This document shows positions 1-64,000 of a stretch of DNA of 64,000 bases, piece after piece. The DNA comes from Brucella rhizosphaerae (GTDB lineage: Bacteria; Pseudomonadota; Alphaproteobacteria; Rhizobiales; Rhizobiaceae), in the NCBI RefSeq assembly GCF_002252475.1, contig NZ_NNRK01000017.1, positions 248,001 to 312,000 of the forward strand, in the 5' to 3' direction. Made by a program: the position numbers and the translations under genes. The notes beneath the pieces were generated by a model. The model had not been told where the DNA came from. It ran no database searches and saw nothing but the letters and a program-made list of their open reading frames with translations. How positions within the stretch are numbered: position 1 is the first letter of the stretch; every line of letters begins with the position of its first letter.

Positions 1-311
1 CTGTGGCACCAGTCTGGACGATGCCTGCGAAGGCTGAAACACTATCCAAGGAAAAAGAAATCCTTTGGATACAGGAAAATCAACAGCTGCTTCTCGAAGG
101 TTTGAAAGACCCTGCCAGCGCCGAGTTCAGTGATGAATATGTATCCTATAAATCTGGCTCTCCGGTCGTATGTGGGAAAGTGAAATCGAAGGACAGCTTT
201 GGCGGCTATACCGGCAGCAAACGCTATATGGGAGCCGGTAAAAGCATAGGTGCTTTCACTGAAGACGACACCGACGAATTCGCGGATGTTTGGAAATCCG
301 CCTGTTCTTAA
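1..311 (+). CDS. Secreted hypothetical protein, 5' end cut off by the window
   Basis: The open frame is already open at the left edge and ends at TAA 309-311, so the true start lies outside the window. The visible N-terminus reads like the end of a signal peptide, with an AKA-type cleavage site at about residue 10, followed by a mature domain of about 90 residues rich in charged and glycine residues and holding two cysteines. I do not recognise the family. Small periplasmic proteins of this kind are common in Brucellaceae. Function unknown; export to the periplasm is inferred from the signal-peptide end only. Confidence 0.6.
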   Translation, partial: VAPVWTMPAKAETLSKEKEILWIQENQQLLLEGLKDPASAEFSDEYVSYKSGSPVVCGKVKSKDSFGGYTGSKRYMGAGKSIGAFTEDDTDEFADVWKSACS

Positions 312-428
312 GATATTGAAACAGCAAAGATTTATGGATATTTCTGCTGATGCCTGTTGCGTTTGGAACCAATCCGGCCACCGATCATTGGTCTAACGGG
401 TATGGAGATAAACAGGAGGTGTTGATCC

Positions 429-638
429 ATGAAACAGGTCAGTCCGCGTGAAGCACGGCAGGGCCGAGAGGGCAAACCGGTTCTGATTATCTTGCTGGTG
501 AGTCTTGCCGCCGCAGTCGTAGTTTGGTTTCTGGTCGAAGTTTTCGGTAATGTCATTGCACCTGACGTCCCTTCGAACAGCGAAGGCTCGGTGCCACCGG
601 CAGCAACAGAATCTGTTCCACCAGCATCTGCCCAGTAG
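429..638 (+). CDS. Small single-pass membrane protein, 69 aa
   Basis: ATG 429 is preceded by a strong AGGAGG ribosome binding site about 8 bases upstream, which supports a real gene. The protein has a short basic N-terminus, one hydrophobic segment at about residues 18-38 (LIILLVSLAAAVVVWFLVEV) and a Pro/Ser/Ala-rich tail, giving a cytoplasm-in, tail-out topology by the positive-inside rule. No catalytic motif is visible and I recognise no family. It lies about 80 bases upstream of the MgtC-family gene in the same direction and could be cotranscribed with it. Function unknown. Confidence 0.6.
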   Translation: MKQVSPREARQGREGKPVLIILLVSLAAAVVVWFLVEVFGNVIAPDVPSNSEGSVPPAATESVPPASAQ

Positions 639-717
639 TGCGCTCTAACAATATGGTGCTGGAAAGCTTTTAAACCAGCTAAGCTGGAACAAAAGCAGCT
701 TATCTCCGTTGACGAAA

Positions 718-1209
718 ATGGAGCAATTCTGGGCCGAATTCACGCATGATAATCTCATAAGTCTGCCAGTCGTTCTGGCGCGTATGCTGCTGGCAACGCT
801 GCTTGGCGCCATTATCGGGCTTGAACGCGAATGGCGACAGCGGCCTGCGGGTTTGAAGACCCATATGATGGTCTGTTTGGCTTCGGCAACGTTCACTATC
901 GTCTCACTTGAACTGGTGAATGTCCCTGTTTTTGATGATCAAAACATCCGAATGGACCCATCGCGTCTGGTTGAGGCGATCACAAGCGGCGTCGCATTTC
1001 TCGCTGCGGGTTTCATCATTTTCGCCAAAGGCAAGATTACCGGCATAACTACTGGTGCAGGTATGTGGCTCGCAGCGGCCATCGGATTGGCAAGTGGCCT
1101 GGGGCTTTGGCATATTGCCATCATGGCGACAGTTATTGCTGTCGCCATGCTGATCCTTGTTGGCAAACTGGAGCAAAAAGTTGCTTCCGACAACAGTGAG
1201 CCGGGTTGA
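718..1209 (+). CDS. mgtC: MgtC/SapB family membrane protein
   Basis: The protein has the family signature near the N-terminus (GLEREWRQRPAGLKTHMMV, about residues 34-52), in which a conserved acidic/basic pair follows the first membrane helix, and four or five hydrophobic segments. At about 163 residues it matches the short form that lacks the C-terminal soluble domain of Salmonella MgtC. MgtC proteins act in the inner membrane and affect magnesium-limited growth, intramacrophage survival and F1Fo-ATPase activity in known members. The start is uncertain: an in-frame TTG lies at 709 but ATG 718 fits the family N-terminus better. A short dyad (CCAGCT-A-AGCTGG, 675-687) sits upstream; I assign it no function. 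Confidence 0.85.
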   Translation: MEQFWAEFTHDNLISLPVVLARMLLATLLGAIIGLEREWRQRPAGLKTHMMVCLASATFTIVSLELVNVPVFDDQNIRMDPSRLVEAITSGVAFLAAGFIIFAKGKITGITTGAGMWLAAAIGLASGLGLWHIAIMATVIAVAMLILVGKLEQKVASDNSEPG

Positions 1210-1232
1210 TTGGTTCGCTGATAGGATTCAGC

Positions 1233-1472
1233 TCAAATCGGCGCGAGGGCCTGCTCGATAGTGTCCTTCAGTGCGAGCCGTTGCTTGCGCAGGATTGTTT
1301 CTTCTTCCTGGCTGATGGGTTCGATTTTGGTTTCCGCACGATGGATACGGTCGTTAACTGCATCATACTCTTCAAGGATACGGGCAAAGCGTGGGTCGGC
1401 AGCCTTCAATGCATGAATAGCTACTAATTTTCCTGGAAATTCCTCGCCCAGAGTGTGTGGTGTATTGGACAT
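1233..1472 (-). CDS. YdcH/DUF465 family small protein
   Basis: A 79-residue highly charged helical protein with the DUF465 pattern (AADPRFARILEEYDAVNDRI, then a Glu/Gln/Lys-rich second helix). The start was chosen at 1472 because AAGGAGA lies 7 bases upstream; an upstream in-frame ATG at 1487 would place that ribosome binding site inside the gene. Family members are short coiled-coil proteins of unknown biochemical role. It converges on the MgtC gene, with 23 bases between stops. A perfect FNR-type palindrome lies 56 bases upstream of the start codon, suggesting oxygen-responsive expression (inference). Confidence 0.8.
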   Translation of the reverse strand: MSNTPHTLGEEFPGKLVAIHALKAADPRFARILEEYDAVNDRIHRAETKIEPISQEEETILRKQRLALKDTIEQALAPI

Positions 1473-1527
1473 GATGTTCTCCTTCATCTGATGAAGTTCA
1501 GCTTGTCAGCTGTCCGTCCGAGTCTCA

Positions 1528-1541
1528 TTGATCCCGATCAA
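1528..1541. promoter_or_regulatory. FNR/FixK-type box upstream of the DUF465 gene
   Basis: TTGATCCCGATCAA is a perfect match to TTGAT-N4-ATCAA, the known FNR/FixK/FnrN site. Its centre lies about 62 bases upstream of the DUF465 start codon at 1472. That it is bound is inference. Confidence 0.55.
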
Positions 1542-1692
1542 TAGGGATAAATATCAGCATTTGTATTTCATGTATCGTGAGCATCTCACTGCGGATCAAA
1601 TCCTGCGAGGCTTCTGAATTTTCCGAAAATACTACGCTGCCAAAAAAGTCTAATGCGGACTTGTATATAGCCGAATAAGCGTCTGACTTAGC

Positions 1693-1721
1693 TTGACGCG
1701 TATTATGCCAGATTGTAATAC
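1693..1721 (+). promoter_or_regulatory. Sigma-70-type promoter of the B12 riboswitch operon
   Basis: TTGACG (1693-1698) and TAATAC (1716-1721) are separated by exactly 17 bases. A start about 7 bases downstream would fall at the 5' edge of the riboswitch. Confidence 0.6.
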
Positions 1722-1728
1722 AGTTACG

Positions 1729-1938
1729 ACGGTTCCCCGACCGAGAGCGAAGGGGATTAATAGGGAACACGGTGAGGACGACCCAAAAGGGACCAAAACC
1801 GTGGCTGCCCCCGCAACTGTAAGCGAATTGCCGTTCATCCTTGTGACGCCAAAAGCGTCATGTCACTGAGCCCGCTTCAGAAGGCTCGGGAAGGCAGGTG
1901 AACAGCGAATATTCGTGAGCCAGGAGACCTGCCGTCTA
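1729..1938 (+). promoter_or_regulatory. Cobalamin (B12) riboswitch
   Basis: The region carries the hallmark blocks in order: GGTTCC near the 5' end, AGGGAACACGGTGAGGAC, GGCTGCCCCCGCAACTGTAAG at about 1803-1823, a variable arm, and the closing GTGAGCCAGGAGACCTGCCG at 1915-1934, which includes the B12 box. The ribosome binding site of the first transport gene lies about 170 bases downstream, leaving room for an expression platform. Family knowledge: adenosylcobalamin binding lowers expression of B12 uptake or synthesis genes. Confidence 0.93.
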
Positions 1939-1985
1939 ACGTAGTCCATTGTCACGGGCGGGGATGCCCGGAGCAGGAGTTGGTT

Positions 1986-2084
1986 ATGACAGCTTTTCAC
2001 GTCGCAAGACGTCGCTTCCCATTGTCATTCATATCCCCGGATATGTCAGGCTACTTCACGCGCCGGATCGCTTCCGCCGTTTGA
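1986..2084 (+). CDS. Possible 32-codon leader ORF below the B12 riboswitch
   Basis: ATG 1986 follows CAGGAGTT with 6 bases spacing and opens a 32-codon frame that ends at TGA 2082-2084. The product begins MTAFHVARRRFPLSF and is basic. The stop codon falls inside the loop of a short GCCG/CGGC hairpin followed by T5. The good ribosome binding site and the overlap with the hairpin suggest a translated leader, but the frame could also be chance. No family is recognised. Confidence 0.3.
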   Translation: MTAFHVARRRFPLSFISPDMSGYFTRRIASAV

Positions 2085-2096
2085 TGCGGCTTTTTC
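2074..2096 (+). terminator. Short terminator-like hairpin in the riboswitch leader
   Basis: GCCG (2076-2079) pairs with CGGC (2087-2090), or CCGC with GCGG one step out, followed directly by TTTTT. The stem is short, so strength is doubtful, but its place between aptamer and transport genes fits a riboswitch expression platform. Confidence 0.4.
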
Positions 2097-2118
2097 TCAT
2101 GTCATTTCGGGGATTTAA

Positions 2119-3147
2119 ATGAAACTTTCAGGCCAAGTGCCTTTTGGCGCGCTTTTAGGTGCCGTCACTCTTTTTGCAACTGGTTTTGCTGTACAGGCAG
2201 CCGAAACGCAGTACCCGCTCACGCTTAAAAACTGCGGTCGTGATGTTATCTTCAAACATGTGCCGGAGCGGGCAGTTGCCGTCGGGCAGAGCAGCACCGA
2301 AATCCTCTACAGTCTCGGCCTTGGCGACAAGGTTGTGGGTACGGCGGTATGGTTCGGACCTGTCCTCAAAGGCTTTGAGGATGTGAACGCCAAGGTAAAG
2401 CGTCTGGCTGATAATGATCCGAGTTTCGAGAGTGTGCTGGCGCAAAAGCCCGACATCGTTACAGCAGATTTCCAGTGGCATGTTGGTCCGATGGGTATTG
2501 TCGCCAAGCCGGAACAATTCGAAGAACTGGGTATTTCTGCCTACACTTCACCCTCTGACTGCGTTGGCAAGGATAATTCCGGCGGCGGTGATGGTGTTCG
2601 CACGGCGCCATTCACGATGAATATCGTCTATCAGGAAATCGGCGAACTGGCTCAGATATTCAATGTGCAGGATCGCGGTGAAAAATTGATCGCTGACTTA
2701 AAGGCACGTGAAGACGCGGCTCGTAAGAAAATAGGTTCAGCTGATGGCAAGCTCTCTGCGGTTGCATGGTTCTCCAGCACACAGGTAGACGCCGATCCTT
2801 ACGTGGCGGGCAAGTTCGGTGCTCCTGCTTATATTCTTTCTGCGCTAGGCATTGCGAATGTGATTAAGAGCGAAGAGGAATGGCCAGCCGTGGGCTGGGA
2901 AACAATCGCCAAGTCCGGCCCATCGATGATCGTTGCAGCCAAGCTGGATCGCCGCCGTTATCCTGCCGACGATATTGCCGTCAAACATCAGTTCCTCGAT
3001 ACCGATCCGGTGACGAAGCTGATGCCTGCTGTTAAAGGCGGATATGTGTTCGATATCGATGCCCAGTCGATGAGTACATCACTGAGAGTTATCGAAGGCA
3101 TTGAAGCGCTGGCCGCCGATATTGCCGGGTCGGACCTGAACAAGTGA
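2119..3147 (+). CDS. btuF: Periplasmic corrinoid/iron-type ABC binding protein (BtuF-like)
   Basis: A 342-residue secreted binding protein: signal peptide at about 1-27 ending VQA, then the class III fold seen in BtuF/FecB/FepB (PERAVAVGQSSTEILYSLGL, VGTAVWFGP) with two lobes joined by a helix. It should bind the substrate in the periplasm and hand it to the permease encoded next. Fold alone does not separate B12 from ferric siderophore, but the B12 riboswitch immediately upstream makes a corrinoid the likely ligand (inference). It is longer than E. coli BtuF. ATG 2119 has GGGG about 8 bases upstream. The next gene overlaps by 4 bases. Confidence 0.85.
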   Translation: MKLSGQVPFGALLGAVTLFATGFAVQAAETQYPLTLKNCGRDVIFKHVPERAVAVGQSSTEILYSLGLGDKVVGTAVWFGPVLKGFEDVNAKVKRLADNDPSFESVLAQKPDIVTADFQWHVGPMGIVAKPEQFEELGISAYTSPSDCVGKDNSGGGDGVRTAPFTMNIVYQEIGELAQIFNVQDRGEKLIADLKAREDAARKKIGSADGKLSAVAWFSSTQVDADPYVAGKFGAPAYILSALGIANVIKSEEEWPAVGWETIAKSGPSMIVAAKLDRRRYPADDIAVKHQFLDTDPVTKLMPAVKGGYVFDIDAQSMSTSLRVIEGIEALAADIAGSDLNK

Positions 3148-4199
3148 CGTCAAGGGCAGCCACAGCGGGTATTTCGTTGCAAAGTAAGATGAGCGCCCGA
3201 GTGCTCCTGGGAGTGCTTGCGCTCGTCTTGCTCTGCGTGGCCTTATGGCTGGGTGCTGCCATTGGCGAAACTGCCATACCTCTGGACGTGGTGGCGAAAA
3301 CCATTGCCAACCGCGTCTGGAATGCTGGTTATCCACTTGCGCCAATTGATGAAGGTATTGTGTGGAGCTATCGCTTAAGCCGGGCGGTCGTCGCAGCTTG
3401 TTGTGGCGCGGCGCTGGCCTTGTCGGGTGTGGTACTGCAATCGCTTCTCCGTAATTCGCTGGCTGATCCCTATATTCTGGGTATTTCTGCTGGTGCATCT
3501 ACAGGGGCGGTCGGCGTTGCAATCCTTGGGATTGGTGCTGGAGTGCTGTCACTGTCAGTGGGAGCGTTTATTGGTGCGATTGTCGCCTTCGTTCTGGTTT
3601 CCCTGCTCGCTTTGCGGGCAGGGCGCGGCAACAGTGCGATCATTCTTGCAGGTATTGCTGGTTCACAGCTTTTCAATGCGCTGACATCCCTCATTGTGAC
3701 GAAAGCGGCAAATGCTGAGCAGGCGCGCGGCATTATGTTCTGGCTACTGGGCAATCTTTCAGGTGTCCGCTGGCCAGATGTTGCGCTTGCGCTACCAGCC
3801 TGCATGGTGGGGCTCGTGATATGCCTCTGGCATTCTCGTGCATTAGACGCTTTCACCTTTGGTTCGGAATCTGCCGCTTCACTCGGTATCCCGGTTCGGC
3901 GGGTTTATGCTGTTCTGATTGGTGTGAGTGCCATGATGACAGCTGTGATGGTATCGATTGTTGGCTCCATCGGCTTTATTGGTCTGGTCATTCCACATGC
4001 GGCTCGCATGTTGGTCGGCGTTCGTCATGGCAGGTTGTTGCCTGCGGCAGCACTCATCGGCGCAATCTTCATGATATTGGCTGACATTGTGTCTCGTATC
4101 ATCATTCCCGGTCAGGTTTTGCCTATCGGAGTCATAACAGCCTTGGTTGGTGCACCTGCCTTTGCGTTGTTGCTTGGACAGAGGAGGGCGCAATCATGA
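3144..4199 (+). CDS. btuC: FecCD/BtuC-family ABC permease
   Basis: A 351-residue inner-membrane permease of the FecCD/BtuC family with about ten hydrophobic helices. Family motifs are clear: the SRAVVAACCGAALALSGVVL segment, NSLADPYILGISAGAS, and IGFIGLVIPHAARMLVG before the last helices, where the cytoplasmic coupling helix meets the ATPase. The start GTG 3144 overlaps the btuF stop (GTGA); ATG 3189 in the same frame is an alternative that removes 15 mostly polar residues. With its neighbours it forms a complete importer, likely for cobalamin because of the upstream riboswitch. Confidence 0.88.
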   Translation: MTSRAATAGISLQSKMSARVLLGVLALVLLCVALWLGAAIGETAIPLDVVAKTIANRVWNAGYPLAPIDEGIVWSYRLSRAVVAACCGAALALSGVVLQSLLRNSLADPYILGISAGASTGAVGVAILGIGAGVLSLSVGAFIGAIVAFVLVSLLALRAGRGNSAIILAGIAGSQLFNALTSLIVTKAANAEQARGIMFWLLGNLSGVRWPDVALALPACMVGLVICLWHSRALDAFTFGSESAASLGIPVRRVYAVLIGVSAMMTAVMVSIVGSIGFIGLVIPHAARMLVGVRHGRLLPAAALIGAIFMILADIVSRIIIPGQVLPIGVITALVGAPAFALLLGQRRAQS

Positions 4200-4990
4200 T
4201 GCTTTCGACGACCAATATTTCCTGGTCTGCAGGAGGTGTTGAAATTCTGCGGGATGTTTCGCTCGATGTGAAAGAGGGAGAATTCCTCGGTATTATTGGC
4301 CCCAACGGTTCGGGAAAAACGAGTTTTCTGTCTCTGCTGTCCGGCGTGCGGCGATGCCGCTCCGGCGAAGTGAAGCTTTGCGGAACTCCTATACAGAAGT
4401 TTAATAGGCGTGAGATCGCGCGCAAGCTGGCACTGGTTGAACAACAGGCAGGAACGACAGAGCGTATCACCGCAAGGCAGGCGGTGGAACTTGGGCGTAC
4501 GCCATATCTCGGTGCTTTGTCTCCATGGACCGAGCTGGACGATGCCATCGTTGAACGCGCTTTGACCAATGTCGATATGGCACATCTCGCAGATCGGTAC
4601 TGGCACACGCTCTCAGGCGGTGAACGTCAACGTGTCCACATTGCCCGTGCTTTGGCACAGGATCCACAGATACTGCTTCTGGATGAGCCGACCAATCATC
4701 TCGATATTGGTCATCAAATCGGCCTGCTTGATCTCGTTAAGCGTCAGCAGTTGACCGTAGTTGCAGCTTTGCATGATCTGAACCACGCGGCCATGTTCTG
4801 CGACCGCATTGCGATCATGAACAAAGGTCGAATCGTAGCACTGGGGTCTCCACGCGAGGTGTTGCGTGCAGACAGCATAAGCAGTGTTTTCGGTGTCGAG
4901 GTTGATGTGGAATATGACGAGATAGATGGATGTCATATCCGTTATCGCCCACCAGGTCATTCGGTGCTGGCGTTCAAGAAGACTGCATAA
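4196..4990 (+). CDS. btuD: ABC ATPase, corrinoid/iron-type importer (BtuD/FecE-like)
   Basis: A 264-residue ATPase with Walker A GPNGSGKTS (about residues 36-44), signature LSGGERQRV, Walker B ILLLDEPTNHLD and the switch histidine in AALHDLNHA, all as in the FecE/BtuD family. It drives uptake through the permease encoded immediately upstream, which it overlaps by 4 bases (ATGA). As the last of three tightly packed genes it completes the riboswitch-controlled importer. Substrate assignment rests on the riboswitch, not on the ATPase itself. Confidence 0.9.
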   Translation: MMLSTTNISWSAGGVEILRDVSLDVKEGEFLGIIGPNGSGKTSFLSLLSGVRRCRSGEVKLCGTPIQKFNRREIARKLALVEQQAGTTERITARQAVELGRTPYLGALSPWTELDDAIVERALTNVDMAHLADRYWHTLSGGERQRVHIARALAQDPQILLLDEPTNHLDIGHQIGLLDLVKRQQLTVVAALHDLNHAAMFCDRIAIMNKGRIVALGSPREVLRADSISSVFGVEVDVEYDEIDGCHIRYRPPGHSVLAFKKTA

Positions 4991-5101
4991 ATGTATAGAA
5001 ATTTCTCATAGGTTTTAAAAATTCTCTTAGAATAAGAACAAGTTAAATTTACATGAAATAAAGAAGTTACTAAAATACATTATGATATTTTCTGCTAAGT
5101 T

Positions 5102-5126
5102 AGTGAAAGTTATCACTTTTTGTTAA
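5102..5126 (+). terminator. Weak terminator-like hairpin after btuD
   Basis: AGTGA and TCACT pair around a 6-base loop and are followed by TTTTTGTT. The stem has only five pairs and lies about 110 bases after the btuD stop, so this is tentative. Confidence 0.3.
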
Positions 5127-5470
5127 GTTTATCACAGTGTTGTGAGCTATTTTGTTGACAAACTGTTTCCATTTCATTGACAGTTTGTTTATATCGCCGT
5201 CTGTCGCATTTGGAAAAGTGCTCTTCGATTGTGAAAGGTCGAGGTCGCGTCACCGAAGTGATCGATGCAATCATATTGCGATTGTGTCGTTATTTTCGGT
5301 TCCGGGTGTGTGAACCTAAATCGGTTTCCATGAACGATTTTGTGGAGGGATGATGATGGTTCAGATTTGAATAAGGTATAGATGTTGGCATGCCTGTCCT
5401 GCGGGGGCAGAACCAAAAGCGGGCATGTGGCTAATATAATTTTTCATATGAATTAATGTGAGCTTTATTT
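5127..5470. other. Non-coding AT-rich stretch
   Basis: No convincing gene. An inverted repeat ACAAACTG (5158-5165) / CAGTTTGT (5181-5188) is present, with TTGACA at 5155-5160 and again at 5177-5182, so promoter or operator function is possible but unproven. A 75-codon minus-strand frame here has no family features and is left out. Confidence 0.35.
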
Positions 5471-5471
5471 A

Positions 5472-5502
5472 ACGGCGATCATCCTTTTCGGATGGTCGCC
5501 GT
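5472..5502 (-). terminator. Terminator-like hairpin after the lactonase operon
   Basis: ACGGCGATCATCC and GGATGGTCGCCGT form a 13-pair stem with one wobble and a 5-base loop, just past the lactonase stop at 5510. The T tract on either side is poor, so efficiency is uncertain. Confidence 0.5.
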
Positions 5503-5509
5503 ACTTTAT

Positions 5510-6430
5510 TCAAGGGTGCTGTGCGCCTGTGACTGTCAGATAGACCGCATAGAGTGATTTTGTAGCAGTGATGAAGAGGCGATTGCGACGAGGGCCGCCA
5601 AAGGTCACATTGGCCACCGTTTGCGGTATCTTGATCTTGCCGAGAAGCTCGCCCTGCGGTGAGAAACAATGCACACCATCACCAGCACTGGTCCACAGAT
5701 TGCCATCAGTATCAAAACGGAAACCATCTGGCAGTCCGCTATCGATGGTACAAAAAATCTTGCCGCCTGTCACATTCCTGCCGCCATCAATGACATCGAA
5801 CACGCGGATATGGCGCGGCGCACTTTCATCATGGCTATAAGCGCTATCGGCAACGAAAAGCTTTGTTTCATCGGGCGAAAAAGCGAGGCCGTTTGGCTGG
5901 TGAAAGTCGGTAATGACAGCCTCAAGCTCGCCGGTGCTCGGGTCGAGGCGATAAACGTTGCGGGTCGGTTGTTCAGGCTCGGCCTTATAGCCTTCGTAAT
6001 CTGCCATGATGCCGTAGGTTGGATCGGTGAACCAGATCGAACCGTCTGAACGCACGATAACATCGTTAGGTGCGTTCAGCTTCTTGCCCTGATAGCTATC
6101 GGCCAAAACAGTGATGCTGCCATCTACTTCCGTGCGGGTAACGCGGCGACCACCGTGTTCGCAGGTAACAAGTCGCCCCTCGCGGTCGCGTGTATTACCA
6201 TTTGCGAAATTGGATGGTTGCCGAAAAACAGATACTCCGCCTTCCGGGACCCAGCGCAAGATACGCTCGTTGGGAATGTCGCTCCACAACAGACAGTTAT
6301 GATCGCTGAACCAAACCGGCCCTTCCGCCCAGCGACAGCTCGTATAAAGTTCATCGAGATCGGCGCTTGCCACGATCATCTGCTTGAAGCGTTCGTCGTG
6401 GATTTCGTAAATCGAATTATTCTGGGACAA
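5510..6430 (-). CDS. SMP-30/gluconolactonase family lactonase
   Basis: A 306-residue six-bladed propeller enzyme of the SMP-30/LRE family. Typical motifs are WAEGPVWF near residue 34, NAPNDVIVRSDGSIWFTDP in the middle and QPNGLAFSPDE, which carry the metal-binding Glu, Asn and Asp residues. Members hydrolyse sugar lactones to aldonic acids in the cytoplasm. The start is TTG at 6430 with GGAG about 9 bases upstream. It is the last gene of an operon with a CUT2 sugar importer, so it probably acts on a lactone made from the imported sugar (inference). The exact sugar cannot be read from the sequence. Confidence 0.85.
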   Translation of the reverse strand: MSQNNSIYEIHDERFKQMIVASADLDELYTSCRWAEGPVWFSDHNCLLWSDIPNERILRWVPEGGVSVFRQPSNFANGNTRDREGRLVTCEHGGRRVTRTEVDGSITVLADSYQGKKLNAPNDVIVRSDGSIWFTDPTYGIMADYEGYKAEPEQPTRNVYRLDPSTGELEAVITDFHQPNGLAFSPDETKLFVADSAYSHDESAPRHIRVFDVIDGGRNVTGGKIFCTIDSGLPDGFRFDTDGNLWTSAGDGVHCFSPQGELLGKIKIPQTVANVTFGGPRRNRLFITATKSLYAVYLTVTGAQHP

Positions 6431-6453
6431 GAATATTACTCCAGGAATGCTGT

Positions 6454-7401
6454 TTAACGCTCAGATCTGCGACTGCTGGCGAGGAAAATCACCGCAATGA
6501 TGGTGAGGCCGGTCAGGACAAGACGAACACCGGCACCAAAGCCGTAGGTGTTGAGCATCGAGACTATGAGGAACATGAAGAGTGCGGCACCCCAAATTCC
6601 GGGGATGTTGGAGTCACCACCGGCAACAGCAGTGCCACCGATGATGACAACGGCTATCGACATAAGGAGGTATTCAGCGCCCATGTTGAGTGCGGCTCCA
6701 CCCGAAAAGCAGGCAAGAAGGAAGCCGCAGAGCGACGCCAGAACCGCGCAGAGCAGATAAGTTATGAAACGCGTTCCATCGACCGGGACGCCCGCCATGC
6801 GGGCAGCGAATGGATTTTGCCCAATGGCCGAAATCCAGCGTCCATAGATGCTCCTTTTAAGGAGCACCCAACCGATCAGGGATAGGACCAAAGCCACTAT
6901 GGCAACGTTAGGTATGCCAAGCGTCGAAGATGTGGTGAATTGTGCCAGAACTTCCGGCGGCTTTACACGCAGGCCACGATTGCTCCAGATCGCAGTCGAT
7001 TGGATAAGGAAGCTCATCGACAGGGTTGCGATGATCGGCGGAATGCGTAGCAACTTGATAAGCGCATAATTGCAAACACCAATTCCAAGACCGATCAGCA
7101 GTGCAACAGCCAGACCTGCCAGAACCATATTATCCTGCGAATCCATCAGCTTGAGAGCGATTGTTGCTGCAAGCGTCATGGTGGCGGGCACAGACAGGTC
7201 GATATTGCCGGGGCCGAGCGTGATCACGAACATCTGTCCGAGGCCAACAATCACGGAAAAGGATGCGAATGTGAAAGCTGCGTAGGACAAGCCGTGGGCT
7301 CCGGCTCCGCCTGTAAACAGAACGGTGATAATCCAGACCGCGATAGTCGCAACGAAAGACCAAATCCATGGACGGCTTGTGAGAACAGAAATTGCGGTCA
7401 T
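6454..7401 (-). CDS. CUT2 sugar ABC permease (RbsC family), second subunit
   Basis: A 315-residue inner-membrane permease of the branched-chain amino acid/ribose superfamily. Around eight to ten hydrophobic helices are visible, with the family stretches PGNIDLSVPATMTLAATIAL and the conserved loop GQNPFAARMAGVPVDGTRF that contacts the ATPase. It overlaps the upstream permease gene by 4 bases, so the two are translationally coupled and probably form a heterodimer. Substrate unknown; a monosaccharide is likely because the lactonase gene follows. Confidence 0.88.
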   Translation of the reverse strand: MTAISVLTSRPWIWSFVATIAVWIITVLFTGGAGAHGLSYAAFTFASFSVIVGLGQMFVITLGPGNIDLSVPATMTLAATIALKLMDSQDNMVLAGLAVALLIGLGIGVCNYALIKLLRIPPIIATLSMSFLIQSTAIWSNRGLRVKPPEVLAQFTTSSTLGIPNVAIVALVLSLIGWVLLKRSIYGRWISAIGQNPFAARMAGVPVDGTRFITYLLCAVLASLCGFLLACFSGGAALNMGAEYLLMSIAVVIIGGTAVAGGDSNIPGIWGAALFMFLIVSMLNTYGFGAGVRLVLTGLTIIAVIFLASSRRSER

Positions 7402-8339
7402 TGCTTTTTCCCACGGCTATCGAGACGATTGAGGAAGAGACGCAGGGCCAGAACAACGATGAGAATTCCGCCTTGCGCGCCGATTTGCCAGTCTGGTGAA
7501 ATGCGCATGAAGGAGAGAAACGAACCCGCGAGCGTCAGTGTCAGCGCACCGATTACCGCACCGATAGGCGAGATACGTCCGCCGACGAATTCACCGCCAC
7601 CGAGAATGACACCAGCAATGGAAAGAAGCGTATAACGCAGTGCAATATTTGCATCGGCTGAAGTCGTAAGGCCGACAAGTGCGATACCTGCAAGCACGGC
7701 AAAGAAAGCAGCAAGTGCATAGGTTCCAGCGCGAATTGCCGTGATAGACCAGCCAGCACGCTCGATGGAGCGGGCATTGCCACCTGCACCGCGCATAAGA
7801 ACGCCGAACGTGGTTCGCATGACAATGAAATGCGTAACGACGGCTATTAGCACGCTGGCAACAATAGCCATGGGGACAAATGGTGGCTTGGTGGTCATGA
7901 CCCAGCGCGCCCAGTCTGGCGCCTGACCACCGGGCGACGGCAGCAGCAATACGGCCAGTCCGCCCCAGACAAAGCTCATGCCCAGCGTGACAACGATGGA
8001 AGGCAGATTGCGCAGGTGGATGATCGCACCCAACGCTGCATAAGTCGCAATGGCTGCGGCAAGGATCAATACGCCAATGACCGGATTGGTATTGAGATAG
8101 GTCGCGGCCACGCAGACTACGAAGCTCACAAAGGTCCCCATCGAAAGGTCAAGGTCGTTGACTGCCATGATGAGCATTTGTGCAATCGTGGCGAGTGCAA
8201 TCGGGACTGCCAGATTGAACAGGAGGTTAAGCCCGGTATAGCTCATGGCACGGGGCTGCATGTAGAAAACAGCAGCCAGAAGCAGAGCGAGTGAGAAAAC
8301 CGGCGTTAGCAGGCGAAGTGAGGAGGAAGAAATACGCAT
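7398..8339 (-). CDS. CUT2 sugar ABC permease (RbsC family), first subunit
   Basis: A 313-residue permease homologous to its neighbour: helices alternate with the family motifs NDLDLSMGTFVSFVVCVAAT and the ATPase-contact loop RGAGGNARSIERAGWSI. The start codon overlaps the final base of the ATPase gene and the stop overlaps the next permease, so translation of the block appears coupled. Two different permease subunits are common for CUT2 systems in Rhizobiales. Direction of transport is inward, given the periplasmic binding protein gene in the same operon. Confidence 0.88.
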   Translation of the reverse strand: MRISSSSLRLLTPVFSLALLLAAVFYMQPRAMSYTGLNLLFNLAVPIALATIAQMLIMAVNDLDLSMGTFVSFVVCVAATYLNTNPVIGVLILAAAIATYAALGAIIHLRNLPSIVVTLGMSFVWGGLAVLLLPSPGGQAPDWARWVMTTKPPFVPMAIVASVLIAVVTHFIVMRTTFGVLMRGAGGNARSIERAGWSITAIRAGTYALAAFFAVLAGIALVGLTTSADANIALRYTLLSIAGVILGGGEFVGGRISPIGAVIGALTLTLAGSFLSFMRISPDWQIGAQGGILIVVLALRLFLNRLDSRGKKQ

Positions 8340-9799
8340 TATTCGTGTCCTCCTTCAAATGATGCAGCAAGCACGTTCTTTTCCGTGATTTCGTTGCCGA
8401 TTAGCTCTGTCACGATCGCACCGTCTCGGAAAACATAGATACGATCGCAAAGTTCAATCTCGTCCATTTCGGTGGAATACCAGACAAAGGTTCGGCCATT
8501 TTCAGCTTCGTGGCGCAGGATTTCATAGACTTCCTGCTTGGTTCCGACATCGACACCACGCATGGGGTCGTCCATCAGAATGGCGTTGGCGCTTGTCGCA
8601 AGCGCACGTGCAAAAAGCACCTTCTGCTGATTGCCGCCGGAAAGGGACAGTATCCGGTTTGCCATATCCGGTGTGCGGATCTGGATTTTGTCTTTCCACT
8701 GCGCGCCAAGTGTATCTTCATGGCTCTTATCAACGAGTTTCATGGATGAAAGGCGGTCAAGCGAACCGATGGTGAGATTGTGCAGAATGCTCCAGAGCGG
8801 AAACGTGCCGTTGAGACTGCGATCGCCAGCCACGAAGGCTAGCTCGCAAGTGCGTGCAGGCAACCAGTTTGACCGACGAGCATAATAAAGATCGAGCAGC
8901 ATCTTGGTCTGGCCGTGACCAGCAAGTCCGGCAAGCCCGATAACTTCGCCTTTGAAAGCCTCAAATGGCTTGGCGTCATTGGCGCGCTTGGTAAACGAGA
9001 GCACAGGTTTCCCACTTGAATCGGTCTTTGCAGCACGCCGTGCGGCTTTCTCACGTTCGACGCTGCCCATGGCTTCGACCAGGCTGCGATTTGTGAAATC
9101 GTTTGCGGCACGATTAGCAACAACCTTGCCATCCTTCATCACGACGATGCGGTCTGAAGTTGAGAGAATTTCACCAAGCATATGAGAGATCAGGATTACC
9201 GAGCCGCCTGTACCAACAAAGCTGCGGACATAGGCCATCAACTGGGCTGCAATTCCTGCGTCGAGTGATGAGGTTGGCTCATCGAGAATAACCAGTTTGG
9301 GTGCAAGGCTGGGGGCAGTGAAATTAATGGAAATCTCAACCATCTGCCGCTCGGCAATTGAAAGTTCATCAATCGTCGCGGAGCAATCAATCTTGTGGCC
9401 GGGGAAAATCTCGCTCAGCTTCTTTGAAATGAGCTCGACCGCCTTGCCGCGCCAGTTTGAACCCTTAAGGTCGCGCTGCATGATGCGCACATTTTCGGCA
9501 ATCGTCAGATTGGGAAAGAGTGACAGCTCCTGAAAGACGCAGCGGATGCCATGTTTGCGTGCAGTCACCACACCATGACCTGCTTCTCCGTGATAGGATA
9601 AGCTGCCTTCGTGAGGCGAAAGACCACCATTGATAACATTGACGATGGTGGATTTGCCTGCACCGTTATGGCCGACAAGTCCAACGCATTCGCCTTCGTG
9701 AATCACGAGATCGGCGCCATCCAGTGCTTTCACAGCACCGAATTGTACGCGGATATTGCGCGCGGCGACGACTTCGCTTCTGTCGATTGTTTCAGACAT
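8339..9799 (-). CDS. CUT2 sugar ABC ATPase, two fused nucleotide-binding domains
   Basis: A 486-residue protein with two ABC domains as in RbsA/AraG. The N-terminal half has Walker [10 protein letters not shown], signature [11 protein letters not shown] and Walker [12 protein letters not shown]. The C-terminal half has the degenerate Walker [12 protein letters not shown] usual for this family, an intact signature [15 protein letters not shown] and [13 protein letters not shown]. It powers the two permeases encoded directly downstream. The second domain is shorter in its centre than in AraG, since the segment between Walker A and signature is trimmed. It is 71 bases from the binding-protein gene. 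Confidence 0.9.
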
Positions 9800-9870
9800 G
9801 CACCCGAACTGTATTTGAGGTGAAGGAAAAGGGAGGCATAGGCAATGCCACCCTCTTTGAGAGAAAAGGT

Positions 9871-10887
9871 TTACTTCGCTTCCGCGATAACCTTCTGAGC
9901 GTCCTCAAGCGAATATTCGACATTCGCAACGCCACCCTTCTGGGTGTTGCTGAGGTCTTTTTCGAGCGATTCCTGGCTTACGCTCAGGAATGGAACAACG
10001 AGGTCTTTCTTGACTTCCTTGCCGTCGAGAATCTGTTGTGCAACCCAGAATGCCAGCGTGGAAACACCCGGAGCAATCGAAACGGACATGGTTTCGTAGC
10101 CGTTGGCTTCTTTCTGCTGTTTCCACCACTGCAGCTCATCCTCACGGTTGCCCATGATGATGATCGGCGTTTCGCGCTTTGCGGCAGCAAATGCTTGTGC
10201 TGCTCCATAGCCATCGCCGCCCTGTGTCACGACCGCATCGATTTTCGGCAAGCTTGGCAACACACCGGCGACCGCGCGCTGCGCAACGTCAGCGGCCCAA
10301 TCGCCGTGGACAGAGCCGACAATCTTGAAGTTCGGATGCTTCTTCACACCATCTTCGATGCCGGCATGCATCTGGTCGTCGACCGAAACGCCAGCAAGCC
10401 CGCGAATTTCAAGCAAATTGCCGCCTTCTGGGAGACGCTTAGCAAGGTATTCGACCTGACCTTCACCCATTGCCTTGAAGTCAACCGCAATGCGCCATGC
10501 GCAAGGTTCGGTTACGATGCCGTCGAAGGAAACAACGGTGATGCCGGCATCGCAAGCTTCCTTGACCGCGCCATTGAGCGCTGTCGGGGACGCTGCATTG
10601 ATGACGATCGCGTCGTAACCCTGCAGGATCATATTCTGGATCTGTGCGGCCTGCTCAGTTGCCTGATTTTCTGCAGTGGTGAAAGCATCGGCTGCAGAAA
10701 CTGTTCCTGCGCTGACAGCTTCCTTCGTTACTTTGTCCCAGCTTTGAAGCATGGCCTGACGCCATGAGTTGCCGGCATAATTGTTCGAGAAAGCGATCTT
10801 CTTCGACGCTGTGTCGGCAAATGCGCTGCCTGTTGCCATCACAGTGGCGAGTGCTGCGGATGCCAAAAGAATTTTCCCAAGCTTCAT
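9871..10887 (-). CDS. Periplasmic sugar-binding protein of the CUT2 importer
   Basis: A 338-residue class I (RbsB-like) binding protein. A signal peptide of about 24 residues ends SAFA, followed by [36 protein letters not shown] and [15 protein letters not shown], the usual ribose-binding fold strands. The start at 10887 is fixed by GGGAGGAA a few bases upstream; a further in-frame start at 10977 adds 30 basic residues without signal character and is rejected. First gene of the importer-lactonase operon. A TGCGG-TG-CCGCA palindrome lies 23 bases upstream, related to two more near the divergent two-component genes. Confidence 0.9.
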
Positions 10888-10910
10888 TTCATTCCTCCCA
10901 GTTACAAATT

Positions 10911-10922
10911 TGCGGTGCCGCA
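10911..10922. promoter_or_regulatory. Palindrome TGCGG-N2-CCGCA in the importer leader
   Basis: TGCGGTGCCGCA is a perfect 12-base dyad, 23 bases upstream of the binding-protein start. It shares the half-site with the two dyads at 11100 and 11120 and may be bound by the same regulator. Confidence 0.4.
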
Positions 10923-11099
10923 GCGTTCTCAACGCTTCGGTCCGTTTGAAATTCTTTTTGTGCGAAGCCTCCCGCACGACCGCTCCTCAACGGTCCCAGT
11001 TTGCGCACCACATTACCTATTGTCTTGTGGGCAATTTTCTGGTGAAGCGAGAATGAAATAAATGCGTTGCTCTGTGAAGGCTGATCGAAGCAACCATGG

Positions 11100-11135
11100 T
11101 GCGGTTTACCGCAGCATAATTGCGGGAACCCGCAA
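11100..11135. promoter_or_regulatory. Two tandem dyads, centres 21 bp apart, before the two-component genes
   Basis: TGCGGTTTACCGCA (11100-11113) and TTGCGGGAACCCGCAA (11120-11135) are perfect dyads sharing TGCGG/CCGCA. Their centres are two helical turns apart, as expected for cooperative binding on one DNA face. The neighbouring LuxR-type response regulator is the obvious candidate (inference). Confidence 0.55.
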
Positions 11136-11201
11136 GACGCGCCACCCGACAAAAGGCGTATGATAAGAAGCAAAGCAATCTGTCTTTGGGAGGAGAGTCG
11201 C

Positions 11202-12434
11202 TTGCTGGAATTAGCACCTGAGCGCTTGCTCGACCATTATCTCAATATTTCGAGATTGCTGGCAGGTCAGCTCGATTTCGATTCTATCATTCAATCGGTT
11301 GCTGCCGAGATCAATCATATCCTGCCCTATGATCATCTGGACGTCTGTATCAAGATGGTCGATGGCAAGTTTCACATCGCCTATGAAAGCGGGATTGAGA
11401 CGGCCTGGAGCCGAAATCCGCCAGCGCTTTTATCAGGAAGCCCAATTCGCACGCTCCTATCCGGAGAGGCTGAGTATCTGCTGACTGATGATGCGCGTAC
11501 AGATACCCGGTTTCATTTTGAAGGATCATTCTCAACGCCGATCATTGAACATGATCTCAAAGCTCGCCTCCATGTGCCACTGAAAGCACAGGGTGATATT
11601 ATCGGCGCGCTGAGTTGTTCCAGTTTAAGGATCGGCTGCTACACGACGCGTGATGTGGAAAACGCCCAATCGATAGCCGATCTTCTCGCCCCTTATTTTT
11701 TCGCCATTCGGGCTGCCGAACAAGCGAAACGCTCAGCAATTGTCGAGACGGAAGCCCGTGCACGGGAAGAAGGATTACGCTTTGGAGCCCTCAAGCTTAC
11801 CGAAGCGCTGGAGATTGAACGGCATCGCATAGGCATGGATTTGCATGATCAGACGCTGGCAGACCTGACCCGTTTGGCACGTCATGTCGAACGTTTGACG
11901 CGCGCCCCCGACCTTTCCGGTGAGCAACTGGAGCCACTGTTTCGCGGCTTACAGCACTGTATGCAGGATTTGCGACAAATCATTGAAGAAGCAAAGCCTT
12001 CTGTGCTTCAGCTCTTTGGCTTTGCTCAGGCAACGGAGAACCATCTTGACCGTTCCATACGTGAGAGCGGGGCTGCAATCGAATGGTTTCTGGACGACTA
12101 CAGCGAGGGCATGACGGAAAAGCTTGAGGAGGCGGTGGCAACTTCGCTTTTTCGGATTGTGCAGGAAGCAATCAACAATGCGATCCGCCACGCGCTAGCG
12201 GGTGAAATCCGTGTTCGCCTTCGTGACAAGGCTGGCCGGCTTCTGGTTGAGGTAATGGATGACGGGATTGGTATGGACCGTCAGGCGCAGCGTATTGGCC
12301 ATGGTATCGACAACATGCGAACACGTGCGCGGCTGATTTCGGCAAGCTTTGCCATCAGAAAGAATACGGAAGGCAGCGGTACATGCGTGACGATCCATCT
12401 GCCGCCGGAAATGTGTGAGAGAATTGGAGGGTAG
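11202..12434 (+). CDS. Cytosolic GAF-domain sensor histidine kinase
   Basis: A histidine kinase of about 410 residues with no membrane segment. A GAF-like sensor covers about residues 20-170, then a HisKA_3-type dimerisation helix with the phospho-acceptor in GMDLHDQTLADLTR (His about 215), then a HATPase domain with the N box QEAINNAIRHA and the G-box stretch DDGIGMD...HGIDNMRTRA. The start is judged to be TTG 11202, because GGGAGGAG sits 6 bases upstream; ATG 11160 is in frame but has no such site. Its stop is one base before the response regulator start. It is divergent from the sugar importer, which it probably controls in response to an intracellular signal (inference). Confidence 0.85.
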   Translation: MLELAPERLLDHYLNISRLLAGQLDFDSIIQSVAAEINHILPYDHLDVCIKMVDGKFHIAYESGIETAWSRNPPALLSGSPIRTLLSGEAEYLLTDDARTDTRFHFEGSFSTPIIEHDLKARLHVPLKAQGDIIGALSCSSLRIGCYTTRDVENAQSIADLLAPYFFAIRAAEQAKRSAIVETEARAREEGLRFGALKLTEALEIERHRIGMDLHDQTLADLTRLARHVERLTRAPDLSGEQLEPLFRGLQHCMQDLRQIIEEAKPSVLQLFGFAQATENHLDRSIRESGAAIEWFLDDYSEGMTEKLEEAVATSLFRIVQEAINNAIRHALAGEIRVRLRDKAGRLLVEVMDDGIGMDRQAQRIGHGIDNMRTRARLISASFAIRKNTEGSGTCVTIHLPPEMCERIGG

Positions 12435-12435
12435 G

Positions 12436-13209
12436 ATGCAGGTTCTGATCGTGGAGGATGATCCGTTGCATCGCACCTATCTGGGCGAAGCGATCCGTGC
12501 GGCATTGCCGGAGTGCAATGATGTTCTGGAGGCTGATAACGGTTCGACGGGCGAGAAGCTGGCACGGATGCATCGTTTCGCCCATATTGTGATGGATTTA
12601 CAAATGAGCGGGCGTAATGGCATCGAAGCCGCGCGCACAATCTGGAAGGAAAATCCGGAGACCCGTATCCTGTTCTGGTCCAACTATGCCGACGAAGCTT
12701 ATGTGCGCGGTGTCTCGCGCATCGTGCCGGAAGGGGCTGCCTACGGCTATGTACTGAAGTCGGCATCTGATGACAAATTGCGGCTGGCGTTGCGAAGCAT
12801 TTTTGTCGAAGCGCAATGTGTGATCGATCGCGAAGTGCGTGGTTTGCAGCAAAAGAGCCTTGGTCACGCCAGCGGTTTCAGCGAAAGCGAATATGAAATC
12901 CTGATTGATATCGCGCTCGGTTTGACTGATCGGGTTATCGCGCGTCGACGCAATCTTTCTTTGAGAAGCGTTCAGAACAGATTGCAGCAACTCTATGAAA
13001 AACTTAGCGTATATCAGGACAAAGGCGAACCGGATGAGGGGCGTTTCAACCTCCGGGCCCGTGCGGTAACGGTGGCGCTTTTACGCAAACTTCTCAATTT
13101 CAGCGCGCTTGAACGGGCTGAAATTGATCTTAACGATTGGCTCAGCCGACAGCCGCTTTCAATCGACGCTGCTCCAGATCGAGGTCGAGGTCCTTCGCGA
13201 GAGCAATGA
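12436..13209 (+). CDS. LuxR/NarL-type response regulator
   Basis: A 257-residue regulator. The receiver has the acidic pair VEDD (residues 7-9), the phospho-acceptor Asp54 in VMDLQMSGRNG and Lys108 in YVLKSAS. A helix-turn-helix follows at about 150-195 (SESEYEILIDIALGLTDRVI, then LSLRSVQNRLQQLYEKL). ATG 12436 has GGAGGG close upstream; a GTG at 12415 is in frame but overlaps the kinase gene. The last 22 codons run into the convergent uxaB-like gene, giving a 68-base tail-to-tail overlap. Probable targets are the TGCGG dyads at 11100-11135 and 10911 (inference). Confidence 0.87.
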   Translation: MQVLIVEDDPLHRTYLGEAIRAALPECNDVLEADNGSTGEKLARMHRFAHIVMDLQMSGRNGIEAARTIWKENPETRILFWSNYADEAYVRGVSRIVPEGAAYGYVLKSASDDKLRLALRSIFVEAQCVIDREVRGLQQKSLGHASGFSESEYEILIDIALGLTDRVIARRRNLSLRSVQNRLQQLYEKLSVYQDKGEPDEGRFNLRARAVTVALLRKLLNFSALERAEIDLNDWLSRQPLSIDAAPDRGRGPSREQ

Positions 13210-14263
13210 TTGGCGCAAAGCGACGCTGTTTCTTTTCCGCATGATTGGAAGCAATATCGGCAATGCGGTGCTTGAGGAACGGATTGAGGAAGCGTTCACG
13301 CACGGAAGCCACGTAGCTTTCAGCTTGATCACCAAGGCCATCAGCCGCAAAGACTGGCAGGACTTCTTCGCGCCACAGTGCTTCAAGCTCGCTGCGGATC
13401 GTTTCGTCCTGCATGGCTTCGAGCACGATTTCGTCTTTTGGACGATTGCCGTTCAGCCATTGCTCAGCAATGAACGTATGGCCGAGATTGAGCAGATAAA
13501 GCTTGAGCCGTTCATAGAGCGCAAGGTTTTCAGTCACAACGATATCAGGATGTGTGCAGGGGAGAGTCAGGCCATTGGCCTGCTCGATCGCCCAGATCGC
13601 ATAAGGTTCGGCAATAGCGCCGACCGGATCAATTGGTTCTGATACGATGCGGTCTACGAGGCTGTTGGCGAAGACACAGTTGCTTTCAATCCATTGCGTG
13701 AAAGCCTCGGGCAAGCTCCACGTTTCTGCGAGATCAAGCACAATCGAACGCAACTTGTCGCCATTGCGCGAGATTAGCTCGCACGGGAAAATCGACAGCG
13801 ATGCATCTGGATTTACCTGCCAGCGATGATGCAGCAGCACGAGAAGCTTGGCAGGGAAACTTTTCGGCAGGCGATCGGTGTCAGTCAGCAGCGAAATGTC
13901 GTCGCTGTCATCCAGCTCAAATCCCTTATCACCCGTATTCGACAGAATGACCTTAACCTGGGCCGCCAGCGTGCGGATCGCCTGCCAGTCAGTATGGGCC
14001 GAATAGGCGGCAGTCACACTTTTAGCCTGATGGGTCTCATCAATTGCTTCGCCACCAGTCAGTCCGCGAATGATCACCGGATAACCTTCACCAGTGTTAA
14101 GCGCTGCGATGCGTCGTGCACTTTCTGGGTTTGAGGTGGTTTGAACGATTGCGACTGTGCCGATGGCGTCGCCCTTTGCAAGCGCTTCCGAAATGAAGAA
14201 ATCCGCATGTCCGAGCAGAAAACGGCTCGTTCCGAACTGTAGAATCGATGGCTGATCGGTCAT
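13142..14263 (-). CDS. uxaB: UxaB-like tagaturonate/mannonate reductase, mannitol dehydrogenase family
   Basis: A 373-residue NAD-dependent reductase of the mannitol dehydrogenase family, with the N-terminal nucleotide site ILQFGTSRFLLGH, the SNTGDKGFELDD segment, and the C-terminal LNLGHTFIAEQW motif in place of the usual K-x-N-x-x-H (LNxxH) active-site region. It is shorter than E. coli UxaB. The neighbouring altronate dehydratase makes tagaturonate/altronate the likely substrate pair, but fructuronate/mannonate cannot be excluded. GGGAGG lies 7 bases before ATG 14263. It is divergent from the FadR-type regulator; its 3' end overlaps the response regulator gene. Confidence 0.78.
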   Translation of the reverse strand: MTDQPSILQFGTSRFLLGHADFFISEALAKGDAIGTVAIVQTTSNPESARRIAALNTGEGYPVIIRGLTGGEAIDETHQAKSVTAAYSAHTDWQAIRTLAAQVKVILSNTGDKGFELDDSDDISLLTDTDRLPKSFPAKLLVLLHHRWQVNPDASLSIFPCELISRNGDKLRSIVLDLAETWSLPEAFTQWIESNCVFANSLVDRIVSEPIDPVGAIAEPYAIWAIEQANGLTLPCTHPDIVVTENLALYERLKLYLLNLGHTFIAEQWLNGNRPKDEIVLEAMQDETIRSELEALWREEVLPVFAADGLGDQAESYVASVRERFLNPFLKHRIADIASNHAEKKQRRFAPIIALAKDLDLDLEQRRLKAAVG

Positions 14264-14286
14264 GAAGTCCTCCCTTGAATATGCTG

Positions 14287-14298
14287 GAATAGCTATTC
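14287..14298. promoter_or_regulatory. Perfect 12-bp palindrome in the uxaB/regulator control region
   Basis: GAATAGCTATTC is self-complementary and lies 24 bases upstream of the uxaB-like start. Nearby are TTGGTCAAGCCA (14311-14322), partly resembling UxuR/ExuR half-sites, and a tandem GACAAAACT repeat (14352-14369). Any of these could bind the FadR-type regulator. Confidence 0.35.
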
Positions 14299-14454
14299 TA
14301 GCGGGTAAAATTGGTCAAGCCACTCTTTAAAAACCATCTAAAGCGTGCTGCGACAAAACTGACAAAACTCTCAATATGCTGCAATAACAATAGTATAGAT
14401 GATATTGCACTTTTCGCATCTTCAAAATATGGTAAGGCCAATTTGGGAGAGAGC

Positions 14455-15156
14455 ATGAGTGAGCATATCGGCTCCGTGGAACCACGGAGGCTTTACCAAC
14501 AGATTGCCGACCGGGTCAGGCTGCTGATCCGCGAAGGGCATTTTCCGGCTGGAAGCAGGCTTCCCGCTGAGCGCGAACTTGCGCAACAGCTGGGCGTGTC
14601 ACGCCCATCATTGCGTGAAGCACTCATCGCCCTTGAAATTGCAGGCAACGTTGAAATTCGCATGGGCTCCGGCATCTATGTTGCAGCTGAAGAAACGCGG
14701 CTTCCAGCACAAGGCGGATCGATTGGCGAAAGCCCGCTTGAAATCATGCAGGCGCGCTCATTGATCGAAGGTAGCGCGGTGCTCATGGCTTGCAGCCATA
14801 TCACGCTTGATGCCTTGGATCGCCTGCGCGGCAACCTCGATGCCATGCGGTTGCAGATTGAGGCCGGGCGCAAACCTATTGAACTGGATCGGCAGTTCCA
14901 TCTCATTATTGCTGAGCAGTCCGGTAATTCGGTCGTGACACGTATTGTACGTGACCTGTTTGACGAGCGGCATAGTCCGCTCACGGCGCAGATGCGTACG
15001 CGTTACGAGAATGCCGAGACATGGACCTATGCTTTGGCGGAGCATGAGAAAATTTTTGCAGGCCTTGAAGCGAAGGATCCGCTTCTGGCGCAGGCAGCGA
15101 TGCGAACGCATTTGGATACATCAAAGCAGCGATGGATGGAAAACGAGCCCAGATAA
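14455..15156 (+). CDS. FadR/GntR-family transcriptional regulator (UxuR/ExuR-like)
   Basis: A 233-residue regulator. The N-terminal winged helix shows the GntR signature LPAERELAQQLGVSRPSLRE (residues 37-56) followed by ALIALEIAGNVEIRMGSGIYV. The C-terminal FCD domain (about 95-220) is all helical with the metal-site pattern ELDRQFHLIIAEQSGN...ALAEHEKI...AAMRTHL. Such regulators of uronate genes release DNA when a sugar acid binds the FCD domain. ATG 14455 is chosen because GGGAGAG precedes it; the open frame reaches 14311 but the extra part looks non-coding. It lies between uxaB-like and uxaA genes and probably controls both. Confidence 0.85.
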   Translation: MSEHIGSVEPRRLYQQIADRVRLLIREGHFPAGSRLPAERELAQQLGVSRPSLREALIALEIAGNVEIRMGSGIYVAAEETRLPAQGGSIGESPLEIMQARSLIEGSAVLMACSHITLDALDRLRGNLDAMRLQIEAGRKPIELDRQFHLIIAEQSGNSVVTRIVRDLFDERHSPLTAQMRTRYENAETWTYALAEHEKIFAGLEAKDPLLAQAAMRTHLDTSKQRWMENEPR

Positions 15157-15205
15157 TGAGGCTCATATTGGTCGCTGTGGCGGTTTTGGGAGTGAGGTCA
15201 GAACA

Positions 15206-16750
15206 ATGAACGATAAGGCTGTCTCGGCTGTAACGCCGGTAATCCTTTTGCATCCGTCCGACGATGTGGCGGTCGCGCGTATTTCGGTCCGTGCAGGCGA
15301 CCCGATTGGGCTTGGCGATATCATCGCACGCGATCTGATCGGGCGCGGTCACAAGGTGGCTTTGCGCGACATCTCGGCCGGCAAAGAAGTGCATAAATAT
15401 GGTCAGGTGATTGGCGTTGCCATTCAGGACATTGCTGTCGGTGAGCATGTTCATCTGCACAATCTCGCTATGCTGCCGTCCGAACACGAGCATCAGTTTT
15501 CGGTCGATATCGAAGAGCGTGGGATGTTGCCGGAAGCAGAGCGCCGCCAGTTCATGGGTTATGATCGCGGTTTCGGCGGTGTCGGTACACGTAACTATAT
15601 TGGCGTCATTTCGTCGGTGAACTGCTCGGCCACGGTTTCGCGCTATATCGCAGATTATTTTAATCGCATGGGCGGTCTCGAAGGCTTCGAGAATGTCGAT
15701 GGCGTGGTGGCGTTGACGCATGGCAGTGGCTGCGCGATCAACACCAAGTCGGAAGGCTATCGCCTGTTGACCCGCACCATTCAGGGCTACGCCAAGCATC
15801 CAAATTTCGGCGGTATTTTGCTGATCGGCCTTGGTTGCGAAACCAATCAGATCGCGCCGATTATGGAACATTATCGCATGGAAGAAGGCGCACGCCTGCG
15901 CACCATGACGATCCAGCAGCACGGCGGCACTCGCAAGACCATCGATCATGCGATAGCAGAAATCAAGGAAATGCTGCCACTTGTGAATTCTGCCAAACGC
16001 ACGCCGCAGCCTTTGTCGAAGCTGAAAGTAGCACTCGAATGCGGCGGCTCGGATGGTTATTCCGGCATTTCTGCCAATCCGGCGTTGGGCTATGCCTCCG
16101 ATCTGATTGTCCGTAATGGCGGCACTACTGTTTTGGCAGAAACGCCCGAGATATACGGCGCTGAGCACCTTTTGACACGCCGTGCTGTTACGCCAGCGGT
16201 CGCCGAAAAACTGCTGCAGCGCATTGACTGGTGGCGCGATTATACCGCTCGCAACGGTGATGAACTCAACAATAACCCATCGCACGGAAACAAGCTTGGT
16301 GGCCTGACTACCATTCTCGAAAAGTCGTTGGGCGCGGTCGCCAAGGGCGGATCAATGCCGCTTAAGGCCGTCTATGAGTTTGCTGAAACCGTCACTGAAC
16401 CGGGTTTCACTTTCATGGATACGCCGGGCTATGATCCGGTTGCTGTGACCGGGCAGGTTGCCGGCGGCTGCAATGTGATCTGTTTCACCACGGGACGCGG
16501 GTCGGTATCTGGCTTCAAGCCAGCGCCTTGTATCAAGATCGCAACCAATTCCGAAATGTACGAACACATGAAGGAAGATATGGATTTCAACTGTGGTGGC
16601 ATCGTCACGGGCGACGAAACCATCGAAGAATCCGGTACGCGCATTTTTGAACACATTATCGCAGTCGCTTCCGGTGAGCAGACGCTCAGCGAAATTTACG
16701 ACTATGGCGATAACGAATTCGTACCTTGGCAGGTTGGCGCCGTAACCTGA
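15206..16750 (+). CDS. uxaA: Altronate dehydratase
   Basis: A 514-residue enzyme with the two-part build of full-length UxaA: an N-terminal SAF domain (about residues 12-85, HPSDDVAVARISVRAGD) and the C-terminal dehydratase domain opening with GTRNYIGVISSVNCSATV. Conserved metal-site cysteine and histidine stretches include LTHGSGCAI, LIGLGCETNQ, ECGGSDGYSG and FNCGGIVTGDE. It converts D-altronate to 2-keto-3-deoxygluconate in the cytoplasm. ATG 15206 follows GTGAGG; the frame upstream overlaps the regulator gene and is not coding. It is followed by a dehydrogenase and TRAP transporter genes in the same direction. Confidence 0.92.
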   Translation: MNDKAVSAVTPVILLHPSDDVAVARISVRAGDPIGLGDIIARDLIGRGHKVALRDISAGKEVHKYGQVIGVAIQDIAVGEHVHLHNLAMLPSEHEHQFSVDIEERGMLPEAERRQFMGYDRGFGGVGTRNYIGVISSVNCSATVSRYIADYFNRMGGLEGFENVDGVVALTHGSGCAINTKSEGYRLLTRTIQGYAKHPNFGGILLIGLGCETNQIAPIMEHYRMEEGARLRTMTIQQHGGTRKTIDHAIAEIKEMLPLVNSAKRTPQPLSKLKVALECGGSDGYSGISANPALGYASDLIVRNGGTTVLAETPEIYGAEHLLTRRAVTPAVAEKLLQRIDWWRDYTARNGDELNNNPSHGNKLGGLTTILEKSLGAVAKGGSMPLKAVYEFAETVTEPGFTFMDTPGYDPVAVTGQVAGGCNVICFTTGRGSVSGFKPAPCIKIATNSEMYEHMKEDMDFNCGGIVTGDETIEESGTRIFEHIIAVASGEQTLSEIYDYGDNEFVPWQVGAVT

Positions 16751-16791
16751 TCTGCCTCTTTAGTTCAATGACGACTGACAGGAATATTTCG

Positions 16792-17808
16792 ATGGTCAAA
16801 GCTCTGCGTATAGAGAGCGAAAACGTTACCCGTTTTGCTGAAATTCCCGAAGCACCTCTCTTGCCGGGTTATGTCCGTGTAAGCGTGCGTCATGTGGGAC
16901 TTTGCGGCAGTGACCTGAACACGTTCAAGGGGCTTAATCCGCTCGTGGAACTTCCCCGTATTCCGGGTCATGAAATTGGTGGCGAGATCATCGAAGCAGG
17001 TGAGGGTGTGAGCGCTGCTTACGCCAAGGGCAAGCGTGTTATCGTTCTGCCTTACACCAATTGTGGCACCTGCTCGTCGTGCCGCAAAGGCCGTTTGAAC
17101 GCCTGTCGTTATAACAAGACACTTGGCGTACAGCAGAATGGTGGACTGGCTGAACAGATCGTTCTGCCAGCCGAGAAGCTAATTCTGAACGAAAGCCTGG
17201 CACCACGTCATCTGGCATTGGTTGAACCACTTTCTGTTGGTTTTCATGCCGTGGAACGTGGACGAGTTGAAGCTGGGGACACGGTTGCCGTTCTGGGCTG
17301 TGGCATGATCGGTATGGGCGTGCTGATCGGTGCGGTTGCGCGCGGTGCCAGGGTTATCGCGATTGATCCAAGTGCGGAAAAGCGTGAACTGGCTCTGAAG
17401 TTAGGTGCAACGCATGCTCTCCCGGGCGGTGAGGATGTGGTCGCCAAAGTCCAGGAATTGACCAGCGACGATGGCGTTGATGTGGCTTTTGAAGCAGTCG
17501 GATTGCCGATTACCTTCACGCAAGCTGTTGATCTGGCAGGCTTCGCTGGCCGTGTTGTTTATGTCGGCTATTCCAAGTCACCAGTGACCTATCAGACCCA
17601 GTTCTTCAATCTGAAGGAACTCGACATCATGGGATCGCGCAATGCGACGCTCACTGATTTCGAGGCTGTCATCGCACATCTGGAAAAGCTCGGGAGTGAC
17701 GCAGATCAGCTTATCTCCAAGGTATTTTCTTTTGAGGATGCCGAACAGGCGCTGCCCTATTGGGATGGCGACCGCAACGTTCTGAAGATCATTATCGAAC
17801 GCTACTGA
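16792..17808 (+). CDS. Zinc-dependent alcohol/polyol dehydrogenase (RspB/LgoD-like)
   Basis: A 338-residue medium-chain dehydrogenase. Catalytic zinc ligands are suggested by GLCGSD near residue 36 and GHEIGGE near 61; the structural zinc loop CGTCSSCRKGRLNAC is intact. The Rossmann motif is VLGCGMIGMGVL. The stretch LGVQQNGGLAEQIVLP resembles RspB and LgoD, the L-galactonate dehydrogenase that makes tagaturonate. That function would fit the uxaB/uxaA neighbourhood but is inference; another polyol or sugar acid is possible. The ATG at 16792 follows CAGGAAT. It sits between uxaA and the TRAP genes. Confidence 0.82.
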   Translation: MVKALRIESENVTRFAEIPEAPLLPGYVRVSVRHVGLCGSDLNTFKGLNPLVELPRIPGHEIGGEIIEAGEGVSAAYAKGKRVIVLPYTNCGTCSSCRKGRLNACRYNKTLGVQQNGGLAEQIVLPAEKLILNESLAPRHLALVEPLSVGFHAVERGRVEAGDTVAVLGCGMIGMGVLIGAVARGARVIAIDPSAEKRELALKLGATHALPGGEDVVAKVQELTSDDGVDVAFEAVGLPITFTQAVDLAGFAGRVVYVGYSKSPVTYQTQFFNLKELDIMGSRNATLTDFEAVIAHLEKLGSDADQLISKVFSFEDAEQALPYWDGDRNVLKIIIERY

Positions 17809-17910
17809 AATCGAAGCGCATCTCCATGCCAGGGAAGGAACGGTATGGAGATGGTGCGGAGGAAACCGGCCCTCTGGCCATAAGTTAAGGACCCTAACGG
17901 GAGGATACCC

Positions 17911-18888
17911 ATGAAGAAGTTTGTTACCGGTGCGATCGCGGCTGGCATGTTGCTGGCTGGAAGCATTGCGGGATATGCCGCCAATGTCTCGATCAAGGTT
18001 GCCTATGAAAACAATCCCGGCGAGCCTTTTGATCAGGTTATGCATTACTGGAAAGACGATCTCGCCAAGCGCAGCAACGGCGAAATCATGCTTGAGCTTT
18101 ATCCAAGCTCGCAGCTCGGTTCCAAGAAGGACGTGACCGAACAGGCCATGATGGGCCTCAACGTCGTGACCATTTCCGACGTTGGCTTTCTGGCAGAATA
18201 TGATCCGGACCTCGGCGTGCTTTATGGCCCGTTCCTGACAGATGATCCGGCACAGCTTTTCAAAGTTTATGACGGCCCTTGGTTCAAAGAGAAGAGCGAA
18301 GATCTGAAGAAGAAAGGCATTCACATCGTAATGCCGAACTATCTTTACGGTATTCGCCAGATCATTTCCAAGAAGCCGATCCGCACGCCTGAAGACCTCA
18401 AGGGCATGAAAATCCGCGTGCCTAACAACGTCATGCAGATCAAGACTTTTGAAGCCATGGGCGCAACCCCAACTCCAATGCCTTTGGGCGAAACCTTCCC
18501 GGCACTGGCACAGGGCGTGATCGATGGCGTCGAAAATCCGATTTCTGTTCTTTACGGTCAGAAGTTCCAGGAAGAAGCCAAATATCTGAGCAAGGTCGGA
18601 TACCTGACCAATGTTGCTCTCATCGTTGGTGGTGAAGCCTTCTTCTCGACGCTGCCTGAAGAGCAACTCAAGATGATCCATGAATCTGCCTATGATGCAG
18701 GTCTCTACAGCCAGAAGCTGACGATCGAAAAAGACAACGAAATGATCGAAAAGATGAAGGAAGCGGGCGTCGAAGTGATCGATGTCGACCGTGCTCCTTT
18801 CAAGGCGCTGGCTGAAAAGGTCTACACTCAGTTCCCAGAATGGTCGCCAGGTCTTTACGAAAAGATCAAGGCAGAGCTGAAGAACTGA
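17911..18888 (+). CDS. TRAP transporter periplasmic binding protein (DctP family)
   Basis: A 325-residue secreted protein; the signal peptide ends near AGYA at about residue 24. DctP features include FDQVMHYWKDDLAKRSNGEI, the hinge region with GMKIRVPNN (the arginine usually bonds the substrate carboxylate) and GEVI-type segment QGVIDGVENP. GGGAGG lies 7 bases before the start. Gene order after uxaA and a sugar-acid dehydrogenase suggests a uronate or aldonate ligand (inference). A 9-pair inverted repeat CATCTCCAT/ATGGAGATG lies in the leader at 17819-17853. Confidence 0.9.
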   Translation: MKKFVTGAIAAGMLLAGSIAGYAANVSIKVAYENNPGEPFDQVMHYWKDDLAKRSNGEIMLELYPSSQLGSKKDVTEQAMMGLNVVTISDVGFLAEYDPDLGVLYGPFLTDDPAQLFKVYDGPWFKEKSEDLKKKGIHIVMPNYLYGIRQIISKKPIRTPEDLKGMKIRVPNNVMQIKTFEAMGATPTPMPLGETFPALAQGVIDGVENPISVLYGQKFQEEAKYLSKVGYLTNVALIVGGEAFFSTLPEEQLKMIHESAYDAGLYSQKLTIEKDNEMIEKMKEAGVEVIDVDRAPFKALAEKVYTQFPEWSPGLYEKIKAELKN

Positions 18889-18958
18889 TCCATCTCAATT
18901 CGGATATTGCCGTGCCGCAGTTTGACTGCGGCACGGCAACTGCATGGAATCTAATCCG

Positions 18959-19429
18959 ATGAAAATTTTTGAAAAACTGATCGACTGGCTTGCTGCTGCT
19001 CCGCTGTTCATTCTGCTTGCGCTGTTTAATGTTGCAGTAGTGATGCGCTACTGGCTTCACCAGCCGCTGCAATGGACAGAAGAAATTTCCGGCTTGCTGA
19101 TGATCTGGATCATCATGCTTGGCAGTGTCGCAGCGGAACGTGACAACCAGCATCTTGCTATTCCGATGCTTGTGGAAATTCTGCCTGAAAAGGTCCGCGA
19201 TGTGATTAATTCAATCATCTCGATCCTTTCTGGTCTGTTTCTGCTCTATGTGTCCTATGCCGGATACAAGCTGTCGGTAGCCGCTCAGTTCAAGGTGACT
19301 GACGTGCTGCGGATTTCCTATTATTGGATCGACATCGCAGTACCCGTCGGTTTCGTCATCATCGCTCTTTACATGTTTACTGGCGCTTTCAAAACCTTGC
19401 GCGCCGCTTTTGCGGGAGGCAAGGCATGA
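18959..19429 (+). CDS. TRAP transporter small membrane subunit (DctQ family)
   Basis: A four-helix membrane protein of about 156 residues with the DctQ pattern: FNVAVVMRYWLHQPLQWTEEISGLLMIW, where the conserved Trp-Thr/Ser-Glu-Glu follows helix two. It pairs with the large subunit encoded next, overlapping by 4 bases (ATGA). The start is taken at ATG 18959; an ATG at 18944 would add five residues. Neither has a strong ribosome binding site. It supports sodium-driven uptake of the ligand bound by the DctP protein upstream. Confidence 0.87.
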   Translation: MKIFEKLIDWLAAAPLFILLALFNVAVVMRYWLHQPLQWTEEISGLLMIWIIMLGSVAAERDNQHLAIPMLVEILPEKVRDVINSIISILSGLFLLYVSYAGYKLSVAAQFKVTDVLRISYYWIDIAVPVGFVIIALYMFTGAFKTLRAAFAGGKA

Positions 19430-20700
19430 ACCTGACCACTATCGTTTTGATTATGCTGGCGCTGATCGCGCTGAATATGCGCCTTTACGTGGCCATTCTG
19501 ATCGCGGTCTTTACCTATTTTATCTTTTTCAACCAGATGCCGATTGCAATCGCAGTTCAGCGTTTCATCAGTCCGGCTCAAAACACGTCGCTACTCGCTA
19601 TCCCATTCTTCATCATGCTCGGCACTGTGATGTCGCATACGGGTATTGCCGAGCGTTTGATCAAAGTTGCAGATATTCTTGTCGGCCGTATGCGCGGCGG
19701 CATGGCACTCACCAACATCATGGTTTCGACCCTGATGGGCGGGGTCAGTGCGTCCAATCTTGCAGACAGCGCCATGCTGACCCGTATGATGGTGCCGGAA
19801 ATGGTCAAGCGTGGCTATGACAAGGCGTTTTCATGCGCGGTTACAGCAGCCGGCTCGCTGATTACTCCTATTATTCCTCCGGGTATAGCGCTGATCATCT
19901 ATGGTCTGATTGCGGACGTTTCTATCGGCAAGATGTTCATGGCTGGCATCGTGCCGGGTATTCTGGGGGCGGTCATTTTGATGATCGCGGCTTATTTGAC
20001 GTCCGTGAAGCGTGGCTACAAGCCAAGCCGCGACCGGCGCATGACCGGCGCTGAAGTTGCTTCAACGCTCGCATCTGCCTGGCCTGCCGTTTTGCTCCTG
20101 CTTGCCATTATCGGTGGTATTCGCCTTAACATCTTCACGCCGACAGAAGCTGGTGCTGTTGCGGTGACGCTGGTGCTGATTATTGGCTTTGTGATCTATC
20201 GTGAAATGCGCGTATCGCATGTGGTGGATTCACTCATCGAAACTGCCAAGTCTACAGCTTCGGTCATGCTGGTTATCATGGCGTCGTCGGCGCTCGCATG
20301 GGTGTTTTCGCTTGAGCAGGCCGGTCAGTCGTTGATGCAGGTCATTTCGACTTTCACCAGCAATCCATATGCATTTTTGCTTGCCATTAATGTGATTTTG
20401 CTCGTGCTTGGTGCGCTGATCGAAGGCACTGCCCTGATGATCGTTCTGGTTCCGCTCCTGATGCCTACCGTAAAGGCGCTTGGTATTGATCCGGTCCATT
20501 TCGGTATTATCGTCATTGTGAATCTGTCGATTGGCACGCTGACACCGCCGGTTGGTACGGTCATGCTAATGGTGTGTAATATTGCCAAGGTCAGAGTGGG
20601 TGATTTTACACGTCAGGCGTTCAGTATGTATCTGGCGTTGTTCATTCTGCTGGGACTGATCACCTATGTGCCGATCATAACGACATTCCTGGCACACTAA
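19426..20700 (+). CDS. TRAP transporter large membrane subunit (DctM family)
   Basis: A 424-residue membrane protein with about twelve hydrophobic segments. Family stretches include AIPFFIMLGTVMSHTGIAERL, the GGVSASNLADSAML loop, GSLITPIIPPGIALIIYG and LTPPVGTVMLMVCNI. It forms the ion-coupled transport channel together with DctQ. ATG 19426 sits in the GGAGGCAAGGCATGA overlap with dctQ, which gives both ribosome binding site and coupling; the longer frame from 19324 is the dctQ gene read in another frame. The operon ends at a perfect 26-base terminator palindrome. Confidence 0.9.
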   Translation: MNLTTIVLIMLALIALNMRLYVAILIAVFTYFIFFNQMPIAIAVQRFISPAQNTSLLAIPFFIMLGTVMSHTGIAERLIKVADILVGRMRGGMALTNIMVSTLMGGVSASNLADSAMLTRMMVPEMVKRGYDKAFSCAVTAAGSLITPIIPPGIALIIYGLIADVSIGKMFMAGIVPGILGAVILMIAAYLTSVKRGYKPSRDRRMTGAEVASTLASAWPAVLLLLAIIGGIRLNIFTPTEAGAVAVTLVLIIGFVIYREMRVSHVVDSLIETAKSTASVMLVIMASSALAWVFSLEQAGQSLMQVISTFTSNPYAFLLAINVILLVLGALIEGTALMIVLVPLLMPTVKALGIDPVHFGIIVIVNLSIGTLTPPVGTVMLMVCNIAKVRVGDFTRQAFSMYLALFILLGLITYVPIITTFLAH

Positions 20701-20704
20701 AAAT

Positions 20705-20733
20705 AAAGCGCGGGAAATTTCCCGCGCTTTTTA
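20705..20733. terminator. Perfect bidirectional terminator
   Basis: AAAGCGCGGGAAA and TTTCCCGCGCTTT form a 13-pair self-complementary palindrome (20705-20730) with T and A tracts on both sides. It serves the convergent TRAP operon and the MlrC-like gene. Confidence 0.85.
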
Positions 20734-22203
20734 TCACCAGGGGTTATCGACACGCGGCCATATGGGCCGCGTCATTTTTCGATAATCGGTAGCCCGTGGA
20801 TTGACCGGGTAAGAACTCGGCGCATCTACGTAGATGATCTCGGCCGCAATCGGCGCGAACCCTGCATGAAAATGGTTGGTCGATTTGACGACCAGAATGT
20901 CCTTAAGCATGGGATCGATGCCTATATTGGAGAAAATATCAGGCTCAAAAGTTTGCGTGCGATTGGTATTGAGGATGACGTCTATCTCCGTTCCATCAAT
21001 GCGAACAACTGCTGATGGTCCCAGCGTCACACGACTAAGGCCAAAGCTTTGCCAGCCTTCGGGCAGAACTTTCATTACTGTCACGCGGGCATCAATTGGC
21101 TCTCCGGCCTGTGGCCCCGATTTTCCACCTATACGCAGATCAATCACTGCACCTTCACCCGCCGCATGGCAGAAAGTGACGGCCAGTGTATCCCATATGG
21201 TTGCAACAGCAGCTTTCAGGATACCGCGATCCATTAAATGACGCAGAATATGGGTGCCGTCGCCTGCAACGCCACCGCCGGGATTATCCCATACATCGGC
21301 AATCACGGCAGGCTTTGCCGGGTTGACGGCATGGGCTGCAATTGCACGGTCGATGCCGTCATCGATGCTATACATCTTCATCAATGTCTGCTCGCGCATA
21401 CCGATAAGCTCGCGACCCAGTTTTTCTGCGAGAGCATCACCTTTTGCGCGATCATTGTCTGTGACGACAAGAATGCGTGTCCCCATTTCAGGAACATCGG
21501 CTGCCATGAAACCATGAATGACAGAGATGGATAGAATGCCGTCCTTGCCATGCATCCCTTTGATGCGATCGATGAACGAGCGCATCGGCTCCTGACTAGT
21601 CGGAAAAACTCCGATCATGCGGCAGTCGAAAGTGGAAATGACAGGCTTGATTTTGCCCTTCAACGCATCCAGTGCCAGCGACACAACATGTTCGCCACGT
21701 TCATAAAAATCCGTATGAGGAAATTCGAGAAAAGCGGCGTAGATATTCAGGTTTTCGACCCGCTTCTGTGTCAGGTGACTATGCGGGTCAAATTCGCTGG
21801 CCACCAGAATGTCCGGTCCAACAATTGCACGCACACGCTCCAGCAGATCGCCTTCGCAATCGTCATAGCCTTGCGCGACCATGGCCCCATGCAGGCCAAG
21901 CACGACGGCATCGACTGGCATTGCGGCTTTCAACTGCTCCAGAATTTCATCACGCAGTTCTTCAAAGGCTTGTTTCTGCAACAAACCGCCTGGTTCAGCC
22001 CATGTGGCTGTTCCTTCTATGACAGTTAGTCCTTCCGCAGCTGCTCGTTTGCGCAATGCCACGATTGGCGATGAACACAGCGTCGGCGTATCGGGGTGTT
22101 TGCCCGGTGCCGCATAGAAAGCCATTTCAAACGACGCACGGTCGGTTGGGACAGGCGAAAAAGTATTGGTTTCAGTAGCAAGCGACGCGGTGAAAATGCG
22201 CAT
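20734..22203 (-). CDS. MlrC-like M81 family metallopeptidase
   Basis: A 489-residue protein of the M81/DUF1485 family, whose founder MlrC (microcystinase C) hydrolyses linear peptides in microcystin degradation. The metal-site region shows LGLHGAMVAQGYDDCEGDLL (the cited part spans residues of a conserved Asp/His cluster), SEFDPHSHLT and, further on, DVWDNPGGGVAGDGT. It is probably cytoplasmic, as no signal peptide is seen. It is the last gene of a minus-strand set with a CUT1 importer and RidA. In this setting it may cleave an imported amide-linked compound rather than a toxin (inference). Confidence 0.85.
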   Translation of the reverse strand: MRIFTASLATETNTFSPVPTDRASFEMAFYAAPGKHPDTPTLCSSPIVALRKRAAAEGLTVIEGTATWAEPGGLLQKQAFEELRDEILEQLKAAMPVDAVVLGLHGAMVAQGYDDCEGDLLERVRAIVGPDILVASEFDPHSHLTQKRVENLNIYAAFLEFPHTDFYERGEHVVSLALDALKGKIKPVISTFDCRMIGVFPTSQEPMRSFIDRIKGMHGKDGILSISVIHGFMAADVPEMGTRILVVTDNDRAKGDALAEKLGRELIGMREQTLMKMYSIDDGIDRAIAAHAVNPAKPAVIADVWDNPGGGVAGDGTHILRHLMDRGILKAAVATIWDTLAVTFCHAAGEGAVIDLRIGGKSGPQAGEPIDARVTVMKVLPEGWQSFGLSRVTLGPSAVVRIDGTEIDVILNTNRTQTFEPDIFSNIGIDPMLKDILVVKSTNHFHAGFAPIAAEIIYVDAPSSYPVNPRATDYRKMTRPIWPRVDNPW

Positions 22204-22217
22204 ATGGTCTGCCCGGT

Positions 22218-22589
22218 CTATTTTTGCGGTGCGTAGGCGATGGCTTCGATCTCGATCTTGATGTCAATCATCAGTCGGGATTCAACCGTGGTACGTGCTG
22301 GCGGGTCTTTGGGGAAATAGGTTGCGTAGATCGCATTCATACGTCCGAAATCACGCGCATCTTCGAGCCAGATGGTTGTCTTGACCACGTCTTCCATACT
22401 CGCTCCAGCAAGAGCGAGGGCTGCTTTAATGTTTTCGAGCACCTGCGCGGTTTGGACTTCAATGCCGCCATCTACGATCTTGCCATCAGCACCCATTGGC
22501 ACCTGTCCTGATATATAGACGGTATCGCCAGCGCGCACGGCAGGGGAAAGCGGCACATGTGATGCACCGAATGCCTGTTTTTTGGACAT
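22218..22589 (-). CDS. ridA: RidA family protein (reactive imine/enamine deaminase)
   Basis: A 123-residue YjgF/YER057c/UK114 protein with LSPAVRAGDTVYISGQVPM near the N-terminus and the family C-terminus, including ARTTVESRLMIDIKIEIEA. The arginine of VESR-type sequence and the terminal Glu (IEIEA) match the RidA active-site region, though the canonical RxxVxV context is altered. RidA proteins hydrolyse enamines/imines released by PLP enzymes. A PLP enzyme of the D-threonine aldolase type is encoded in the divergent half of the cluster. GGAG precedes ATG 22589. Confidence 0.88.
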   Translation of the reverse strand: MSKKQAFGASHVPLSPAVRAGDTVYISGQVPMGADGKIVDGGIEVQTAQVLENIKAALALAGASMEDVVKTTIWLEDARDFGRMNAIYATYFPKDPPARTTVESRLMIDIKIEIEAIAYAPQK

Positions 22590-22601
22590 GTTGAACTCCG
22601 A

Positions 22602-23429
22602 TTATTTTACAGCGCCCAGCGATAGACCTTTGATCAGGTAGCGCTGCAGCCATATGAAAAGGATCGCGACGGGGAGAGTGGCGACAAGCGTTGCAGCCAT
22701 GACATAGTGCCATTCAACGGTGTAACGGCCAGCGACCAGCGAGAAAACCTGAATGGGAAGCGTATAGCTGCTCTGGCTGCGCAACATGGTGAGCGCCACC
22801 ACGAATTCGTTCCATGCATTGATGAAAGTGAAGATCGCGGTTACGGCGATGGCAGGTATACAGAGCGGCAGGAACACTTTGACAAGCGTTTTGAAACGGC
22901 CAGCACCTTCCATCCATGAAGCTTCTTCAAGGTCTTTGGGAATGGTGTCGAAATAACTTTGCAACATCCAGACGGTGAAGGCGATATTGAAAGCCATGTA
23001 AATGGCGCCAACAGCGGTCACGCTCTCGATCAATCCATAAGCGGCAAGCAGGCGAAACAGGCCGAGTACCAGCACGATTGGCGATATCATCTGCGAAATC
23101 AGCAAGAACTGCCGAAAAGCGCCGTGACCGACAAAGCGAAAGCGCGACATGGCATATGCCGCCGGAATGGAGACGACTATCGCACCAACTGACGCAATGA
23201 TCGAGACATAGAACGAGTTCAGCAATGCATTGCCAAAGCCGGTACGCACCCACATTTCAGAAAAATTCTGCCAGCGGAATTCACTCGGCCACCATGTCGG
23301 TGACAGAACTTCCTGTGGTGGTTTGACTGCGGTCAAAAACATGACCGCAAAAGGAAACAGCGTCAGCACGATCAGTGGAGCGAGGATGATCCAGGCAAGG
23401 ATTGTGCGTTTGATTTTGGATGCGATCAT
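22602..23429 (-). CDS. CUT1 ABC permease (MalG family)
   Basis: A 275-residue permease with six hydrophobic helices and the EAA loop [20 protein letters not shown], followed by [24 protein letters not shown], typical of MalG/UgpE subunits. It overlaps the upstream permease gene by 4 bases. Its likely ATPase is encoded across the divergent promoter on the plus strand (26573). Substrate unknown: CUT1 systems carry di- and oligosaccharides, glycerol-phosphate compounds and related solutes. Confidence 0.9.
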
Positions 23430-24295
23430 GTGCGTTCGCTCCGCATGGATAGCCGGATATAGAAGGCTGTGAAAACCAGAAGGATGGCGAGCATGATCAG
23501 CGAGACTGCTGAGGCTTCACCGAGTTTTCCGAGTCTGAAAGCCAGCTTGTAAAGGTGGGTTACGAGAATATCTGTCGTATTTGCCGGTCCACCCTGCGTC
23601 ATTACCCAGATGATCGGGAACGAGTTGAACACATAGATCGTGTTGAGCACGATTGCGATGTTCACGAACGGCTTGAGCAAGGGCAAGGTGATTTCACGAA
23701 ACTGCTGCCAGAGGCTGGCGCCTTCCAGTGAAGAGGCTTCATAAAGATCATCGGGAATGGACGACAGGCCGCCGAGGAAGATCGTGGTGGTGAACGGCAC
23801 AGTCACCAGAATGCCAACGAGAACCTGCATTGGAAAGGCGGTTGTGGCGCTGGCAAGCCACTGAATGTTGCTGTCTATAATGCCAAGATTGCGCAACGCC
23901 GAGTTAAGCATCCCGCTTTCGCCATTCAACGCCCAGCGCCAGACGATTGCCGTCATGGTCAAGGAGACAGCCCATGGCAGCATAACGATAACGCGTGCGA
24001 CGGAACGGCCGTAGAAATCCATATTCAGGATGATCGCAACTGGTATCGATACGACAAGTGCGCCACCGACAACGGCTATCGTCCATACGGCGGTTCGCCA
24101 TAATGCGTTCAGAAAATCGGCTGATGCGAAAAGGGCAGTGAAGTTTGCGCCATCGTTGAAATCGCGCAATTGCCCGAAACGGTTCACATCATGGGTGGCG
24201 ATCTCAAAGAGATGCACGACCGGCCAGAAGATCACTACCGCAGCCAGCAGCAGGCTTGGCAAGATCAGAAAATAGGGCAGGGTGCGATTTTGCAT
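23426..24295 (-). CDS. CUT1 ABC permease (MalF family)
   Basis: A 289-residue permease with six helices and the EAA loop [21 protein letters not shown] followed by [21 protein letters not shown], as in MalF/UgpA. Translationally coupled to the second permease by a 4-base overlap. It follows the binding-protein gene by 87 bases, a gap that holds a strong hairpin (24325-24373). Confidence 0.9.
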
Positions 24296-24324
24296 CGGCC
24301 AAAAATTCCACGGAATAAAAGGGA

Positions 24325-24373
24325 CCCGGCAGCAGAACAGTTCAAACTGTCTACAGTTTCGTCCACTGCCGGG
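24325..24373 (-). terminator. Hairpin between binding-protein and permease genes
   Basis: CCCGGCAG (24325-24332) pairs with CTGCCGGG (24366-24373), with a second stem AAACTGT/ACAGTTT inside. On the minus strand it is followed by TCCCTTTTATT. Such hairpins after the binding-protein gene commonly stabilise its mRNA or end most transcripts early; which applies here is not known. Confidence 0.5.
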
Positions 24374-24382
24374 GTGATGGGA

Positions 24383-25618
24383 TTACTTCTTCAGGATTGC
24401 ATCCGCCTTGGCGGCAGCTTCCTTAAGAACGGCTTCCGGTGCGCCCTGACCAAGGTAGATGCTCTGCATCGCATTGGACGTAATGTCGGCGATTTCTTCC
24501 CAGCCCGGAATGATTGGCGCAAAGCGGGCATCAGGGAGCAGGGCAGTGAAAGCAGCGAGATCGGCATTATTGACGTAATAATCCATCTTCGCTTCTTCCT
24601 TGTTCACAGGAAGGAAGCCTTCACCCTGTGTGAACTTGGCGCGCCACTCCGTCTGGAACAGGAAGTCGAGAACCTTCCAGGCCTCTTCCTTGTTCTTGGA
24701 ATTCTGGAACATGATAACCGAGTCTGTCACGCCGTAAGTACCGCGAGCGCCTGTTGGGCCAGCAGGAATTGCAGTCACACCATATTTCAGATTTGGTGCT
24801 TCTTCCTTGATCTGGTTTGACAGGAATGGCGCGGTGATCATCATGCCGACCTTGCCCTGCTTGAAGAGGTTCTGCACATCTTCACGAGCATAGGAAGTGA
24901 CACCTGGCTGAGTCAGGCCGTCGTCGATCATCGACTTATAAAGCTTGGCAGCTTCCAGCGCACCAGGTGTGCTCAGGCCAGAAGTACCATCCTTGTTGAG
25001 GATTTCGGCGCCATAGGACCACATGCCGTAATAGAAGTAGACATCGGTTTCGATTTCTTTGCCCTGAAGGCCGAAACCATAGTTTTCACCACCAAGTGCC
25101 TTGATCTTCTCTGCGGCAGCCTTCACTTCATCCCAGTTTGCAGGAGGATTGGCCACACCTGCCTTTTCAAGCAGATCCTTGTTGTAATACATGGCGCGAG
25201 CGGATGCCGCGATCGGCAGGCCGTATGTCTTGTCTTCCAGCACAGAAGGCGACAGGAATGTTTCGATGAAACGTCCCTTGAATGCATCATCCATATAGCC
25301 ATCAAGTGGCTCGGCAATGCCCTGCTGTACGAAGTCGATCAGCCAGCGTGTGCCGATGATCGAAAGATCGGCATTGGTGCCTGCTGAAATGTCGGTGGTC
25401 AGTTTCTGTAGAAGTACGTCCCATGGCACGATCTCGAAATTGAGCGTGATTCCAGGGTTTGCGGCTTCAAAAGCCTTTTTGACTTCCTCAAAGTATGGGC
25501 CGGTCTTCGAGCTGTATTCAGCGACCGTCATACGCACTTCGCCAGCCTGTGCCGCCGAACCAAGTGCCAGAATGCTCAATCCAGCCAAAAGGCTGGCCTT
25601 CCATTTATTAATAGACAT
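24383..25618 (-). CDS. CUT1 extracellular solute-binding protein
   Basis: A 411-residue family 1 (MalE/UgpB-like) binding protein. Signal peptide about 1-25 (KASLLAGLSILALGSAAQA), then EVRMTVAEYSSKTGPYFEEV and the ligand-cleft stretches EIVPWDVLLQKLTTDISAG and GTYGVTDSVIMFQNSKNKEEA. The start is ATG 25618, preceded by GGGAACGGGA; an in-frame ATG at 25642 lacks a site. First gene of the minus-strand half of the divergent cluster, so the promoter region 25619-25762 controls it and the SDR gene in opposite directions. Confidence 0.9.
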   Translation of the reverse strand: MSINKWKASLLAGLSILALGSAAQAGEVRMTVAEYSSKTGPYFEEVKKAFEAANPGITLNFEIVPWDVLLQKLTTDISAGTNADLSIIGTRWLIDFVQQGIAEPLDGYMDDAFKGRFIETFLSPSVLEDKTYGLPIAASARAMYYNKDLLEKAGVANPPANWDEVKAAAEKIKALGGENYGFGLQGKEIETDVYFYYGMWSYGAEILNKDGTSGLSTPGALEAAKLYKSMIDDGLTQPGVTSYAREDVQNLFKQGKVGMMITAPFLSNQIKEEAPNLKYGVTAIPAGPTGARGTYGVTDSVIMFQNSKNKEEAWKVLDFLFQTEWRAKFTQGEGFLPVNKEEAKMDYYVNNADLAAFTALLPDARFAPIIPGWEEIADITSNAMQSIYLGQGAPEAVLKEAAAKADAILKK

Positions 25619-25665
25619 TTTCCCGTTCCCTTGTTTGCCCATGCTTCATGTGAAGACGTTATAAT

Positions 25666-25736
25666 TTTTGTTATTTTCTTACATTATCGGCAAATTTCGC
25701 GCTTTCAAGTAAAAAGTTTTGTTGCAAACTTACATT
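25666..25736. promoter_or_regulatory. Two 20-bp bipartite repeats in the divergent promoter
   Basis: TTTTGTT-N5-CTTACATT occurs at 25666-25685 and again at 25717-25736, 51 bp apart (about five helical turns). The second copy overlaps a dyad AAGTTT-N6-AAACTT (25714-25731). The RpiR-type regulator of this cluster is a likely binder (inference). Confidence 0.45.
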
Positions 25737-25762
25737 TTCACTTTTAGGCTGGTCTGAATAGT

Positions 25763-26569
25763 ATGCACGTAAAGTGCTGTATAAAGGGGACGAGAGTGGA
25801 GCATTCAGGCGAATTTGCCGGAAAATCCGTACTGATTACCGGGGCCGGAGGCGGCGTCGGCACAGCGCTTGTGAAAATTTTTTCATCACGCGGCGCGAAA
25901 ATTATCGGTTGTGATTCCAGTCTGGAAGTCATGCAGGCTGATAGTTTTTACAGCCGCCATGCATTCGATCTGCTTGACCGCAACACGCTTCAGTCTGTCG
26001 TAAACACCATCATAGATGCTGATGGTGTGCCGGATATTGTGATCAACAATGCTGGATGGACCCGGGCTGAATCATTTGACGAACTGGATCAGGCGCGAAT
26101 CAATCAGGAGATTGATCTTAATCTGACCGGAGTCTGTTCATTTTCTGCGGCACTGGCACAGAAAATGGCGGCGAGCGGCCGTAGCGCTTTTGTTTTTATA
26201 TCATCGGTCAATGCGCTCTCGCATTTCGGCAATCCAGCCTATGCGGCGGCTAAGGCTGGCATCAATGCTTTTGCTCGTGCTCTTGCGGTTGAATATGGGC
26301 AACACGGATTGCGTGCCAATGTCGTTTGTCCGGGTTCAATTCATACCCCGGCATGGGATCATCGGATTGCGAAAGACCCAGCCGTTCTTGACAAGCTCAA
26401 GCGGCTTTATCCGCTGGGTCGCATTGTCAATGTTACTGAGGTGGCCGAAGCGGTCGCCTTCCTCGCATCGGACCGGGCATCCGGCATAACGGGCACAATT
26501 CTGCCTGTTGATGCTGGGCTTATGGCTGGTTGCAGACCTTTTATTGAAGATATCTTAGGTGGGAACTGA
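25763..26569 (+). CDS. Short-chain dehydrogenase/reductase
   Basis: A classical SDR of up to 268 residues with the cofactor motif TGAGGGVGTA, NNAG (INNAGWTR), the catalytic Ser in FVFISSVNALS and Tyr-x3-Lys in AYAAAKAG. The acidic residue at the end of strand two (GCDSS) points to NAD(H) rather than NADP(H). GTG 25796 with GGGGACGAGA upstream is a good alternative start and would drop the first 11 residues, which look non-structural. First gene of the plus-strand half of the divergent cluster. Substrate unknown; oxidation of a hydroxyl in the imported compound is likely. Confidence 0.85.
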   Translation: MHVKCCIKGTRVEHSGEFAGKSVLITGAGGGVGTALVKIFSSRGAKIIGCDSSLEVMQADSFYSRHAFDLLDRNTLQSVVNTIIDADGVPDIVINNAGWTRAESFDELDQARINQEIDLNLTGVCSFSAALAQKMAASGRSAFVFISSVNALSHFGNPAYAAAKAGINAFARALAVEYGQHGLRANVVCPGSIHTPAWDHRIAKDPAVLDKLKRLYPLGRIVNVTEVAEAVAFLASDRASGITGTILPVDAGLMAGCRPFIEDILGGN

Positions 26570-26572
26570 GTG

Positions 26573-27628
26573 ATGAAAAATGTTTCCCTGCGTGGAATTA
26601 CCAAATCTTTCGGACAGATGAATGTTCTGGATCGCGTTGATCTGGAGATTGAGGACGGTGAGTTTCTGGTGCTCGTTGGTCCGTCTGGCTGCGGTAAGTC
26701 CACACTTTTACGTATGGTCGCGGGACTTGAACCAATTTCCGGTGGCGATCTCATTATTGGCGGTGAACGCGCCAATGAGCTGCCACCGCAAAAACGCAAT
26801 ATCGCGATGGTGTTTCAGTCTTATGCACTTTTCCCGCATATGACGGCACGGGAGAATATCGGTTTTGGTCCACGCATTCGGGGCGAGGATAGTTCGACCA
26901 CGGCGACGAAAGTGGACAAGGCTGCATCTATTCTCAATCTGCATTCTTATCTCGACCGTTATCCGCGCCAGCTTTCCGGCGGTCAGCGCCAGCGCGTTGC
27001 GATGGGGCGAGCGATTGTACGCGAACCTTCGGTGTTTCTGTTCGATGAACCTTTGTCCAATCTTGATGCTCAGTTGCGTGTGCAGATGCGTACCGAAATC
27101 AAGGCGCTGCATCATCGGCTGAAGTCGACAGTCATCTACGTGACACATGATCAGATCGAAGCCATGACGATGGCTGACCGTATCGTGGTGATGAACCAGG
27201 GCAAGATTCAGCAGATCGGCGCACCACTTGAACTCTATGACCGACCCGCCAACAAGTTTGTGGCAGGGTTTATCGGCTCACCATCAATGAGCTTCATTCC
27301 CGGTGAGGTGATTGAGGGCGGCAGGTTCCGCACGACTGACGGCGAAGAGATTGCTACCCCGGGACGCAAGACATCGGAACGTGGCGCAGAACTGGGTATC
27401 AGGCCGGAAAATTTCATCGTCGCGAAAGACGGCGGAGGGCTCACGCTTGCTATCGAGGTCGTCGAACCAACAGGCCCGGAAACCCATGTTTATGGGAAAA
27501 TTGCTGGTGAATCTGTGCGAGCAGTATTCCGTGAGCGTATTCACCTTGCCCCGGGAGAGCGAGTCCCTGTAACGGCAAAGCCCGAACACATTCATCTCTT
27601 TGATAAGGAAAGCGGTTTACCGCTGTAA
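26573..27628 (+). CDS. CUT1 ABC ATPase (UgpC/MalK family)
   Basis: A 351-residue ATPase: Walker A GPSGCGKST, Q loop VFQSYALFPHMT, signature LSGGQRQRVAMGRAI, Walker B VFLFDEPLSNLD, switch His in VTHDQIEAMTM, and the C-terminal OB-fold region (about 240-350) typical of MalK/UgpC. It should energise the two CUT1 permeases encoded on the minus strand; no other CUT1 ATPase is present in the window. GTG 26570 directly precedes ATG 26573 and is an equal candidate start. Three bases separate it from the SDR stop. Confidence 0.9.
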   Translation: MKNVSLRGITKSFGQMNVLDRVDLEIEDGEFLVLVGPSGCGKSTLLRMVAGLEPISGGDLIIGGERANELPPQKRNIAMVFQSYALFPHMTARENIGFGPRIRGEDSSTTATKVDKAASILNLHSYLDRYPRQLSGGQRQRVAMGRAIVREPSVFLFDEPLSNLDAQLRVQMRTEIKALHHRLKSTVIYVTHDQIEAMTMADRIVVMNQGKIQQIGAPLELYDRPANKFVAGFIGSPSMSFIPGEVIEGGRFRTTDGEEIATPGRKTSERGAELGIRPENFIVAKDGGGLTLAIEVVEPTGPETHVYGKIAGESVRAVFRERIHLAPGERVPVTAKPEHIHLFDKESGLPL

Positions 27629-27635
27629 TTCTCGT

Positions 27636-28517
27636 ATGAGCAAGGTTGCAGACATCATCACAAGGCTTCATGCCGCAGCACAGGAAGGGTCAAAATCTGA
27701 CCGTCGACTGGCTGCATTGGTGTTGTCAGATCCTGATTACGCATCCAAAGCCGCTATATCTGAAATAGCGGCTCGGGCCGAAGTAAGTGAGCCGACGGTC
27801 ACGCGATTTTGTCGTGGTCTGGGCTGCGATGGTGTCCGTGATTTCAAGTTTTTTCTGGCACAGGCGCTGGCAATTGGTGGTCAGTACCTGACCGCAGAAG
27901 CGCCAGCCCGCGATGTTCGCGAAGCACGTATCGCTTCCGCGGTTACAGAGGCAGCAGTTGCCGCCATTCATCGTGCCAGTGATAATCTGGACATGTCTGT
28001 TGTCATGAAAATTGCGGAACGGATTGCTGTTTCAGGCTCGGTGCTTTGCGTTGGTTCAGGCGGCATCTCTTCAATGATGGCGACAGAATTGCAAAACCGA
28101 CTGTTCCGACTGGGTATTCCGGTTCTGGCGCAGGTGGATGGGCAGTTACAGCGCATGTATGCAGCCGTTGCAACGCGTGAGACAACGGTGATTGCGTTCT
28201 CCGTGTCAGGTTATGCGCGCTCTGTAGTCGAGGCCATTTTGGTGGCCCGGCAATATGGAGCGGAGACGGTTGCAATCACCGCACAAGGTTCTGATCTTGC
28301 AAAGGCCGCCAATACGGTCATTCCGTTTCAGGCCGTTGAAGACGGCAACTTGTATAAGCCGACATCGTCCCGTTTTGCTTTGATGGCAATACTGGACATG
28401 ATTGCAACTGCGACGGCTGAAGTTCATGGGCCAAAAGTGCTTGAGAGCCTGCGACGCATCAAGCACAGTTTGAACACACTCAAGATAGACGATCCGCGCT
28501 TGCCCCTGGGTGACTGA
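27636..28517 (+). CDS. MurR/RpiR family transcriptional regulator
   Basis: A 293-residue regulator with an N-terminal RpiR helix-turn-helix (IAARAEVSEPTVTRFCRGLG, about residues 47-66) and a C-terminal SIS sugar-phosphate domain (about 125-260) marked by VLCVGSGGISSMMATELQNR and VIAFSVSGYARSV. The SIS domain suggests a phosphorylated sugar or sugar-like effector. It is embedded between the ATPase and PLP-enzyme genes, so it probably regulates this cluster from the divergent promoter. ATG 27636 is 8 bases after the ATPase stop; no strong ribosome binding site is seen. Confidence 0.87.
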   Translation: MSKVADIITRLHAAAQEGSKSDRRLAALVLSDPDYASKAAISEIAARAEVSEPTVTRFCRGLGCDGVRDFKFFLAQALAIGGQYLTAEAPARDVREARIASAVTEAAVAAIHRASDNLDMSVVMKIAERIAVSGSVLCVGSGGISSMMATELQNRLFRLGIPVLAQVDGQLQRMYAAVATRETTVIAFSVSGYARSVVEAILVARQYGAETVAITAQGSDLAKAANTVIPFQAVEDGNLYKPTSSRFALMAILDMIATATAEVHGPKVLESLRRIKHSLNTLKIDDPRLPLGD

Positions 28518-28531
28518 TGGGAGACTGACCA

Positions 28532-29596
28532 ATGACACGGCCTAAAACTGTCCACGAAATTGATACTCCAGCAATTCTGATTGATGTTAATCGTGTGCAA
28601 GCCAATATCATGAAGGCGCAAGCTCATGCCGATGCTGTTGGTGTGAAGCTGCGTCCACATATAAAGACGCATAAACTACCGTTCTTTGCGCGACGCCAGC
28701 TTGAGGCGGGCGCGGTGGGGATTACGTGCCAGAAGCTCGGCGAGGCTGAGGTTATGGCAGATGCGGGAATTGTCGATATCTTTCTGCCTTATAATATTCT
28801 GGGCAAGGAGAAGCTCGACAGACTCTTTTCTCTTCATCAGCGCATCACGATCTCTGTCACCGTCGATAATTCTACGAGTCTCGAAGGATTGGAAAAGCGC
28901 TTCACCAATGAAGGGCGCCCGCTCAAGGTGCTGGTTGAATGCGATACTGGCATGGGACGCTGTGGTGTTCAGGCGCCAGAAGAGGCGCTGGAACTCGCGC
29001 GTCAGATCGATCAGAGCAAGGGGCTCAGGTTTGGTGGGCTGATGACTTATCCGGCGACCGGCAAAGCGGAGCAAGCCGAACAATGGCTTGTTGAGGCACG
29101 TGATGTGCTGGCTGCGAACGGTATCCAGTGTGAAACCATTTCAAGCGGTGGCACGCCAGATATGTGGCGCTCTCCAAAGGAAAGTGTGATCACGGAATAT
29201 CGGCCCGGCACCTATATTTATTTCGACCGTTATCAAGTTGGCCACGGCGCAGCAACGCTCGATGACTGTGCATTGACGGTGTTTTCAACAATCGTCAGCC
29301 ATCCAACACCCGATCGTGCAATCATTGACGCCGGCTCAAAGTCACTTTCCAGCGACACGCTTGGGCTTGCTGATTTCGGTGAACTGGCTGGAAGGCCAGA
29401 TGCACGTATCACAGGCTTGAGTGAGGAACATGGCACGCTCAAGGGCGATATCGCAGGATTGAAAGTAGGTGACAAGGTGCGGGTTATTCCTGACCATGTT
29501 TGCGTTGTTTCAAATCTCTTCGATGAAGTGCATCTCATCTCGGGCGACGATGTTATCGACATATTGCCGGTGGCTGCACGTGGAAAGCTGAAATAA
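28532..29596 (+). CDS. D-threonine aldolase/D-serine dehydratase-like PLP enzyme
   Basis: A 354-residue fold-type III PLP enzyme. The alanine-racemase-like barrel carries the PLP lysine in RPHIKTHK (residues 41-48). The zinc-site motif PDHVC near residue 327 matches the His-x-Cys pair of D-serine dehydratase and D-threonine aldolase. Family members cleave D-3-hydroxy amino acids (to glycine plus an aldehyde) or dehydrate D-serine. GGGAG lies 8 bases before ATG 28532. The RidA protein in the same cluster would deal with enamine by-products; a D-hydroxy amino acid unit in the imported compound is inferred, not shown. Confidence 0.87.
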   Translation: MTRPKTVHEIDTPAILIDVNRVQANIMKAQAHADAVGVKLRPHIKTHKLPFFARRQLEAGAVGITCQKLGEAEVMADAGIVDIFLPYNILGKEKLDRLFSLHQRITISVTVDNSTSLEGLEKRFTNEGRPLKVLVECDTGMGRCGVQAPEEALELARQIDQSKGLRFGGLMTYPATGKAEQAEQWLVEARDVLAANGIQCETISSGGTPDMWRSPKESVITEYRPGTYIYFDRYQVGHGAATLDDCALTVFSTIVSHPTPDRAIIDAGSKSLSSDTLGLADFGELAGRPDARITGLSEEHGTLKGDIAGLKVGDKVRVIPDHVCVVSNLFDEVHLISGDDVIDILPVAARGKLK

Positions 29597-29610
29597 TAAT
29601 GGGGACCAGT

Positions 29611-30084
29611 ATGAAAGATGCCGTCAATCCATTTGCAGGCGATAAGGATCGTGAGCAGATTTGGGAAATGCTTGTGCGCCGCGATATCAAGGCGTTTGTA
29701 GGTCAGAACTGGGCACTTGTTGCTAATGATTTTGATGAGGCGCGGTTCCTGGGCATTCATGCCCATGGTGATGCTAATCCAGATAAATGGAACGCGGCCT
29801 TTCCAACGCTGACCGCTTATCGCGATGAATGGTTACGACAGGCTGCCGACAGCGCTGCGACTGAATATGCCGAATCTCTGGCTGATGGCGTGTTTCGTGC
29901 AACGAATCTCAGCGTGATTGATATTGATGGCGATGTTGCTATTGCGCGTAAAAAGTTCGATGGGACTATCGCCAAGGCAGATGGAACGCATGATCGACTG
30001 AATTGGCAGACACTTTATTTTTGCCGTCGACACGGTGAATGTTGGCGCATTACCGGCTTCATTGGATATATGGTTAATAGCTAA
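29611..30084 (+). CDS. NTF2/SnoaL-fold protein of unknown function
   Basis: A protein of about 157 residues whose pattern (DREQIWEMLVRRDIKAFVGQ, then a beta-rich C-terminal half ending WQTLYFCRRHGECWRITGFI) fits the NTF2-like fold used by SnoaL/DUF4440 enzymes and binding proteins. No catalytic residue can be assigned. ATG 29599 in frame adds four residues; ATG 29611 follows GGGG. Last gene of the plus-strand half of the MlrC/RidA cluster, directly before a terminator, so a role in the same pathway is likely. Confidence 0.7.
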   Translation: MKDAVNPFAGDKDREQIWEMLVRRDIKAFVGQNWALVANDFDEARFLGIHAHGDANPDKWNAAFPTLTAYRDEWLRQAADSAATEYAESLADGVFRATNLSVIDIDGDVAIARKKFDGTIAKADGTHDRLNWQTLYFCRRHGECWRITGFIGYMVNS

Positions 30085-30114
30085 TTTATCCCGGTTCGAG
30101 CGGGAGGATTTTAA

Positions 30115-30146
30115 GGGCGCGGATCGCTTGATCAGCGCCCATTTTT
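30115..30146 (+). terminator. Terminator after the NTF2-fold gene
   Basis: GGGCGC (30115-30120) and GCGCCC (30135-30140) form a 6-pair GC stem with a 14-base loop, followed by ATTTTTC. Confidence 0.65.
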
Positions 30147-30228
30147 CTGGCAAATGACGTCAGATAAGGCAAAAGTATAATCATACAAATTTACTGCAAT
30201 TAAGCGAAATTATATTCTACGAATACCA

Positions 30229-30269
30229 AATTGCCTCATGTCGCAGCTAATTGCATATTTGTCGCAGCT
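30229..30269. repeat. Tandem 20/21-bp direct repeat upstream of proV
   Basis: AATTGC-N4-TGTCGCAGCT (30229-30248) is followed immediately by AATTGC-N5-TGTCGCAGCT (30249-30269). Two adjacent copies spaced two helical turns apart look like a tandem operator. Confidence 0.45.
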
Positions 30270-30624
30270 CGCTCGTGTGCAGCGCTTTCACAGGATTACT
30301 ATTATTGGCAGACTGGCCGGCTATTTCTCATAATCGGATACGTCGGCCAGTTCGCATATTTCGTCGCGCAACCCATCAAAAACAAACAAGGGGACGGGTC
30401 GCGCAAAGATGAATCCGTGACTGTGGGTGGACATGTCTGGAAATGGTCTATATAAATACGCCACACCAATCGCTAATCATTCTCTGTGGGTCGTTCGCTG
30501 CCTGCAAGTTGCGCATGTCCAATTCGCGCAAGAATGAAGAAATAATGACGTTAAAAAGGAGCTTAAACCCGCCAGCACAGCGGGGTTAAACATAATGCAT
30601 GGTATTTTATACAAGGAAGATAGT
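30270..30624. other. Long proV leader/promoter region
   Basis: No convincing gene; a 74-codon frame at 30231-30455 has no family features. A TATATAAAT stretch lies at about 30451-30459, which could be a -10 element. A 10-pair stem with one mismatch (TTAAACCCGC 30563-30572 / GCGGGGTTAA 30580-30589) sits 35 bases before the proV start. Confidence 0.4.
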
Positions 30625-31809
30625 ATGAAGTCGCCTGCTAAGACAAAGATAAGCTTAAGTAGCGTGTTTAAAGTCTTCGGCGACGATCCGGAGCGCGCAA
30701 TGCAGGAATTGCGTGCAGGTAAATCAAAGGCCCAGATACATAGCGATCATGGTGCCACAATCGGCGTAGATGACGCGACCTTCGATATTAAAGAGGGCGA
30801 AGTATTCGTCATCATGGGCCTCTCAGGCTCAGGTAAATCCACACTGCTGCGCTTGCTCAATCGCCTTATAGAGCCGACTTCCGGTTCCATCGAAGTTGAT
30901 GGTCGTGACATTGTCAAAATGTCGAAGCGCGAGCTGATCGACCTCCGTCGCCGCGACATGAGCATGGTGTTCCAGTCTTTTGCGCTGCTGCCCAATCGTA
31001 CGGTGTTAAACAATGCCTCTTTTGGCCTTGAAGTGGCTGGAATGGGTGAAGCTGAACGCCATGAGAAAGCATTGAAAGCTCTTGCGGCTGTGGGGCTCGA
31101 ACCTTACGCCAATAGTATGCCAGACCAGCTTTCGGGTGGTATGAAGCAACGTGTTGGACTTGCGAGAGCACTTGCGAGTGAGCCGACAATCCTCCTCATG
31201 GACGAAGCATTTTCAGCGCTTGATCCTTTGATCCGCACTGAAATGCAGGATGAGCTGAAACGTCTTCAGGCTGAAAACAGTCGTACAATCATTTTCGTGA
31301 GCCACGATCTCGATGAGGCGATGCGAATAGGCGACCGTATCTGCATCATGCAGCACGGCAAGGTTGTTCAGGTTGGAACGCCAAACGAAATCGTTTCTTC
31401 GCCAGCCAATGATTACGTCCGTTCATTCTTCCGCAACGTCGATGTTTCACGCGTCTTCAGGGCGTCGGATGTCGCGCGGGATGACGAATTGATCATGTTC
31501 GATTCAGCACAGTTGACCTCGGCCCTTGAGCGCCTTGATGCGAGTGGGCAGACATATGGTGTCCTGCTTGACGCTGACAGGATTTATCGCGGCGTCATTA
31601 CCCGTGATGCTCTCGCCAATGGCAGTTTTAAACCGGGTGATGATCAACTCGACAGCGCCGCTGCCATACAGGCTGACGCGCCACTCTCCGGGCTTTTGAT
31701 GCGTGTTGCTGAAAGTCCATGGCCGGTGCCGGTGACAGACCGGAACAACCGTTATCTCGGGGCTATTAGCAAATCAGCACTGCTTGAAACGCTTGGCCGC
31801 GCTGGCTGA
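30625..31809 (+). CDS. proV: Glycine betaine/proline ABC ATPase ProV
   Basis: A 394-residue ATPase with the ProV build: an N-terminal extension (FKVFGDDPERAMQELRAGKS), Walker A GLSGSGKST, signature LSGGMKQRVGLARALA, Walker B ILLMDEAFSALDP, and two C-terminal CBS domains (about 275-390), which sense ionic strength in the osmoregulated relatives. It energises uptake of glycine betaine, proline betaine or choline. AAGGAAG lies 5 bases before ATG 30625; ATG 30595 in frame overlaps the leader hairpin and is less likely. First of three genes forming a complete importer. Confidence 0.92.
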   Translation: MKSPAKTKISLSSVFKVFGDDPERAMQELRAGKSKAQIHSDHGATIGVDDATFDIKEGEVFVIMGLSGSGKSTLLRLLNRLIEPTSGSIEVDGRDIVKMSKRELIDLRRRDMSMVFQSFALLPNRTVLNNASFGLEVAGMGEAERHEKALKALAAVGLEPYANSMPDQLSGGMKQRVGLARALASEPTILLMDEAFSALDPLIRTEMQDELKRLQAENSRTIIFVSHDLDEAMRIGDRICIMQHGKVVQVGTPNEIVSSPANDYVRSFFRNVDVSRVFRASDVARDDELIMFDSAQLTSALERLDASGQTYGVLLDADRIYRGVITRDALANGSFKPGDDQLDSAAAIQADAPLSGLLMRVAESPWPVPVTDRNNRYLGAISKSALLETLGRAG

Positions 31810-31919
31810 TTTCCACCACGCTTAGGCCTGCAGGGCAAAAAGCCCGGCATTTAATAGGTCAGCAATTAATAGGATTGGTCCAATCCAGAGGCAACAAGAT
31901 CTGAAATGGACGGTAAAAT

Positions 31920-32837
31920 ATGGATTTGAATTTTAGTATTGGCGGATGGGCAGATGTGGTGGTCAACTACATTCTCGACCACTTTACTCCAGCGCTGGAT
32001 ATGATCGCCGCCACAATTGGTTTCGTCACTGACGGAATTCAGGATGCGCTTCTTGCCATTCCGCCTGTGGTGGGTATCGGAATTCTCACCTTGCTCGCGC
32101 TTTGGCGTGTGGGTTGGAAGTTTGCGATTTTCACAACACTCGCCCTGGCGCTCATAATTCACATGGGGCTGTGGAATGGCACAATGGAAAGCCTGTCACT
32201 CGTGCTGGCTTCCACATTTATCGCCGTAGTTATCGGCATTCCGCTTGGAATTGCGATGGCGCGCAGCGATGCGGTAGCCTCAATCGTACGCCCGATACTT
32301 GATCTGATGCAGACGATGCCTGCATTCGTGTATCTCATTCCGGCAGCGATGTTTTTTGGACTTGGTGCCGTACCGGGTACGATTGCAACGGTGATTTTTG
32401 CGATGCCACCCGTGGTGCGTTTGACCAACCTCGGTATTCGTCAGGTAGATGCTGAGTTTGTCGAAGCGGGTCTTGCGTTCGGCTGCACATCGCGTCAGCT
32501 GCTCTACAAAGTACAGCTTCCCAATGCCATGCCTTCAATCATGGCGGGTATGAACCAAACAATCATGCTGTCGCTTTCGATGGTGGTTATCGCATCGATG
32601 ATTGGTGCTGGTGGTCTCGGAAACACGGTCCTTACAGGTATTCAGCGCCTCGATGTAGGCAAGGGCTTTGAGGGTGGTCTCGCCGTGGTCATTCTGGCCG
32701 TCATTCTCGACCGCATTACACAAAGCTTTGGCAAAGGAAACTCCGGGGGCTTGTTGGGCTTCTTCAAAAGGCTGTCCTTCATGAAAAAGACGGCGGGTGA
32801 GCAGTCCTCATCTGCCCTCCGCAAGCAAGAAGTATGA
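31920..32837 (+). CDS. proW: Glycine betaine/proline ABC permease ProW
   Basis: A 305-residue permease of the ProW/OpuAB family: an N-terminal amphipathic part, about seven hydrophobic helices, and the EAA loop region VEAGLAFGCTSRQLLYKVQLPNAMPSI split over the conserved Glu-Ala and Gly. The preceding stretch IRPILDLMQTMPAFVYLIP is also characteristic. It transports the compatible solute delivered by ProX. It lies 110 bases after proV. Confidence 0.92.
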   Translation: MDLNFSIGGWADVVVNYILDHFTPALDMIAATIGFVTDGIQDALLAIPPVVGIGILTLLALWRVGWKFAIFTTLALALIIHMGLWNGTMESLSLVLASTFIAVVIGIPLGIAMARSDAVASIVRPILDLMQTMPAFVYLIPAAMFFGLGAVPGTIATVIFAMPPVVRLTNLGIRQVDAEFVEAGLAFGCTSRQLLYKVQLPNAMPSIMAGMNQTIMLSLSMVVIASMIGAGGLGNTVLTGIQRLDVGKGFEGGLAVVILAVILDRITQSFGKGNSGGLLGFFKRLSFMKKTAGEQSSSALRKQEV

Positions 32838-32983
32838 ATACAACGCATTTCCAGCAAAAGTGCGTGAGCCTTTTGCGTTGGATAATGCGCGCAAACACAT
32901 AGATTGAGCGGTTACTGCGTATTTATCTTTGCTGTGGCCGCTCAAATAAACGGGAACGACAGTTAATCTGAAAAGGAGAAGCC

Positions 32984-33850
32984 ATGTTAGGAAAGCTAAC
33001 AAAATTCGGTCTCGCAGCAGTGGTTGCAGGCAGCATGACTGCCGGAGCGGCTTTCGCGCAAGACAGCAAAACAGTCAAAATCGGCTGGGCTCCATGGTCT
33101 GACGCAGAGTTTGTGACCAAACTTGCCGCGAAACTTATCGAGGATAAACTTGGTCAGAAAGTTGAGCTGGTGCAGACTGATGTTGCACCGCTTTATCAGG
33201 GCGTTAGCCGTGGCGACATCGATGCGATGATGATGGCCTGGTTGCCAGAAACTCATGCGGATTATTATAAGCGCGTCGAAGACAAGGTCGAAAACCTCGG
33301 CCCTCTATATGAAGGCGCGAAGCTCGGCTGGATCGTTCCGGACTATATTCCTGAAAGTGAAATCAGCTCGATTGAAGATCTGAAAAAGCCGGAAGTTCGC
33401 GAGAAGCTGAAGGGCGAAATTCAGGGCATCGATCCGGGTGCAGGTTTGACCCGTCTGTCGGACGAAGCGATCAAGAAATATGGGCTGGATTACAAGCTCA
33501 ATATTTCCAGTGAAGCAGCAATGTTGACGACCGTCGACCGTGCGACACGTTCCGATGGCTGGTTTGTTGCCACGTCATGGAGTCCGCATTGGATGTTCGG
33601 TAAATATAAGCTGCGTTATATTGCTGATCCGGAAGGCGCATTGGGCGGCGCTGAACACGTCGACGCGATTGCGCGTAAGGGCTTCACGGAAGACAACCCT
33701 AAGGCTGCCGCGTTCCTTGCCAAGATGAGCATTCCGATCAACGAGCTGGAAACAGCAATGTTTGAGGCACAGGAGACATCTTACGAGAAGGCCGTCGACA
33801 AATACATTGCCGACAATCCTGATCGGATCAAAGAATGGCTTGCTGAGTAA
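32984..33850 (+). CDS. proX: Glycine betaine/proline-binding protein ProX
   Basis: A 288-residue OpuAC-type periplasmic binding protein. Signal peptide about 1-22 (ending AAFA), then VKIGWAPWSDAEFVTKLAAK. The aromatic residues needed to cage a quaternary amine are visible as WAPW near residue 33, MMAWLPETHADYY near 83 and TSWSPHWMF near 193. GGAGAA precedes ATG 32984 by 7 bases. It ends the proVWX operon before a clear terminator. Confidence 0.92.
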   Translation: MLGKLTKFGLAAVVAGSMTAGAAFAQDSKTVKIGWAPWSDAEFVTKLAAKLIEDKLGQKVELVQTDVAPLYQGVSRGDIDAMMMAWLPETHADYYKRVEDKVENLGPLYEGAKLGWIVPDYIPESEISSIEDLKKPEVREKLKGEIQGIDPGAGLTRLSDEAIKKYGLDYKLNISSEAAMLTTVDRATRSDGWFVATSWSPHWMFGKYKLRYIADPEGALGGAEHVDAIARKGFTEDNPKAAAFLAKMSIPINELETAMFEAQETSYEKAVDKYIADNPDRIKEWLAE

Positions 33851-33879
33851 ACAAGCTCACAGTTTGCTGAATAAAACAG

Positions 33880-33910
33880 AGCCCCGGTACATGCCGGGGC
33901 TTTTGCTTTT
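33880..33910 (+). terminator. Terminator of proVWX
   Basis: GCCCCGG (33881-33887) and CCGGGGC (33894-33900) form a GC-rich stem with a 6-base loop, followed by TTTTGCTTTT. Confidence 0.85.
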
Positions 33911-33930
33911 ATCATGATGAGTAAAATGAA

Positions 33931-34017
33931 AAGGAGCAGGCTCCTCCCCAAGAACCTGCTCCTTAATGCATCGCCCCCCGCCAAGGGTTGGTCGATGCTT
34001 GACCTGATGCTGTCAAG
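33931..34017 (+). ncRNA. Possible structured RNA: three consecutive hairpins, first loop anti-SD
   Basis: Three stems follow one another: AAGGAGCAGG/CCTGCTCCTT (33931-33964), GCATCG/CGATGC (33968-33998) and CTTGAC/GTCAAG (33998-34017). On the plus strand the first loop reads CTCCTCCCCAAGAA, an anti-Shine-Dalgarno sequence. No U tract follows on the plus strand. On the minus strand the first stem is followed by TTTCATTTTA and could instead terminate the TetR-family gene. Either reading is tentative. Confidence 0.35.
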
Positions 34018-34165
34018 ATTAGGACTTACTCATTGAGCCCACTAAATCTTGTGTTGGCAACTTTAACGCACGTTTTATTGTTGATGCAACCACATTCTTG
34101 CTTTTCTTGTGCCAAATTTGACATTTTTAGGCTGTAACGGAAAAGCTGTTATTTCTACGAGGCCT
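34018..34165. other. Intergenic stretch before the TetR gene end
   Basis: No gene or strong structure seen between the hairpin group and the TetR-family stop codon. Confidence 0.4.
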
Positions 34166-34816
34166 TCATTCAAGTCCGCATGCGCGCAGAAACAGTGTCG
34201 AGACTTCCTTTTCGATGCGATCAAGGTCCAGCGGCTCGTCCGTGCTCAGCTGCATCATGCTACGTACCTGCGTTTCAAAATCTGCATAATGCTGTGTGAC
34301 AGCCCATATATGCATTTGAAACAGGAGCGGGTCGACCGGCTTGATGCGACCATCATCCACCCAGGACTGGATCAGCTTGACTGCATTGTGCGTGGCACTG
34401 ACATGTTTTGTCCAGTGACGGCGGAGATACGGCGCGCCATTGGCAATTTCGGTCGTGAATAACCGTGAGGCCTTGGGGTTTTTCTGGCTATAGACGAGTT
34501 TAGCGCGAATATATTGCCGGATTACTTTGGCCGGGTCCTGCTCGGTGCTGGCGCCCAGAAAAATTTCTTCCCACTCGTCAAGAATGAAGACAATAATGTC
34601 TTCGTAGAGCTCTTCCTTGCTGGAAATATAGTAGTGGAGTTGTGGCTTGGTGAGGCCTGCGCGATGCGCGATGCCCTGCGTGGATGCGCCCACCAGTCCT
34701 TTTTCAGCAAACTCATCAATAGCGGCCGTGCGGATCGCGCCAAGAATGCGCCGCCTGCGGTCGAGAACCTTGTCCCGTCCGGTCAGCTCTGTATCGTCAT
34801 TCTCGTCTTCAATCAT
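34166..34816 (-). CDS. RutR-like TetR family transcriptional regulator
   Basis: A 216-residue TetR protein. The helix-turn-helix (STQGIAHRAGLTKPQLHYYI, about residues 45-64) and the C-terminal domain (about 85-205, with AKLVYSQKNPKASRLFTTEI and IANGAPYL) match the YcdC/RutR group, known for pyrimidine sensing. Its helix pattern LHYYISSKEELYEDII is also typical. It faces the minus-strand cluster 34980-41038. The palindrome TGACCGATCGGTCA upstream of that cluster is close to the RutR consensus (TTGACCAnnTGGTCAA). A half-match, AATCTGACCGA, lies 67 bases upstream of its own start. Confidence 0.85.
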   Translation of the reverse strand: MIEDENDDTELTGRDKVLDRRRRILGAIRTAAIDEFAEKGLVGASTQGIAHRAGLTKPQLHYYISSKEELYEDIIVFILDEWEEIFLGASTEQDPAKVIRQYIRAKLVYSQKNPKASRLFTTEIANGAPYLRRHWTKHVSATHNAVKLIQSWVDDGRIKPVDPLLFQMHIWAVTQHYADFETQVRSMMQLSTDEPLDLDRIEKEVSTLFLRACGLE

Positions 34817-34979
34817 CTTATTTGCCAGCCAAGAATAAGAAGGGAAGCCACATTGCGGCTTCCCGATTTGGTTTCGAGCATAATCTGACCGAAGGGAGAT
34901 GAGGCTCGACGAGATTATGCTTCATATAAAAGACGTTAGAGCGCCTGCCTGTTTTAATCAGAGCGACGCTCTAAGGCGC

Positions 34980-35990
34980 TTATTGACCCAGTTGCTTCTT
35001 GATGTCGAGACCTGCACCTTTGTTCACGAAAGTGTCGGTCGCAACCTTGCTCATATCCAGTTCTTCGCCACTGATGATGCCCGATTTGCGGGCAAGCTCG
35101 TAGAACGCCTTGACGCGGTTCATGTCGATTGCGCCGATGCCTTTTTCCAGCGTGTCACCACTGTCGATGAGCTTCAGGTCCTTGAGACGTGCAAGTTCCG
35201 CATCCAGCGTTTCCTTGCTCATATCCGCGTTATCCTTGAGGATTAGCTCATAAGCCTTGCTGTTGTCGCCGTAGAGGAAGTTGGTCCAGCCTTCGATGGA
35301 GGCCGTCACAAAGCGCTGCACCAGTTCTGGGTTCTTTTCGACCAGATCCTGACGCGTCTCAATGGTGTTGGCATAGGTGCTGTAGCCCTGATCGGCGAGC
35401 AGGAAGGTCGTGACCTTGGCACCTTCCTTTTCGGCATAGATAGGCTCGGCAGTCGCATAGGCCTGCTGAACGGTTTTCTTGTCGCTGAGGAACTGAGCCA
35501 GACTATAGCCATATGGGCGAAGCTGCTCGTCCTTGAAGCCGAAATCTTTTACCAGCCAGGGCCAGAATGAGAACTGACCATCCTTGGAAATCAGGATCGT
35601 CTGCGCATTTGCCAGATCTTTGAAGTCCTTATATTCGCCTTCATGCGCCATCAGTGCCTGCGGGTCTTTCTGATAGAAAGCCGCGATGACAGTGGTTGGT
35701 ACACCATTGGCGACATTGTTGAACGACAGAAGCAGATTGCCGGCCAGCAGAAAGTCGAGACGTCCAGCAGCAAGCATTGGACGGTTGTTGACCTGTGGCC
35801 CACCCATTTCGATCTTCACATCAAGACCGTATTTCTCGTAAGTGCCGTCCGCAACTGCCTGATAGAAGCCGCCGTGGCCAGCTTGCGCCAGCCAATTGGT
35901 GCCGAGCGTCACCTGATCGAGCGCATAGGCCATTTGTGCGGAAAAGCCCATCGAGAGTGCGGCCAGCGCCGCAACAAGTGTCTTTTTCAT
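34980..35990 (-). CDS. NMT1/THI5-like ABC substrate-binding protein
   Basis: A 336-residue periplasmic protein: signal peptide about 1-23 (ALAALSMGFSAQMAYA), then VTLGTNWLAQAGHGGFYQAV, the NMT1/THI5 hallmark of aromatic or pyrimidine-like ligand binders, and the GGPQVNNRPMLAAGRLDFLL segment. GGGGAA precedes ATG 35990. Related proteins bind hydroxymethylpyrimidine, riboflavin precursors, taurine or nitrate-type compounds. The neighbouring cytosine-deaminase-like and creatininase-like genes suggest a cyclic amide or pyrimidine-related ligand (inference). Last in order of the minus-strand cluster. Confidence 0.87.
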   Translation of the reverse strand: MKKTLVAALAALSMGFSAQMAYALDQVTLGTNWLAQAGHGGFYQAVADGTYEKYGLDVKIEMGGPQVNNRPMLAAGRLDFLLAGNLLLSFNNVANGVPTTVIAAFYQKDPQALMAHEGEYKDFKDLANAQTILISKDGQFSFWPWLVKDFGFKDEQLRPYGYSLAQFLSDKKTVQQAYATAEPIYAEKEGAKVTTFLLADQGYSTYANTIETRQDLVEKNPELVQRFVTASIEGWTNFLYGDNSKAYELILKDNADMSKETLDAELARLKDLKLIDSGDTLEKGIGAIDMNRVKAFYELARKSGIISGEELDMSKVATDTFVNKGAGLDIKKQLGQ

Positions 35991-36003
35991 TTTTGTTCCC
36001 CTG

Positions 36004-37383
36004 TTAGTTTTTTAAGGCCATGTCGGCTGTCCAGCCGCGGGTTTTACCCGGATTGAGCAGACCGTAAGGATCTGCCTGCTTTTTGAACTCTATTTGAACG
36101 CTATCGATTTCCTTCATGCCGCCATCTTCAATCGTGTAGGCATGTGGATCATAGATATCGCAACCATCGACCTGCTCAAGTTCTTCGATGAGGCGATACA
36201 TTTCTTCGCGTCCCTCAAAGCGTACGAGTGGGAGTGCGAAAATCTGCACTTCGCCCTCAAGGCGCGCCATTTCGTGATGCATATATTGCGTTTCGCTATA
36301 GCGTTCGATCTGGCGATTGACCAGCGCCACATCAAACGGGCGAGGGTAGGCAACCTGCAGATAGGTCCAGCCCGGTTCAGCTTTCAGTGCCTGAAGGGTT
36401 GTATGGTTCCAACCACATTCATAAGCAGGCTGAAGGCCGGCCTTGTGCAATTCATCGAGCGTCATCGAGAAAGAGACCTTGCCGCCGAATTGGATTGCGA
36501 GAGCTTCAAAGCGCGCGACTTCCTCTGGCGCAATCATCGCAAAAACTGCATCCTTGTCGGATGGGAACAGCTCGCCGAATTTTGTGTAGAAACGTGCAAA
36601 ACGACGATCGACGGTCGTTAAAAGATAACAATCGAGACTTTCTTCAAGTGCCTTCAGGCAGAAGTTCAGTGTGGCCTCATAAGTATCGAATAATGCGGCA
36701 GTATGTACCCATTCGGTTGCCTTGGTCAGGCCAATTTCGAGCTCCAGAATGATGCCATTGGTGCCATAGGCATGCTGTACCTTATGGATATCGCGGCCTG
36801 TCAGTTCGATAATTTTAGGCTCGGGTTCAACCGTCAGAACCTTAACCGAATAAACATTTCCATCGTCGCGCAACATGCCGTGGCGAAGTGAACCAATGCC
36901 GCCTGAACCGCCCGAGAAAAAGCCGCCAATAGTGGCAATACGGCGGGTTGATGGATACATCAGCAATTCCTGACCCGTCTCGCGCACAGCATCGTCAAGG
37001 CGCGAAATACGTGCGCCGCCCTCAACGCGAACCTTGCCCGGCTCGATTGCGATGATGCGGTCGATTTTAGTCATATCGAGGATGACGCCGCCTTCAAGCG
37101 GAACGCATTGGCCATAATTGCCGGTGCCGCCACCGCGAACGGTGATCGGAATGCGAAGCTTCGCTGCAGCCGCTGCGACGCGGCGCACTTCATCCTGATC
37201 TTTCGGGATAACAACGAGATCGCCCAGATAATGACCGATATCTTCGGTCAGGATCGGGCTATACCAGAAGTAATCCCGGGAGCGCAATTCGACCTGCTTT
37301 GGGTCGTCATAAATGCGGATGCCTTCGATTTCGGCGCGAAATGCTGCCCAGTCATAGATGCGCTGTGGTGCGACAGAATTCAT
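36004..37383 (-). CDS. FAD-binding oxidase/dehydrogenase (PCMH/FAD_binding_4 family)
   Basis: A 459-residue flavoprotein. The PCMH-type FAD domain spans about 45-225, with PKDQDEVRRVAAAAAKLRIP, the pyrophosphate loop RGGGTGNYGQCVPL, and IGGFFSGGSGGIGSLRHGML. The substrate cap follows, and the C-terminal LLNPGKTRGW matches the glycolate oxidase/vanillyl alcohol oxidase end motif. Members oxidise hydroxy acids or alcohols in the cytoplasm. It lies 13 bases upstream of the binding-protein gene and 12 bases after the amidohydrolase gene, so all three are cotranscribed. GGAGAA precedes ATG 37383. Confidence 0.87.
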   Translation of the reverse strand: MNSVAPQRIYDWAAFRAEIEGIRIYDDPKQVELRSRDYFWYSPILTEDIGHYLGDLVVIPKDQDEVRRVAAAAAKLRIPITVRGGGTGNYGQCVPLEGGVILDMTKIDRIIAIEPGKVRVEGGARISRLDDAVRETGQELLMYPSTRRIATIGGFFSGGSGGIGSLRHGMLRDDGNVYSVKVLTVEPEPKIIELTGRDIHKVQHAYGTNGIILELEIGLTKATEWVHTAALFDTYEATLNFCLKALEESLDCYLLTTVDRRFARFYTKFGELFPSDKDAVFAMIAPEEVARFEALAIQFGGKVSFSMTLDELHKAGLQPAYECGWNHTTLQALKAEPGWTYLQVAYPRPFDVALVNRQIERYSETQYMHHEMARLEGEVQIFALPLVRFEGREEMYRLIEELEQVDGCDIYDPHAYTIEDGGMKEIDSVQIEFKKQADPYGLLNPGKTRGWTADMALKN

Positions 37384-37395
37384 GGGGTTCTCCGA

Positions 37396-38580
37396 TTAAA
37401 TTATAGTTCCATCACGCCAGATGACGCGACGCGCCTGCGGACGGCTGATGAGGTCGTTAATGTCTGTGGCGTCATGCCAGATGAAATTCGCAGGCCCGCC
37501 CTCTGAGAGCGCCTGAATGCGGTCACTTCCGATGAAGCGGGCGGGTAGGGTGGTAACGCTGTCGAGCCATTCATCCGGCTCGAGGTGGCAGACCGGGGCT
37601 GCGAGGCGCAGAACCGAAAGCGGATCGTAATCACCGTAAGGATAGAAAGCGTCGCGCACATTGTCTGAGCCAAGCATGGCTTCCATGCCTGCCCGACGTG
37701 CTTCTTTGAGCGGGGCAACACCACGCAGGCGTGGTGATTTTCCGCCAAGTCTGTCCTGCAGATAGAGATTGGAGGTTGGTAGCGAAACAAGGGCAGTTCC
37801 TGCGTCAGCAGCAGCATTAAGAATGCGGCTGAGTTCTTCAGGCGAACGCAGTGAAAGCGAACAGGCATGACCGCAAAGAACGCGTCCGCTCATTTTGTGG
37901 CGTTTGGTTGCAGCCACGATCAGCGAGAAGCCATCAGCTTCTGGTTCAAGCCCTTCATCGACATGAAAGTCGAGTTTGAGACCGTGTTGAACTGCCAGAC
38001 GAAACATTGCTTCGATTTTGGCTTCCAGATCGGCATTGCGATAGAAGAAAGCACCGAGAACGCCGCTATCTTTTGCCACTCGTTCGGCAATCGCAGCTCC
38101 TGCGTCAAGCACGATATCGCCATGGATAAGTGCTGCAAGTTCCAGATCGATGCGGTCTTTCCACTCGTCGCGCAGCTCATTCAGAACTGGCCAAGCGGTT
38201 GGCATTTCAGGTGTTGTCCAATCGATATGGCTGCGCATGGCACCAACGCCTTGCGCAAAGGCTGCTTCAAGTCCTTGCGTGGCACGTACCCGAATATCGT
38301 CGGCGTTCCAATGCTCGCGATCGACATTCATCAGGTCAATAGCATCAAAGAGACATTCGACCTTGGCGCGTCCCTTTTGAGCGATACGCTCGATAGTGAA
38401 AGTCTTGTCGAGATGCACATGTGCATCGGCGAGCAGCGGAGTTGCGAAGCCGCCTCCTGTCGCCTGTGAAGGCGTAAGCGATGCAATGCGACCAGCATCA
38501 ATGCCGATGTCGTAATGACCGCTGAGGCCAGCTATGGCCACGCCTTTCAGAAACTCAGTGCTCCCAGTCTTATCGCTCAC
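37396..38580 (-). CDS. Cytosine-deaminase-like amidohydrolase
   Basis: An amidohydrolase superfamily enzyme of about 395 residues with the CodA-type metal site: ADAHVHLDKTF (H-x-H), a central DFHVDEGLE, GHACSLSLRSPEE, and the final Asp in LGSDNVRDAFYPYGDYDPL. This last motif is characteristic of cytosine deaminase and related cyclic-amide deaminases. Start choice is uncertain: GTG 38580 overlaps the permease stop by 11 bases, while ATG 38598 and ATG 38616 also lie in frame. Probably deaminates or ring-opens a pyrimidine-related compound imported by the adjacent ABC system (inference). Confidence 0.85.
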   Translation of the reverse strand: MSDKTGSTEFLKGVAIAGLSGHYDIGIDAGRIASLTPSQATGGGFATPLLADAHVHLDKTFTIERIAQKGRAKVECLFDAIDLMNVDREHWNADDIRVRATQGLEAAFAQGVGAMRSHIDWTTPEMPTAWPVLNELRDEWKDRIDLELAALIHGDIVLDAGAAIAERVAKDSGVLGAFFYRNADLEAKIEAMFRLAVQHGLKLDFHVDEGLEPEADGFSLIVAATKRHKMSGRVLCGHACSLSLRSPEELSRILNAAADAGTALVSLPTSNLYLQDRLGGKSPRLRGVAPLKEARRAGMEAMLGSDNVRDAFYPYGDYDPLSVLRLAAPVCHLEPDEWLDSVTTLPARFIGSDRIQALSEGGPANFIWHDATDINDLISRPQARRVIWRDGTII

Positions 38581-39412
38581 GTCGGATCTCACTTTCATGC
38601 CAGCGTCCAAGGACAAGGCGCGACAGCCAGCTTGTGATGAGGAAGATCACAATGCCGAGCAGTGAAACGAGAAACAGTGCGGCAAACATACGCGGAATTT
38701 CGTTGCGGAAGCTCGATTCCAGAATACGCGAGGCAAGGCCTGTGCTTTGACCAGCACTGCCTGCAACGAATTCAGCTACGACTGCGCCGATCAGCGACAG
38801 CCCACCGGCGATCTTGAGAGCGGCCATAAAGTAAGGCAATGCACTTGGCGCAAGCAGGTAGCGCAGACGCTGCCAAGGTGATGCCCGATAGAGCTTGAAC
38901 AAATCGCGCAGATTATGATCGGCACTGCGCAGACCTATGACTGTGTTCGACAGGATCGGAAAAAAGGCGACGATCCATGCGCAGATCAGCAGCGCCGAAA
39001 ACGTATCCCGCACATAGATCAGGATCAGCGGTGCGATAGCAATGACAGGCGTGACCTGAAGAATGACCGCGAACGGGAAGAATGCCATTTCAATCGGACG
39101 AGACAGGGCGAAGATCATACCAAGCAGAACGCCGCCAACGATAGCGCAGAGCAGCGAAATCAGCGTAAGTTTGACCGTGAACCACATAGACGTCATCAGC
39201 GACGGTCCGTCTTTCACCAGTGTCTCGGCGATGAGCGACGGCGCAGGGATGAGATAGTGTGGCACCTCATAGAAGCGTACAAGCCCCTCCCAGATGCCAA
39301 GCGCGATGATGATTGCAAGCGTCGGCATGATGATGCGCAAATTGCGATCTCGGCGGGCGAGGCGATGTTGTTCTGAATTAAGGACCGGCAGTTCGGTTTG
39401 CATCTGGTTCAT
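38570..39412 (-). CDS. ABC permease (SsuC/TauC/ThiX-like)
   Basis: A 280-residue permease with six hydrophobic helices and the EAA-type loop LFKLYRASPWQRLRYLLAPSA, followed by LPYFMAALKIAGGLSLIGAVVAEF, as in SsuC/TauC and the NMT1-linked permeases. It partners the NMT1-type binding protein and the ATPase encoded next to it. The start is ATG 39412 with GAGGGCG upstream; ATG 39403 is also possible. Confidence 0.9.
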   Translation of the reverse strand: MNQMQTELPVLNSEQHRLARRDRNLRIIMPTLAIIIALGIWEGLVRFYEVPHYLIPAPSLIAETLVKDGPSLMTSMWFTVKLTLISLLCAIVGGVLLGMIFALSRPIEMAFFPFAVILQVTPVIAIAPLILIYVRDTFSALLICAWIVAFFPILSNTVIGLRSADHNLRDLFKLYRASPWQRLRYLLAPSALPYFMAALKIAGGLSLIGAVVAEFVAGSAGQSTGLASRILESSFRNEIPRMFAALFLVSLLGIVIFLITSWLSRLVLGRWHESEIRRER

Positions 39413-39422
39413 TTTCGCGCCC

Positions 39423-40226
39423 TCAATGGTCTATATCTTGAGACGAAAGCGTCGCCGTCAGTGCATCAGAAACTTCGGCACAATATTTGGCATAAGGCTC
39501 TGTGGTGCGATAGTTTTCCGCGCGGGGATAGCTGCCCTCAATAGCGATATCGGCAACCACCCGTCCAGGACGTGCTGCCATGACAATAACGCGATTGGAC
39601 AGATACACAGACTCGTAAACGCTGTGCGTGACGAAGATCACCGTCAGTCCATGTTCTTGCCACAGCCGCAACACGTCATTGTTGAGCTTGAAGCGGGTCA
39701 TTTCATCCAATGCCGCAAAAGGCTCATCCATAAGCAAAAGACGAGGACGCGTGACCAGTGCACGGGCTATAGACACACGCATCTTCATGCCGCCGGAAAG
39801 CTCGCGCGGATAAGCATTTGCAAAGCGGGATAGGCCGACTTGCGTCAGCACTTCTTCCACGCGGGGCGTGGCTTCCTTGCGCGAAAGGCCGGAAAGACGA
39901 AGCGGGAGATAGACATTGTCGAAAACACTAGCCCACGGCATCAGGGTTGGTTCCTGAAACACGAAACCAATATCCTGTGCGCCAGCCGGGCCTTTGCCCG
40001 GTGCGTGGCCGTTGACATGGATGTCGCCTGCGGAAATGGATTCCAGGCCCGCGATCATGCGCAGAGCCGTGCTCTTGCCGCAGCCCGATGGACCGAGAAA
40101 GCTAACGAACTGGCCTTGTTCGATTCTGAGCGACATATCGCTCACTGCCATGACACCAGTGCCGTACTGCTTGTAGACGCCGTTGATATCAATCAGGGAA
40201 GATGGAGCTTGCGAGTTGGGGACCAC
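39423..40226 (-). CDS. ABC ATPase (SsuB/TauB-like)
   Basis: An ATPase of about 268 residues: Walker A GPSGCGKST, Q loop VFQEPTLMPWASV (typical of SsuB/TauB/ThiZ), signature LSGGMKMRVSIARALV, Walker B LLLMDEPFAALDE and switch His VTHSVYESVYL. TAAGGAGG stands 6 bases before GTG 40226 and directly abuts ATG 40232, so GTG 40226 is favoured; a longer frame from 40265 runs into the creatininase gene. It lies between the permease gene and the creatininase-like gene. Confidence 0.88.
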   Translation of the reverse strand: MVPNSQAPSSLIDINGVYKQYGTGVMAVSDMSLRIEQGQFVSFLGPSGCGKSTALRMIAGLESISAGDIHVNGHAPGKGPAGAQDIGFVFQEPTLMPWASVFDNVYLPLRLSGLSRKEATPRVEEVLTQVGLSRFANAYPRELSGGMKMRVSIARALVTRPRLLLMDEPFAALDEMTRFKLNNDVLRLWQEHGLTVIFVTHSVYESVYLSNRVIVMAARPGRVVADIAIEGSYPRAENYRTTEPYAKYCAEVSDALTATLSSQDIDH

Positions 40227-40237
40227 GCTCATCCTCC

Positions 40238-41038
40238 TTACCACGCAGGTTTGTTGGCAAGCCACGAAAGTGGTGCACGTTCGATTTCATCCAGCACTTC
40301 GACCAACCGCTTGGCGGCGAAATCAATGGTCTTGCGGCCCTTTTCGGCTGTGGCAAGTGTTGCATCACCCGCCGCACCATACGGATTGATATCCTGTATC
40401 TGCCAAGCGGGCTTCGCGCCGCCACTCAGCGAAAGATGCTTGTATTCGTTTGCTAAAGTTTCCGTAAGTGTGCGGAAATCCTGCGCTTTCGACATATCAA
40501 CCAGATCTGGATGCAATTCCAGCATCACAGAGGTCTCCATGTCACCGGCATGAATGCCGTGCTTGAGATCGTGTTCACTGTAGATACCTTCAGGCATGCC
40601 GAGCGCAAACCAGTTGACACTGACCACCATCATATTGTGCTTGATGCGCAGCTCTCTCGCGACGATATCCATGACACTGATCTGGCCACCGTGACTGTTG
40701 AGCAGCACCATCTTGCGCACGCCGCTCGCGGCTACACAATCGCCAATCTCGCACCACATACGGATGATCGTTTCAGCAGAGAAGGTCAGCGTGCCGGGAT
40801 AGAGGCTATGCTCATTGCTCTTGCCAATGGCCTGAGTTGGGAGAAACAGCGCGTGGCTTTCATCAGGCAGACGCGCGATGGTTTCCTTGACCATACCATC
40901 AACGATTGCCGCATCGACAGCGACCGGTAGATGAGGCCCATGCTGTTCAATCGCCCCCACAGGCAGAACTGCCACGAGTTTCTCACGATCGAGGCGTGAG
41001 AACGCTTCACTCGTATAATCGGACCAATATCGTTTCAA
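40238..41038 (-). CDS. Creatininase family amidohydrolase
   Basis: A 266-residue member of the creatininase/MftE-type family, with the metal-binding motifs GAIEQHGPHLPVAVD, LNSHGGQ and HAGDMETSVML. These enzymes open cyclic amides or act on related formamide bonds. The start is TTG 41038: AAGGAG lies 7 bases upstream and the protein then has the family length, whereas the ATG at 41143 would add 35 basic, low-complexity residues and overlap the operator. It is the first gene of the minus-strand cluster. A RutR-like palindrome lies 90-103 bases upstream of the start. Confidence 0.85.
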   Translation of the reverse strand: MKRYWSDYTSEAFSRLDREKLVAVLPVGAIEQHGPHLPVAVDAAIVDGMVKETIARLPDESHALFLPTQAIGKSNEHSLYPGTLTFSAETIIRMWCEIGDCVAASGVRKMVLLNSHGGQISVMDIVARELRIKHNMMVVSVNWFALGMPEGIYSEHDLKHGIHAGDMETSVMLELHPDLVDMSKAQDFRTLTETLANEYKHLSLSGGAKPAWQIQDINPYGAAGDATLATAEKGRKTIDFAAKRLVEVLDEIERAPLSWLANKPAW

Positions 41039-41127
41039 GGTGGCGCTCCTTGCTTGCTTTGAGGCTTGCTTTTGGGCTGGCTGCTGGCGATGGGCTGCAT
41101 GCTGAAGCACAGAACTTACTAAACAAT

Positions 41128-41141
41128 CTGACCGATCGGTC
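41128..41141. promoter_or_regulatory. RutR-like operator upstream of the creatininase cluster
   Basis: TGACCGATCGGTCA is a perfect 14-base palindrome; with flanks it reads CTGACCGATCGGTCAAA, matching the RutR consensus TTGACC-N4-GGTCAA in nine of the inner positions. It lies in the promoter of the first cluster gene and fits the RutR-like regulator encoded at 34166-34816. Confidence 0.65.
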
Positions 41142-41257
41142 AAACTAAATGTTTAAAATTTCAAAGATGCGTGCAATTAAGGTGTGAATCCGTGACGAAT
41201 TAGCCACGCGACAGCCCGACACATGATTATGATGCGCGGGAATTTTCCGGAGGTCCT

Positions 41258-42490
41258 ATGGACAACAGATGCATTATTATCGGTGCGGGTCATGCTGGTT
41301 CGCAGGCTGCAATCAGCTTGAGGCAGGAAGGCTATGTTGGCGAAATCGTGCTTATCAACGATGAGCAGGACATTCCCTATCACAAGCCGCCTTTATCCAA
41401 ATCCTATCTGAAAGCTCCCGAAAGCGGCATCCTGGTACTTCGCCCGGAAAACACCTATCGCGACAATAATATTGAGATGCTTTTCGGACGTCACGTGGAT
41501 GGCGTTTCGCTGACTGACAAGACCATCACCCTTGACGAGGGCACCGTCCTTGCCTGGTCAGAACTGGTTTTTGCAACGGGTGCAAGGGCGCGTATTCCAG
41601 ATGTGTCCGGCGTCGATCTTGACGGTGTTGTCACGCTGCGTCGACTGAGTGACGCCCGCCATATGGCAGAAATGATGCCGAATGTGCAGAATGTCGTGAT
41701 TATCGGCGGTGGTTTTATCGGGCTTGAAATGGCGCATAGCGCGATAGCGCTCGGCAAGAAAACAGTGTTGATCGAGGCTGCTCCGCGCGTGCTGGGTCGG
41801 TCTGTTGCTACACATATTTCTGCACATGTCGAAGCGCGCAGCCGCGCTGCGGATATTACGCTTCTGACCGGGCTTGGGGTCACTTCTATCGAGGGTAAAA
41901 ATGGGCGCGTGACAGGCGTAACGGCGGCAGACGGCACAGTTTATCCTGCGGATATGGTGGTGCTTGGCACGGGCGCTGTTCCAAACGTTGAACTGGCAAT
42001 CCAAGCCGGACTTTCGATCGATAATGGTATCGTGGTTGATGAGCATTTGCGCACATCCGTCGAACATGTTTATGCGATTGGGGATTGCGTCAGCTACGAT
42101 CACTTCCATGCCGGACGCCGCGTGCGTTTGGAATCGGTTCAGAACGCCACTGATCAGGCCAAGCATGTTGCGCGTTCGATTGTTGGTCGAGGGACTCCGT
42201 TTCGCGATGTCGCATGGTTCTGGTCTGATCAGGGTGACATGAAGTTGCAGACAGCAGGTCTTTCATTTGATGCTGATCGTCATATTTTGTCGGGCAATCT
42301 GGAGGATAATGCCTTTTCGGTATTCCATTTCGCTGGCGACAGACTTGTTGCGGTCGACTCAATTAATCGTCCAGCGGATCACATGATTGCTCGGCGTCTT
42401 TTAGCTGCAGGAATCAACCCGACAGAAGAAGACATTGCAGCAGGTGCAGCGCGCCTGAAGGAATTGCTTGCTTCCGCACCAAAGGTTTAA
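41258..42490 (+). CDS. Ferredoxin/rubredoxin reductase-like FAD-dependent oxidoreductase
   Basis: A 410-residue pyridine nucleotide-disulfide family flavoprotein. FAD motif IIIGAGHAGSQAAISLR at residues 6-22, PYHKPPLSKSYL (typical of dioxygenase and P450 ferredoxin reductases), NAD motif VVIIGGGFIGLEMAHSA, and the second FAD motif YAIGDCVS. The C-terminal reductase domain (about 320-400) is complete. It passes electrons from NAD(P)H to a ferredoxin; no ferredoxin gene is seen in the window. The start ATG 41258 follows TCCGGAGG. It is divergent from the creatininase gene across the RutR-like operator, so it may share its control. Confidence 0.88.
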   Translation: MDNRCIIIGAGHAGSQAAISLRQEGYVGEIVLINDEQDIPYHKPPLSKSYLKAPESGILVLRPENTYRDNNIEMLFGRHVDGVSLTDKTITLDEGTVLAWSELVFATGARARIPDVSGVDLDGVVTLRRLSDARHMAEMMPNVQNVVIIGGGFIGLEMAHSAIALGKKTVLIEAAPRVLGRSVATHISAHVEARSRAADITLLTGLGVTSIEGKNGRVTGVTAADGTVYPADMVVLGTGAVPNVELAIQAGLSIDNGIVVDEHLRTSVEHVYAIGDCVSYDHFHAGRRVRLESVQNATDQAKHVARSIVGRGTPFRDVAWFWSDQGDMKLQTAGLSFDADRHILSGNLEDNAFSVFHFAGDRLVAVDSINRPADHMIARRLLAAGINPTEEDIAAGAARLKELLASAPKV

Positions 42491-42499
42491 GGATTCACA

Positions 42500-42889
42500 A
42501 TGACCGTTTTAAAACATCTGTTGCCTGCCGATATGGCCGCACCCTTTGCTGCCTATAGTCATGGTGTGAAAGTGAATACCGGAGCCGATCTGGTATTCTG
42601 TTCCGGTCAGCTTGGAATTGCGGCCGATGGCACTGTGCCGGAAGATGCAGGCGCGCAGGCTGAGTTCTGCTTTGAAAATATACGTCGTATTCTGCGCGAT
42701 GCCGGTATGACACTCTCCGATGTCGTGCGCATCAACGCCTATGTAACAGATCGCGCTTATATGCGCCCCTACATGGATGTGCGTGACCGGTTATTTCCGC
42801 AGCCAGCACCAGCCTCAACATTGATGATCGTTTCCGGCTTTACGCGGGAAGAATTCAAGGTTGAAATCGAGGCCATCGCGGCACGCTGA
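42500..42889 (+). CDS. RidA family protein
   Basis: A 129-residue RidA/RutC-type protein: AAPFAAYSHGVKV, LVFCSGQLGIAADG, and a C-terminus ending PASTLMIVSGFTREEFKVEIEAIA. The canonical RidA arginine (R-x-x-V-x-V) is replaced: the equivalent stretch reads STLMIVSGF, so the usual deaminase reaction is doubtful. In pyrimidine pathways the RutC member acts as aminoacrylate deaminase. It lies 10 bases after the flavoprotein gene and before the MFS gene; cotranscription is likely. Confidence 0.87.
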   Translation: MTVLKHLLPADMAAPFAAYSHGVKVNTGADLVFCSGQLGIAADGTVPEDAGAQAEFCFENIRRILRDAGMTLSDVVRINAYVTDRAYMRPYMDVRDRLFPQPAPASTLMIVSGFTREEFKVEIEAIAAR

Positions 42890-42979
42890 TACGATACCGC
42901 ATCACAACAATGCGTATCGCCTTTGTCTGAAAGGAATGGTAGGGTTGTCCGACATCCTCCACTCCCTTCAGGCTCATTC

Positions 42980-44203
42980 ATGTCTCAGTTAAAGTCCTCC
43001 GCTGCGCCGCGAGAAACATCGCCGCGTGCATCTGCAAGGTTGGCAGAATTTGCGCTCGCCATCGGCGGCTTCGGTATTGGCACCGGAGAATTCGCGATCA
43101 TGGCGCTTCTGCCCGATATTGCGCGAGATCTGAATGTAACTATTCCGAGCGCCGGGCACCTTATCAGTTCCTATGCTTTGGGCGTTCTGATTGGTGCGCC
43201 TGTGCTGGCCGTTCTGGGTGCAAAACTCGACCGTCGCAAACTGTTGTTTTTACTTATGGGGCTTTTTGCTTTCGGCAATCTCGCCAGCGCATTTATGCAT
43301 GACTATACCGGTCTTTACATAATGCGTTTTGTTGCGGGTTTTCCGCATGGTGCCTATTTCGGCGTGGCCTCGTTGGTTGCGGCCTCATTGGCAGAGCCTG
43401 GCAAGCGGGCGCAAGCCGTTGGCCGTGTTATGATGGGGCTCACCATTGCCACATTGTGCGGAACGCCTTTGGCGACATGGCTGGGACAAGCAGCTGGTTG
43501 GCGTGCGATGTTTGCAGCCGTGGGCTTGATCGCCATTCTCACAATGGTGCTGGTCATGATTTATGTGCCAAAGCAGCCTGCGGATGAAGGCGCATCTCCC
43601 TTGCGGGAACTGGGTGCATTTCGCCGCAAGCAGGTCTGGCTGACGCTTGGTATCGGCGCCATTGGCACAGGTGGGCTGTTTTCTGTCTTTACCTATATTG
43701 CTGCCACGGTGACGGAAGTTTCGCACATCGATGCAAAGTGGATGCCAATTGTTTTCGCTACGTTCGGTTTGGGTATGGTGCTCGGCAACGTCGTTGGCTC
43801 AAAACTAACCGACCGTTCTGTTATGGGGACGGTGGGAATGGTGTTGCTCTATGACATGGCGGTCATGCTGCTATTTCCATTGCTTATGCAGCATCCGGCC
43901 ACAGCGTTTTTGAATATTCTGCTCGTGGGTGGTGGTTTTGCGCTCGTCCCAGCTCTACAGACGCGTTTGATGGATGTGGCTGCAGACGCACAGACACTGG
44001 CCGCAGCGCTCAATCATTCTGCGCTCAATCTCGCAAATGCAATTGGCGCATGGCTCGGCGGACTTGCTGTCGCGTGGGGCTTTGGCTGGACATCGACCGG
44101 AACTGTTGGTGCATTCCTGGCTGTTGCGGGCCTCGGCGTGTTCGCGTTGTCGATCGTTTTGGATCGTGCTGGGCGGGAAAAGGCGGCACTAGCAACGCAA
44201 TGA
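42980..44203 (+). CDS. MFS transporter (AraJ/drug-efflux type, DHA1)
   Basis: A 407-residue 12-helix major facilitator protein of the AraJ/YdhP group: FGIGTGEFAIMALLPDIARDL in helix one, LGAKLDRRKLLFLLMGLF at the loop 2-3 signature, and GFPHGAYFGVASLVAASL in helix four/five. These proteins usually export drugs, sugars or nucleobases. ATG 42980 is preferred; TTG 42922-42924 is in frame but lacks support. It is the last of three plus-strand genes and its stop lies just before the minus-strand RNA locus terminator. Confidence 0.85.
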   Translation: MSQLKSSAAPRETSPRASARLAEFALAIGGFGIGTGEFAIMALLPDIARDLNVTIPSAGHLISSYALGVLIGAPVLAVLGAKLDRRKLLFLLMGLFAFGNLASAFMHDYTGLYIMRFVAGFPHGAYFGVASLVAASLAEPGKRAQAVGRVMMGLTIATLCGTPLATWLGQAAGWRAMFAAVGLIAILTMVLVMIYVPKQPADEGASPLRELGAFRRKQVWLTLGIGAIGTGGLFSVFTYIAATVTEVSHIDAKWMPIVFATFGLGMVLGNVVGSKLTDRSVMGTVGMVLLYDMAVMLLFPLLMQHPATAFLNILLVGGGFALVPALQTRLMDVAADAQTLAAALNHSALNLANAIGAWLGGLAVAWGFGWTSTGTVGAFLAVAGLGVFALSIVLDRAGREKAALATQ

Positions 44204-44210
44204 AGTGCAC

Positions 44211-44375
44211 AAAAAACAACACCCGTCGCAGGGGAGGCGACGGGTGTCGTTTAGGGTAAGACCGGATTGGGAGGAGGAGTTCCGGTCTTTATAATCACCG
44301 AGGCTAATGGGAGGAGGGATGCCCCGGCGATATCTGAGAAACTGTGAGGACCGCACAGTTTGTGGGGGCGCGGTC
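44211..44375 (-). ncRNA. Candidate cuckoo-type sRNA with three anti-SD loops
   Basis: Read on the minus strand, hairpins follow one another. A stem GGACCGC/GCGGTCC comes first, with a C-rich loop. CCGGGGC/GCCTCGG (44327-44298) has loop ATCCCTCCTCCCATTA. TCC-GGTCTT-type stem AAGACCGGA/TCCGGTCTT (44289-44258) has loop ACTCCTCCTCCCAA. The final 11-pair stem ACACCCGTCGC/GCGACGGGTGT (44247-44219) has loop CTCCCCT and is followed by TGTTTTTT, an intrinsic terminator. The DUF1127 gene lies directly upstream. This arrangement matches the cuckoo (CcsR) RNAs of Rhodobacter, which follow the DUF1127 gene ccaF1. Confidence 0.75.
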
Positions 44376-44474
44376 CAAAAAAAGGCTTTCTTACGAAGCC
44401 AGGTAGTTGGCGCTTGCCTTCCGAAATAAACGCAGCTTGTCCTAAAACCGCTTTACGCTTTTCGGAATTCGCTA

Positions 44475-44621
44475 TCAGCGAGCAGCAGCCTTGCGTGCTA
44501 CGAACGGAATTTCCGAAGGCATGATGCCGAGGTCGTTCAGTTCACGTGGGCTCAGGCGGCTCAGTTCGTTTACTGTATTACGGTAACGGCGCCAGTTGTT
44601 GTACGAGCGGATCAGGTTCAT
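44475..44621 (-). CDS. DUF1127 small arginine-rich protein, 48 aa
   Basis: Begins MNLIRSYNNWRRYRNTV, with the DUF1127 core WRRYRNTVNELSRLSPREL (residues 10-28) followed by NDLGIMPSEIPFVA. AGGTGAGAG lies just before the start. Members are small basic RNA-binding proteins; CcaF1 of Rhodobacter binds and helps mature the CcsR RNAs downstream of its gene. The equivalent RNA is visible 100 bases downstream here. An ATATAGG stretch at 44667-44673 gives CCTATAT on the minus strand, resembling an RpoH-type -10 element; the -35 is not convincing. Role as RNA chaperone or stress regulator is inferred. Confidence 0.85.
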   Translation of the reverse strand: MNLIRSYNNWRRYRNTVNELSRLSPRELNDLGIMPSEIPFVARKAAAR

Positions 44622-44673
44622 TTCTCTCACCTAGTCAAAAAATCAAATCTCTTTGTTGCCAACAGCATATAGG

Positions 44674-45050
44674 TGGGTTGCTCTGAAAGTTGCAGAGACA
44701 GATTTGCATAGCTGCTGTGCAATTTAGCCTGTCGATTGCACGTCTTTTGCGCAGCTTGGTCATTATGTGATCACAATTGCCAATCCACATAGGCAAATCA
44801 CCATACTCAAGGCATTTCGCTGCTCTAATCATTAATGAATCATGACAGGACAGTGAGATCCACTATCTTGATGTCGCGTGATAGAGAGTTTCCTCGTAAC
44901 GCTCGACTGGGCGAAGATTTTGTCGCAAAAGTTCGGGAATTTGTCGGCTGAAGACAATAATCCGCATGACACCCAAATCGTATTGCTTTAAAGGGTGATA
45001 CGTCGTGTGCAAGCGTGTGACTCTTAAGCAATCACATTCTTGTACTGTCT
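44674..45050. other. Intergenic region between DUF1127 promoter and glycine riboswitch
   Basis: No convincing gene. It should hold the promoters of the minus-strand DUF1127/sRNA unit and of the plus-strand riboswitch-gcv operon; I cannot place the latter with confidence. Two minus-strand frames here are unsupported and partly cover the riboswitch. Confidence 0.4.
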
Positions 45051-45223
45051 GTCTGCGGGAGAGCGCTTTTAAAGCCGCCGAAGGGGAAATCGCCCGAAAT
45101 CTCTCAGGTACAAGGAACCGCAGACGGGTAAGGCAACTCTGGAAAGTCGGAGGAAACTCCGCGCCGAAGGTGTAAGTATGGCTCTTTATATAGCCATGCG
45201 AGTCTCTCAGGCCTGAGACAGAG
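45051..45223 (+). promoter_or_regulatory. Tandem glycine riboswitch
   Basis: Two consecutive aptamers. The first is closed by GTCTGCGG/CCGCAGAC (45051-45058/45118-45125) and holds GGGAGAGCGC and GCCGCCGAAGGGG, then CTCTCAGGTACAAGGA. The second is closed by CTCTG/CAGAG (45137-45223) and repeats GCGCCGAAGGTGTAAG and CTCTCAGGCCTGAGACAGAG. This two-aptamer layout is the known cooperative glycine sensor that turns on gcv genes when glycine is plentiful. It ends about 54 bases before the gcvT start. Confidence 0.93.
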
Positions 45224-45276
45224 GGGCACGAAGCAACCGCATTTCGCGGAGGCATACGTGCGACTCTGGAGTTGTT

Positions 45277-46380
45277 ATGGGCGATACCGAATTTTTGAAT
45301 ACTCTGCCTTTACATGATCTGCATGAAGAAGCTGGCGCTCGCTTTGGCGGCTTTGCCGGATGGAATATGCCGATCACTTATCCGCTCGGCGTGATGAAGG
45401 AGCACCTTCATACCCGTGCGCATGTTGGTCTCTTCGACATTTCTCATATGAAGCTGATCGAAGTATCCGGCCCCGACGCCGTAGAGCTTCTCGCACAGGC
45501 GTGCCCCCTTGATCCGTCGGTCTTGGGTACTGGTCAGTCAAAATATACGTTCTTCCTCAATGAAAAAGGCGGCATCCTTGATGATCTGATCGTCACGCGC
45601 CTTGGTGATGATCGTTTCATGGTTGTTGCCAATGCAGGCAATGCGGAAGCCGATATTGAGCATCTTCAGGAAGAAGCCGCTGGCAAGGACGTAAAGGTCA
45701 ATCCGCTTGACCGTGTGTTTATCGCCATTCAGGGGCCGGAAGCTGAAGATGTCATTAAGGATTTGGGACTTGCCGGTTCCGATCTCTCTTTCATGAACGG
45801 TTTTGAGCCAAAAGCTGGCTGGTTCATGACCCGCTCTGGCTATACCGGCGAAGACGGCTTTGAAGTCGGTCTGCCTGCCGACGAAGCGCGCGAGCTGGTG
45901 AAGAAGCTTCTGGCTGATGAACGCGTTGAGTGGATTGGTCTTGCAGCTCGCGACAGCTTACGCCTTGAAGCAGGACTTTGCCTGCATGGTCAGGACATTA
46001 CGCCGGAGACAGATCCGGTTTCCGCTGGCCTCACCTGGGCTATCTCCAAGCCAGTGCGTGAGAAAGCAGTCTTCAACGGTGCACCAGCTGTGCTCGCAAG
46101 ACTTGAGCAGGGCGTGGACGCAAAGCGCGTTGGCCTTAAGGCAGAAGGCCGCCAGCCAGTGCGCGCAGGTGTTGATCTTTTTGACGAGAGCGGCCGTCAG
46201 GTCGGCACTGTCACTTCGGGCGGTTTTGGTCCGTCCGCCGGTTTCCCGGTCGCCATGGGCTTTGTCGAGCTTAGCCTCGCAAAGCCCGGCACCCGCATTT
46301 TCGCTGAGGTACGCGGTAACAAGGTTCCCGTCGATGTCTCAGCACTTCCCTTCACACCCCATCGCTATCGCAAAGGATGA
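45277..46380 (+). CDS. gcvT: Glycine cleavage system T protein (aminomethyltransferase)
   Basis: A 367-residue GcvT. Characteristic stretches include [45 protein letters not shown]-type [15 protein letters not shown], the folate-site region [18 protein letters not shown], and the C-terminal barrel with [17 protein letters not shown]. It moves the methylene group from the H-protein lipoyl arm to tetrahydrofolate, releasing ammonia. First gene of gcvTHP behind a glycine riboswitch; gcvH starts 6 bases after the stop. Confidence 0.95.
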
Positions 46381-46385
46381 TTTCC

Positions 46386-46754
46386 ATGGCCAATATCCTG
46401 TTCACCGAAGATCATGAGTGGATCAGCGTCGAAGCTGGCGTTGCCACTGTCGGCATTACGATCCACGCACAGGAACAGCTCGGCGACCTCGTATTCGTTG
46501 ATCTGCCGGAAGTCGGTCGCACTGTTTCCAAAGGCGAAGGCATCGTCGTTGTAGAGTCCGTCAAGGCTGCTTCCGACGTCTATGCGCCTGTCGATGGCGA
46601 AGTCGTAGAAGTCAACGATGCAGTGGCGAGTGATCCAGCTCTCATCAATCAGGCCGCAGAAGCCGCTGGCTGGCTGTTCAAACTGAAGCTGTCGGACGAA
46701 GGCCAGCTTTCGGGTCTTCTCGATAAAGCCGGCTACGAAGCACTGGTAGGATAA
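46386..46754 (+). CDS. gcvH: Glycine cleavage system H protein (lipoyl carrier)
   Basis: A 122-residue H protein. [20 protein letters not shown] opens the fold and the lipoyl lysine is Lys60 in [17 protein letters not shown]. The start is ATG 46386, with AAAGGATG 8-9 bases upstream; the in-frame ATG 46377 would overlap that ribosome binding site. It shuttles the aminomethyl group between the P, T and L proteins. Only 4 bases separate it from gcvP. The L protein (lipoamide dehydrogenase) is not encoded here. Confidence 0.95.
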
Positions 46755-46758
46755 AATT

Positions 46759-49572
46759 ATGACGCAACAGGTTCTTCCTTTTGTCGCCCGTCATATCGGG
46801 CCACGTGTGGAAGACGAGCGCGCAATGCTTGCAGCGCTCGGTCTTCCTTCCATGGAAACGCTGATCACGCAGGCTGTTCCGGCATCAATCCGGCTTAACC
46901 GCGCGCTTGACCTGCCAGCTCCGCTGAGTGAATCCGAAGCTCTCGCGGAACTCAATGAGATCATGGGTCGCAATGTGGTGAAGAAGAGCTTCATCGGTGC
47001 GGGTTATCATGGTGTCCATACCCCCCCTGTGATCCAGCGCAACCTGTTTGAAAATCCGGCATGGTACACGGCCTATACGCCGTACCAGTCGGAAATCAGT
47101 CAGGGCCGTCTGGAGCTGCTGTTCCATTTCCAGACACTTGTTGCTGAGCTTTCCGGTCTTCCGGTGGCCTGTGCATCACTGCTGGATGAAGCAACTGCCG
47201 TGGCTGAAGCTGTTGGCGTTGCCGTTCGTCATCATCGCGACAAGCGTGAGCGCGTTCTGCTTGCAGGCGATTTGCATCCACAGACTGTTGATGTGATCAA
47301 CACCCGTGCCGAGCCGCTTGGCTGGCAGGTTGAAGCCGGAAGCACGGTTGACGACAACACAGCTGCTGTCGTTGTGCCTTGGCCGGATACGCGTGGCATT
47401 TATGGCGACTTTACCGCCGTGATTGCGGATGCGAAGGCAAAGGGCGCTCTGGTGATCGCTGTTGCTGATCCGCTGGCGCTGACCATTTTGGAAGCGCCTG
47501 CCAAGTGGGGCGCGGACATGGCTGTCGGCTCAATGCAGCGCTATGGCGTGCCAATGGGCTTTGGTGGTCCACATGCTGCTTATCTGGCAGTGTCCGAGCC
47601 ACTGACCCGCATCATTCCCGGTCGTATTGTTGGTCAGTCGGTTGATGCACATGGCCGCGCCGCCTATCGTCTGGCGCTTCAGACGCGTGAGCAGCATATC
47701 CGTCGTGACAAGGCGACTTCGAACATCTGCACCGCACAGGCACTGCTTGCTAATATGGCTGCATCCTTTGCTATCTGGCATGGCCCGTCAGGCTTGCAGG
47801 CAATTGCAACGCGTGTGGCTGGTCTTGCCTCGCGCTTTGCTGCCGGCCTTAAGGCTGCTGGTATCGAGATTGCAGGTGACAGCCTGTTCGATACAGTTGC
47901 GATCAGGGTTGCCGGCAAAGCTCAAAACCTCGCCGACGAAGCCGACAAGGGCGGTCGTCTGGTCCGTATCATCGATGCAGATACAGTTGGCGTAACTTTT
48001 GACGAAACCTCGACCGAAGATGATGTTGCAGCGCTTGCCGTGCTGTTTGGTGCTAAGTCAGTAGGTAACGACGAATTGCTCGTTCCGGGTAATGGACGCG
48101 ATCAAGGCTTCCTGACACAGGAAGTTTTCCATTCGCACCGTTCCGAGACCGAAATGATGCGCTTCCTGCGTCGTCTGGCTGACAAGGATCTGGCGCTTGA
48201 CCGTGCGATGATCCCGCTTGGCTCGTGCACGATGAAGCTCAATGCTGCAGCAGAAATGATGCCGGTCAGCTGGAATACGGTTGCTAATCTGCATCCATTT
48301 GCACCAGAGGCGCAGACGACTGGCTATGCCAAGATGACGTCTGATGTCGAAGCATGGCTTTGCGAAATCACCGGCTTTGCTGGCGTTTCGCTACAGCCAA
48401 ATGCGGGTAGCCAGGGCGAATATGCGGGTCTTCTCGCAATCCGCCACTATCACCAGTCGCGTGGCGAAGGGCATCGCAATATCTGCCTTATTCCATCATC
48501 AGCCCATGGCACCAATCCAGCCAGTGCTTCGATGGCTGGTATGAGCGTTGTCGTGGTCAATTGCCGTCCTGACGGCGATATCGATATGGATGATCTGAAA
48601 GCCAAGGCTGAAAAACATCGCGATAATCTTGCCGCGTTCATGATCACCTATCCGTCCACCTATGGCGTATTTGAAGAAGGCATCAAGGCTTTCTGTGAAA
48701 TCGTCCATGACAATGGCGGTCAGGTCTATTTTGATGGCGCGAACCTCAATGCATTGGTTGGTCTGGGGCGTCCTTGCGATATCGGTGCCGATGTCTGCCA
48801 TATGAACCTGCACAAGACCTTTTGCATTCCGCATGGCGGTGGTGGTCCGGGTGTTGGTCCTATTGGTGTAGCTAAGCACCTGGTGCCTTATCTTCCGGGT
48901 CACGTGGATCTGGGTTCCGAACATGCTGTTTCGGCTGCACCGTTTGGCAGTGCATCCATTCTGGTCATCACGTGGATGTACATCCGCATGATGGGTGGTG
49001 CAGGTCTCAAGAAGGCAACCGAGGCTGCAATCCTCAACGCCAACTACATCGCGCATCGCCTGAAGGATGCATATCCGATCCTTTACACCGGTGCGCATGA
49101 CCGCGTGGCACATGAGTGCATCGTGGATACGCGTGTTCTTAAAGACAGTGCAGGCATCACCGTAGAAGATGTCGCTAAGCGCCTCATCGATTACGGTTTC
49201 CATGCCCCGACTATGTCTTGGCCGGTTGCCGGAACGCTGATGATCGAGCCGACAGAGTCTGAGCCCAAGTTGGAAATCGATCGTCTTTGCGATGCGATGA
49301 TCGCCATTGCAGGCGAGGCCAAAAAGGTTGCTGACGGTGTCTGGCCAAAGGATGATAATCCGTTGACCAACGCACCACATACGGCAGGCGATACGCTGGC
49401 AACAGAATGGACTCACCCATATACGCGTGAGGAAGCTGTGTTTCCGGCAATCGCTCTCGGTGGCGATTTTGACACGACGGCAAAATATTGGCCGCCTGTC
49501 AGCCGCGTCGATAATGTGGGTGGTGACAGAAACCTTATCTGCTCCTGCCCACCGGTTGCAGCCTACGGCTGA
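46759..49572 (+). CDS. gcvP: Glycine cleavage system P protein (glycine decarboxylase)
   Basis: A 937-residue homodimeric-type GcvP with both halves fused. The N-terminal half carries [18 protein letters not shown] and [16 protein letters not shown]; the catalytic C-terminal half carries [16 protein letters not shown] and the PLP lysine Lys686 in [17 protein letters not shown]. The length is close to E. coli GcvP (957). It decarboxylates glycine and loads the aminomethyl group on GcvH. Last gene of the riboswitch-controlled operon; a 9-pair stem at 49614-49642 and a strong terminator at 49781 follow. Confidence 0.95.
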
Positions 49573-49613
49573 TATCACTGGCAGGTGGTATTTTAACACT
49601 TTGTAAAGTGACA

Positions 49614-49650
49614 GGTCGGAGCGGTACTCTATTGCTCCGACCGTAATAAA
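49614..49650 (+). terminator. Hairpin shortly after gcvP
   Basis: GGTCGGAGC (49614-49622) pairs perfectly with GCTCCGACC (49634-49642). The following GTAATAAAATTT is only partly U-rich, so this may be an mRNA-end stabiliser or weak terminator. Confidence 0.5.
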
Positions 49651-49780
49651 ATTTCTTGGTTTCGCCGGGGGATTTTGTTCGTCGACGAAGTTCCGGATAC
49701 TGGTTTTTCAAGCGAGTCTGGCGCTGAAAACACTGTGCTCCGATGCCAATTTTCGGAATGAGTATTCGTGTTATTTTAAG

Positions 49781-49813
49781 AGCGCTGCGGTAACGCAGCG
49801 CTTTTTATTTTTC
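49781..49813 (+). terminator. Strong terminator downstream of gcvTHP
   Basis: AGCGCTGCG (49781-49789) pairs with CGCAGCGCT (49794-49802) around a 4-base loop, followed by TTTTATTTTTC. It ends the gcv operon or a separate short transcript. Confidence 0.8.
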
Positions 49814-49835
49814 ACCGAAGTCTTTGAAATTTAGG

Positions 49836-49966
49836 CAAAAAAAGAGCCGGACTAAAAAGTCCGGCTAAGTTATGAAGGTGCCACAAGGGCAAACCTCCAG
49901 AGGGGAACACTTACCGCGCGCAATGGGAGGAGGCGCAAGCGGTAAGTACCTGTCATATGGATCAGT
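49836..49966 (-). ncRNA. Stand-alone candidate sRNA with anti-SD hairpin loop
   Basis: On the minus strand, the stem ACTTACCGC/GCGGTAAGT (49947-49909) extends inward by GCGC/GCGC and displays the apical loop CTCCTCCCATT. A second part with GCCCTTGTGGCAC follows, then a 9-pair terminator AGCCGGACT-TTTT-AGTCCGGCT (49866-49845) and CTTTTTTTG. It shares the anti-SD loop with the RNA at 44211-44375 but has no DUF1127 gene upstream. It resembles the alpha-r14/NfeR1 type of rhizobial sRNA. The 5' end is not fixed. Confidence 0.7.
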
Positions 49967-50242
49967 TAGCGCCATTCTTCAACCCCTGAAACGCGAAATT
50001 TTTGACCATTTCGGAAAATTCTGAAACTTTTCGTGGTTTTAACAAATTCAGATTGTTGATTGGTCAATTTTTGAGCTCTTATGCTGGCTCAGGGTGCTCC
50101 AAATCGAAACAATCTCCTGTTGTAAAGCTGATGCGACGGCGACTCTGCAATCAAGCCCCAAAGTTTTGCGGGTGTATTCGCACGGCCTGATGTCTAGGAT
50201 ATAATCGGGAATTGTCTGGCGTCGCTGCGAATGGGAGAGTTC
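49967..50242. other. Intergenic region upstream of the 144-aa membrane protein gene
   Basis: No convincing gene; a 62-codon frame at 50002 lacks family features and a ribosome binding site. The region should hold the promoter of the minus-strand sRNA; TTGAAG and TATGAC on the minus strand (about 49982 and 49957) are spaced 19 bases apart and only weakly match. Confidence 0.35.
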
Positions 50243-50677
50243 ATGGATTTGCGGCTGCTTCTACTTATGGTTATCGCCGGAATAGGATTCGGCGTTCTGG
50301 CAATTCATTTTTTGGGTGGAGGAACAAAGCGCAGCATTCTTGCAGACGATCAAATGGTCAAAGCGCGCTTTCATCTTGATTATCCTGAAATCGAAATTGG
50401 AGAGATTTGCTACACTGACGATCATAGCGCTGCATTTTTTCCGCTAAAAGGATTGGGAACAGGACTGGTTCATAGCGTTGGAGATCGCTTTTTGACGCGC
50501 TGCATGGCTGCATCAGACATTGTTGCCGTTGAGGAGAAGGGCAATGCTGAACTGGTATTGCACATGAAAGACTTCACATGGCCCAAGGCCAGGTTGGTTT
50601 TCAGTGATGCCGCTGATCGGAAGAAAGTGACAAATTGGCTATCGGTTCCATCCTGGGAGGGGAAGCCGCATGGATAA
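50243..50677 (+). CDS. Membrane-anchored hypothetical protein, 144 aa
   Basis: One N-terminal membrane helix (LRLLLLMVIAGIGFGVLAIH), then a soluble domain of about 115 residues with alternating hydrophobic strands (ARFHLDYPEIEIGEICYTDD) that looks beta-rich. I recognise no family. GGGAGAG lies 7 bases before ATG 50243; ATG 50231 in frame is less well placed. The stop overlaps the next gene by 8 bases, so it is translationally coupled to the hydroxylase and may assist it. Confidence 0.75.
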   Translation: MDLRLLLLMVIAGIGFGVLAIHFLGGGTKRSILADDQMVKARFHLDYPEIEIGEICYTDDHSAAFFPLKGLGTGLVHSVGDRFLTRCMAASDIVAVEEKGNAELVLHMKDFTWPKARLVFSDAADRKKVTNWLSVPSWEGKPHG

Positions 50678-51614
50678 CAATCCGGTATTCTTAGATGTGA
50701 CTCGCGTCGCAATTCCGCTTTATGTACTCGGGATTCTAATCGAGCTGGTTGCGATCCGCTATTGGAAGCGGAAGGGGGAGTTCGAAACGCGAGATGCGCT
50801 GACAAGCCTGCTGATGGGGGCAGGGAATGTTGCAGCCGGATTGCTGCTTGGTTTCGTTTCCGTCGTTGCATTGCTGTGGGTATGGCAGTTCAGGTTCTTC
50901 GACTTAGGTCTGCACTGGTGGGTTTTCGTTGTCGCCTTTATTTTCGACGATCTGCGCTATTATTGCTATCATCGTATTGCGCACCGCGTGCGCTGGGTAT
51001 GGGCCGAGCACGTCAATCATCATTCAAGCCAGCATTATAATCTAACGACTGCTTTGCGGCAGTCGTGGACTGGACAGATGACCGGCATGTTCGTCTTGCA
51101 AGTACCCTTGGTTCTACTCGGATTTCATCCAGCGGTGATTGCATTTGTTTACGGTTTTAATCTGATTTATCAGTTCTGGATTCATACAGAAGCCATCGGC
51201 AAGCTACCCCGGCCCATTGAGTATATCTTCAATACGCCGTCGCATCATCGCGTGCACCATGCCACGAACCCACGTTATCTGGATGCAAATTATGCTGGCA
51301 CTCTCATCATCTGGGATCGGATGTTTGGTACATTTGTCGAAGAATTGCCGGAAGACATGCCGCGCTACGGTATTGTGAAGAATGTCGGCACGTTCAATCC
51401 CGTGCGCGTGGCTTTCCATGAATGGTTCGGCATGTTGAAGGACGTGTTCTCGCCGGGCCTGACCTTGCGCCAGCGTCTTCTATATATGATCGCCCCGCCG
51501 GGATGGAGCCATGACAGGAGCCGCAAAACATCCGAAGACCTGAAGGCAGATTACGTACGGCTCAATCCTTCCGAGGCAGGTAAACCCGGCCTGCCGGAGA
51601 AGTATAGCGGTTAA
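50670..51614 (+). CDS. Fatty acid hydroxylase/sterol desaturase family enzyme
   Basis: A 314-residue integral membrane di-iron enzyme. The four hydrophobic helices are accompanied by the histidine boxes HRIAHRVRWVWAEH, HVNHHSSQH and the C-terminal HHRVHHATN, as required for the non-haem di-iron centre. Members hydroxylate or desaturate lipids, sterols or carotenoids; in alphaproteobacteria several act on membrane lipids. Substrate unknown. GGGAGGGG precedes ATG 50670, inside the preceding gene's end. Confidence 0.87.
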   Translation: MDNNPVFLDVTRVAIPLYVLGILIELVAIRYWKRKGEFETRDALTSLLMGAGNVAAGLLLGFVSVVALLWVWQFRFFDLGLHWWVFVVAFIFDDLRYYCYHRIAHRVRWVWAEHVNHHSSQHYNLTTALRQSWTGQMTGMFVLQVPLVLLGFHPAVIAFVYGFNLIYQFWIHTEAIGKLPRPIEYIFNTPSHHRVHHATNPRYLDANYAGTLIIWDRMFGTFVEELPEDMPRYGIVKNVGTFNPVRVAFHEWFGMLKDVFSPGLTLRQRLLYMIAPPGWSHDRSRKTSEDLKADYVRLNPSEAGKPGLPEKYSG

Positions 51615-51631
51615 GCATATACAGCCTGCGA

Positions 51632-51645
51632 TTGATTTCTATCAA
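51632..51645. promoter_or_regulatory. FNR/FixK-type box upstream of efeUOB
   Basis: TTGATTTCTATCAA perfectly matches TTGAT-N4-ATCAA. It lies 305 bases upstream of the efeU start and 18 bases after the hydroxylase stop. Which gene it controls, if any, is not clear. Confidence 0.45.
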
Positions 51646-51786
51646 TGTCCATTTGTCACTGTGGTGGGCGAAATCGGCCACCTCCTATTTATTTTGGCGC
51701 ATTCGACAAAGATGTATTTTGTTGGTTTCAAAGGTGGGAGAGTTTGATTGTCCACTAATATGCAGATTCCTAAGATCATGAAATAA

Positions 51787-51801
51787 TTAGAATAATTCTA
51801 A
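51787..51801. promoter_or_regulatory. Irr-type iron box upstream of efeU
   Basis: TTAGAATAATTCTAA is a perfect 7-1-7 palindrome containing TTAGAA-N3-TTCTAA, the core of the rhizobial Irr/ICE motif. It lies about 150 bases before efeU, an iron-uptake gene. Confidence 0.65.
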
Positions 51802-51949
51802 AACATTCCCATCGTAGTCAACTTCATTTAGCTTGCAGCGACAGCCGCGTAGATATAGAAAGATGACCAATTGACGAAGGCTTGTGCCGGTTGTGAAGAG
51901 AGTCAATCAAGGGGCGGATTGATTATCTCTGTCTTTTGGATGAATTCGA

Positions 51950-52789
51950 ATGCTCGTACCATTTCTCATAATGTTTCGCGAAGGCGTGGAAGCTGCGCTG
52001 ATTGTTGGCATCATCGCGAGCTATCTCCATCAGACTGGACGCAGCGCCTGGATGCCGGTTGTTTGGATCGGTATTCTGCTGGCGCTCGCAATGTCGCTCG
52101 CGGTTGGCGCAATTCTGCAATTATTGAGCGCTGAATTTCCTCAGAAAGCACAGGAACTGTTTGAGGCGATTATCGGTCTCATCGCTGTTTTTGTGCTGAC
52201 TTCGATGGTTTTCTGGATGCGTAAAGCTGCGCGTTCCATAAAGGCAGAGCTTCATCATTCCATTGATGCCGCCTTTGAAACGCCAACCCATAAGGGCTTC
52301 GGGCTCATTCTGATGGTGTTCTTCGCTGTGGCGCGTGAAGGACTTGAATCGGTCTTCTTCCTGCTTGCGGCTTTTCAGCAAAGCGAGGGTGCTGCGGCTC
52401 CGCTTGGCGCTTTGCTCGGCGTGCTATTGGCTGCAGCAGTCGGTTACGCCATTTATCGTGGCGGCTTGAAACTCAATTTACGGCGCTTCTTCCGCTGGAC
52501 CGGCGTTTTCATTCTGATCATCGCAGCCGGCATTCTCGCGAACTCTGTCATGGCGTTCCATGAAGCGGGCATCTGGAACCATTTCCAGACGGTTGTGTTC
52601 GACACCAGTGAAATCCTGCCGCTTGACAGCACGCTCGGCTCGGTTCTGGCCGGCATCTTTGGCTATATCGCCACGCCAACGGTTAGTGAAGTCGTCGCCT
52701 ATCTGGCTTTTCTGGTACCCGCGCTCATTCTCTTCCTGATGCCACCTTCTGCGCCAGCGCAGAAGGGTCAGCTCAAGCACAACGTTTAA
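51950..52789 (+). CDS. efeU: Ferrous/ferric iron permease EfeU (FTR1 family)
   Basis: A 279-residue inner-membrane protein with seven hydrophobic helices. Two REGxE iron-binding motifs mark the family: FREGVEAALIVGI at residues 9-21 and AREGLESVFF near 126. It transports iron after oxidation of Fe(II) in the EfeUOB system. It starts an operon with efeO (15 bases later) and efeB. The Irr-type box at 51787 suggests induction under iron limitation (inference). Confidence 0.92.
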   Translation: MLVPFLIMFREGVEAALIVGIIASYLHQTGRSAWMPVVWIGILLALAMSLAVGAILQLLSAEFPQKAQELFEAIIGLIAVFVLTSMVFWMRKAARSIKAELHHSIDAAFETPTHKGFGLILMVFFAVAREGLESVFFLLAAFQQSEGAAAPLGALLGVLLAAAVGYAIYRGGLKLNLRRFFRWTGVFILIIAAGILANSVMAFHEAGIWNHFQTVVFDTSEILPLDSTLGSVLAGIFGYIATPTVSEVVAYLAFLVPALILFLMPPSAPAQKGQLKHNV

Positions 52790-52804
52790 TCAAAGAGATT
52801 TTCC

Positions 52805-53992
52805 ATGGCCAAGCCGCAAAAACCAAAGCCGACTGCACCATTTTCCCGTAATCTCGTTCGTGCGGTTTTGGTTCTGGCCATCGTGCTGGTACTTGGCGCC
52901 GGTGCTGCATTCTATTATGCATCGCGCGTTTCAGATAAATCGCGCCACGCTGATGGTGATGGCAAAGTGCAGATCGTTGTTAATGCAAAGAGCTGTGATC
53001 CTAACGAATTAACAGTTCCGGCTGGACGCACGGTCTTTGAGATTGTCAACAAATCTGACCGTTCTGTTGAATGGGAAATCCTTGATGGCGTCATGGTTCT
53101 TGAGGAACGTGAGAATATTGCACCGGGCTTCAAACAGACGCTTTCCGCAAAACTGTCGCCTGGCGAATATCAGATTACTTGCGGCCTCCTGTCCAATCCG
53201 CGTGGCAAGCTGATCGTAACACCATCTGCAAGCAGCGAAGCTGAAAAAGGCAAGCTGCCTTTGACGGCTTTCCTCGGTGCTTTGGCTGAGTATCAGATCT
53301 ATCTCGCGACTGAAGTGGCCGAGTTCCAGAAAGCCGTTGCAACACTCTCCGATGCTGTTTCTAGCGGTAATATCGACGCTGTTCGGGCGGCTTATGCACC
53401 AGCTCGCGCTGCTTACGCTCGCATTGCTCCGGTTTCGGAAGCATTTTCCGATCTCGACACGGCTATCAATGCGCGCGCCGATTTCTTTGAAAAGCGGGAA
53501 CAGGATCCGGCATTTGGTGGTTTGCATCGCATAGAATATGGGGTGTTCGAACAGAATTCTCTGGATGGTCTTCAGCCTGTTGCGGCGAAGCTCGTACAGG
53601 ATGCAGCTGGTCTCAAAGATCGTATCCGTGCCTTGCGGATATCACCGGATCGTATGCTGGCGGGTACGTCATCAGCGCTTAACCGCTTTGCATCAACCGC
53701 TGGCGACGTCGGGGATGATCGTTACGCGCATACGGATTTGCAGGTATTCGCGGGACTTGTTGATGGTTCTGCAAAGACAGCGGATGTATTGCGTCCGATT
53801 GTCGTCAAGGTTGATCCCAAAGCTTTTGAGGGAATTGACGCGCAAGTAACTGCTGTAAAGGCGTTGCTCGCAGCGGGTAATGACAAAGCATATAATACGC
53901 TTTCCCCTGACGAGAAGGCGAAAATCAAGGACGGCGCGACTGCTCTCGCCGACCAGTTTTCAAAACTCCGCGATCAACTTGGAGTGGATTAA
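52805..53992 (+). CDS. efeO: EfeO periplasmic iron-binding protein (cupredoxin plus M75)
   Basis: A 395-residue protein anchored or exported by the N-terminal hydrophobic segment (about 20-38). A cupredoxin-like domain (about 55-135, VQIVVNAKSCDPNELTVPAG...LSPGEYQITCGLLSNPRGKL) is followed by an M75/imelysin domain with the HRIEYGVF (H-x-x-E) motif near residue 243. EfeO binds metal in the periplasm and supplies EfeU. The efeB start overlaps its stop by one base (TAATG). Confidence 0.92.
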   Translation: MAKPQKPKPTAPFSRNLVRAVLVLAIVLVLGAGAAFYYASRVSDKSRHADGDGKVQIVVNAKSCDPNELTVPAGRTVFEIVNKSDRSVEWEILDGVMVLEERENIAPGFKQTLSAKLSPGEYQITCGLLSNPRGKLIVTPSASSEAEKGKLPLTAFLGALAEYQIYLATEVAEFQKAVATLSDAVSSGNIDAVRAAYAPARAAYARIAPVSEAFSDLDTAINARADFFEKREQDPAFGGLHRIEYGVFEQNSLDGLQPVAAKLVQDAAGLKDRIRALRISPDRMLAGTSSALNRFASTAGDVGDDRYAHTDLQVFAGLVDGSAKTADVLRPIVVKVDPKAFEGIDAQVTAVKALLAAGNDKAYNTLSPDEKAKIKDGATALADQFSKLRDQLGVD

Positions 53993-55350
53993 TGACCAAA
54001 AAATTTTTGAAAAACGATAGTGCTGATAAAGATCAACCAGTTTCTCCTACGCGTCGCGCTCTTTTGCTTGGTGCAGGTGCAGCGGGTGTTGCTACAGGGG
54101 TTGCAAGTGTACTTGCGCCGCAAACAGCAAGTGCGCTTTCATCGGCCAACACTCTTTCAACGGAAAGTGTGACGAATGCTCCTGAAAGCGGCAAACTCCA
54201 TGAAAATCAGCCGTTTTATGGGGTGCATCAGCCTGGTATCGTAACACCGCGCCCAGCCGCAGGCTTAGTGGCGTCATTTGATGTGCTGGCACGGGACCGG
54301 GCTGGTCTTGAACGGATGTTCAAGCTTTTGACTGAACGAGCAGCCTTTCTCATGAAGGGCGGAGAACCGCCAGCACTTGATCCAAAGTTTCCACCTTCTG
54401 ATTCCGGAATTATGGGGCCTACAGTCACGCCTGACAATTTGACCATCACTGTTGGTGTTGGCAATTCTCTTTTCGATGATCGCTTTGGGCTGAAGCCCCT
54501 TAAGCCAAAGCAATTGCAGCGCATGACGGGTTTCCCCAACGACGCGTTGCAAAAGGATCTCTGTCACGGCGATCTGGTCATTCAGTTTTGCTCCAATACA
54601 GCCGACACCAATATCCACGCTCTGCGCGACATCATGAAGAACATGCCTGATCTCCTGATGGTGCGCTGGAAGCAGGAAGGCTCTGTGCCCGTGCAGCCGC
54701 CGCATTCGCCAAAAGCCAAGGAAAGCGCACGCAATTTCCTCGGCTTCCGCGATGGCTCGGCCAACCCGGATGCAGCCGACAAGGGCTTGATGGAAAGGGT
54801 CCTCTGGGTTCAGCCAGAGAAAGACGAACCAGAATGGGTGGCCCAAGGCAGCTACATGGTTGTTCGTCTCATCCGAAATTTTGTCGAGCGCTGGGATCGC
54901 ACACCGCTACAGGAACAACAGACGATCTTCGGTCGTCACAAGGATAGCGGTGCGCCATTCGACGGCAAAACTGAGGCTGATGTGCCTGACTATTCCAAGG
55001 ACCCGGAAGGCAAAGTTACCCCAATGGATGCTCATATTCGGCTGGCCAATCCACGCGATGCCAATGCCGAACAGCATCTGATTTTGCGGCGGCCATTCAA
55101 CTATTCCAATGGGGTCACGAAGTCTGGACAGCTCGATATGGGGCTGCTGTTCATCGCTTATCAGGCCGACCTGGAAAAAGGCTTCATTACTGTTCAGAAG
55201 CGCCTCGATGGCGAACCTCTGGAAGAGTATATCAAGCCGATCGGCGGCGGTTATTTCTTCACGCTACCTGGCGTGAAAAATCAGGATGACTTTTACGCAC
55301 GAGCACTCCTGCAGGCGAGTGGAGCGAATTTGACGTTTGATAAAGGCTGA
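53992..55350 (+). CDS. efeB: EfeB Dyp-type haem peroxidase, Tat-exported
   Basis: A 452-residue dye-decolourising peroxidase. The Tat signal SPTRRALLLGAGAAG lies near residue 18, and the distal haem-site motif GFRDGSANPD contains the catalytic Asp254. The proximal His is expected in the HLILRRPFNYSNG region. EfeB oxidises Fe(II) for EfeU or removes iron from haem in known systems. Its 3' end carries one arm of a 15-pair inverted repeat spanning the stop codon. A second hairpin follows before the downstream M75 gene. Confidence 0.92.
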   Translation: MTKKFLKNDSADKDQPVSPTRRALLLGAGAAGVATGVASVLAPQTASALSSANTLSTESVTNAPESGKLHENQPFYGVHQPGIVTPRPAAGLVASFDVLARDRAGLERMFKLLTERAAFLMKGGEPPALDPKFPPSDSGIMGPTVTPDNLTITVGVGNSLFDDRFGLKPLKPKQLQRMTGFPNDALQKDLCHGDLVIQFCSNTADTNIHALRDIMKNMPDLLMVRWKQEGSVPVQPPHSPKAKESARNFLGFRDGSANPDAADKGLMERVLWVQPEKDEPEWVAQGSYMVVRLIRNFVERWDRTPLQEQQTIFGRHKDSGAPFDGKTEADVPDYSKDPEGKVTPMDAHIRLANPRDANAEQHLILRRPFNYSNGVTKSGQLDMGLLFIAYQADLEKGFITVQKRLDGEPLEEYIKPIGGGYFFTLPGVKNQDDFYARALLQASGANLTFDKG

Positions 55351-55379
55351 CTGCAAATGCTGGTTCAAACGTCAAATTC
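55326..55379 (+). repeat. 15-bp perfect inverted repeat across the efeB stop
   Basis: GAATTTGACGTTTGA (55326-55340) pairs with TCAAACGTCAAATTC (55365-55379) with a 24-base loop holding the stop codon. A T tract does not follow, so it is more likely an RNA-stabilising or processing element than a terminator. Confidence 0.65.
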
Positions 55380-55418
55380 AAAAGTTCTACTCGTTTTAAA
55401 AGTTAGCCGTGGCCCATT

Positions 55419-55472
55419 CGATACTGACATTTGCTTTGCGGTTATCCCAGCGATAGGCAAACGTCAGTATCG
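55419..55472 (+). repeat. Long hairpin between efeB and the second M75 gene
   Basis: CGATACTGAC (55419-55428) pairs with GTCAGTATCG (55463-55472); inside it TTTGC pairs with GCAAA across one mismatch, and TATC with GATA closes a small loop. Outer GGCC arms extend it. It lies 60 bases before the next start codon. Confidence 0.6.
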
Positions 55473-55532
55473 GGCCACTGGTGGGCCGCAGAATGCGCGT
55501 GGGTAGGGGTCTTATCACCACGGAGAGGTAAC

Positions 55533-56360
55533 ATGAAATATCGTCTGCCACTGCTTGCGTCGGCTTGCGTCGTCGCTCTGTCTCTCAGCTTCGGTGCCGC
55601 CAAGGCCGAAGTCTCCCCACTTGATCTTGTTCAGCCAATTGCTGACTACAAGATCTACATACAGGACAACCTTGATATTCTCGTGAAAGATACGAAGGCT
55701 TTCACTGATGCGATCAAGGCTGGTGATCTGGAAAAGGCGAAGGAGCTTTATCCGTCCTCGCGTGTTTCTTACGAAAAGATCGAGCCGATTGCTGAGCTTT
55801 TTGCAGACCTTGACGCTTCCATTGACAGCCGTGCAGACGATCATGAAGATGCGGAAAAGTCGGAAGACTTCACGGGCTTCCATCGCCTCGAATATGGTCT
55901 TTTCGCGCAGAACTCGACCGAAGGCCTCGAGAAATACGCAGATAAGCTTTATGCAGACGTCGTCGAGCTCCAGAAGCGCATCAAGGACATGACCTTCCCT
56001 CCTGAAAAGGTTGTCGGTGGCGCTGCCGCACTGATGGAAGAGGTCGCTGCGACCAAGATTTCAGGCGAAGAAGACCGTTACAGCCATACGGACATATGGG
56101 ACTTCCAGGCCAATGTGGACGGGTCGCAGAAGATCGTTGAACTCTTCCGCCCGCTGATCGAAAAGGAAAACCCTGAACTTCTCAAGAAGTCCGACGCGAA
56201 TTTCAAAACCGTCAATGATATTCTTGCAAAATACAAGAAGGGTGATGGTTATGAGTTATACGATAAGCTGACGGAAGAAGACCGTAAGGTCATGGCAGGC
56301 GCAATCACGACGCTTGCAGAAGATCTTTCGACGCTGCGAGGCACGCTGGGTCTGAACTGA
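55533..56360 (+). CDS. efeM: Second M75/imelysin-type EfeO-like protein (EfeM type)
   Basis: A 275-residue secreted protein: signal peptide about 1-25 (ending AKA), then an M75 domain only, with [17 protein letters not shown] and the HRLEYGLF (H-x-x-E) motif near residue 119. There is no cupredoxin domain, so it matches the EfeM form of the family. It parallels the C-terminal half of EfeO, with the shared end pattern [27 protein letters not shown] precedes ATG 55533. It follows efeUOB after two hairpins, so its expression may differ from the rest of the operon. Confidence 0.88.
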
Positions 56361-56380
56361 TCGGCTTTAATGACAAAAGA

Positions 56381-56407
56381 AAATGGCGGGCTTGGCCCGC
56401 CATTTTT
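56381..56407 (+). terminator. Terminator after efeM
   Basis: AAATGGCGGGC (56381-56391) pairs with GCCCGCCATTT (56395-56405) around a 3-base loop, followed by TT; 11 pairs. Confidence 0.8.
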
Positions 56408-56571
56408 ATGAACGGAACTTTTGGCGAATGTTTGCAAAGACGTATTGTCCATGGCTTCGCGAGCCACTAGTTTCGTTACATCTGCCTTGGAGGAAACGCA
56501 GCTGCTATTGGCATCGGCGTTGAATCAGCCCCCATGAAAGTTATGTTTGTCCGGTTTGATCGAGGAGGAAT

Positions 56572-58062
56572 ATGGTTATGGCCAAGCTGTCGCGAGCAAC
56601 GCTCAAGAGCTTCAACAAAATTCACAAACCTGGTTATGATCCGACGGACCTTGTACCCGGCATAGTGCATTTTGGCGTTGGTAATTTCCATCGTGCCCAT
56701 CAGGCAGTCTATCTGGATGATCTTTTCGGACTTGGTCTGGATCATGACTGGGCTTTGGTTGGTGCCGGCGTGAGGGCGAGCGATGACGCCATGCGTGATA
56801 CTCTGAAAGCCCAGGACTGGTTGACTACGGTTGTCGATCAGGAAGCGGAGCATTCGGAAGCACGGATTACAGCTTCCATGGTGGATTACGTGACTATTTC
56901 GACGGACGAGGGACGTAAGGCCCTGATGGCCTACCTCACATCGCCTGATATTCGTATTGTGTCGATGACGATCACCGAAGGCGGTTACTACATCGACCCC
57001 GCAAGCCAGCATTTTGATGCGGCTCATCCGGATATCGTTGCGGATGGTGCTTATCCGGATAAACCGAATACCGTATTCGGTCTTATCGTGCAGGCGCTGA
57101 AACTGCGCCGCGCAGCGGAAGTTGAGCCTTTCACCGTCATGTCGTGTGACAATATTCCGGGCAACGGGCATGTAACAGAAGACGCAGTAGTCGGACTGGC
57201 GAAACTCAGCGATCCGGATTTCGCGGATTGGATTGCGGCAAATGTTGCATTTCCTAATTCCATGGTGGACCGCATTACGCCTGCAACCGGCGCACGTGAA
57301 CGCGAAATTGCATTGAAAGAGTTTGAAGTCGAGGATGGCTGGCCGGTTTTCTGCGAAGGCTTCAAACAATGGGTCGTTGAGGATAATTTCCCAACTGGCC
57401 GCCCACGATTACATAAAGTCGGCGTTACATTTTCCGATCAGGTCGATGCCTATGAACTGATGAAAATTCGCATCCTTAATGGCGGGCATGCGGCAATTGC
57501 CTATCCGGGTGGACTTCTCGATATCCATTTCGTTCATGAAGCTATGGAGAATATGCTGATCCGGAAGTATCTGGAAAAGCTCACGAAAGAGGAAATCATT
57601 CCAGAAGTACCACCAGTACCGAATACGGTTCTGGAAGACTATCGTCTGCTCATCGACAAGCGTTTCGCCAATCCGAAGATCGGCGATACGATCCGCCGTC
57701 TGTGTCTCGATGGTTCGAACCGCCAGCCGAAATTCATTCTGCCGACCGTGTCGGATCGTCTGGCCAAAGGCCATTCAGTGACGGGCCTTGCGTTGGTTTC
57801 GGCACTTTGGTGCCGTTACTGTTACGGAACTACGGATAGTGGAGCTGTAATCGAACCAAACGATCCTTCATGGGATCGTTTGGTGAAACAAGCAGTGCTT
57901 GCAAAGGATGATCCGGCACGCTGGCTCGAAATGACGGATATTTTCGGTTCACTCGCGTCTAATCCGGTCTATCTCGCAGCGTTCTCAGCAGCGCTTAAGC
58001 GTATCTGGCAGGATGGAACTGCCAAGACGCTTGAGCGGTATGTGGCGGGCGAAGCCCTCTAA
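56572..58062 (+). CDS. Long-chain mannitol dehydrogenase family oxidoreductase
   Basis: A 496-residue polyol dehydrogenase with the family N-terminus GIVHFGVGNFHRAHQAVYLD, the ITEGGYYIDP segment and the active-site stretch KIRILNGGHAAIAYPGG (conserved Lys/Asn/His). The full length matches mannitol 2-dehydrogenase and fructuronate reductase, unlike the shorter relative at 13142. Likely NAD-dependent interconversion of a polyol such as mannitol or arabinitol with a ketose; the exact substrate is not visible. GAGGAGG precedes it; ATG 56578 is an alternative start. It stands alone, followed by a terminator. Confidence 0.87.
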   Translation: MVMAKLSRATLKSFNKIHKPGYDPTDLVPGIVHFGVGNFHRAHQAVYLDDLFGLGLDHDWALVGAGVRASDDAMRDTLKAQDWLTTVVDQEAEHSEARITASMVDYVTISTDEGRKALMAYLTSPDIRIVSMTITEGGYYIDPASQHFDAAHPDIVADGAYPDKPNTVFGLIVQALKLRRAAEVEPFTVMSCDNIPGNGHVTEDAVVGLAKLSDPDFADWIAANVAFPNSMVDRITPATGAREREIALKEFEVEDGWPVFCEGFKQWVVEDNFPTGRPRLHKVGVTFSDQVDAYELMKIRILNGGHAAIAYPGGLLDIHFVHEAMENMLIRKYLEKLTKEEIIPEVPPVPNTVLEDYRLLIDKRFANPKIGDTIRRLCLDGSNRQPKFILPTVSDRLAKGHSVTGLALVSALWCRYCYGTTDSGAVIEPNDPSWDRLVKQAVLAKDDPARWLEMTDIFGSLASNPVYLAAFSAALKRIWQDGTAKTLERYVAGEAL

Positions 58063-58078
58063 AGAATTATAAGGTACA

Positions 58079-58112
58079 AGGGAGGGTGAGATTGCTCGGC
58101 CTCCCTGTTTTC
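58079..58112 (+). terminator. Terminator after the mannitol dehydrogenase gene
   Basis: AGGGAGG (58079-58085) pairs with CCTCCCT (58100-58106), followed by GTTTTC. Confidence 0.6.
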
Positions 58113-58130
58113 AATTTAAGATGCCGGGTA

Positions 58131-58352
58131 TTAGAGCTTATTCTCGGGCTCTTCGCTATATTCGAGAATGTCACCGGGCTGGCATTTCAGATAAGAGCAA
58201 ATAGCTTCAAGCGTGCTGAAGCGAATTGCCTTTACTTTCCCCGATTTCAAAAGAGACAGATTGGCTTCGGTAATCCCTATAGCCTTGGCCAGTTCTTTTG
58301 AACGCACTTTGCGTTTTGCCAGCACTACATCCAGCCGGACCACAATTGCCAT
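58131..58352 (-). CDS. XRE-family small DNA-binding protein (YozG-like)
   Basis: A 73-residue helix-turn-helix protein covering the whole length: VLAKRKVRSKELAKAIGITEANLSLLKSGK followed by a third helix (FSTLEAICSYLKCQPGDIL). This is the compact YozG-type Cro/CI fold that is usually paired with a DUF2975 membrane protein, as found here 4 bases upstream. Likely autoregulator or regulator responding to the partner; target unknown. Confidence 0.87.
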   Translation of the reverse strand: MAIVVRLDVVLAKRKVRSKELAKAIGITEANLSLLKSGKVKAIRFSTLEAICSYLKCQPGDILEYSEEPENKL

Positions 58353-58356
58353 GGTT

Positions 58357-58887
58357 TTAAACCGTCAACGCAAGTTCGTCATTCATAAGCTTTGCCTCGT
58401 TCATCGCCTTGGCAATTGCCAGAATTATCAATCCGAGACATATCGATCCGAAAGTAGATGAGCCGATGCCCAGTGTTATCATACGTTGTCCTGCAGGGTT
58501 ATTATAAGTCAGAGCAAATGCAAACAGCGGAGTGGTCAGAAGGTCGATTGCTGCATACACGAGAAAACTGAGCCCTGTGTCCCGCAAGGCTACAATGTTT
58601 TCACGCGAAAACAGAATGCCCCGTGCATAGAGCGAAAAGAGCCGCCCTAACCGGAAAAGCGCAAAAATAATTGGTGAAATAGCGAGTAGCGAAATCATAA
58701 AGCCCACAATGCGCTGCCCGAAGCTGATCGCTGATATGTGCCAGTCAGTTCCGTGTACAAATGAAAGAAGAGCGCCAAGGTCCGCTGTCATCCAAAATGC
58801 AAATAGCAACAGTGGAAGGACCGGAACCAAAGCCGCGCATAACCAGTAGAGCCGTTGACCCGTAGTGTTGAGCGGAGATTTATTCAT
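58357..58887 (-). CDS. DUF2975 family membrane protein
   Basis: A 176-residue protein with four hydrophobic segments (LYWLCAALVPVLPLLLFAFW, MISLLAISPIIFALFRL, VYAAIDLLTTPLFAFAL, SICLGLIILAIA). The short loop LGRLFSLYARGILFSRENI precedes the third segment and is typical of DUF2975. Biochemical role unknown; the family is nearly always next to a small XRE regulator, as here, which suggests a membrane sensor that controls the regulator's activity (inference). Confidence 0.85.
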   Translation of the reverse strand: MNKSPLNTTGQRLYWLCAALVPVLPLLLFAFWMTADLGALLSFVHGTDWHISAISFGQRIVGFMISLLAISPIIFALFRLGRLFSLYARGILFSRENIVALRDTGLSFLVYAAIDLLTTPLFAFALTYNNPAGQRMITLGIGSSTFGSICLGLIILAIAKAMNEAKLMNDELALTV

Positions 58888-58956
58888 TTCGTGTGACCTT
58901 TATTGCTTAATCAATAGCATCAAGTTACACAGAAAATAATTATTGTAAAACGATAA

Positions 58957-59451
58957 TTATAGAGCGCCGGGATAAACCCTTACCGGGCGGTTGTCCTTGA
59001 CCGATTCCATCACCACAAACGTGGAGGTGCTTGCGACATTCGGCAGGCTCGAAATTTTTTCGCCCAATACTTCACGGTAACGCCGGATGTTGGACGTTCG
59101 TACTTTCAGAAGATAATCGAAGGAACTTGCGATCATGTGGCATTCTTCGACTTCACGAAGCTTGCGCACTGCAACGTTGAAAGCGGTGAGCGCCGCCTCA
59201 CGTGTGTCCGATAGTTTTACTGTCGTGAAAGCGATATGATCAAGGCCGAGTTTTTCGGGATCTATGGCAGCGCGAAAGCCGATAATATAGCCTTCATCGA
59301 CAAGCCGTTTGACGCGCGCCTGGCATGGCGTCTTGGAAAGACCCACTTTCTTTGACAACTCTGTCATTGCGATGCGACCATCGTCGCTGAGCACCTCAAG
59401 AATGCGGCGATCGAACTGATCCAGATCGTCTACAGAGTCTATCTTTCGCAT
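58957..59451 (-). CDS. putR: Lrp/AsnC family regulator, PutR-like
   Basis: A 164-residue regulator: the N-terminal AsnC helix-turn-helix (DGRIAMTELSKKVGLSKTPC, about residues 25-44) and a C-terminal RAM effector domain. GAGGCAAAG precedes ATG 59451. It is divergent from putA across 151 bases. In alphaproteobacteria PutR is a proline-responsive activator of putA, which replaces the DNA-binding domain of enteric PutA. The assignment rests on family and position. Confidence 0.88.
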   Translation of the reverse strand: MRKIDSVDDLDQFDRRILEVLSDDGRIAMTELSKKVGLSKTPCQARVKRLVDEGYIIGFRAAIDPEKLGLDHIAFTTVKLSDTREAALTAFNVAVRKLREVEECHMIASSFDYLLKVRTSNIRRYREVLGEKISSLPNVASTSTFVVMESVKDNRPVRVYPGAL

Positions 59452-59602
59452 TCACTTTGCCTCTTGAAGTCGCAATAATAAGATCGAATTTCCTTTATAT
59501 GGATCAAATGAAGACAGAATGCAATTTGCGCCAATGATAGTGTGCCACCACATAAAAGCATAGTTAAACTGGGCCTGAGCCTGTTTTCGCGAGCATTGCA
59601 CC

Positions 59603-62600
59603 ATGACTGATAAGATATCCGCTCCCTCCACTCCTGTTTTCCAGAATTTCGCGCCGCCGATCCGCGAGCAAAGCCCATTGCGCAAGGCAATCACCGATGC
59701 CTATCGCCGGCCTGAAGCGGAATGCGTGACAGCACTCGTTCAGCAGGCAACCCTGCCTGAAGAAACGGTGAAGCAGGTTCGCGCAACGGCCCGCAAACTG
59801 ATTGAAGCGCTGCGTGCCAAGCATAAGGGGACGGGCGTCGAAGGTCTGGTGCATGAATATTCGCTGTCGAGCCAGGAAGGTGTGGCGCTGATGTGCCTTG
59901 CCGAAGCTCTGCTGCGTATTCCGGATATGGCGACGCGCGACGCGCTGATCCGCGACAAGATTTCGAATGGCGATTGGAAGTCGCATGTTGGTGGCGGTCG
60001 TTCGCTGTTCGTGAATGCCGCAACCTGGGGCCTTGTTGTCACCGGCAAGCTTACCAACACTGTCAATGACAGCGGCCTTTCGGCTGCACTCACGCGCCTT
60101 ATTGCCCGATGCGGCGAGCCGGTTATCCGCCGTGGTGTGGATATGGCCATGCGGATGATGGGCGAGCAGTTCGTGACCGGTGAAACTATCGATGAAGCGT
60201 TGAAGCGTGCTAAGTCGCTTGAAGAGCGCGGCTTCCGTTACTCTTATGACATGCTCGGCGAAGCGGCGACAACGGCAGCCGATGCTGAACGCTATTATAG
60301 GGATTATGAAGTCGCGATTCACGCGATTGGTCGCGCTTCGGCTGGTCGCGGCATCTATGATGGTCCCGGTATTTCCATCAAGTTGTCGGCTTTGCATCCA
60401 CGTTACGTGCGTGCGCAGAGCGAACGCGTCATGAGCGAACTTCTGCCAAAGGTAAAGGCGCTCGCAGCTCTTTCCAAGAAGTACAATATCGGCCTCAATA
60501 TCGATGCTGAAGAAGCAGACCGTCTTGAGCTTTCGCTCGATCTTTTGCAGAGCCTCTGCGAAGATCCTGATCTGGGCGATTGGGATGGCATCGGCTTCGT
60601 CGTGCAGGCCTATGGCAAGCGATGCCCGTTTGTACTTGATTTCATTATCGATCTTGCCCGCCGCACAAATCGTCGTGTGATGGTACGTCTTGTCAAGGGT
60701 GCTTACTGGGACGCTGAGATCAAGCGTGCACAGGTTGATGGCCTTGAAGACTTCCCCGTCTATACCCGCAAGGTGCACACCGACGTTTCCTATATTGCCT
60801 GCGCCCGCAAGCTGCTTGGCGCGCGTGATGTGATCTTCCCGCAATTCGCGACACATAATGCGCAGACGCTCGCCACGATTTATCATCTGGCAGGCCTGGA
60901 TTTCAAAACCGGCTCTTATGAATTTCAATGCCTGCATGGTATGGGTGAGCCGCTTTATGATGAAGTTGTTGGGGCATCGAAGCTCGGTCGTCCTGCGCGT
61001 ATTTATGCGCCAGTCGGTACGCATGAAACGCTTCTCGCTTATCTTGTGCGTCGTTTGCTTGAAAACGGTGCGAACTCGTCGTTCGTCAATCGTATTGGCG
61101 ACAAGAGCGTGTCGGTTGATGAATTGATTGCCGATCCGGCAGAAGTCGTGCGTTCGATGGCAGTGGTCGGCGCTCGTCACGACCAGATCAATCTGCCTGA
61201 GGGTCTTTATGGCATTCGCAAGAACTCGGCAGGTTTCGACCTTTCCAACGAAGAGCAGCTGGCAGCGCTTAGCGAAACACTGAAGGCCAATGCATCGCGT
61301 TCATGGACTGCGGAGCCACAGGTTGCAGGTGCCAAGGTTAAGGGTGAGAGCCGTCCGGTTCTGAACCCTGGCGATCATTCGGACGTTGTTGGCACTGTTG
61401 CTGAAATCGCAGAAGCCGATGTCGCAACAGCGATGAAAGCTGCCCAGAAGGCCGTTGCAAGCTGGTCTGCCGTATCGCCTTCAGATCGTGCAGCTTGCCT
61501 CGACCGCGCAGCTGACATCATGCAGCGCGAAATGCCGGAACTGCTTGGTCTGATCATGCGTGAAGCTGGCAAGTCCATGCCAAACGCGATTTCAGAAGTG
61601 CGCGAAGCCATCGACTTCCTGCGTTATTATGCAGAACAGACCCGCCGCACACTGGGCGTCGCTCACAAGCCGCTTGGTCCGATTGTCTGTATCAGCCCAT
61701 GGAACTTCCCGCTGGCTATCTTCACCGGCCAGATTGCTGCAGCTCTTGTTGCAGGCAATCCGGTTCTGGCAAAGCCTGCCGAAGAAACTCCGCTTATCGC
61801 CGCGCAAGGTATTCGCATTCTACATGAAGCTGGTATCCCTGCCGATGCATTGCAGCTTCTGCCCGGCGATGGTCGCATTGGTGCAGCCCTTGTTGCAGCA
61901 CCTGAAACTTGCGGTGTGATGTTCACGGGCTCTACAGAAGTCGCCCGTCTCATTCAGGCTCAGCTTGCTTCGCGTCTGCTGCCCAATGGCAAGCCGATTC
62001 CGTTGATTGCTGAAACCGGCGGCCAGAATGCAATGATCGTAGATTCGTCTGCGCTTGCAGAGCAGGTTGTGTTCGACGTTATCGGCTCGGCCTTCGACAG
62101 TGCTGGACAACGTTGCTCGGCGCTTCGTGTACTGTGCCTGCAGGAAGATGTTGCTGACCGCATTCTGACAATGCTGAAGGGTGCGCTGAAAGAGCTTTCC
62201 ATTGGCCGCACCGACCAGCTCAAGGTCGATATCGGCGCAGTCATTACGCAAGATGCCAAGGATATCATCGAGACGCATGTTCAGGCGATGCGTGATATGG
62301 GCCGCAAGGTCGAGCAGCTTCCACTGGGAACGGGAACAGAGAAGGGTACTTTCGTAGCACCAACCATCGTTGAGATTGATAGTCTCCGCGACCTGAAGCG
62401 CGAAGTGTTTGGTCCGGTTCTGCATGTCGTGCGCTACAAGCGCGATGACATGGATCGCCTGATCGACGACATCAACGCAACCGGTTACGGTCTGACCTTC
62501 GGTCTGCATACACGCCTTGATGAAACCATCGCTCACGTTGCCGATCGTATTCGGGTTGGTAACATCTATATCAATCGTAACGTCATCGGTGCGATTGTGG

Positions 62601-63286
62601 GCGTCCAGCCTTTCGGCGGTCGTGGTCTGTCCGGAACGGGCCCGAAGGCTGGCGGTCCGCTTTATCTCGGTCGTCTGGTCGAAACAGCTCCCATCCCGCC
62701 GCGTATGGCTTCGGTTCATACCGATGCAGCACTCAATGATTTTGCAAAATGGTTGGGTAATCGCGGTATGAACGATCTGGCGCATGCAGCACGCGAAACC
62801 GGCAGTGTCTCGGCACTTGGTCTCAATATCGAACTTCCGGGTCCTGTCGGCGAGCGTAATCTTTATGCGCTTCACCCACGCGGCCGTATCCTCCTGGCAC
62901 CACAGACGGAAACAGGTCTCTATCGCCAGCTCACGGCAGTGCTCGCCACCGGCAACACAGCCGTGATCGATGAGGCCTCCGGTCTGCGCAATGTCTTGAA
63001 GGACCTGCCAGCAAGTGTGGCAGCGCGCGCAGTCTGGACAAAGGATTGGCAGTCTGATGCACCGTTTGCCGGTGCACTTGTGGAAGGTGAGGGTGAACGC
63101 CTGACCGACATCAACAAGAAGCTGGCTGCACTTCCTGGCCCGCTTGTGCTGACACAGGCGGCTACCTCAGCTCAGCTCGCCGAGAACGCAGATTGCTATT
63201 GCCTGAGCTGGTTGCTCGAAGAGGTTTCGACCTCGATCAATACGACCGCTGCGGGCGGCAATGCTAGCTTGATGGCAATCGGCTAA
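59603..63286 (+). CDS. putA: Bifunctional proline dehydrogenase/P5C dehydrogenase PutA
   Basis: A 1227-residue enzyme with no ribbon-helix-helix domain visible at the N-terminus. The proline dehydrogenase barrel (about residues 140-480) carries GLNIDAEEADRLELSLDLL, RLVKGAYWDAEIK and EFQCLHGMGEPLYDEV. The aldehyde dehydrogenase domain (about 560-1020) carries CISPWNFPLAIFTGQI and the catalytic Cys838 in FDSAGQRCSALRVL. The C-terminal part (about 1020-1227) is an ALDH-like structural domain. It oxidises proline to glutamate via FAD and NAD, with substrate channelling in known homologues. It is divergent from putR and ends at a clear terminator. Confidence 0.93.
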   Translation: MTDKISAPSTPVFQNFAPPIREQSPLRKAITDAYRRPEAECVTALVQQATLPEETVKQVRATARKLIEALRAKHKGTGVEGLVHEYSLSSQEGVALMCLAEALLRIPDMATRDALIRDKISNGDWKSHVGGGRSLFVNAATWGLVVTGKLTNTVNDSGLSAALTRLIARCGEPVIRRGVDMAMRMMGEQFVTGETIDEALKRAKSLEERGFRYSYDMLGEAATTAADAERYYRDYEVAIHAIGRASAGRGIYDGPGISIKLSALHPRYVRAQSERVMSELLPKVKALAALSKKYNIGLNIDAEEADRLELSLDLLQSLCEDPDLGDWDGIGFVVQAYGKRCPFVLDFIIDLARRTNRRVMVRLVKGAYWDAEIKRAQVDGLEDFPVYTRKVHTDVSYIACARKLLGARDVIFPQFATHNAQTLATIYHLAGLDFKTGSYEFQCLHGMGEPLYDEVVGASKLGRPARIYAPVGTHETLLAYLVRRLLENGANSSFVNRIGDKSVSVDELIADPAEVVRSMAVVGARHDQINLPEGLYGIRKNSAGFDLSNEEQLAALSETLKANASRSWTAEPQVAGAKVKGESRPVLNPGDHSDVVGTVAEIAEADVATAMKAAQKAVASWSAVSPSDRAACLDRAADIMQREMPELLGLIMREAGKSMPNAISEVREAIDFLRYYAEQTRRTLGVAHKPLGPIVCISPWNFPLAIFTGQIAAALVAGNPVLAKPAEETPLIAAQGIRILHEAGIPADALQLLPGDGRIGAALVAAPETCGVMFTGSTEVARLIQAQLASRLLPNGKPIPLIAETGGQNAMIVDSSALAEQVVFDVIGSAFDSAGQRCSALRVLCLQEDVADRILTMLKGALKELSIGRTDQLKVDIGAVITQDAKDIIETHVQAMRDMGRKVEQLPLGTGTEKGTFVAPTIVEIDSLRDLKREVFGPVLHVVRYKRDDMDRLIDDINATGYGLTFGLHTRLDETIAHVADRIRVGNIYINRNVIGAIVGVQPFGGRGLSGTGPKAGGPLYLGRLVETAPIPPRMASVHTDAALNDFAKWLGNRGMNDLAHAARETGSVSALGLNIELPGPVGERNLYALHPRGRILLAPQTETGLYRQLTAVLATGNTAVIDEASGLRNVLKDLPASVAARAVWTKDWQSDAPFAGALVEGEGERLTDINKKLAALPGPLVLTQAATSAQLAENADCYCLSWLLEEVSTSINTTAAGGNASLMAIG

Positions 63287-63310
63287 TATCCGGTTCCATT
63301 GATTTGAAAG

Positions 63311-63335
63311 AGGCGACCTCCGGGTCGCCTTTTTT
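63311..63335 (+). terminator. Terminator of putA
   Basis: AGGCGACC (63311-63318) pairs with GGTCGCCT (63323-63330), followed by TTTTT. Confidence 0.85.
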
Positions 63336-63505
63336 GTATTTGCACATCATTGCAAGGCTGTGCAGAAACAGAATTATTAGATCGTTTCTATATTTTTCAG
63401 AATGAAATTTACAAAAGCAGATTGACACATAAGTGTAAAAGGCAAAGACTGTGCACAGGCTTGCAAAAAGCCACAGCGTGGAGGCGCTGATCATAGGGAG
63501 GAATA

Positions 63506-64000
63506 ATGATGCGTTGGGCACTTATGGCCGCGGCATTTGCCGCTGGTGTTTCTTCATTTGCGGTTTCGGCACAGGCTTCAGGTAATCTCAATCTCATCTG
63601 TTCGGCAGACGTCGTGATCTGCGAGCAAATGAAGAATAATTTCGAGAAAGAAACGGATATCAAAGTCAATATGGTGCGCCTGTCTTCTGGCGAAACCTAT
63701 GCGAAAGTACGCGCCGAAGCGCGCAATCCGAAGACTGATATATGGTGGGCCGGTACTGGCGACCCGCATCTGCAAGCTGCATCAGAAGGTTTGACGCTCG
63801 AATATAAATCACCAATGCTCGACCAGCTGCAGGATTGGGCTAAAAAGCAGGCGGAAAGTTCTGAGTTTCGTACCGTGGGCGTTTACGCCGGTGCGCTGGG
63901 CTGGGGCTATAACACAGACATTTTCAAGAAAAAGAACCTGAAGGAACCAGCCTGCTGGGCCGATCTGCTCGATCCGTCCTATAAGGGTGAAATCCAGATG
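63506..64000 (+). CDS. Iron-type ABC substrate-binding protein, 3' end outside the window
   Basis: GGGAGGAA precedes ATG 63506 (a second ATG follows at 63509). The 165 visible codons begin with a signal peptide ending near VSAQA (about residue 24), then LNLICSADVVICEQMKNNF and RLSSGETYAKVRAEARNPKT, DIWWAGTGDPHLQAA and GAYGWGYNTD-type sequence GALGWGYNTDIFKKK. This is the FbpA/AfuA-like family that binds ferric iron or phosphonate/spermidine-like ligands. The gene runs off the right edge, so partner permease and ATPase genes cannot be seen. Substrate is uncertain. Confidence 0.82.
   Translation, partial: MMRWALMAAAFAAGVSSFAVSAQASGNLNLICSADVVICEQMKNNFEKETDIKVNMVRLSSGETYAKVRAEARNPKTDIWWAGTGDPHLQAASEGLTLEYKSPMLDQLQDWAKKQAESSEFRTVGVYAGALGWGYNTDIFKKKNLKEPACWADLLDPSYKGEIQM

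What the first reader, a model, noticed from the sequence alone, without database searches (positions are those of the whole stretch)
44211..44621. DUF1127 gene followed by a multi-loop anti-Shine-Dalgarno RNA
Three consecutive minus-strand hairpins expose CUCCUCCC or CUCCCC in their loops and the last is a strong intrinsic terminator; the 48-codon DUF1127 gene is directly upstream. This mirrors ccaF1-ccsR1-4 of Rhodobacter, where the RNA is released from the DUF1127 transcript and tunes C1 metabolism and stress defence. Here the locus sits next to the glycine cleavage operon, itself a C1 source, which makes a functional link attractive.
Basis: partly seen in the sequence, partly recalled or inferred. 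Interest (0 to 1): 0.7.

Follow-up and report, generated by a model that had tools for sequence, protein, structure and literature searches.

The report
Small-protein gene with attached regulatory RNA
A 48-residue protein gene is followed by a small RNA whose hairpin loops can cover the ribosome-binding sites of other genes; the arrangement is of a known kind, but a shared control site in front of most relatives examined suggests that one regulator switches on the whole set.

Summary
Confirmed: minus-strand hairpins at 44214-44331 carry CCUCCUCCC, CCUCCUCCC and a shortened CCUCCCC, after a DUF1127 gene (44475-44621). Rfam calls the RNA ar14 (76.6 bits, cut-off 58.8), the family of Sinorhizobium NfeR1. 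DUF1127 plus such an RNA is the published CIN1 arrangement, so this is a new member of a known kind. Of 80 related DUF1127 loci 66 have at least two such hairpins downstream (control 6 of 1237); in 37 of the 66 they begin within 20 nt of the stop codon, which fits one transcript. Added here: the published VtlR/LsrB motif stands before the DUF1127 gene in 35 of 35 congeneric nested ar14 copies, in none of the 150 nt before their RNA, and 38-45 nt before the RNA in 36 of 39 solitary copies (background 7-9%). LsrB control of one solitary ar14 RNA, NfeR1, was already known; its extension to nested copies is my inference. Across the 80 loci the motif does not track the RNA array (54 of 66 with, 12 of 14 without). 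The glycine-cleavage link is not supported. The window copy looks partly decayed. No expression data were available.

The parts
44706..44718 (-). VtlR/LsrB-type box ACAGCAGCTATGC (plus strand GCATAGCTGCTGT = GCAT-N3-TG-N3-T), ending 84 nt before the DUF1127 ATG
   Evidence: Motif as published (passages of PMC7486931 and PMC12595884); present upstream in 66 of 80 DUF1127 relatives and in 71 of 74 congeneric ar14 loci, background 7-9%
44667..44672 (-). -10 element CTATAT, 33 nt after the box
   Evidence: Read directly; the same hexamer at the same spacing 35 times in 80 relatives
44475..44621 (-). DUF1127 gene, 48 codons
   Evidence: PF06568 E 1.6e-15; 100% identical protein in three named genomes
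44411..44469 (-). 59-nt insert of an interspersed repeat, shared only with L017 (Brucella pituitosa) among 19 aligned relatives
   Evidence: Alignment A2; core pattern 16 places in the genome with up to 2 mismatches, reversed control 1
44377..44400 (-). Terminator-like hairpin (5 bp) with 7 T; possible attenuator between gene and RNA
   Evidence: -6.2 kcal/mol, z -1.53; among the 18 relatives printed the longest T run there is 5 (L033)
44348..44376 (-). Spacer hairpin B (9 bp), loop without the aSD motif
   Evidence: -16.3 kcal/mol, z -5.22; 4 of 9 pairs with changes on both sides, 88.3% of cells paired
44214..44335 (-). ar14 RNA (Rfam RF02344)
   Evidence: 76.6 bits, gathering score 58.8, E 4.8e-12
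44294..44331 (-). aSD hairpin 1, loop with CCUCCUCCC
44258..44289 (-). aSD hairpin 2, loop with CCUCCUCCC
44214..44252 (-). aSD hairpin 3 and terminator, loop CUCCCCU (shortened motif), U tract to 44211
   Evidence: -27.4 kcal/mol, z -8.53 for 44211-44253

Best explanation
The locus is a CIN1-type unit: one promoter before the DUF1127 gene makes a transcript that carries the short protein and, at its 3' end, an ar14 (cuckoo-type) RNA. The promoter is activated by the LysR-type regulator VtlR/LsrB through the box at 44706-44718. The ar14 part is released by ribonuclease cleavage between the stop codon and the first aSD hairpin and kept stable by its terminator. Its exposed loops pair with Shine-Dalgarno sequences of mRNAs, mainly of transport and metabolism genes, and lower their translation; the protein acts separately or on the RNA. 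Shown here: hairpins, Rfam membership, gene order, conservation, covariation, box positions. Inferred: cotranscription, VtlR/LsrB control, processing, targets. The window copy is probably weaker than its four sister copies.
For: ar14 hit over cut-off; fold z -8.76; 14 pairs with changes on both sides, 0 of 500 shuffles. Two or more aSD hairpins after 66 of 80 related DUF1127 genes, control 6 of 1237 random stretches and 5 of 732 stretches after long open frames. Among the 61 loci without gcv next door 47 have the array, and in 37 of these it begins within 20 nt of the stop codon, leaving little room for a promoter outside the gene. Box before DUF1127 in 35 of 35 congeneric nests, in 0 of 35 within 150 nt before the nested RNA, and 38-45 nt before the RNA in 36 of 39 solitary copies; background 146 of 1660 and 111 of 1660. 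Papers, passages seen: LsrB binds and activates the ar14 RNA NfeR1 (PMC10746234); VtlR binds and activates the DUF1127 gene atu1667 (PMC7486931 section 9); the ccaF1-CcsR precursor is cut by RNase E (PMC10253847).
Against: No transcript data. The window spacer (139 nt) has room for a promoter and holds a terminator-like hairpin with 7 T, so read-through may be partial. The sigma-70 scan found no minus-strand promoter, but it missed the DUF1127 promoter too. The box does not track the array: 54 of 66 loci with an array have it, and so have 12 of 14 without one, nine of them Rhizobium/Neorhizobium-type loci with no aSD hairpin; it may serve the protein alone. Twelve loci with arrays lack the exact box, the five Aurantimonas loci among them. 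The 74 congeneric loci are related, are 74 of 183 matches (my sum), and were taken from the better-scoring rows. Distances in solitary copies run to the Rfam hit start, not to a mapped start site; 16 of 36 show no NTATNN 24-44 nt after the box. In print: a genome search with the VtlR consensus in A. tumefaciens gave one further site only (PMC7486931 section 10); that paper finds no LsrB control of AbcR in S. meliloti and calls the circuit diverged.
Confidence: 0.65

Rival explanations
1. The ar14 RNA is transcribed on its own from a promoter in the spacer, like NfeR1, and the DUF1127 transcript ends at the terminator-like hairpin at 44377-44400.
For: Terminator-like hairpin with 7 T; the three solitary ar14 copies of this genome have their own box; the 139-nt spacer gives room.
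Against: No box within 150 nt before the RNA in 35 of 35 nests, window included; the T run is longer here than in the 18 relatives printed; in 37 of 47 arrays of the non-gcv group the RNA begins within 20 nt of the stop.
Confidence: 0.17
2. The window copy is a decaying paralogue with little activity, kept mainly as the terminator of the DUF1127 gene.
For: Lowest-scoring of the five copies over the cut-off (76.6 against 83.8-85.2 bits); shortened third loop; 59-nt repeat insert; T run.
Against: Two loops keep the exact nine-base motif and the stems are intact; the insert is shared with B. pituitosa, so it has been tolerated for some time.
Confidence: 0.25
3. The RNA regulates the neighbouring glycine-cleavage operon as a dedicated one-carbon circuit.
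For: gcvT lies upstream in 19 of 80 related loci; CcsR RNAs of Rhodobacter affect C1 metabolism (passage).
Against: The 19 are the best-matching orthologues plus two, so the neighbourhood is probably inherited once (no tree was built); gcvT, gcvP and gcvH rank 11th, 22nd and 35th of 55 start regions; the operon already has a glycine riboswitch.
Confidence: 0.06

Closest known systems
ar14 / NfeR1 (Smr14C2) sRNA family, Rfam RF02344
   Same: Three hairpins with CCUCCUCCC loops, terminator in the third, several copies per genome, LTTR box in the promoter (passages of PMC10746234 and PMC7143759).
   Different: NfeR1 is described with its own promoter; this copy lies behind a DUF1127 gene and its box lies before that gene; third loop shortened.
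CIN1 locus / ccaF1-ccsR1-4 of Rhodobacter sphaeroides (cuckoo RNA family)
   Same: Short DUF1127 gene followed on the same strand by aSD hairpin RNA ending in an intrinsic terminator; association named CIN1 and called frequent in alphaproteobacteria (passage of PMC10253847).
   Different: Four RNAs, the two-hairpin form described in PMC3927594, an RpoHI/RpoHII promoter and a 71-residue protein; here one three-hairpin RNA, a 48-residue protein and a VtlR/LsrB-type box.
VtlR/LsrB regulon (AbcR RNAs, VrsA, DUF1127 genes atu1667, BAB1_0914, BAB2_0512, BAB2_0574)
   Same: Published VtlR motif before a DUF1127 gene.
   Different: In the passages I saw, the ar14 part is not named as a target at DUF1127 genes; PMC7486931 leaves open whether atu1667 is a protein or an sRNA. 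A 2021 paper entitled as showing that a LysR-type regulator controls numerous small RNAs in A. tumefaciens was seen only in a reference list and is not held.

Membership tests
ar14 (Rfam RF02344) | Covariance score at or above the curated cut-off | tested here: met
   76.6 bits against 58.8
ar14 (Rfam RF02344) | Three consecutive hairpins, the last a terminator | tested here: met
ar14 (Rfam RF02344) | CCUCCUCCC in every loop | tested here: inconclusive
   Exact in 2 of 3 loops; third is CCUCCCC. Relatives often have a shortened third loop such as TCCTCCC, so the feature is looser than the published wording
CIN1 (DUF1127 plus cuckoo RNA) | Short DUF1127 gene directly upstream on the same strand | tested here: met
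CIN1 (DUF1127 plus cuckoo RNA) | Cotranscription and RNase E release of the RNA | not testable with these tools
   Needs RNA data; spacing in relatives favours it
CcsR of Rhodobacter | RpoHI/RpoHII promoter before the DUF1127 gene | not tested
   No RpoH matrix was run; conserved upstream elements seen are the LTTR box and CTATAT
CcsR of Rhodobacter | Tandem two-hairpin RNAs | tested here: not met
   One three-hairpin unit in the window
VtlR/LsrB regulon | GCAT-N3-TG-N3-T box in the promoter | tested here: met
   44706-44718
VtlR/LsrB regulon | Binding by VtlR/LsrB and loss of the RNA in its deletion mutant | not testable with these tools
   Needs gel shift and RNA data

The most novel reading that the evidence does not exclude
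In this group the ar14 RNAs as a set, solitary and nested behind DUF1127 genes, are the RNA arm of the VtlR/LsrB regulon: one regulator switches on several near-identical anti-Shine-Dalgarno RNAs at once, and DUF1127 genes reported as its protein targets are protein-plus-sRNA transcripts where an array follows them. This uncounted RNA would be a candidate for vtlR phenotypes that the protein genes and AbcR2 did not explain.
Probability: 0.5. Interest if true: 0.6.

Novelty: new member of a known kind. Interest (0 to 1): 0.45.

Why it matters
A paper on Brucella melitensis names three DUF1127 genes and AbcR2 as the main VtlR targets and finds that overexpressing them does not restore the mutant (PMC12595884, passages). 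A paper on Agrobacterium leaves open whether its DUF1127 target is a protein or an sRNA (PMC7486931, passages). If ar14 hairpins are part of such transcripts, and solitary ar14 genes share the box, existing RNA-seq sets can be recounted to test it at once. It would also help to separate the two debated roles of DUF1127 loci, protein partner or RNA source, since disturbing such a gene can disturb both (inference).

Tried and rejected
Special link to glycine cleavage: not supported (one search used a rough set of 55 start regions, mostly long open frames). CcsR as the family met: ar14 fits. Self-regulation by pairing of the loops with the gene's own start region: weak, -8.3 against -18.6 kcal/mol for the best of 55. 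The published 15-base motif on 81 upstream regions gave 53 with at most 3 mismatches, shuffles 2.2%; I changed to the shorter published form afterwards because it covers both orientations. Dropped or set by hand: L117 (1 of 30 genus loci) because its length did not fit, at a contig edge; the start of L122, also at a contig edge. The three solitary copies without an exact box (L114, L160, L163) show a one-mismatch form by eye; they are counted as lacking it. The box background was drawn from the same loci and so includes true sites. Nested copies were called by tblastn of DUF1127 proteins in the 600 nt before the RNA, E 1e-3. The window's ar15 copy has no good box match (6 mismatches), the ar15 copy on contig C21 has one (2 mismatches). 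The 2015 cuckoo-family paper, the 2021 CcaF1 paper and the 2021 paper on LsrB-controlled small RNAs were not held, so the novelty claim is limited to the searches named in the full report.

Full report
What is there. On the minus strand a 48-codon DUF1127 gene (44621-44475; PF06568, E 1.6e-15) is followed, after a 139-nt spacer, by 122 bases that Rfam calls ar14 (RF02344, 44335-44214, 76.6 bits, cut-off 58.8). Two loops hold the exact motif CCUCCUCCC, the third a shortened CCUCCCC. The stretch folds far better than shuffles (z -8.76) and the nine-base motif is rare in the window (3 found, 0.18 expected).

Surroundings. Upstream and divergent is gcvT (45277-46380), with gcvH and gcvP behind it and a glycine riboswitch at 45046-45130. 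Downstream and convergent is an MFS transporter (42923-44203). An AbcR-type RNA (ar15) lies at 49947-49839, minus strand. The window is part of a 4.9-Mb genome. The DUF1127 protein is identical in Brucella pituitosa, B. gallinifaecis and Ochrobactrum chromiisoli, and the spacer insert is shared with B. pituitosa.

Sister copies. The genome has five ar14 matches over the cut-off, of seven at E <= 1, and six DUF1127 matches over the cut-off, of nine. Two of the five ar14 copies directly follow a DUF1127 gene: the window copy and one on contig C18, where the sequence shows four CCTCCTCCC motifs in a row after the stop codon. The other three have no DUF1127 gene within 600 nt. All 35 genomes searched in the genus, the own one included, have ar14, with 3 to 8 copies each at E <= 0.001. 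In three of these 35 (G010, G026, G032) two DUF1127 genes each are followed by several CCTCC motifs, and the other DUF1127 loci checked have none or one; ten of the 14 DUF1127 loci were checked, and one of the G010 nested ar14 matches is just under the cut-off (57.0 bits).

Relatives. Of these 80, 66 have two or more aSD hairpins after the stop codon, five have one and nine none; in 1237 random stretches of the same loci the same test finds two or more in 6, and in 5 of 732 stretches after long open frames. In the 61 loci without gcv next door 47 have the array, and in 37 of the 47 the first hairpin begins within 20 nt of the stop; in the 19 gcv-linked loci all have it, starting 21 to 142 nt after the stop. 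The short spacings leave little room for a separate promoter, so the RNA is most simply the 3' part of the DUF1127 transcript. Some loci carry long arrays, ten hairpins in L050 (Aurantimonas), nine in L093 (Nitratireductor).

Structure. On the window and 19 gcv-linked relatives 95.1% of cells pair, 14 of 50 pairs have changes on both sides (shuffles 5.4, sd 1.4, 0 of 500 as many), further pair types reach 39 (4 of 500 shuffles as many), and sliding the partners by one to three columns drops pairing to 37-49%. The relatives are close, so this is support, not proof. Besides the aSD hairpins this group has two hairpins without the motif in the spacer: B shows 4 of 9 pairs with changes on both sides, A none. 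In the window and L017 a 59-nt insert splits the spacer; its core occurs at 16 places in the genome with up to two mismatches, reversed control 1. In the window hairpin A is followed by seven T, more than in the 18 relatives printed; read-through may be partial here.

Promoter. Upstream of DUF1127 the conserved elements are a box and CTATAT. The box fits the published VtlR motif: CAATGCAGCCATGCA in Brucella (passage of PMC12595884), GCAT-N3-TG-N3-T as given for B. abortus and A. tumefaciens (passage of PMC7486931). With the 15-base form 53 of 81 upstream regions have at most 3 mismatches, shuffles 2.2%. With the short form on either strand 66 of 80 relatives have it: 54 of 66 with an array, 12 of 14 without. 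So in this set the box belongs to the DUF1127 promoter whether or not an array follows. I then took 74 ar14 loci of the genus: 5 own, 29 of the 30 loci, and 40 further rows picked from its listing, of 183 matches by my sum; the listing was cut and favours better scores. Thirty-five are nested behind DUF1127: 35 of 35 have the box 81-103 nt before the gene and 0 of 35 have one in the 150 nt before the RNA. Thirty-nine are solitary: 36 have the box 38-45 nt before the RNA. Random stretches of the fetched loci have it in 146 of 1660 (200 nt) and 111 of 1660 (150 nt). With a loose TAT pattern a -10 lies 31-35 nt after the box in 66 of the 80 relatives, CTATAT at 33 in 35 of these, and in 19 of 36 solitary copies. 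In the genus, then, the box stands before whichever comes first, gene or RNA.

How it works, most likely. VtlR/LsrB activates the promoter; one transcript carries protein and RNA; cleavage after the stop codon frees the RNA; the loops pair with Shine-Dalgarno sequences. Support from papers, seen as stated: LsrB binds and activates the promoter of the ar14 RNA NfeR1, which silences ntrB (PMC10746234, abstract and passages); NfeR1 is 115 nt, acts through three aSD motifs and, unlike AbcR, is not described as Hfq-bound (PMC8844928, passages); VtlR binds the promoter of the DUF1127 gene atu1667 (PMC7486931, section 9); the ccaF1-CcsR precursor is cut by RNase E (PMC10253847 and PMC8625941, passages).

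Against it, or limiting it. PMC7486931 reports only one further site in A. tumefaciens with its consensus (section 10), no LsrB control of AbcR in S. meliloti, and a diverged circuit. The RNA-seq of the vtlR mutant in PMC12595884 gave 22 shared genes (passage); the passages I saw name no ar14 RNA.

One-carbon link. gcvT is in the 4-kb flank of 19 of 80 loci (a few loci are cut shorter by contig ends) and of none of the other 61. Among 55 start regions gcvT ranks 11th (-13.2), gcvP 22nd, gcvH 35th. Any strong Shine-Dalgarno scores well, so gcv is not special.

What is new. The kind is known: ar14 is an Rfam family and DUF1127 plus CcsR-like RNA is the CIN1 locus (passage). Part of the promoter story is known too: PMC10746234 cites an earlier alignment of ar14 promoters, Brucella included, with a conserved 29-nt stretch, and shows LsrB binding for NfeR1. 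A 2021 paper entitled as showing LysR-type control of numerous small RNAs in A. tumefaciens appears in a reference list and is not held. What I did not find is the join: a search for two or more of LsrB, NfeR1, DUF1127, VtlR and cuckoo RNA listed ten papers, none holding DUF1127 with NfeR1, nor VtlR with cuckoo RNA; CIN1 with DUF1127 or Atu1667 gave only PMC10253847. This covers open-licence papers only. Other DUF1127 papers, on protein partners (PMC12501420, passages) and attenuation (PMC12218461, abstract and discussion), do not bear on this locus directly.

Verdict. A known kind, correctly spotted; the C1 story is not supported; the shared box is the part worth following up. After checking I lowered the overall interest from 0.5 to 0.45 and the confidence from 0.68 to 0.65, because the box does not track the array and part of the LsrB link is in print.

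Noticed in passing
window 49839-49947 (-): AbcR-type RNA (Rfam ar15, 67.9 bits) beside the 3' end of gcvP; it lacks a good VtlR box upstream, whereas the ar15 copy on contig C21 has one, as reported for abcR1 and abcR2 of B. abortus.
   Followed up: partly
L050, L054, L057, L065, L077 (Aurantimonas), L093 (Nitratireductor), L048, L067, L069 (Mesorhizobium), downstream of DUF1127: Tandem ar14-like units, 6 to 10 aSD hairpins in a row.
   Followed up: no
L067 and L069, upstream of position 4001: A second DUF1127 gene lies directly before the matched one, with a box-like sequence before the first; this is why no box was scored before the second.
   Followed up: no
L157 and L159 (G018:C4); also G002, G009, G011, G029, G033, G034: Pairs of divergent ar14 copies some 700 bases apart.
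   Followed up: no
L071, L073-L076, L078-L080, L083: Rhizobium/Neorhizobium-type loci keep the VtlR-type box before DUF1127 but have no aSD hairpins after it.
   Followed up: partly
window 44411-44469: 59-nt interspersed repeat inserted between the DUF1127 gene and the RNA, shared with B. pituitosa.
   Followed up: partly
window 1713-1950 (+): Cobalamin riboswitch, 110 bits.
   Followed up: no
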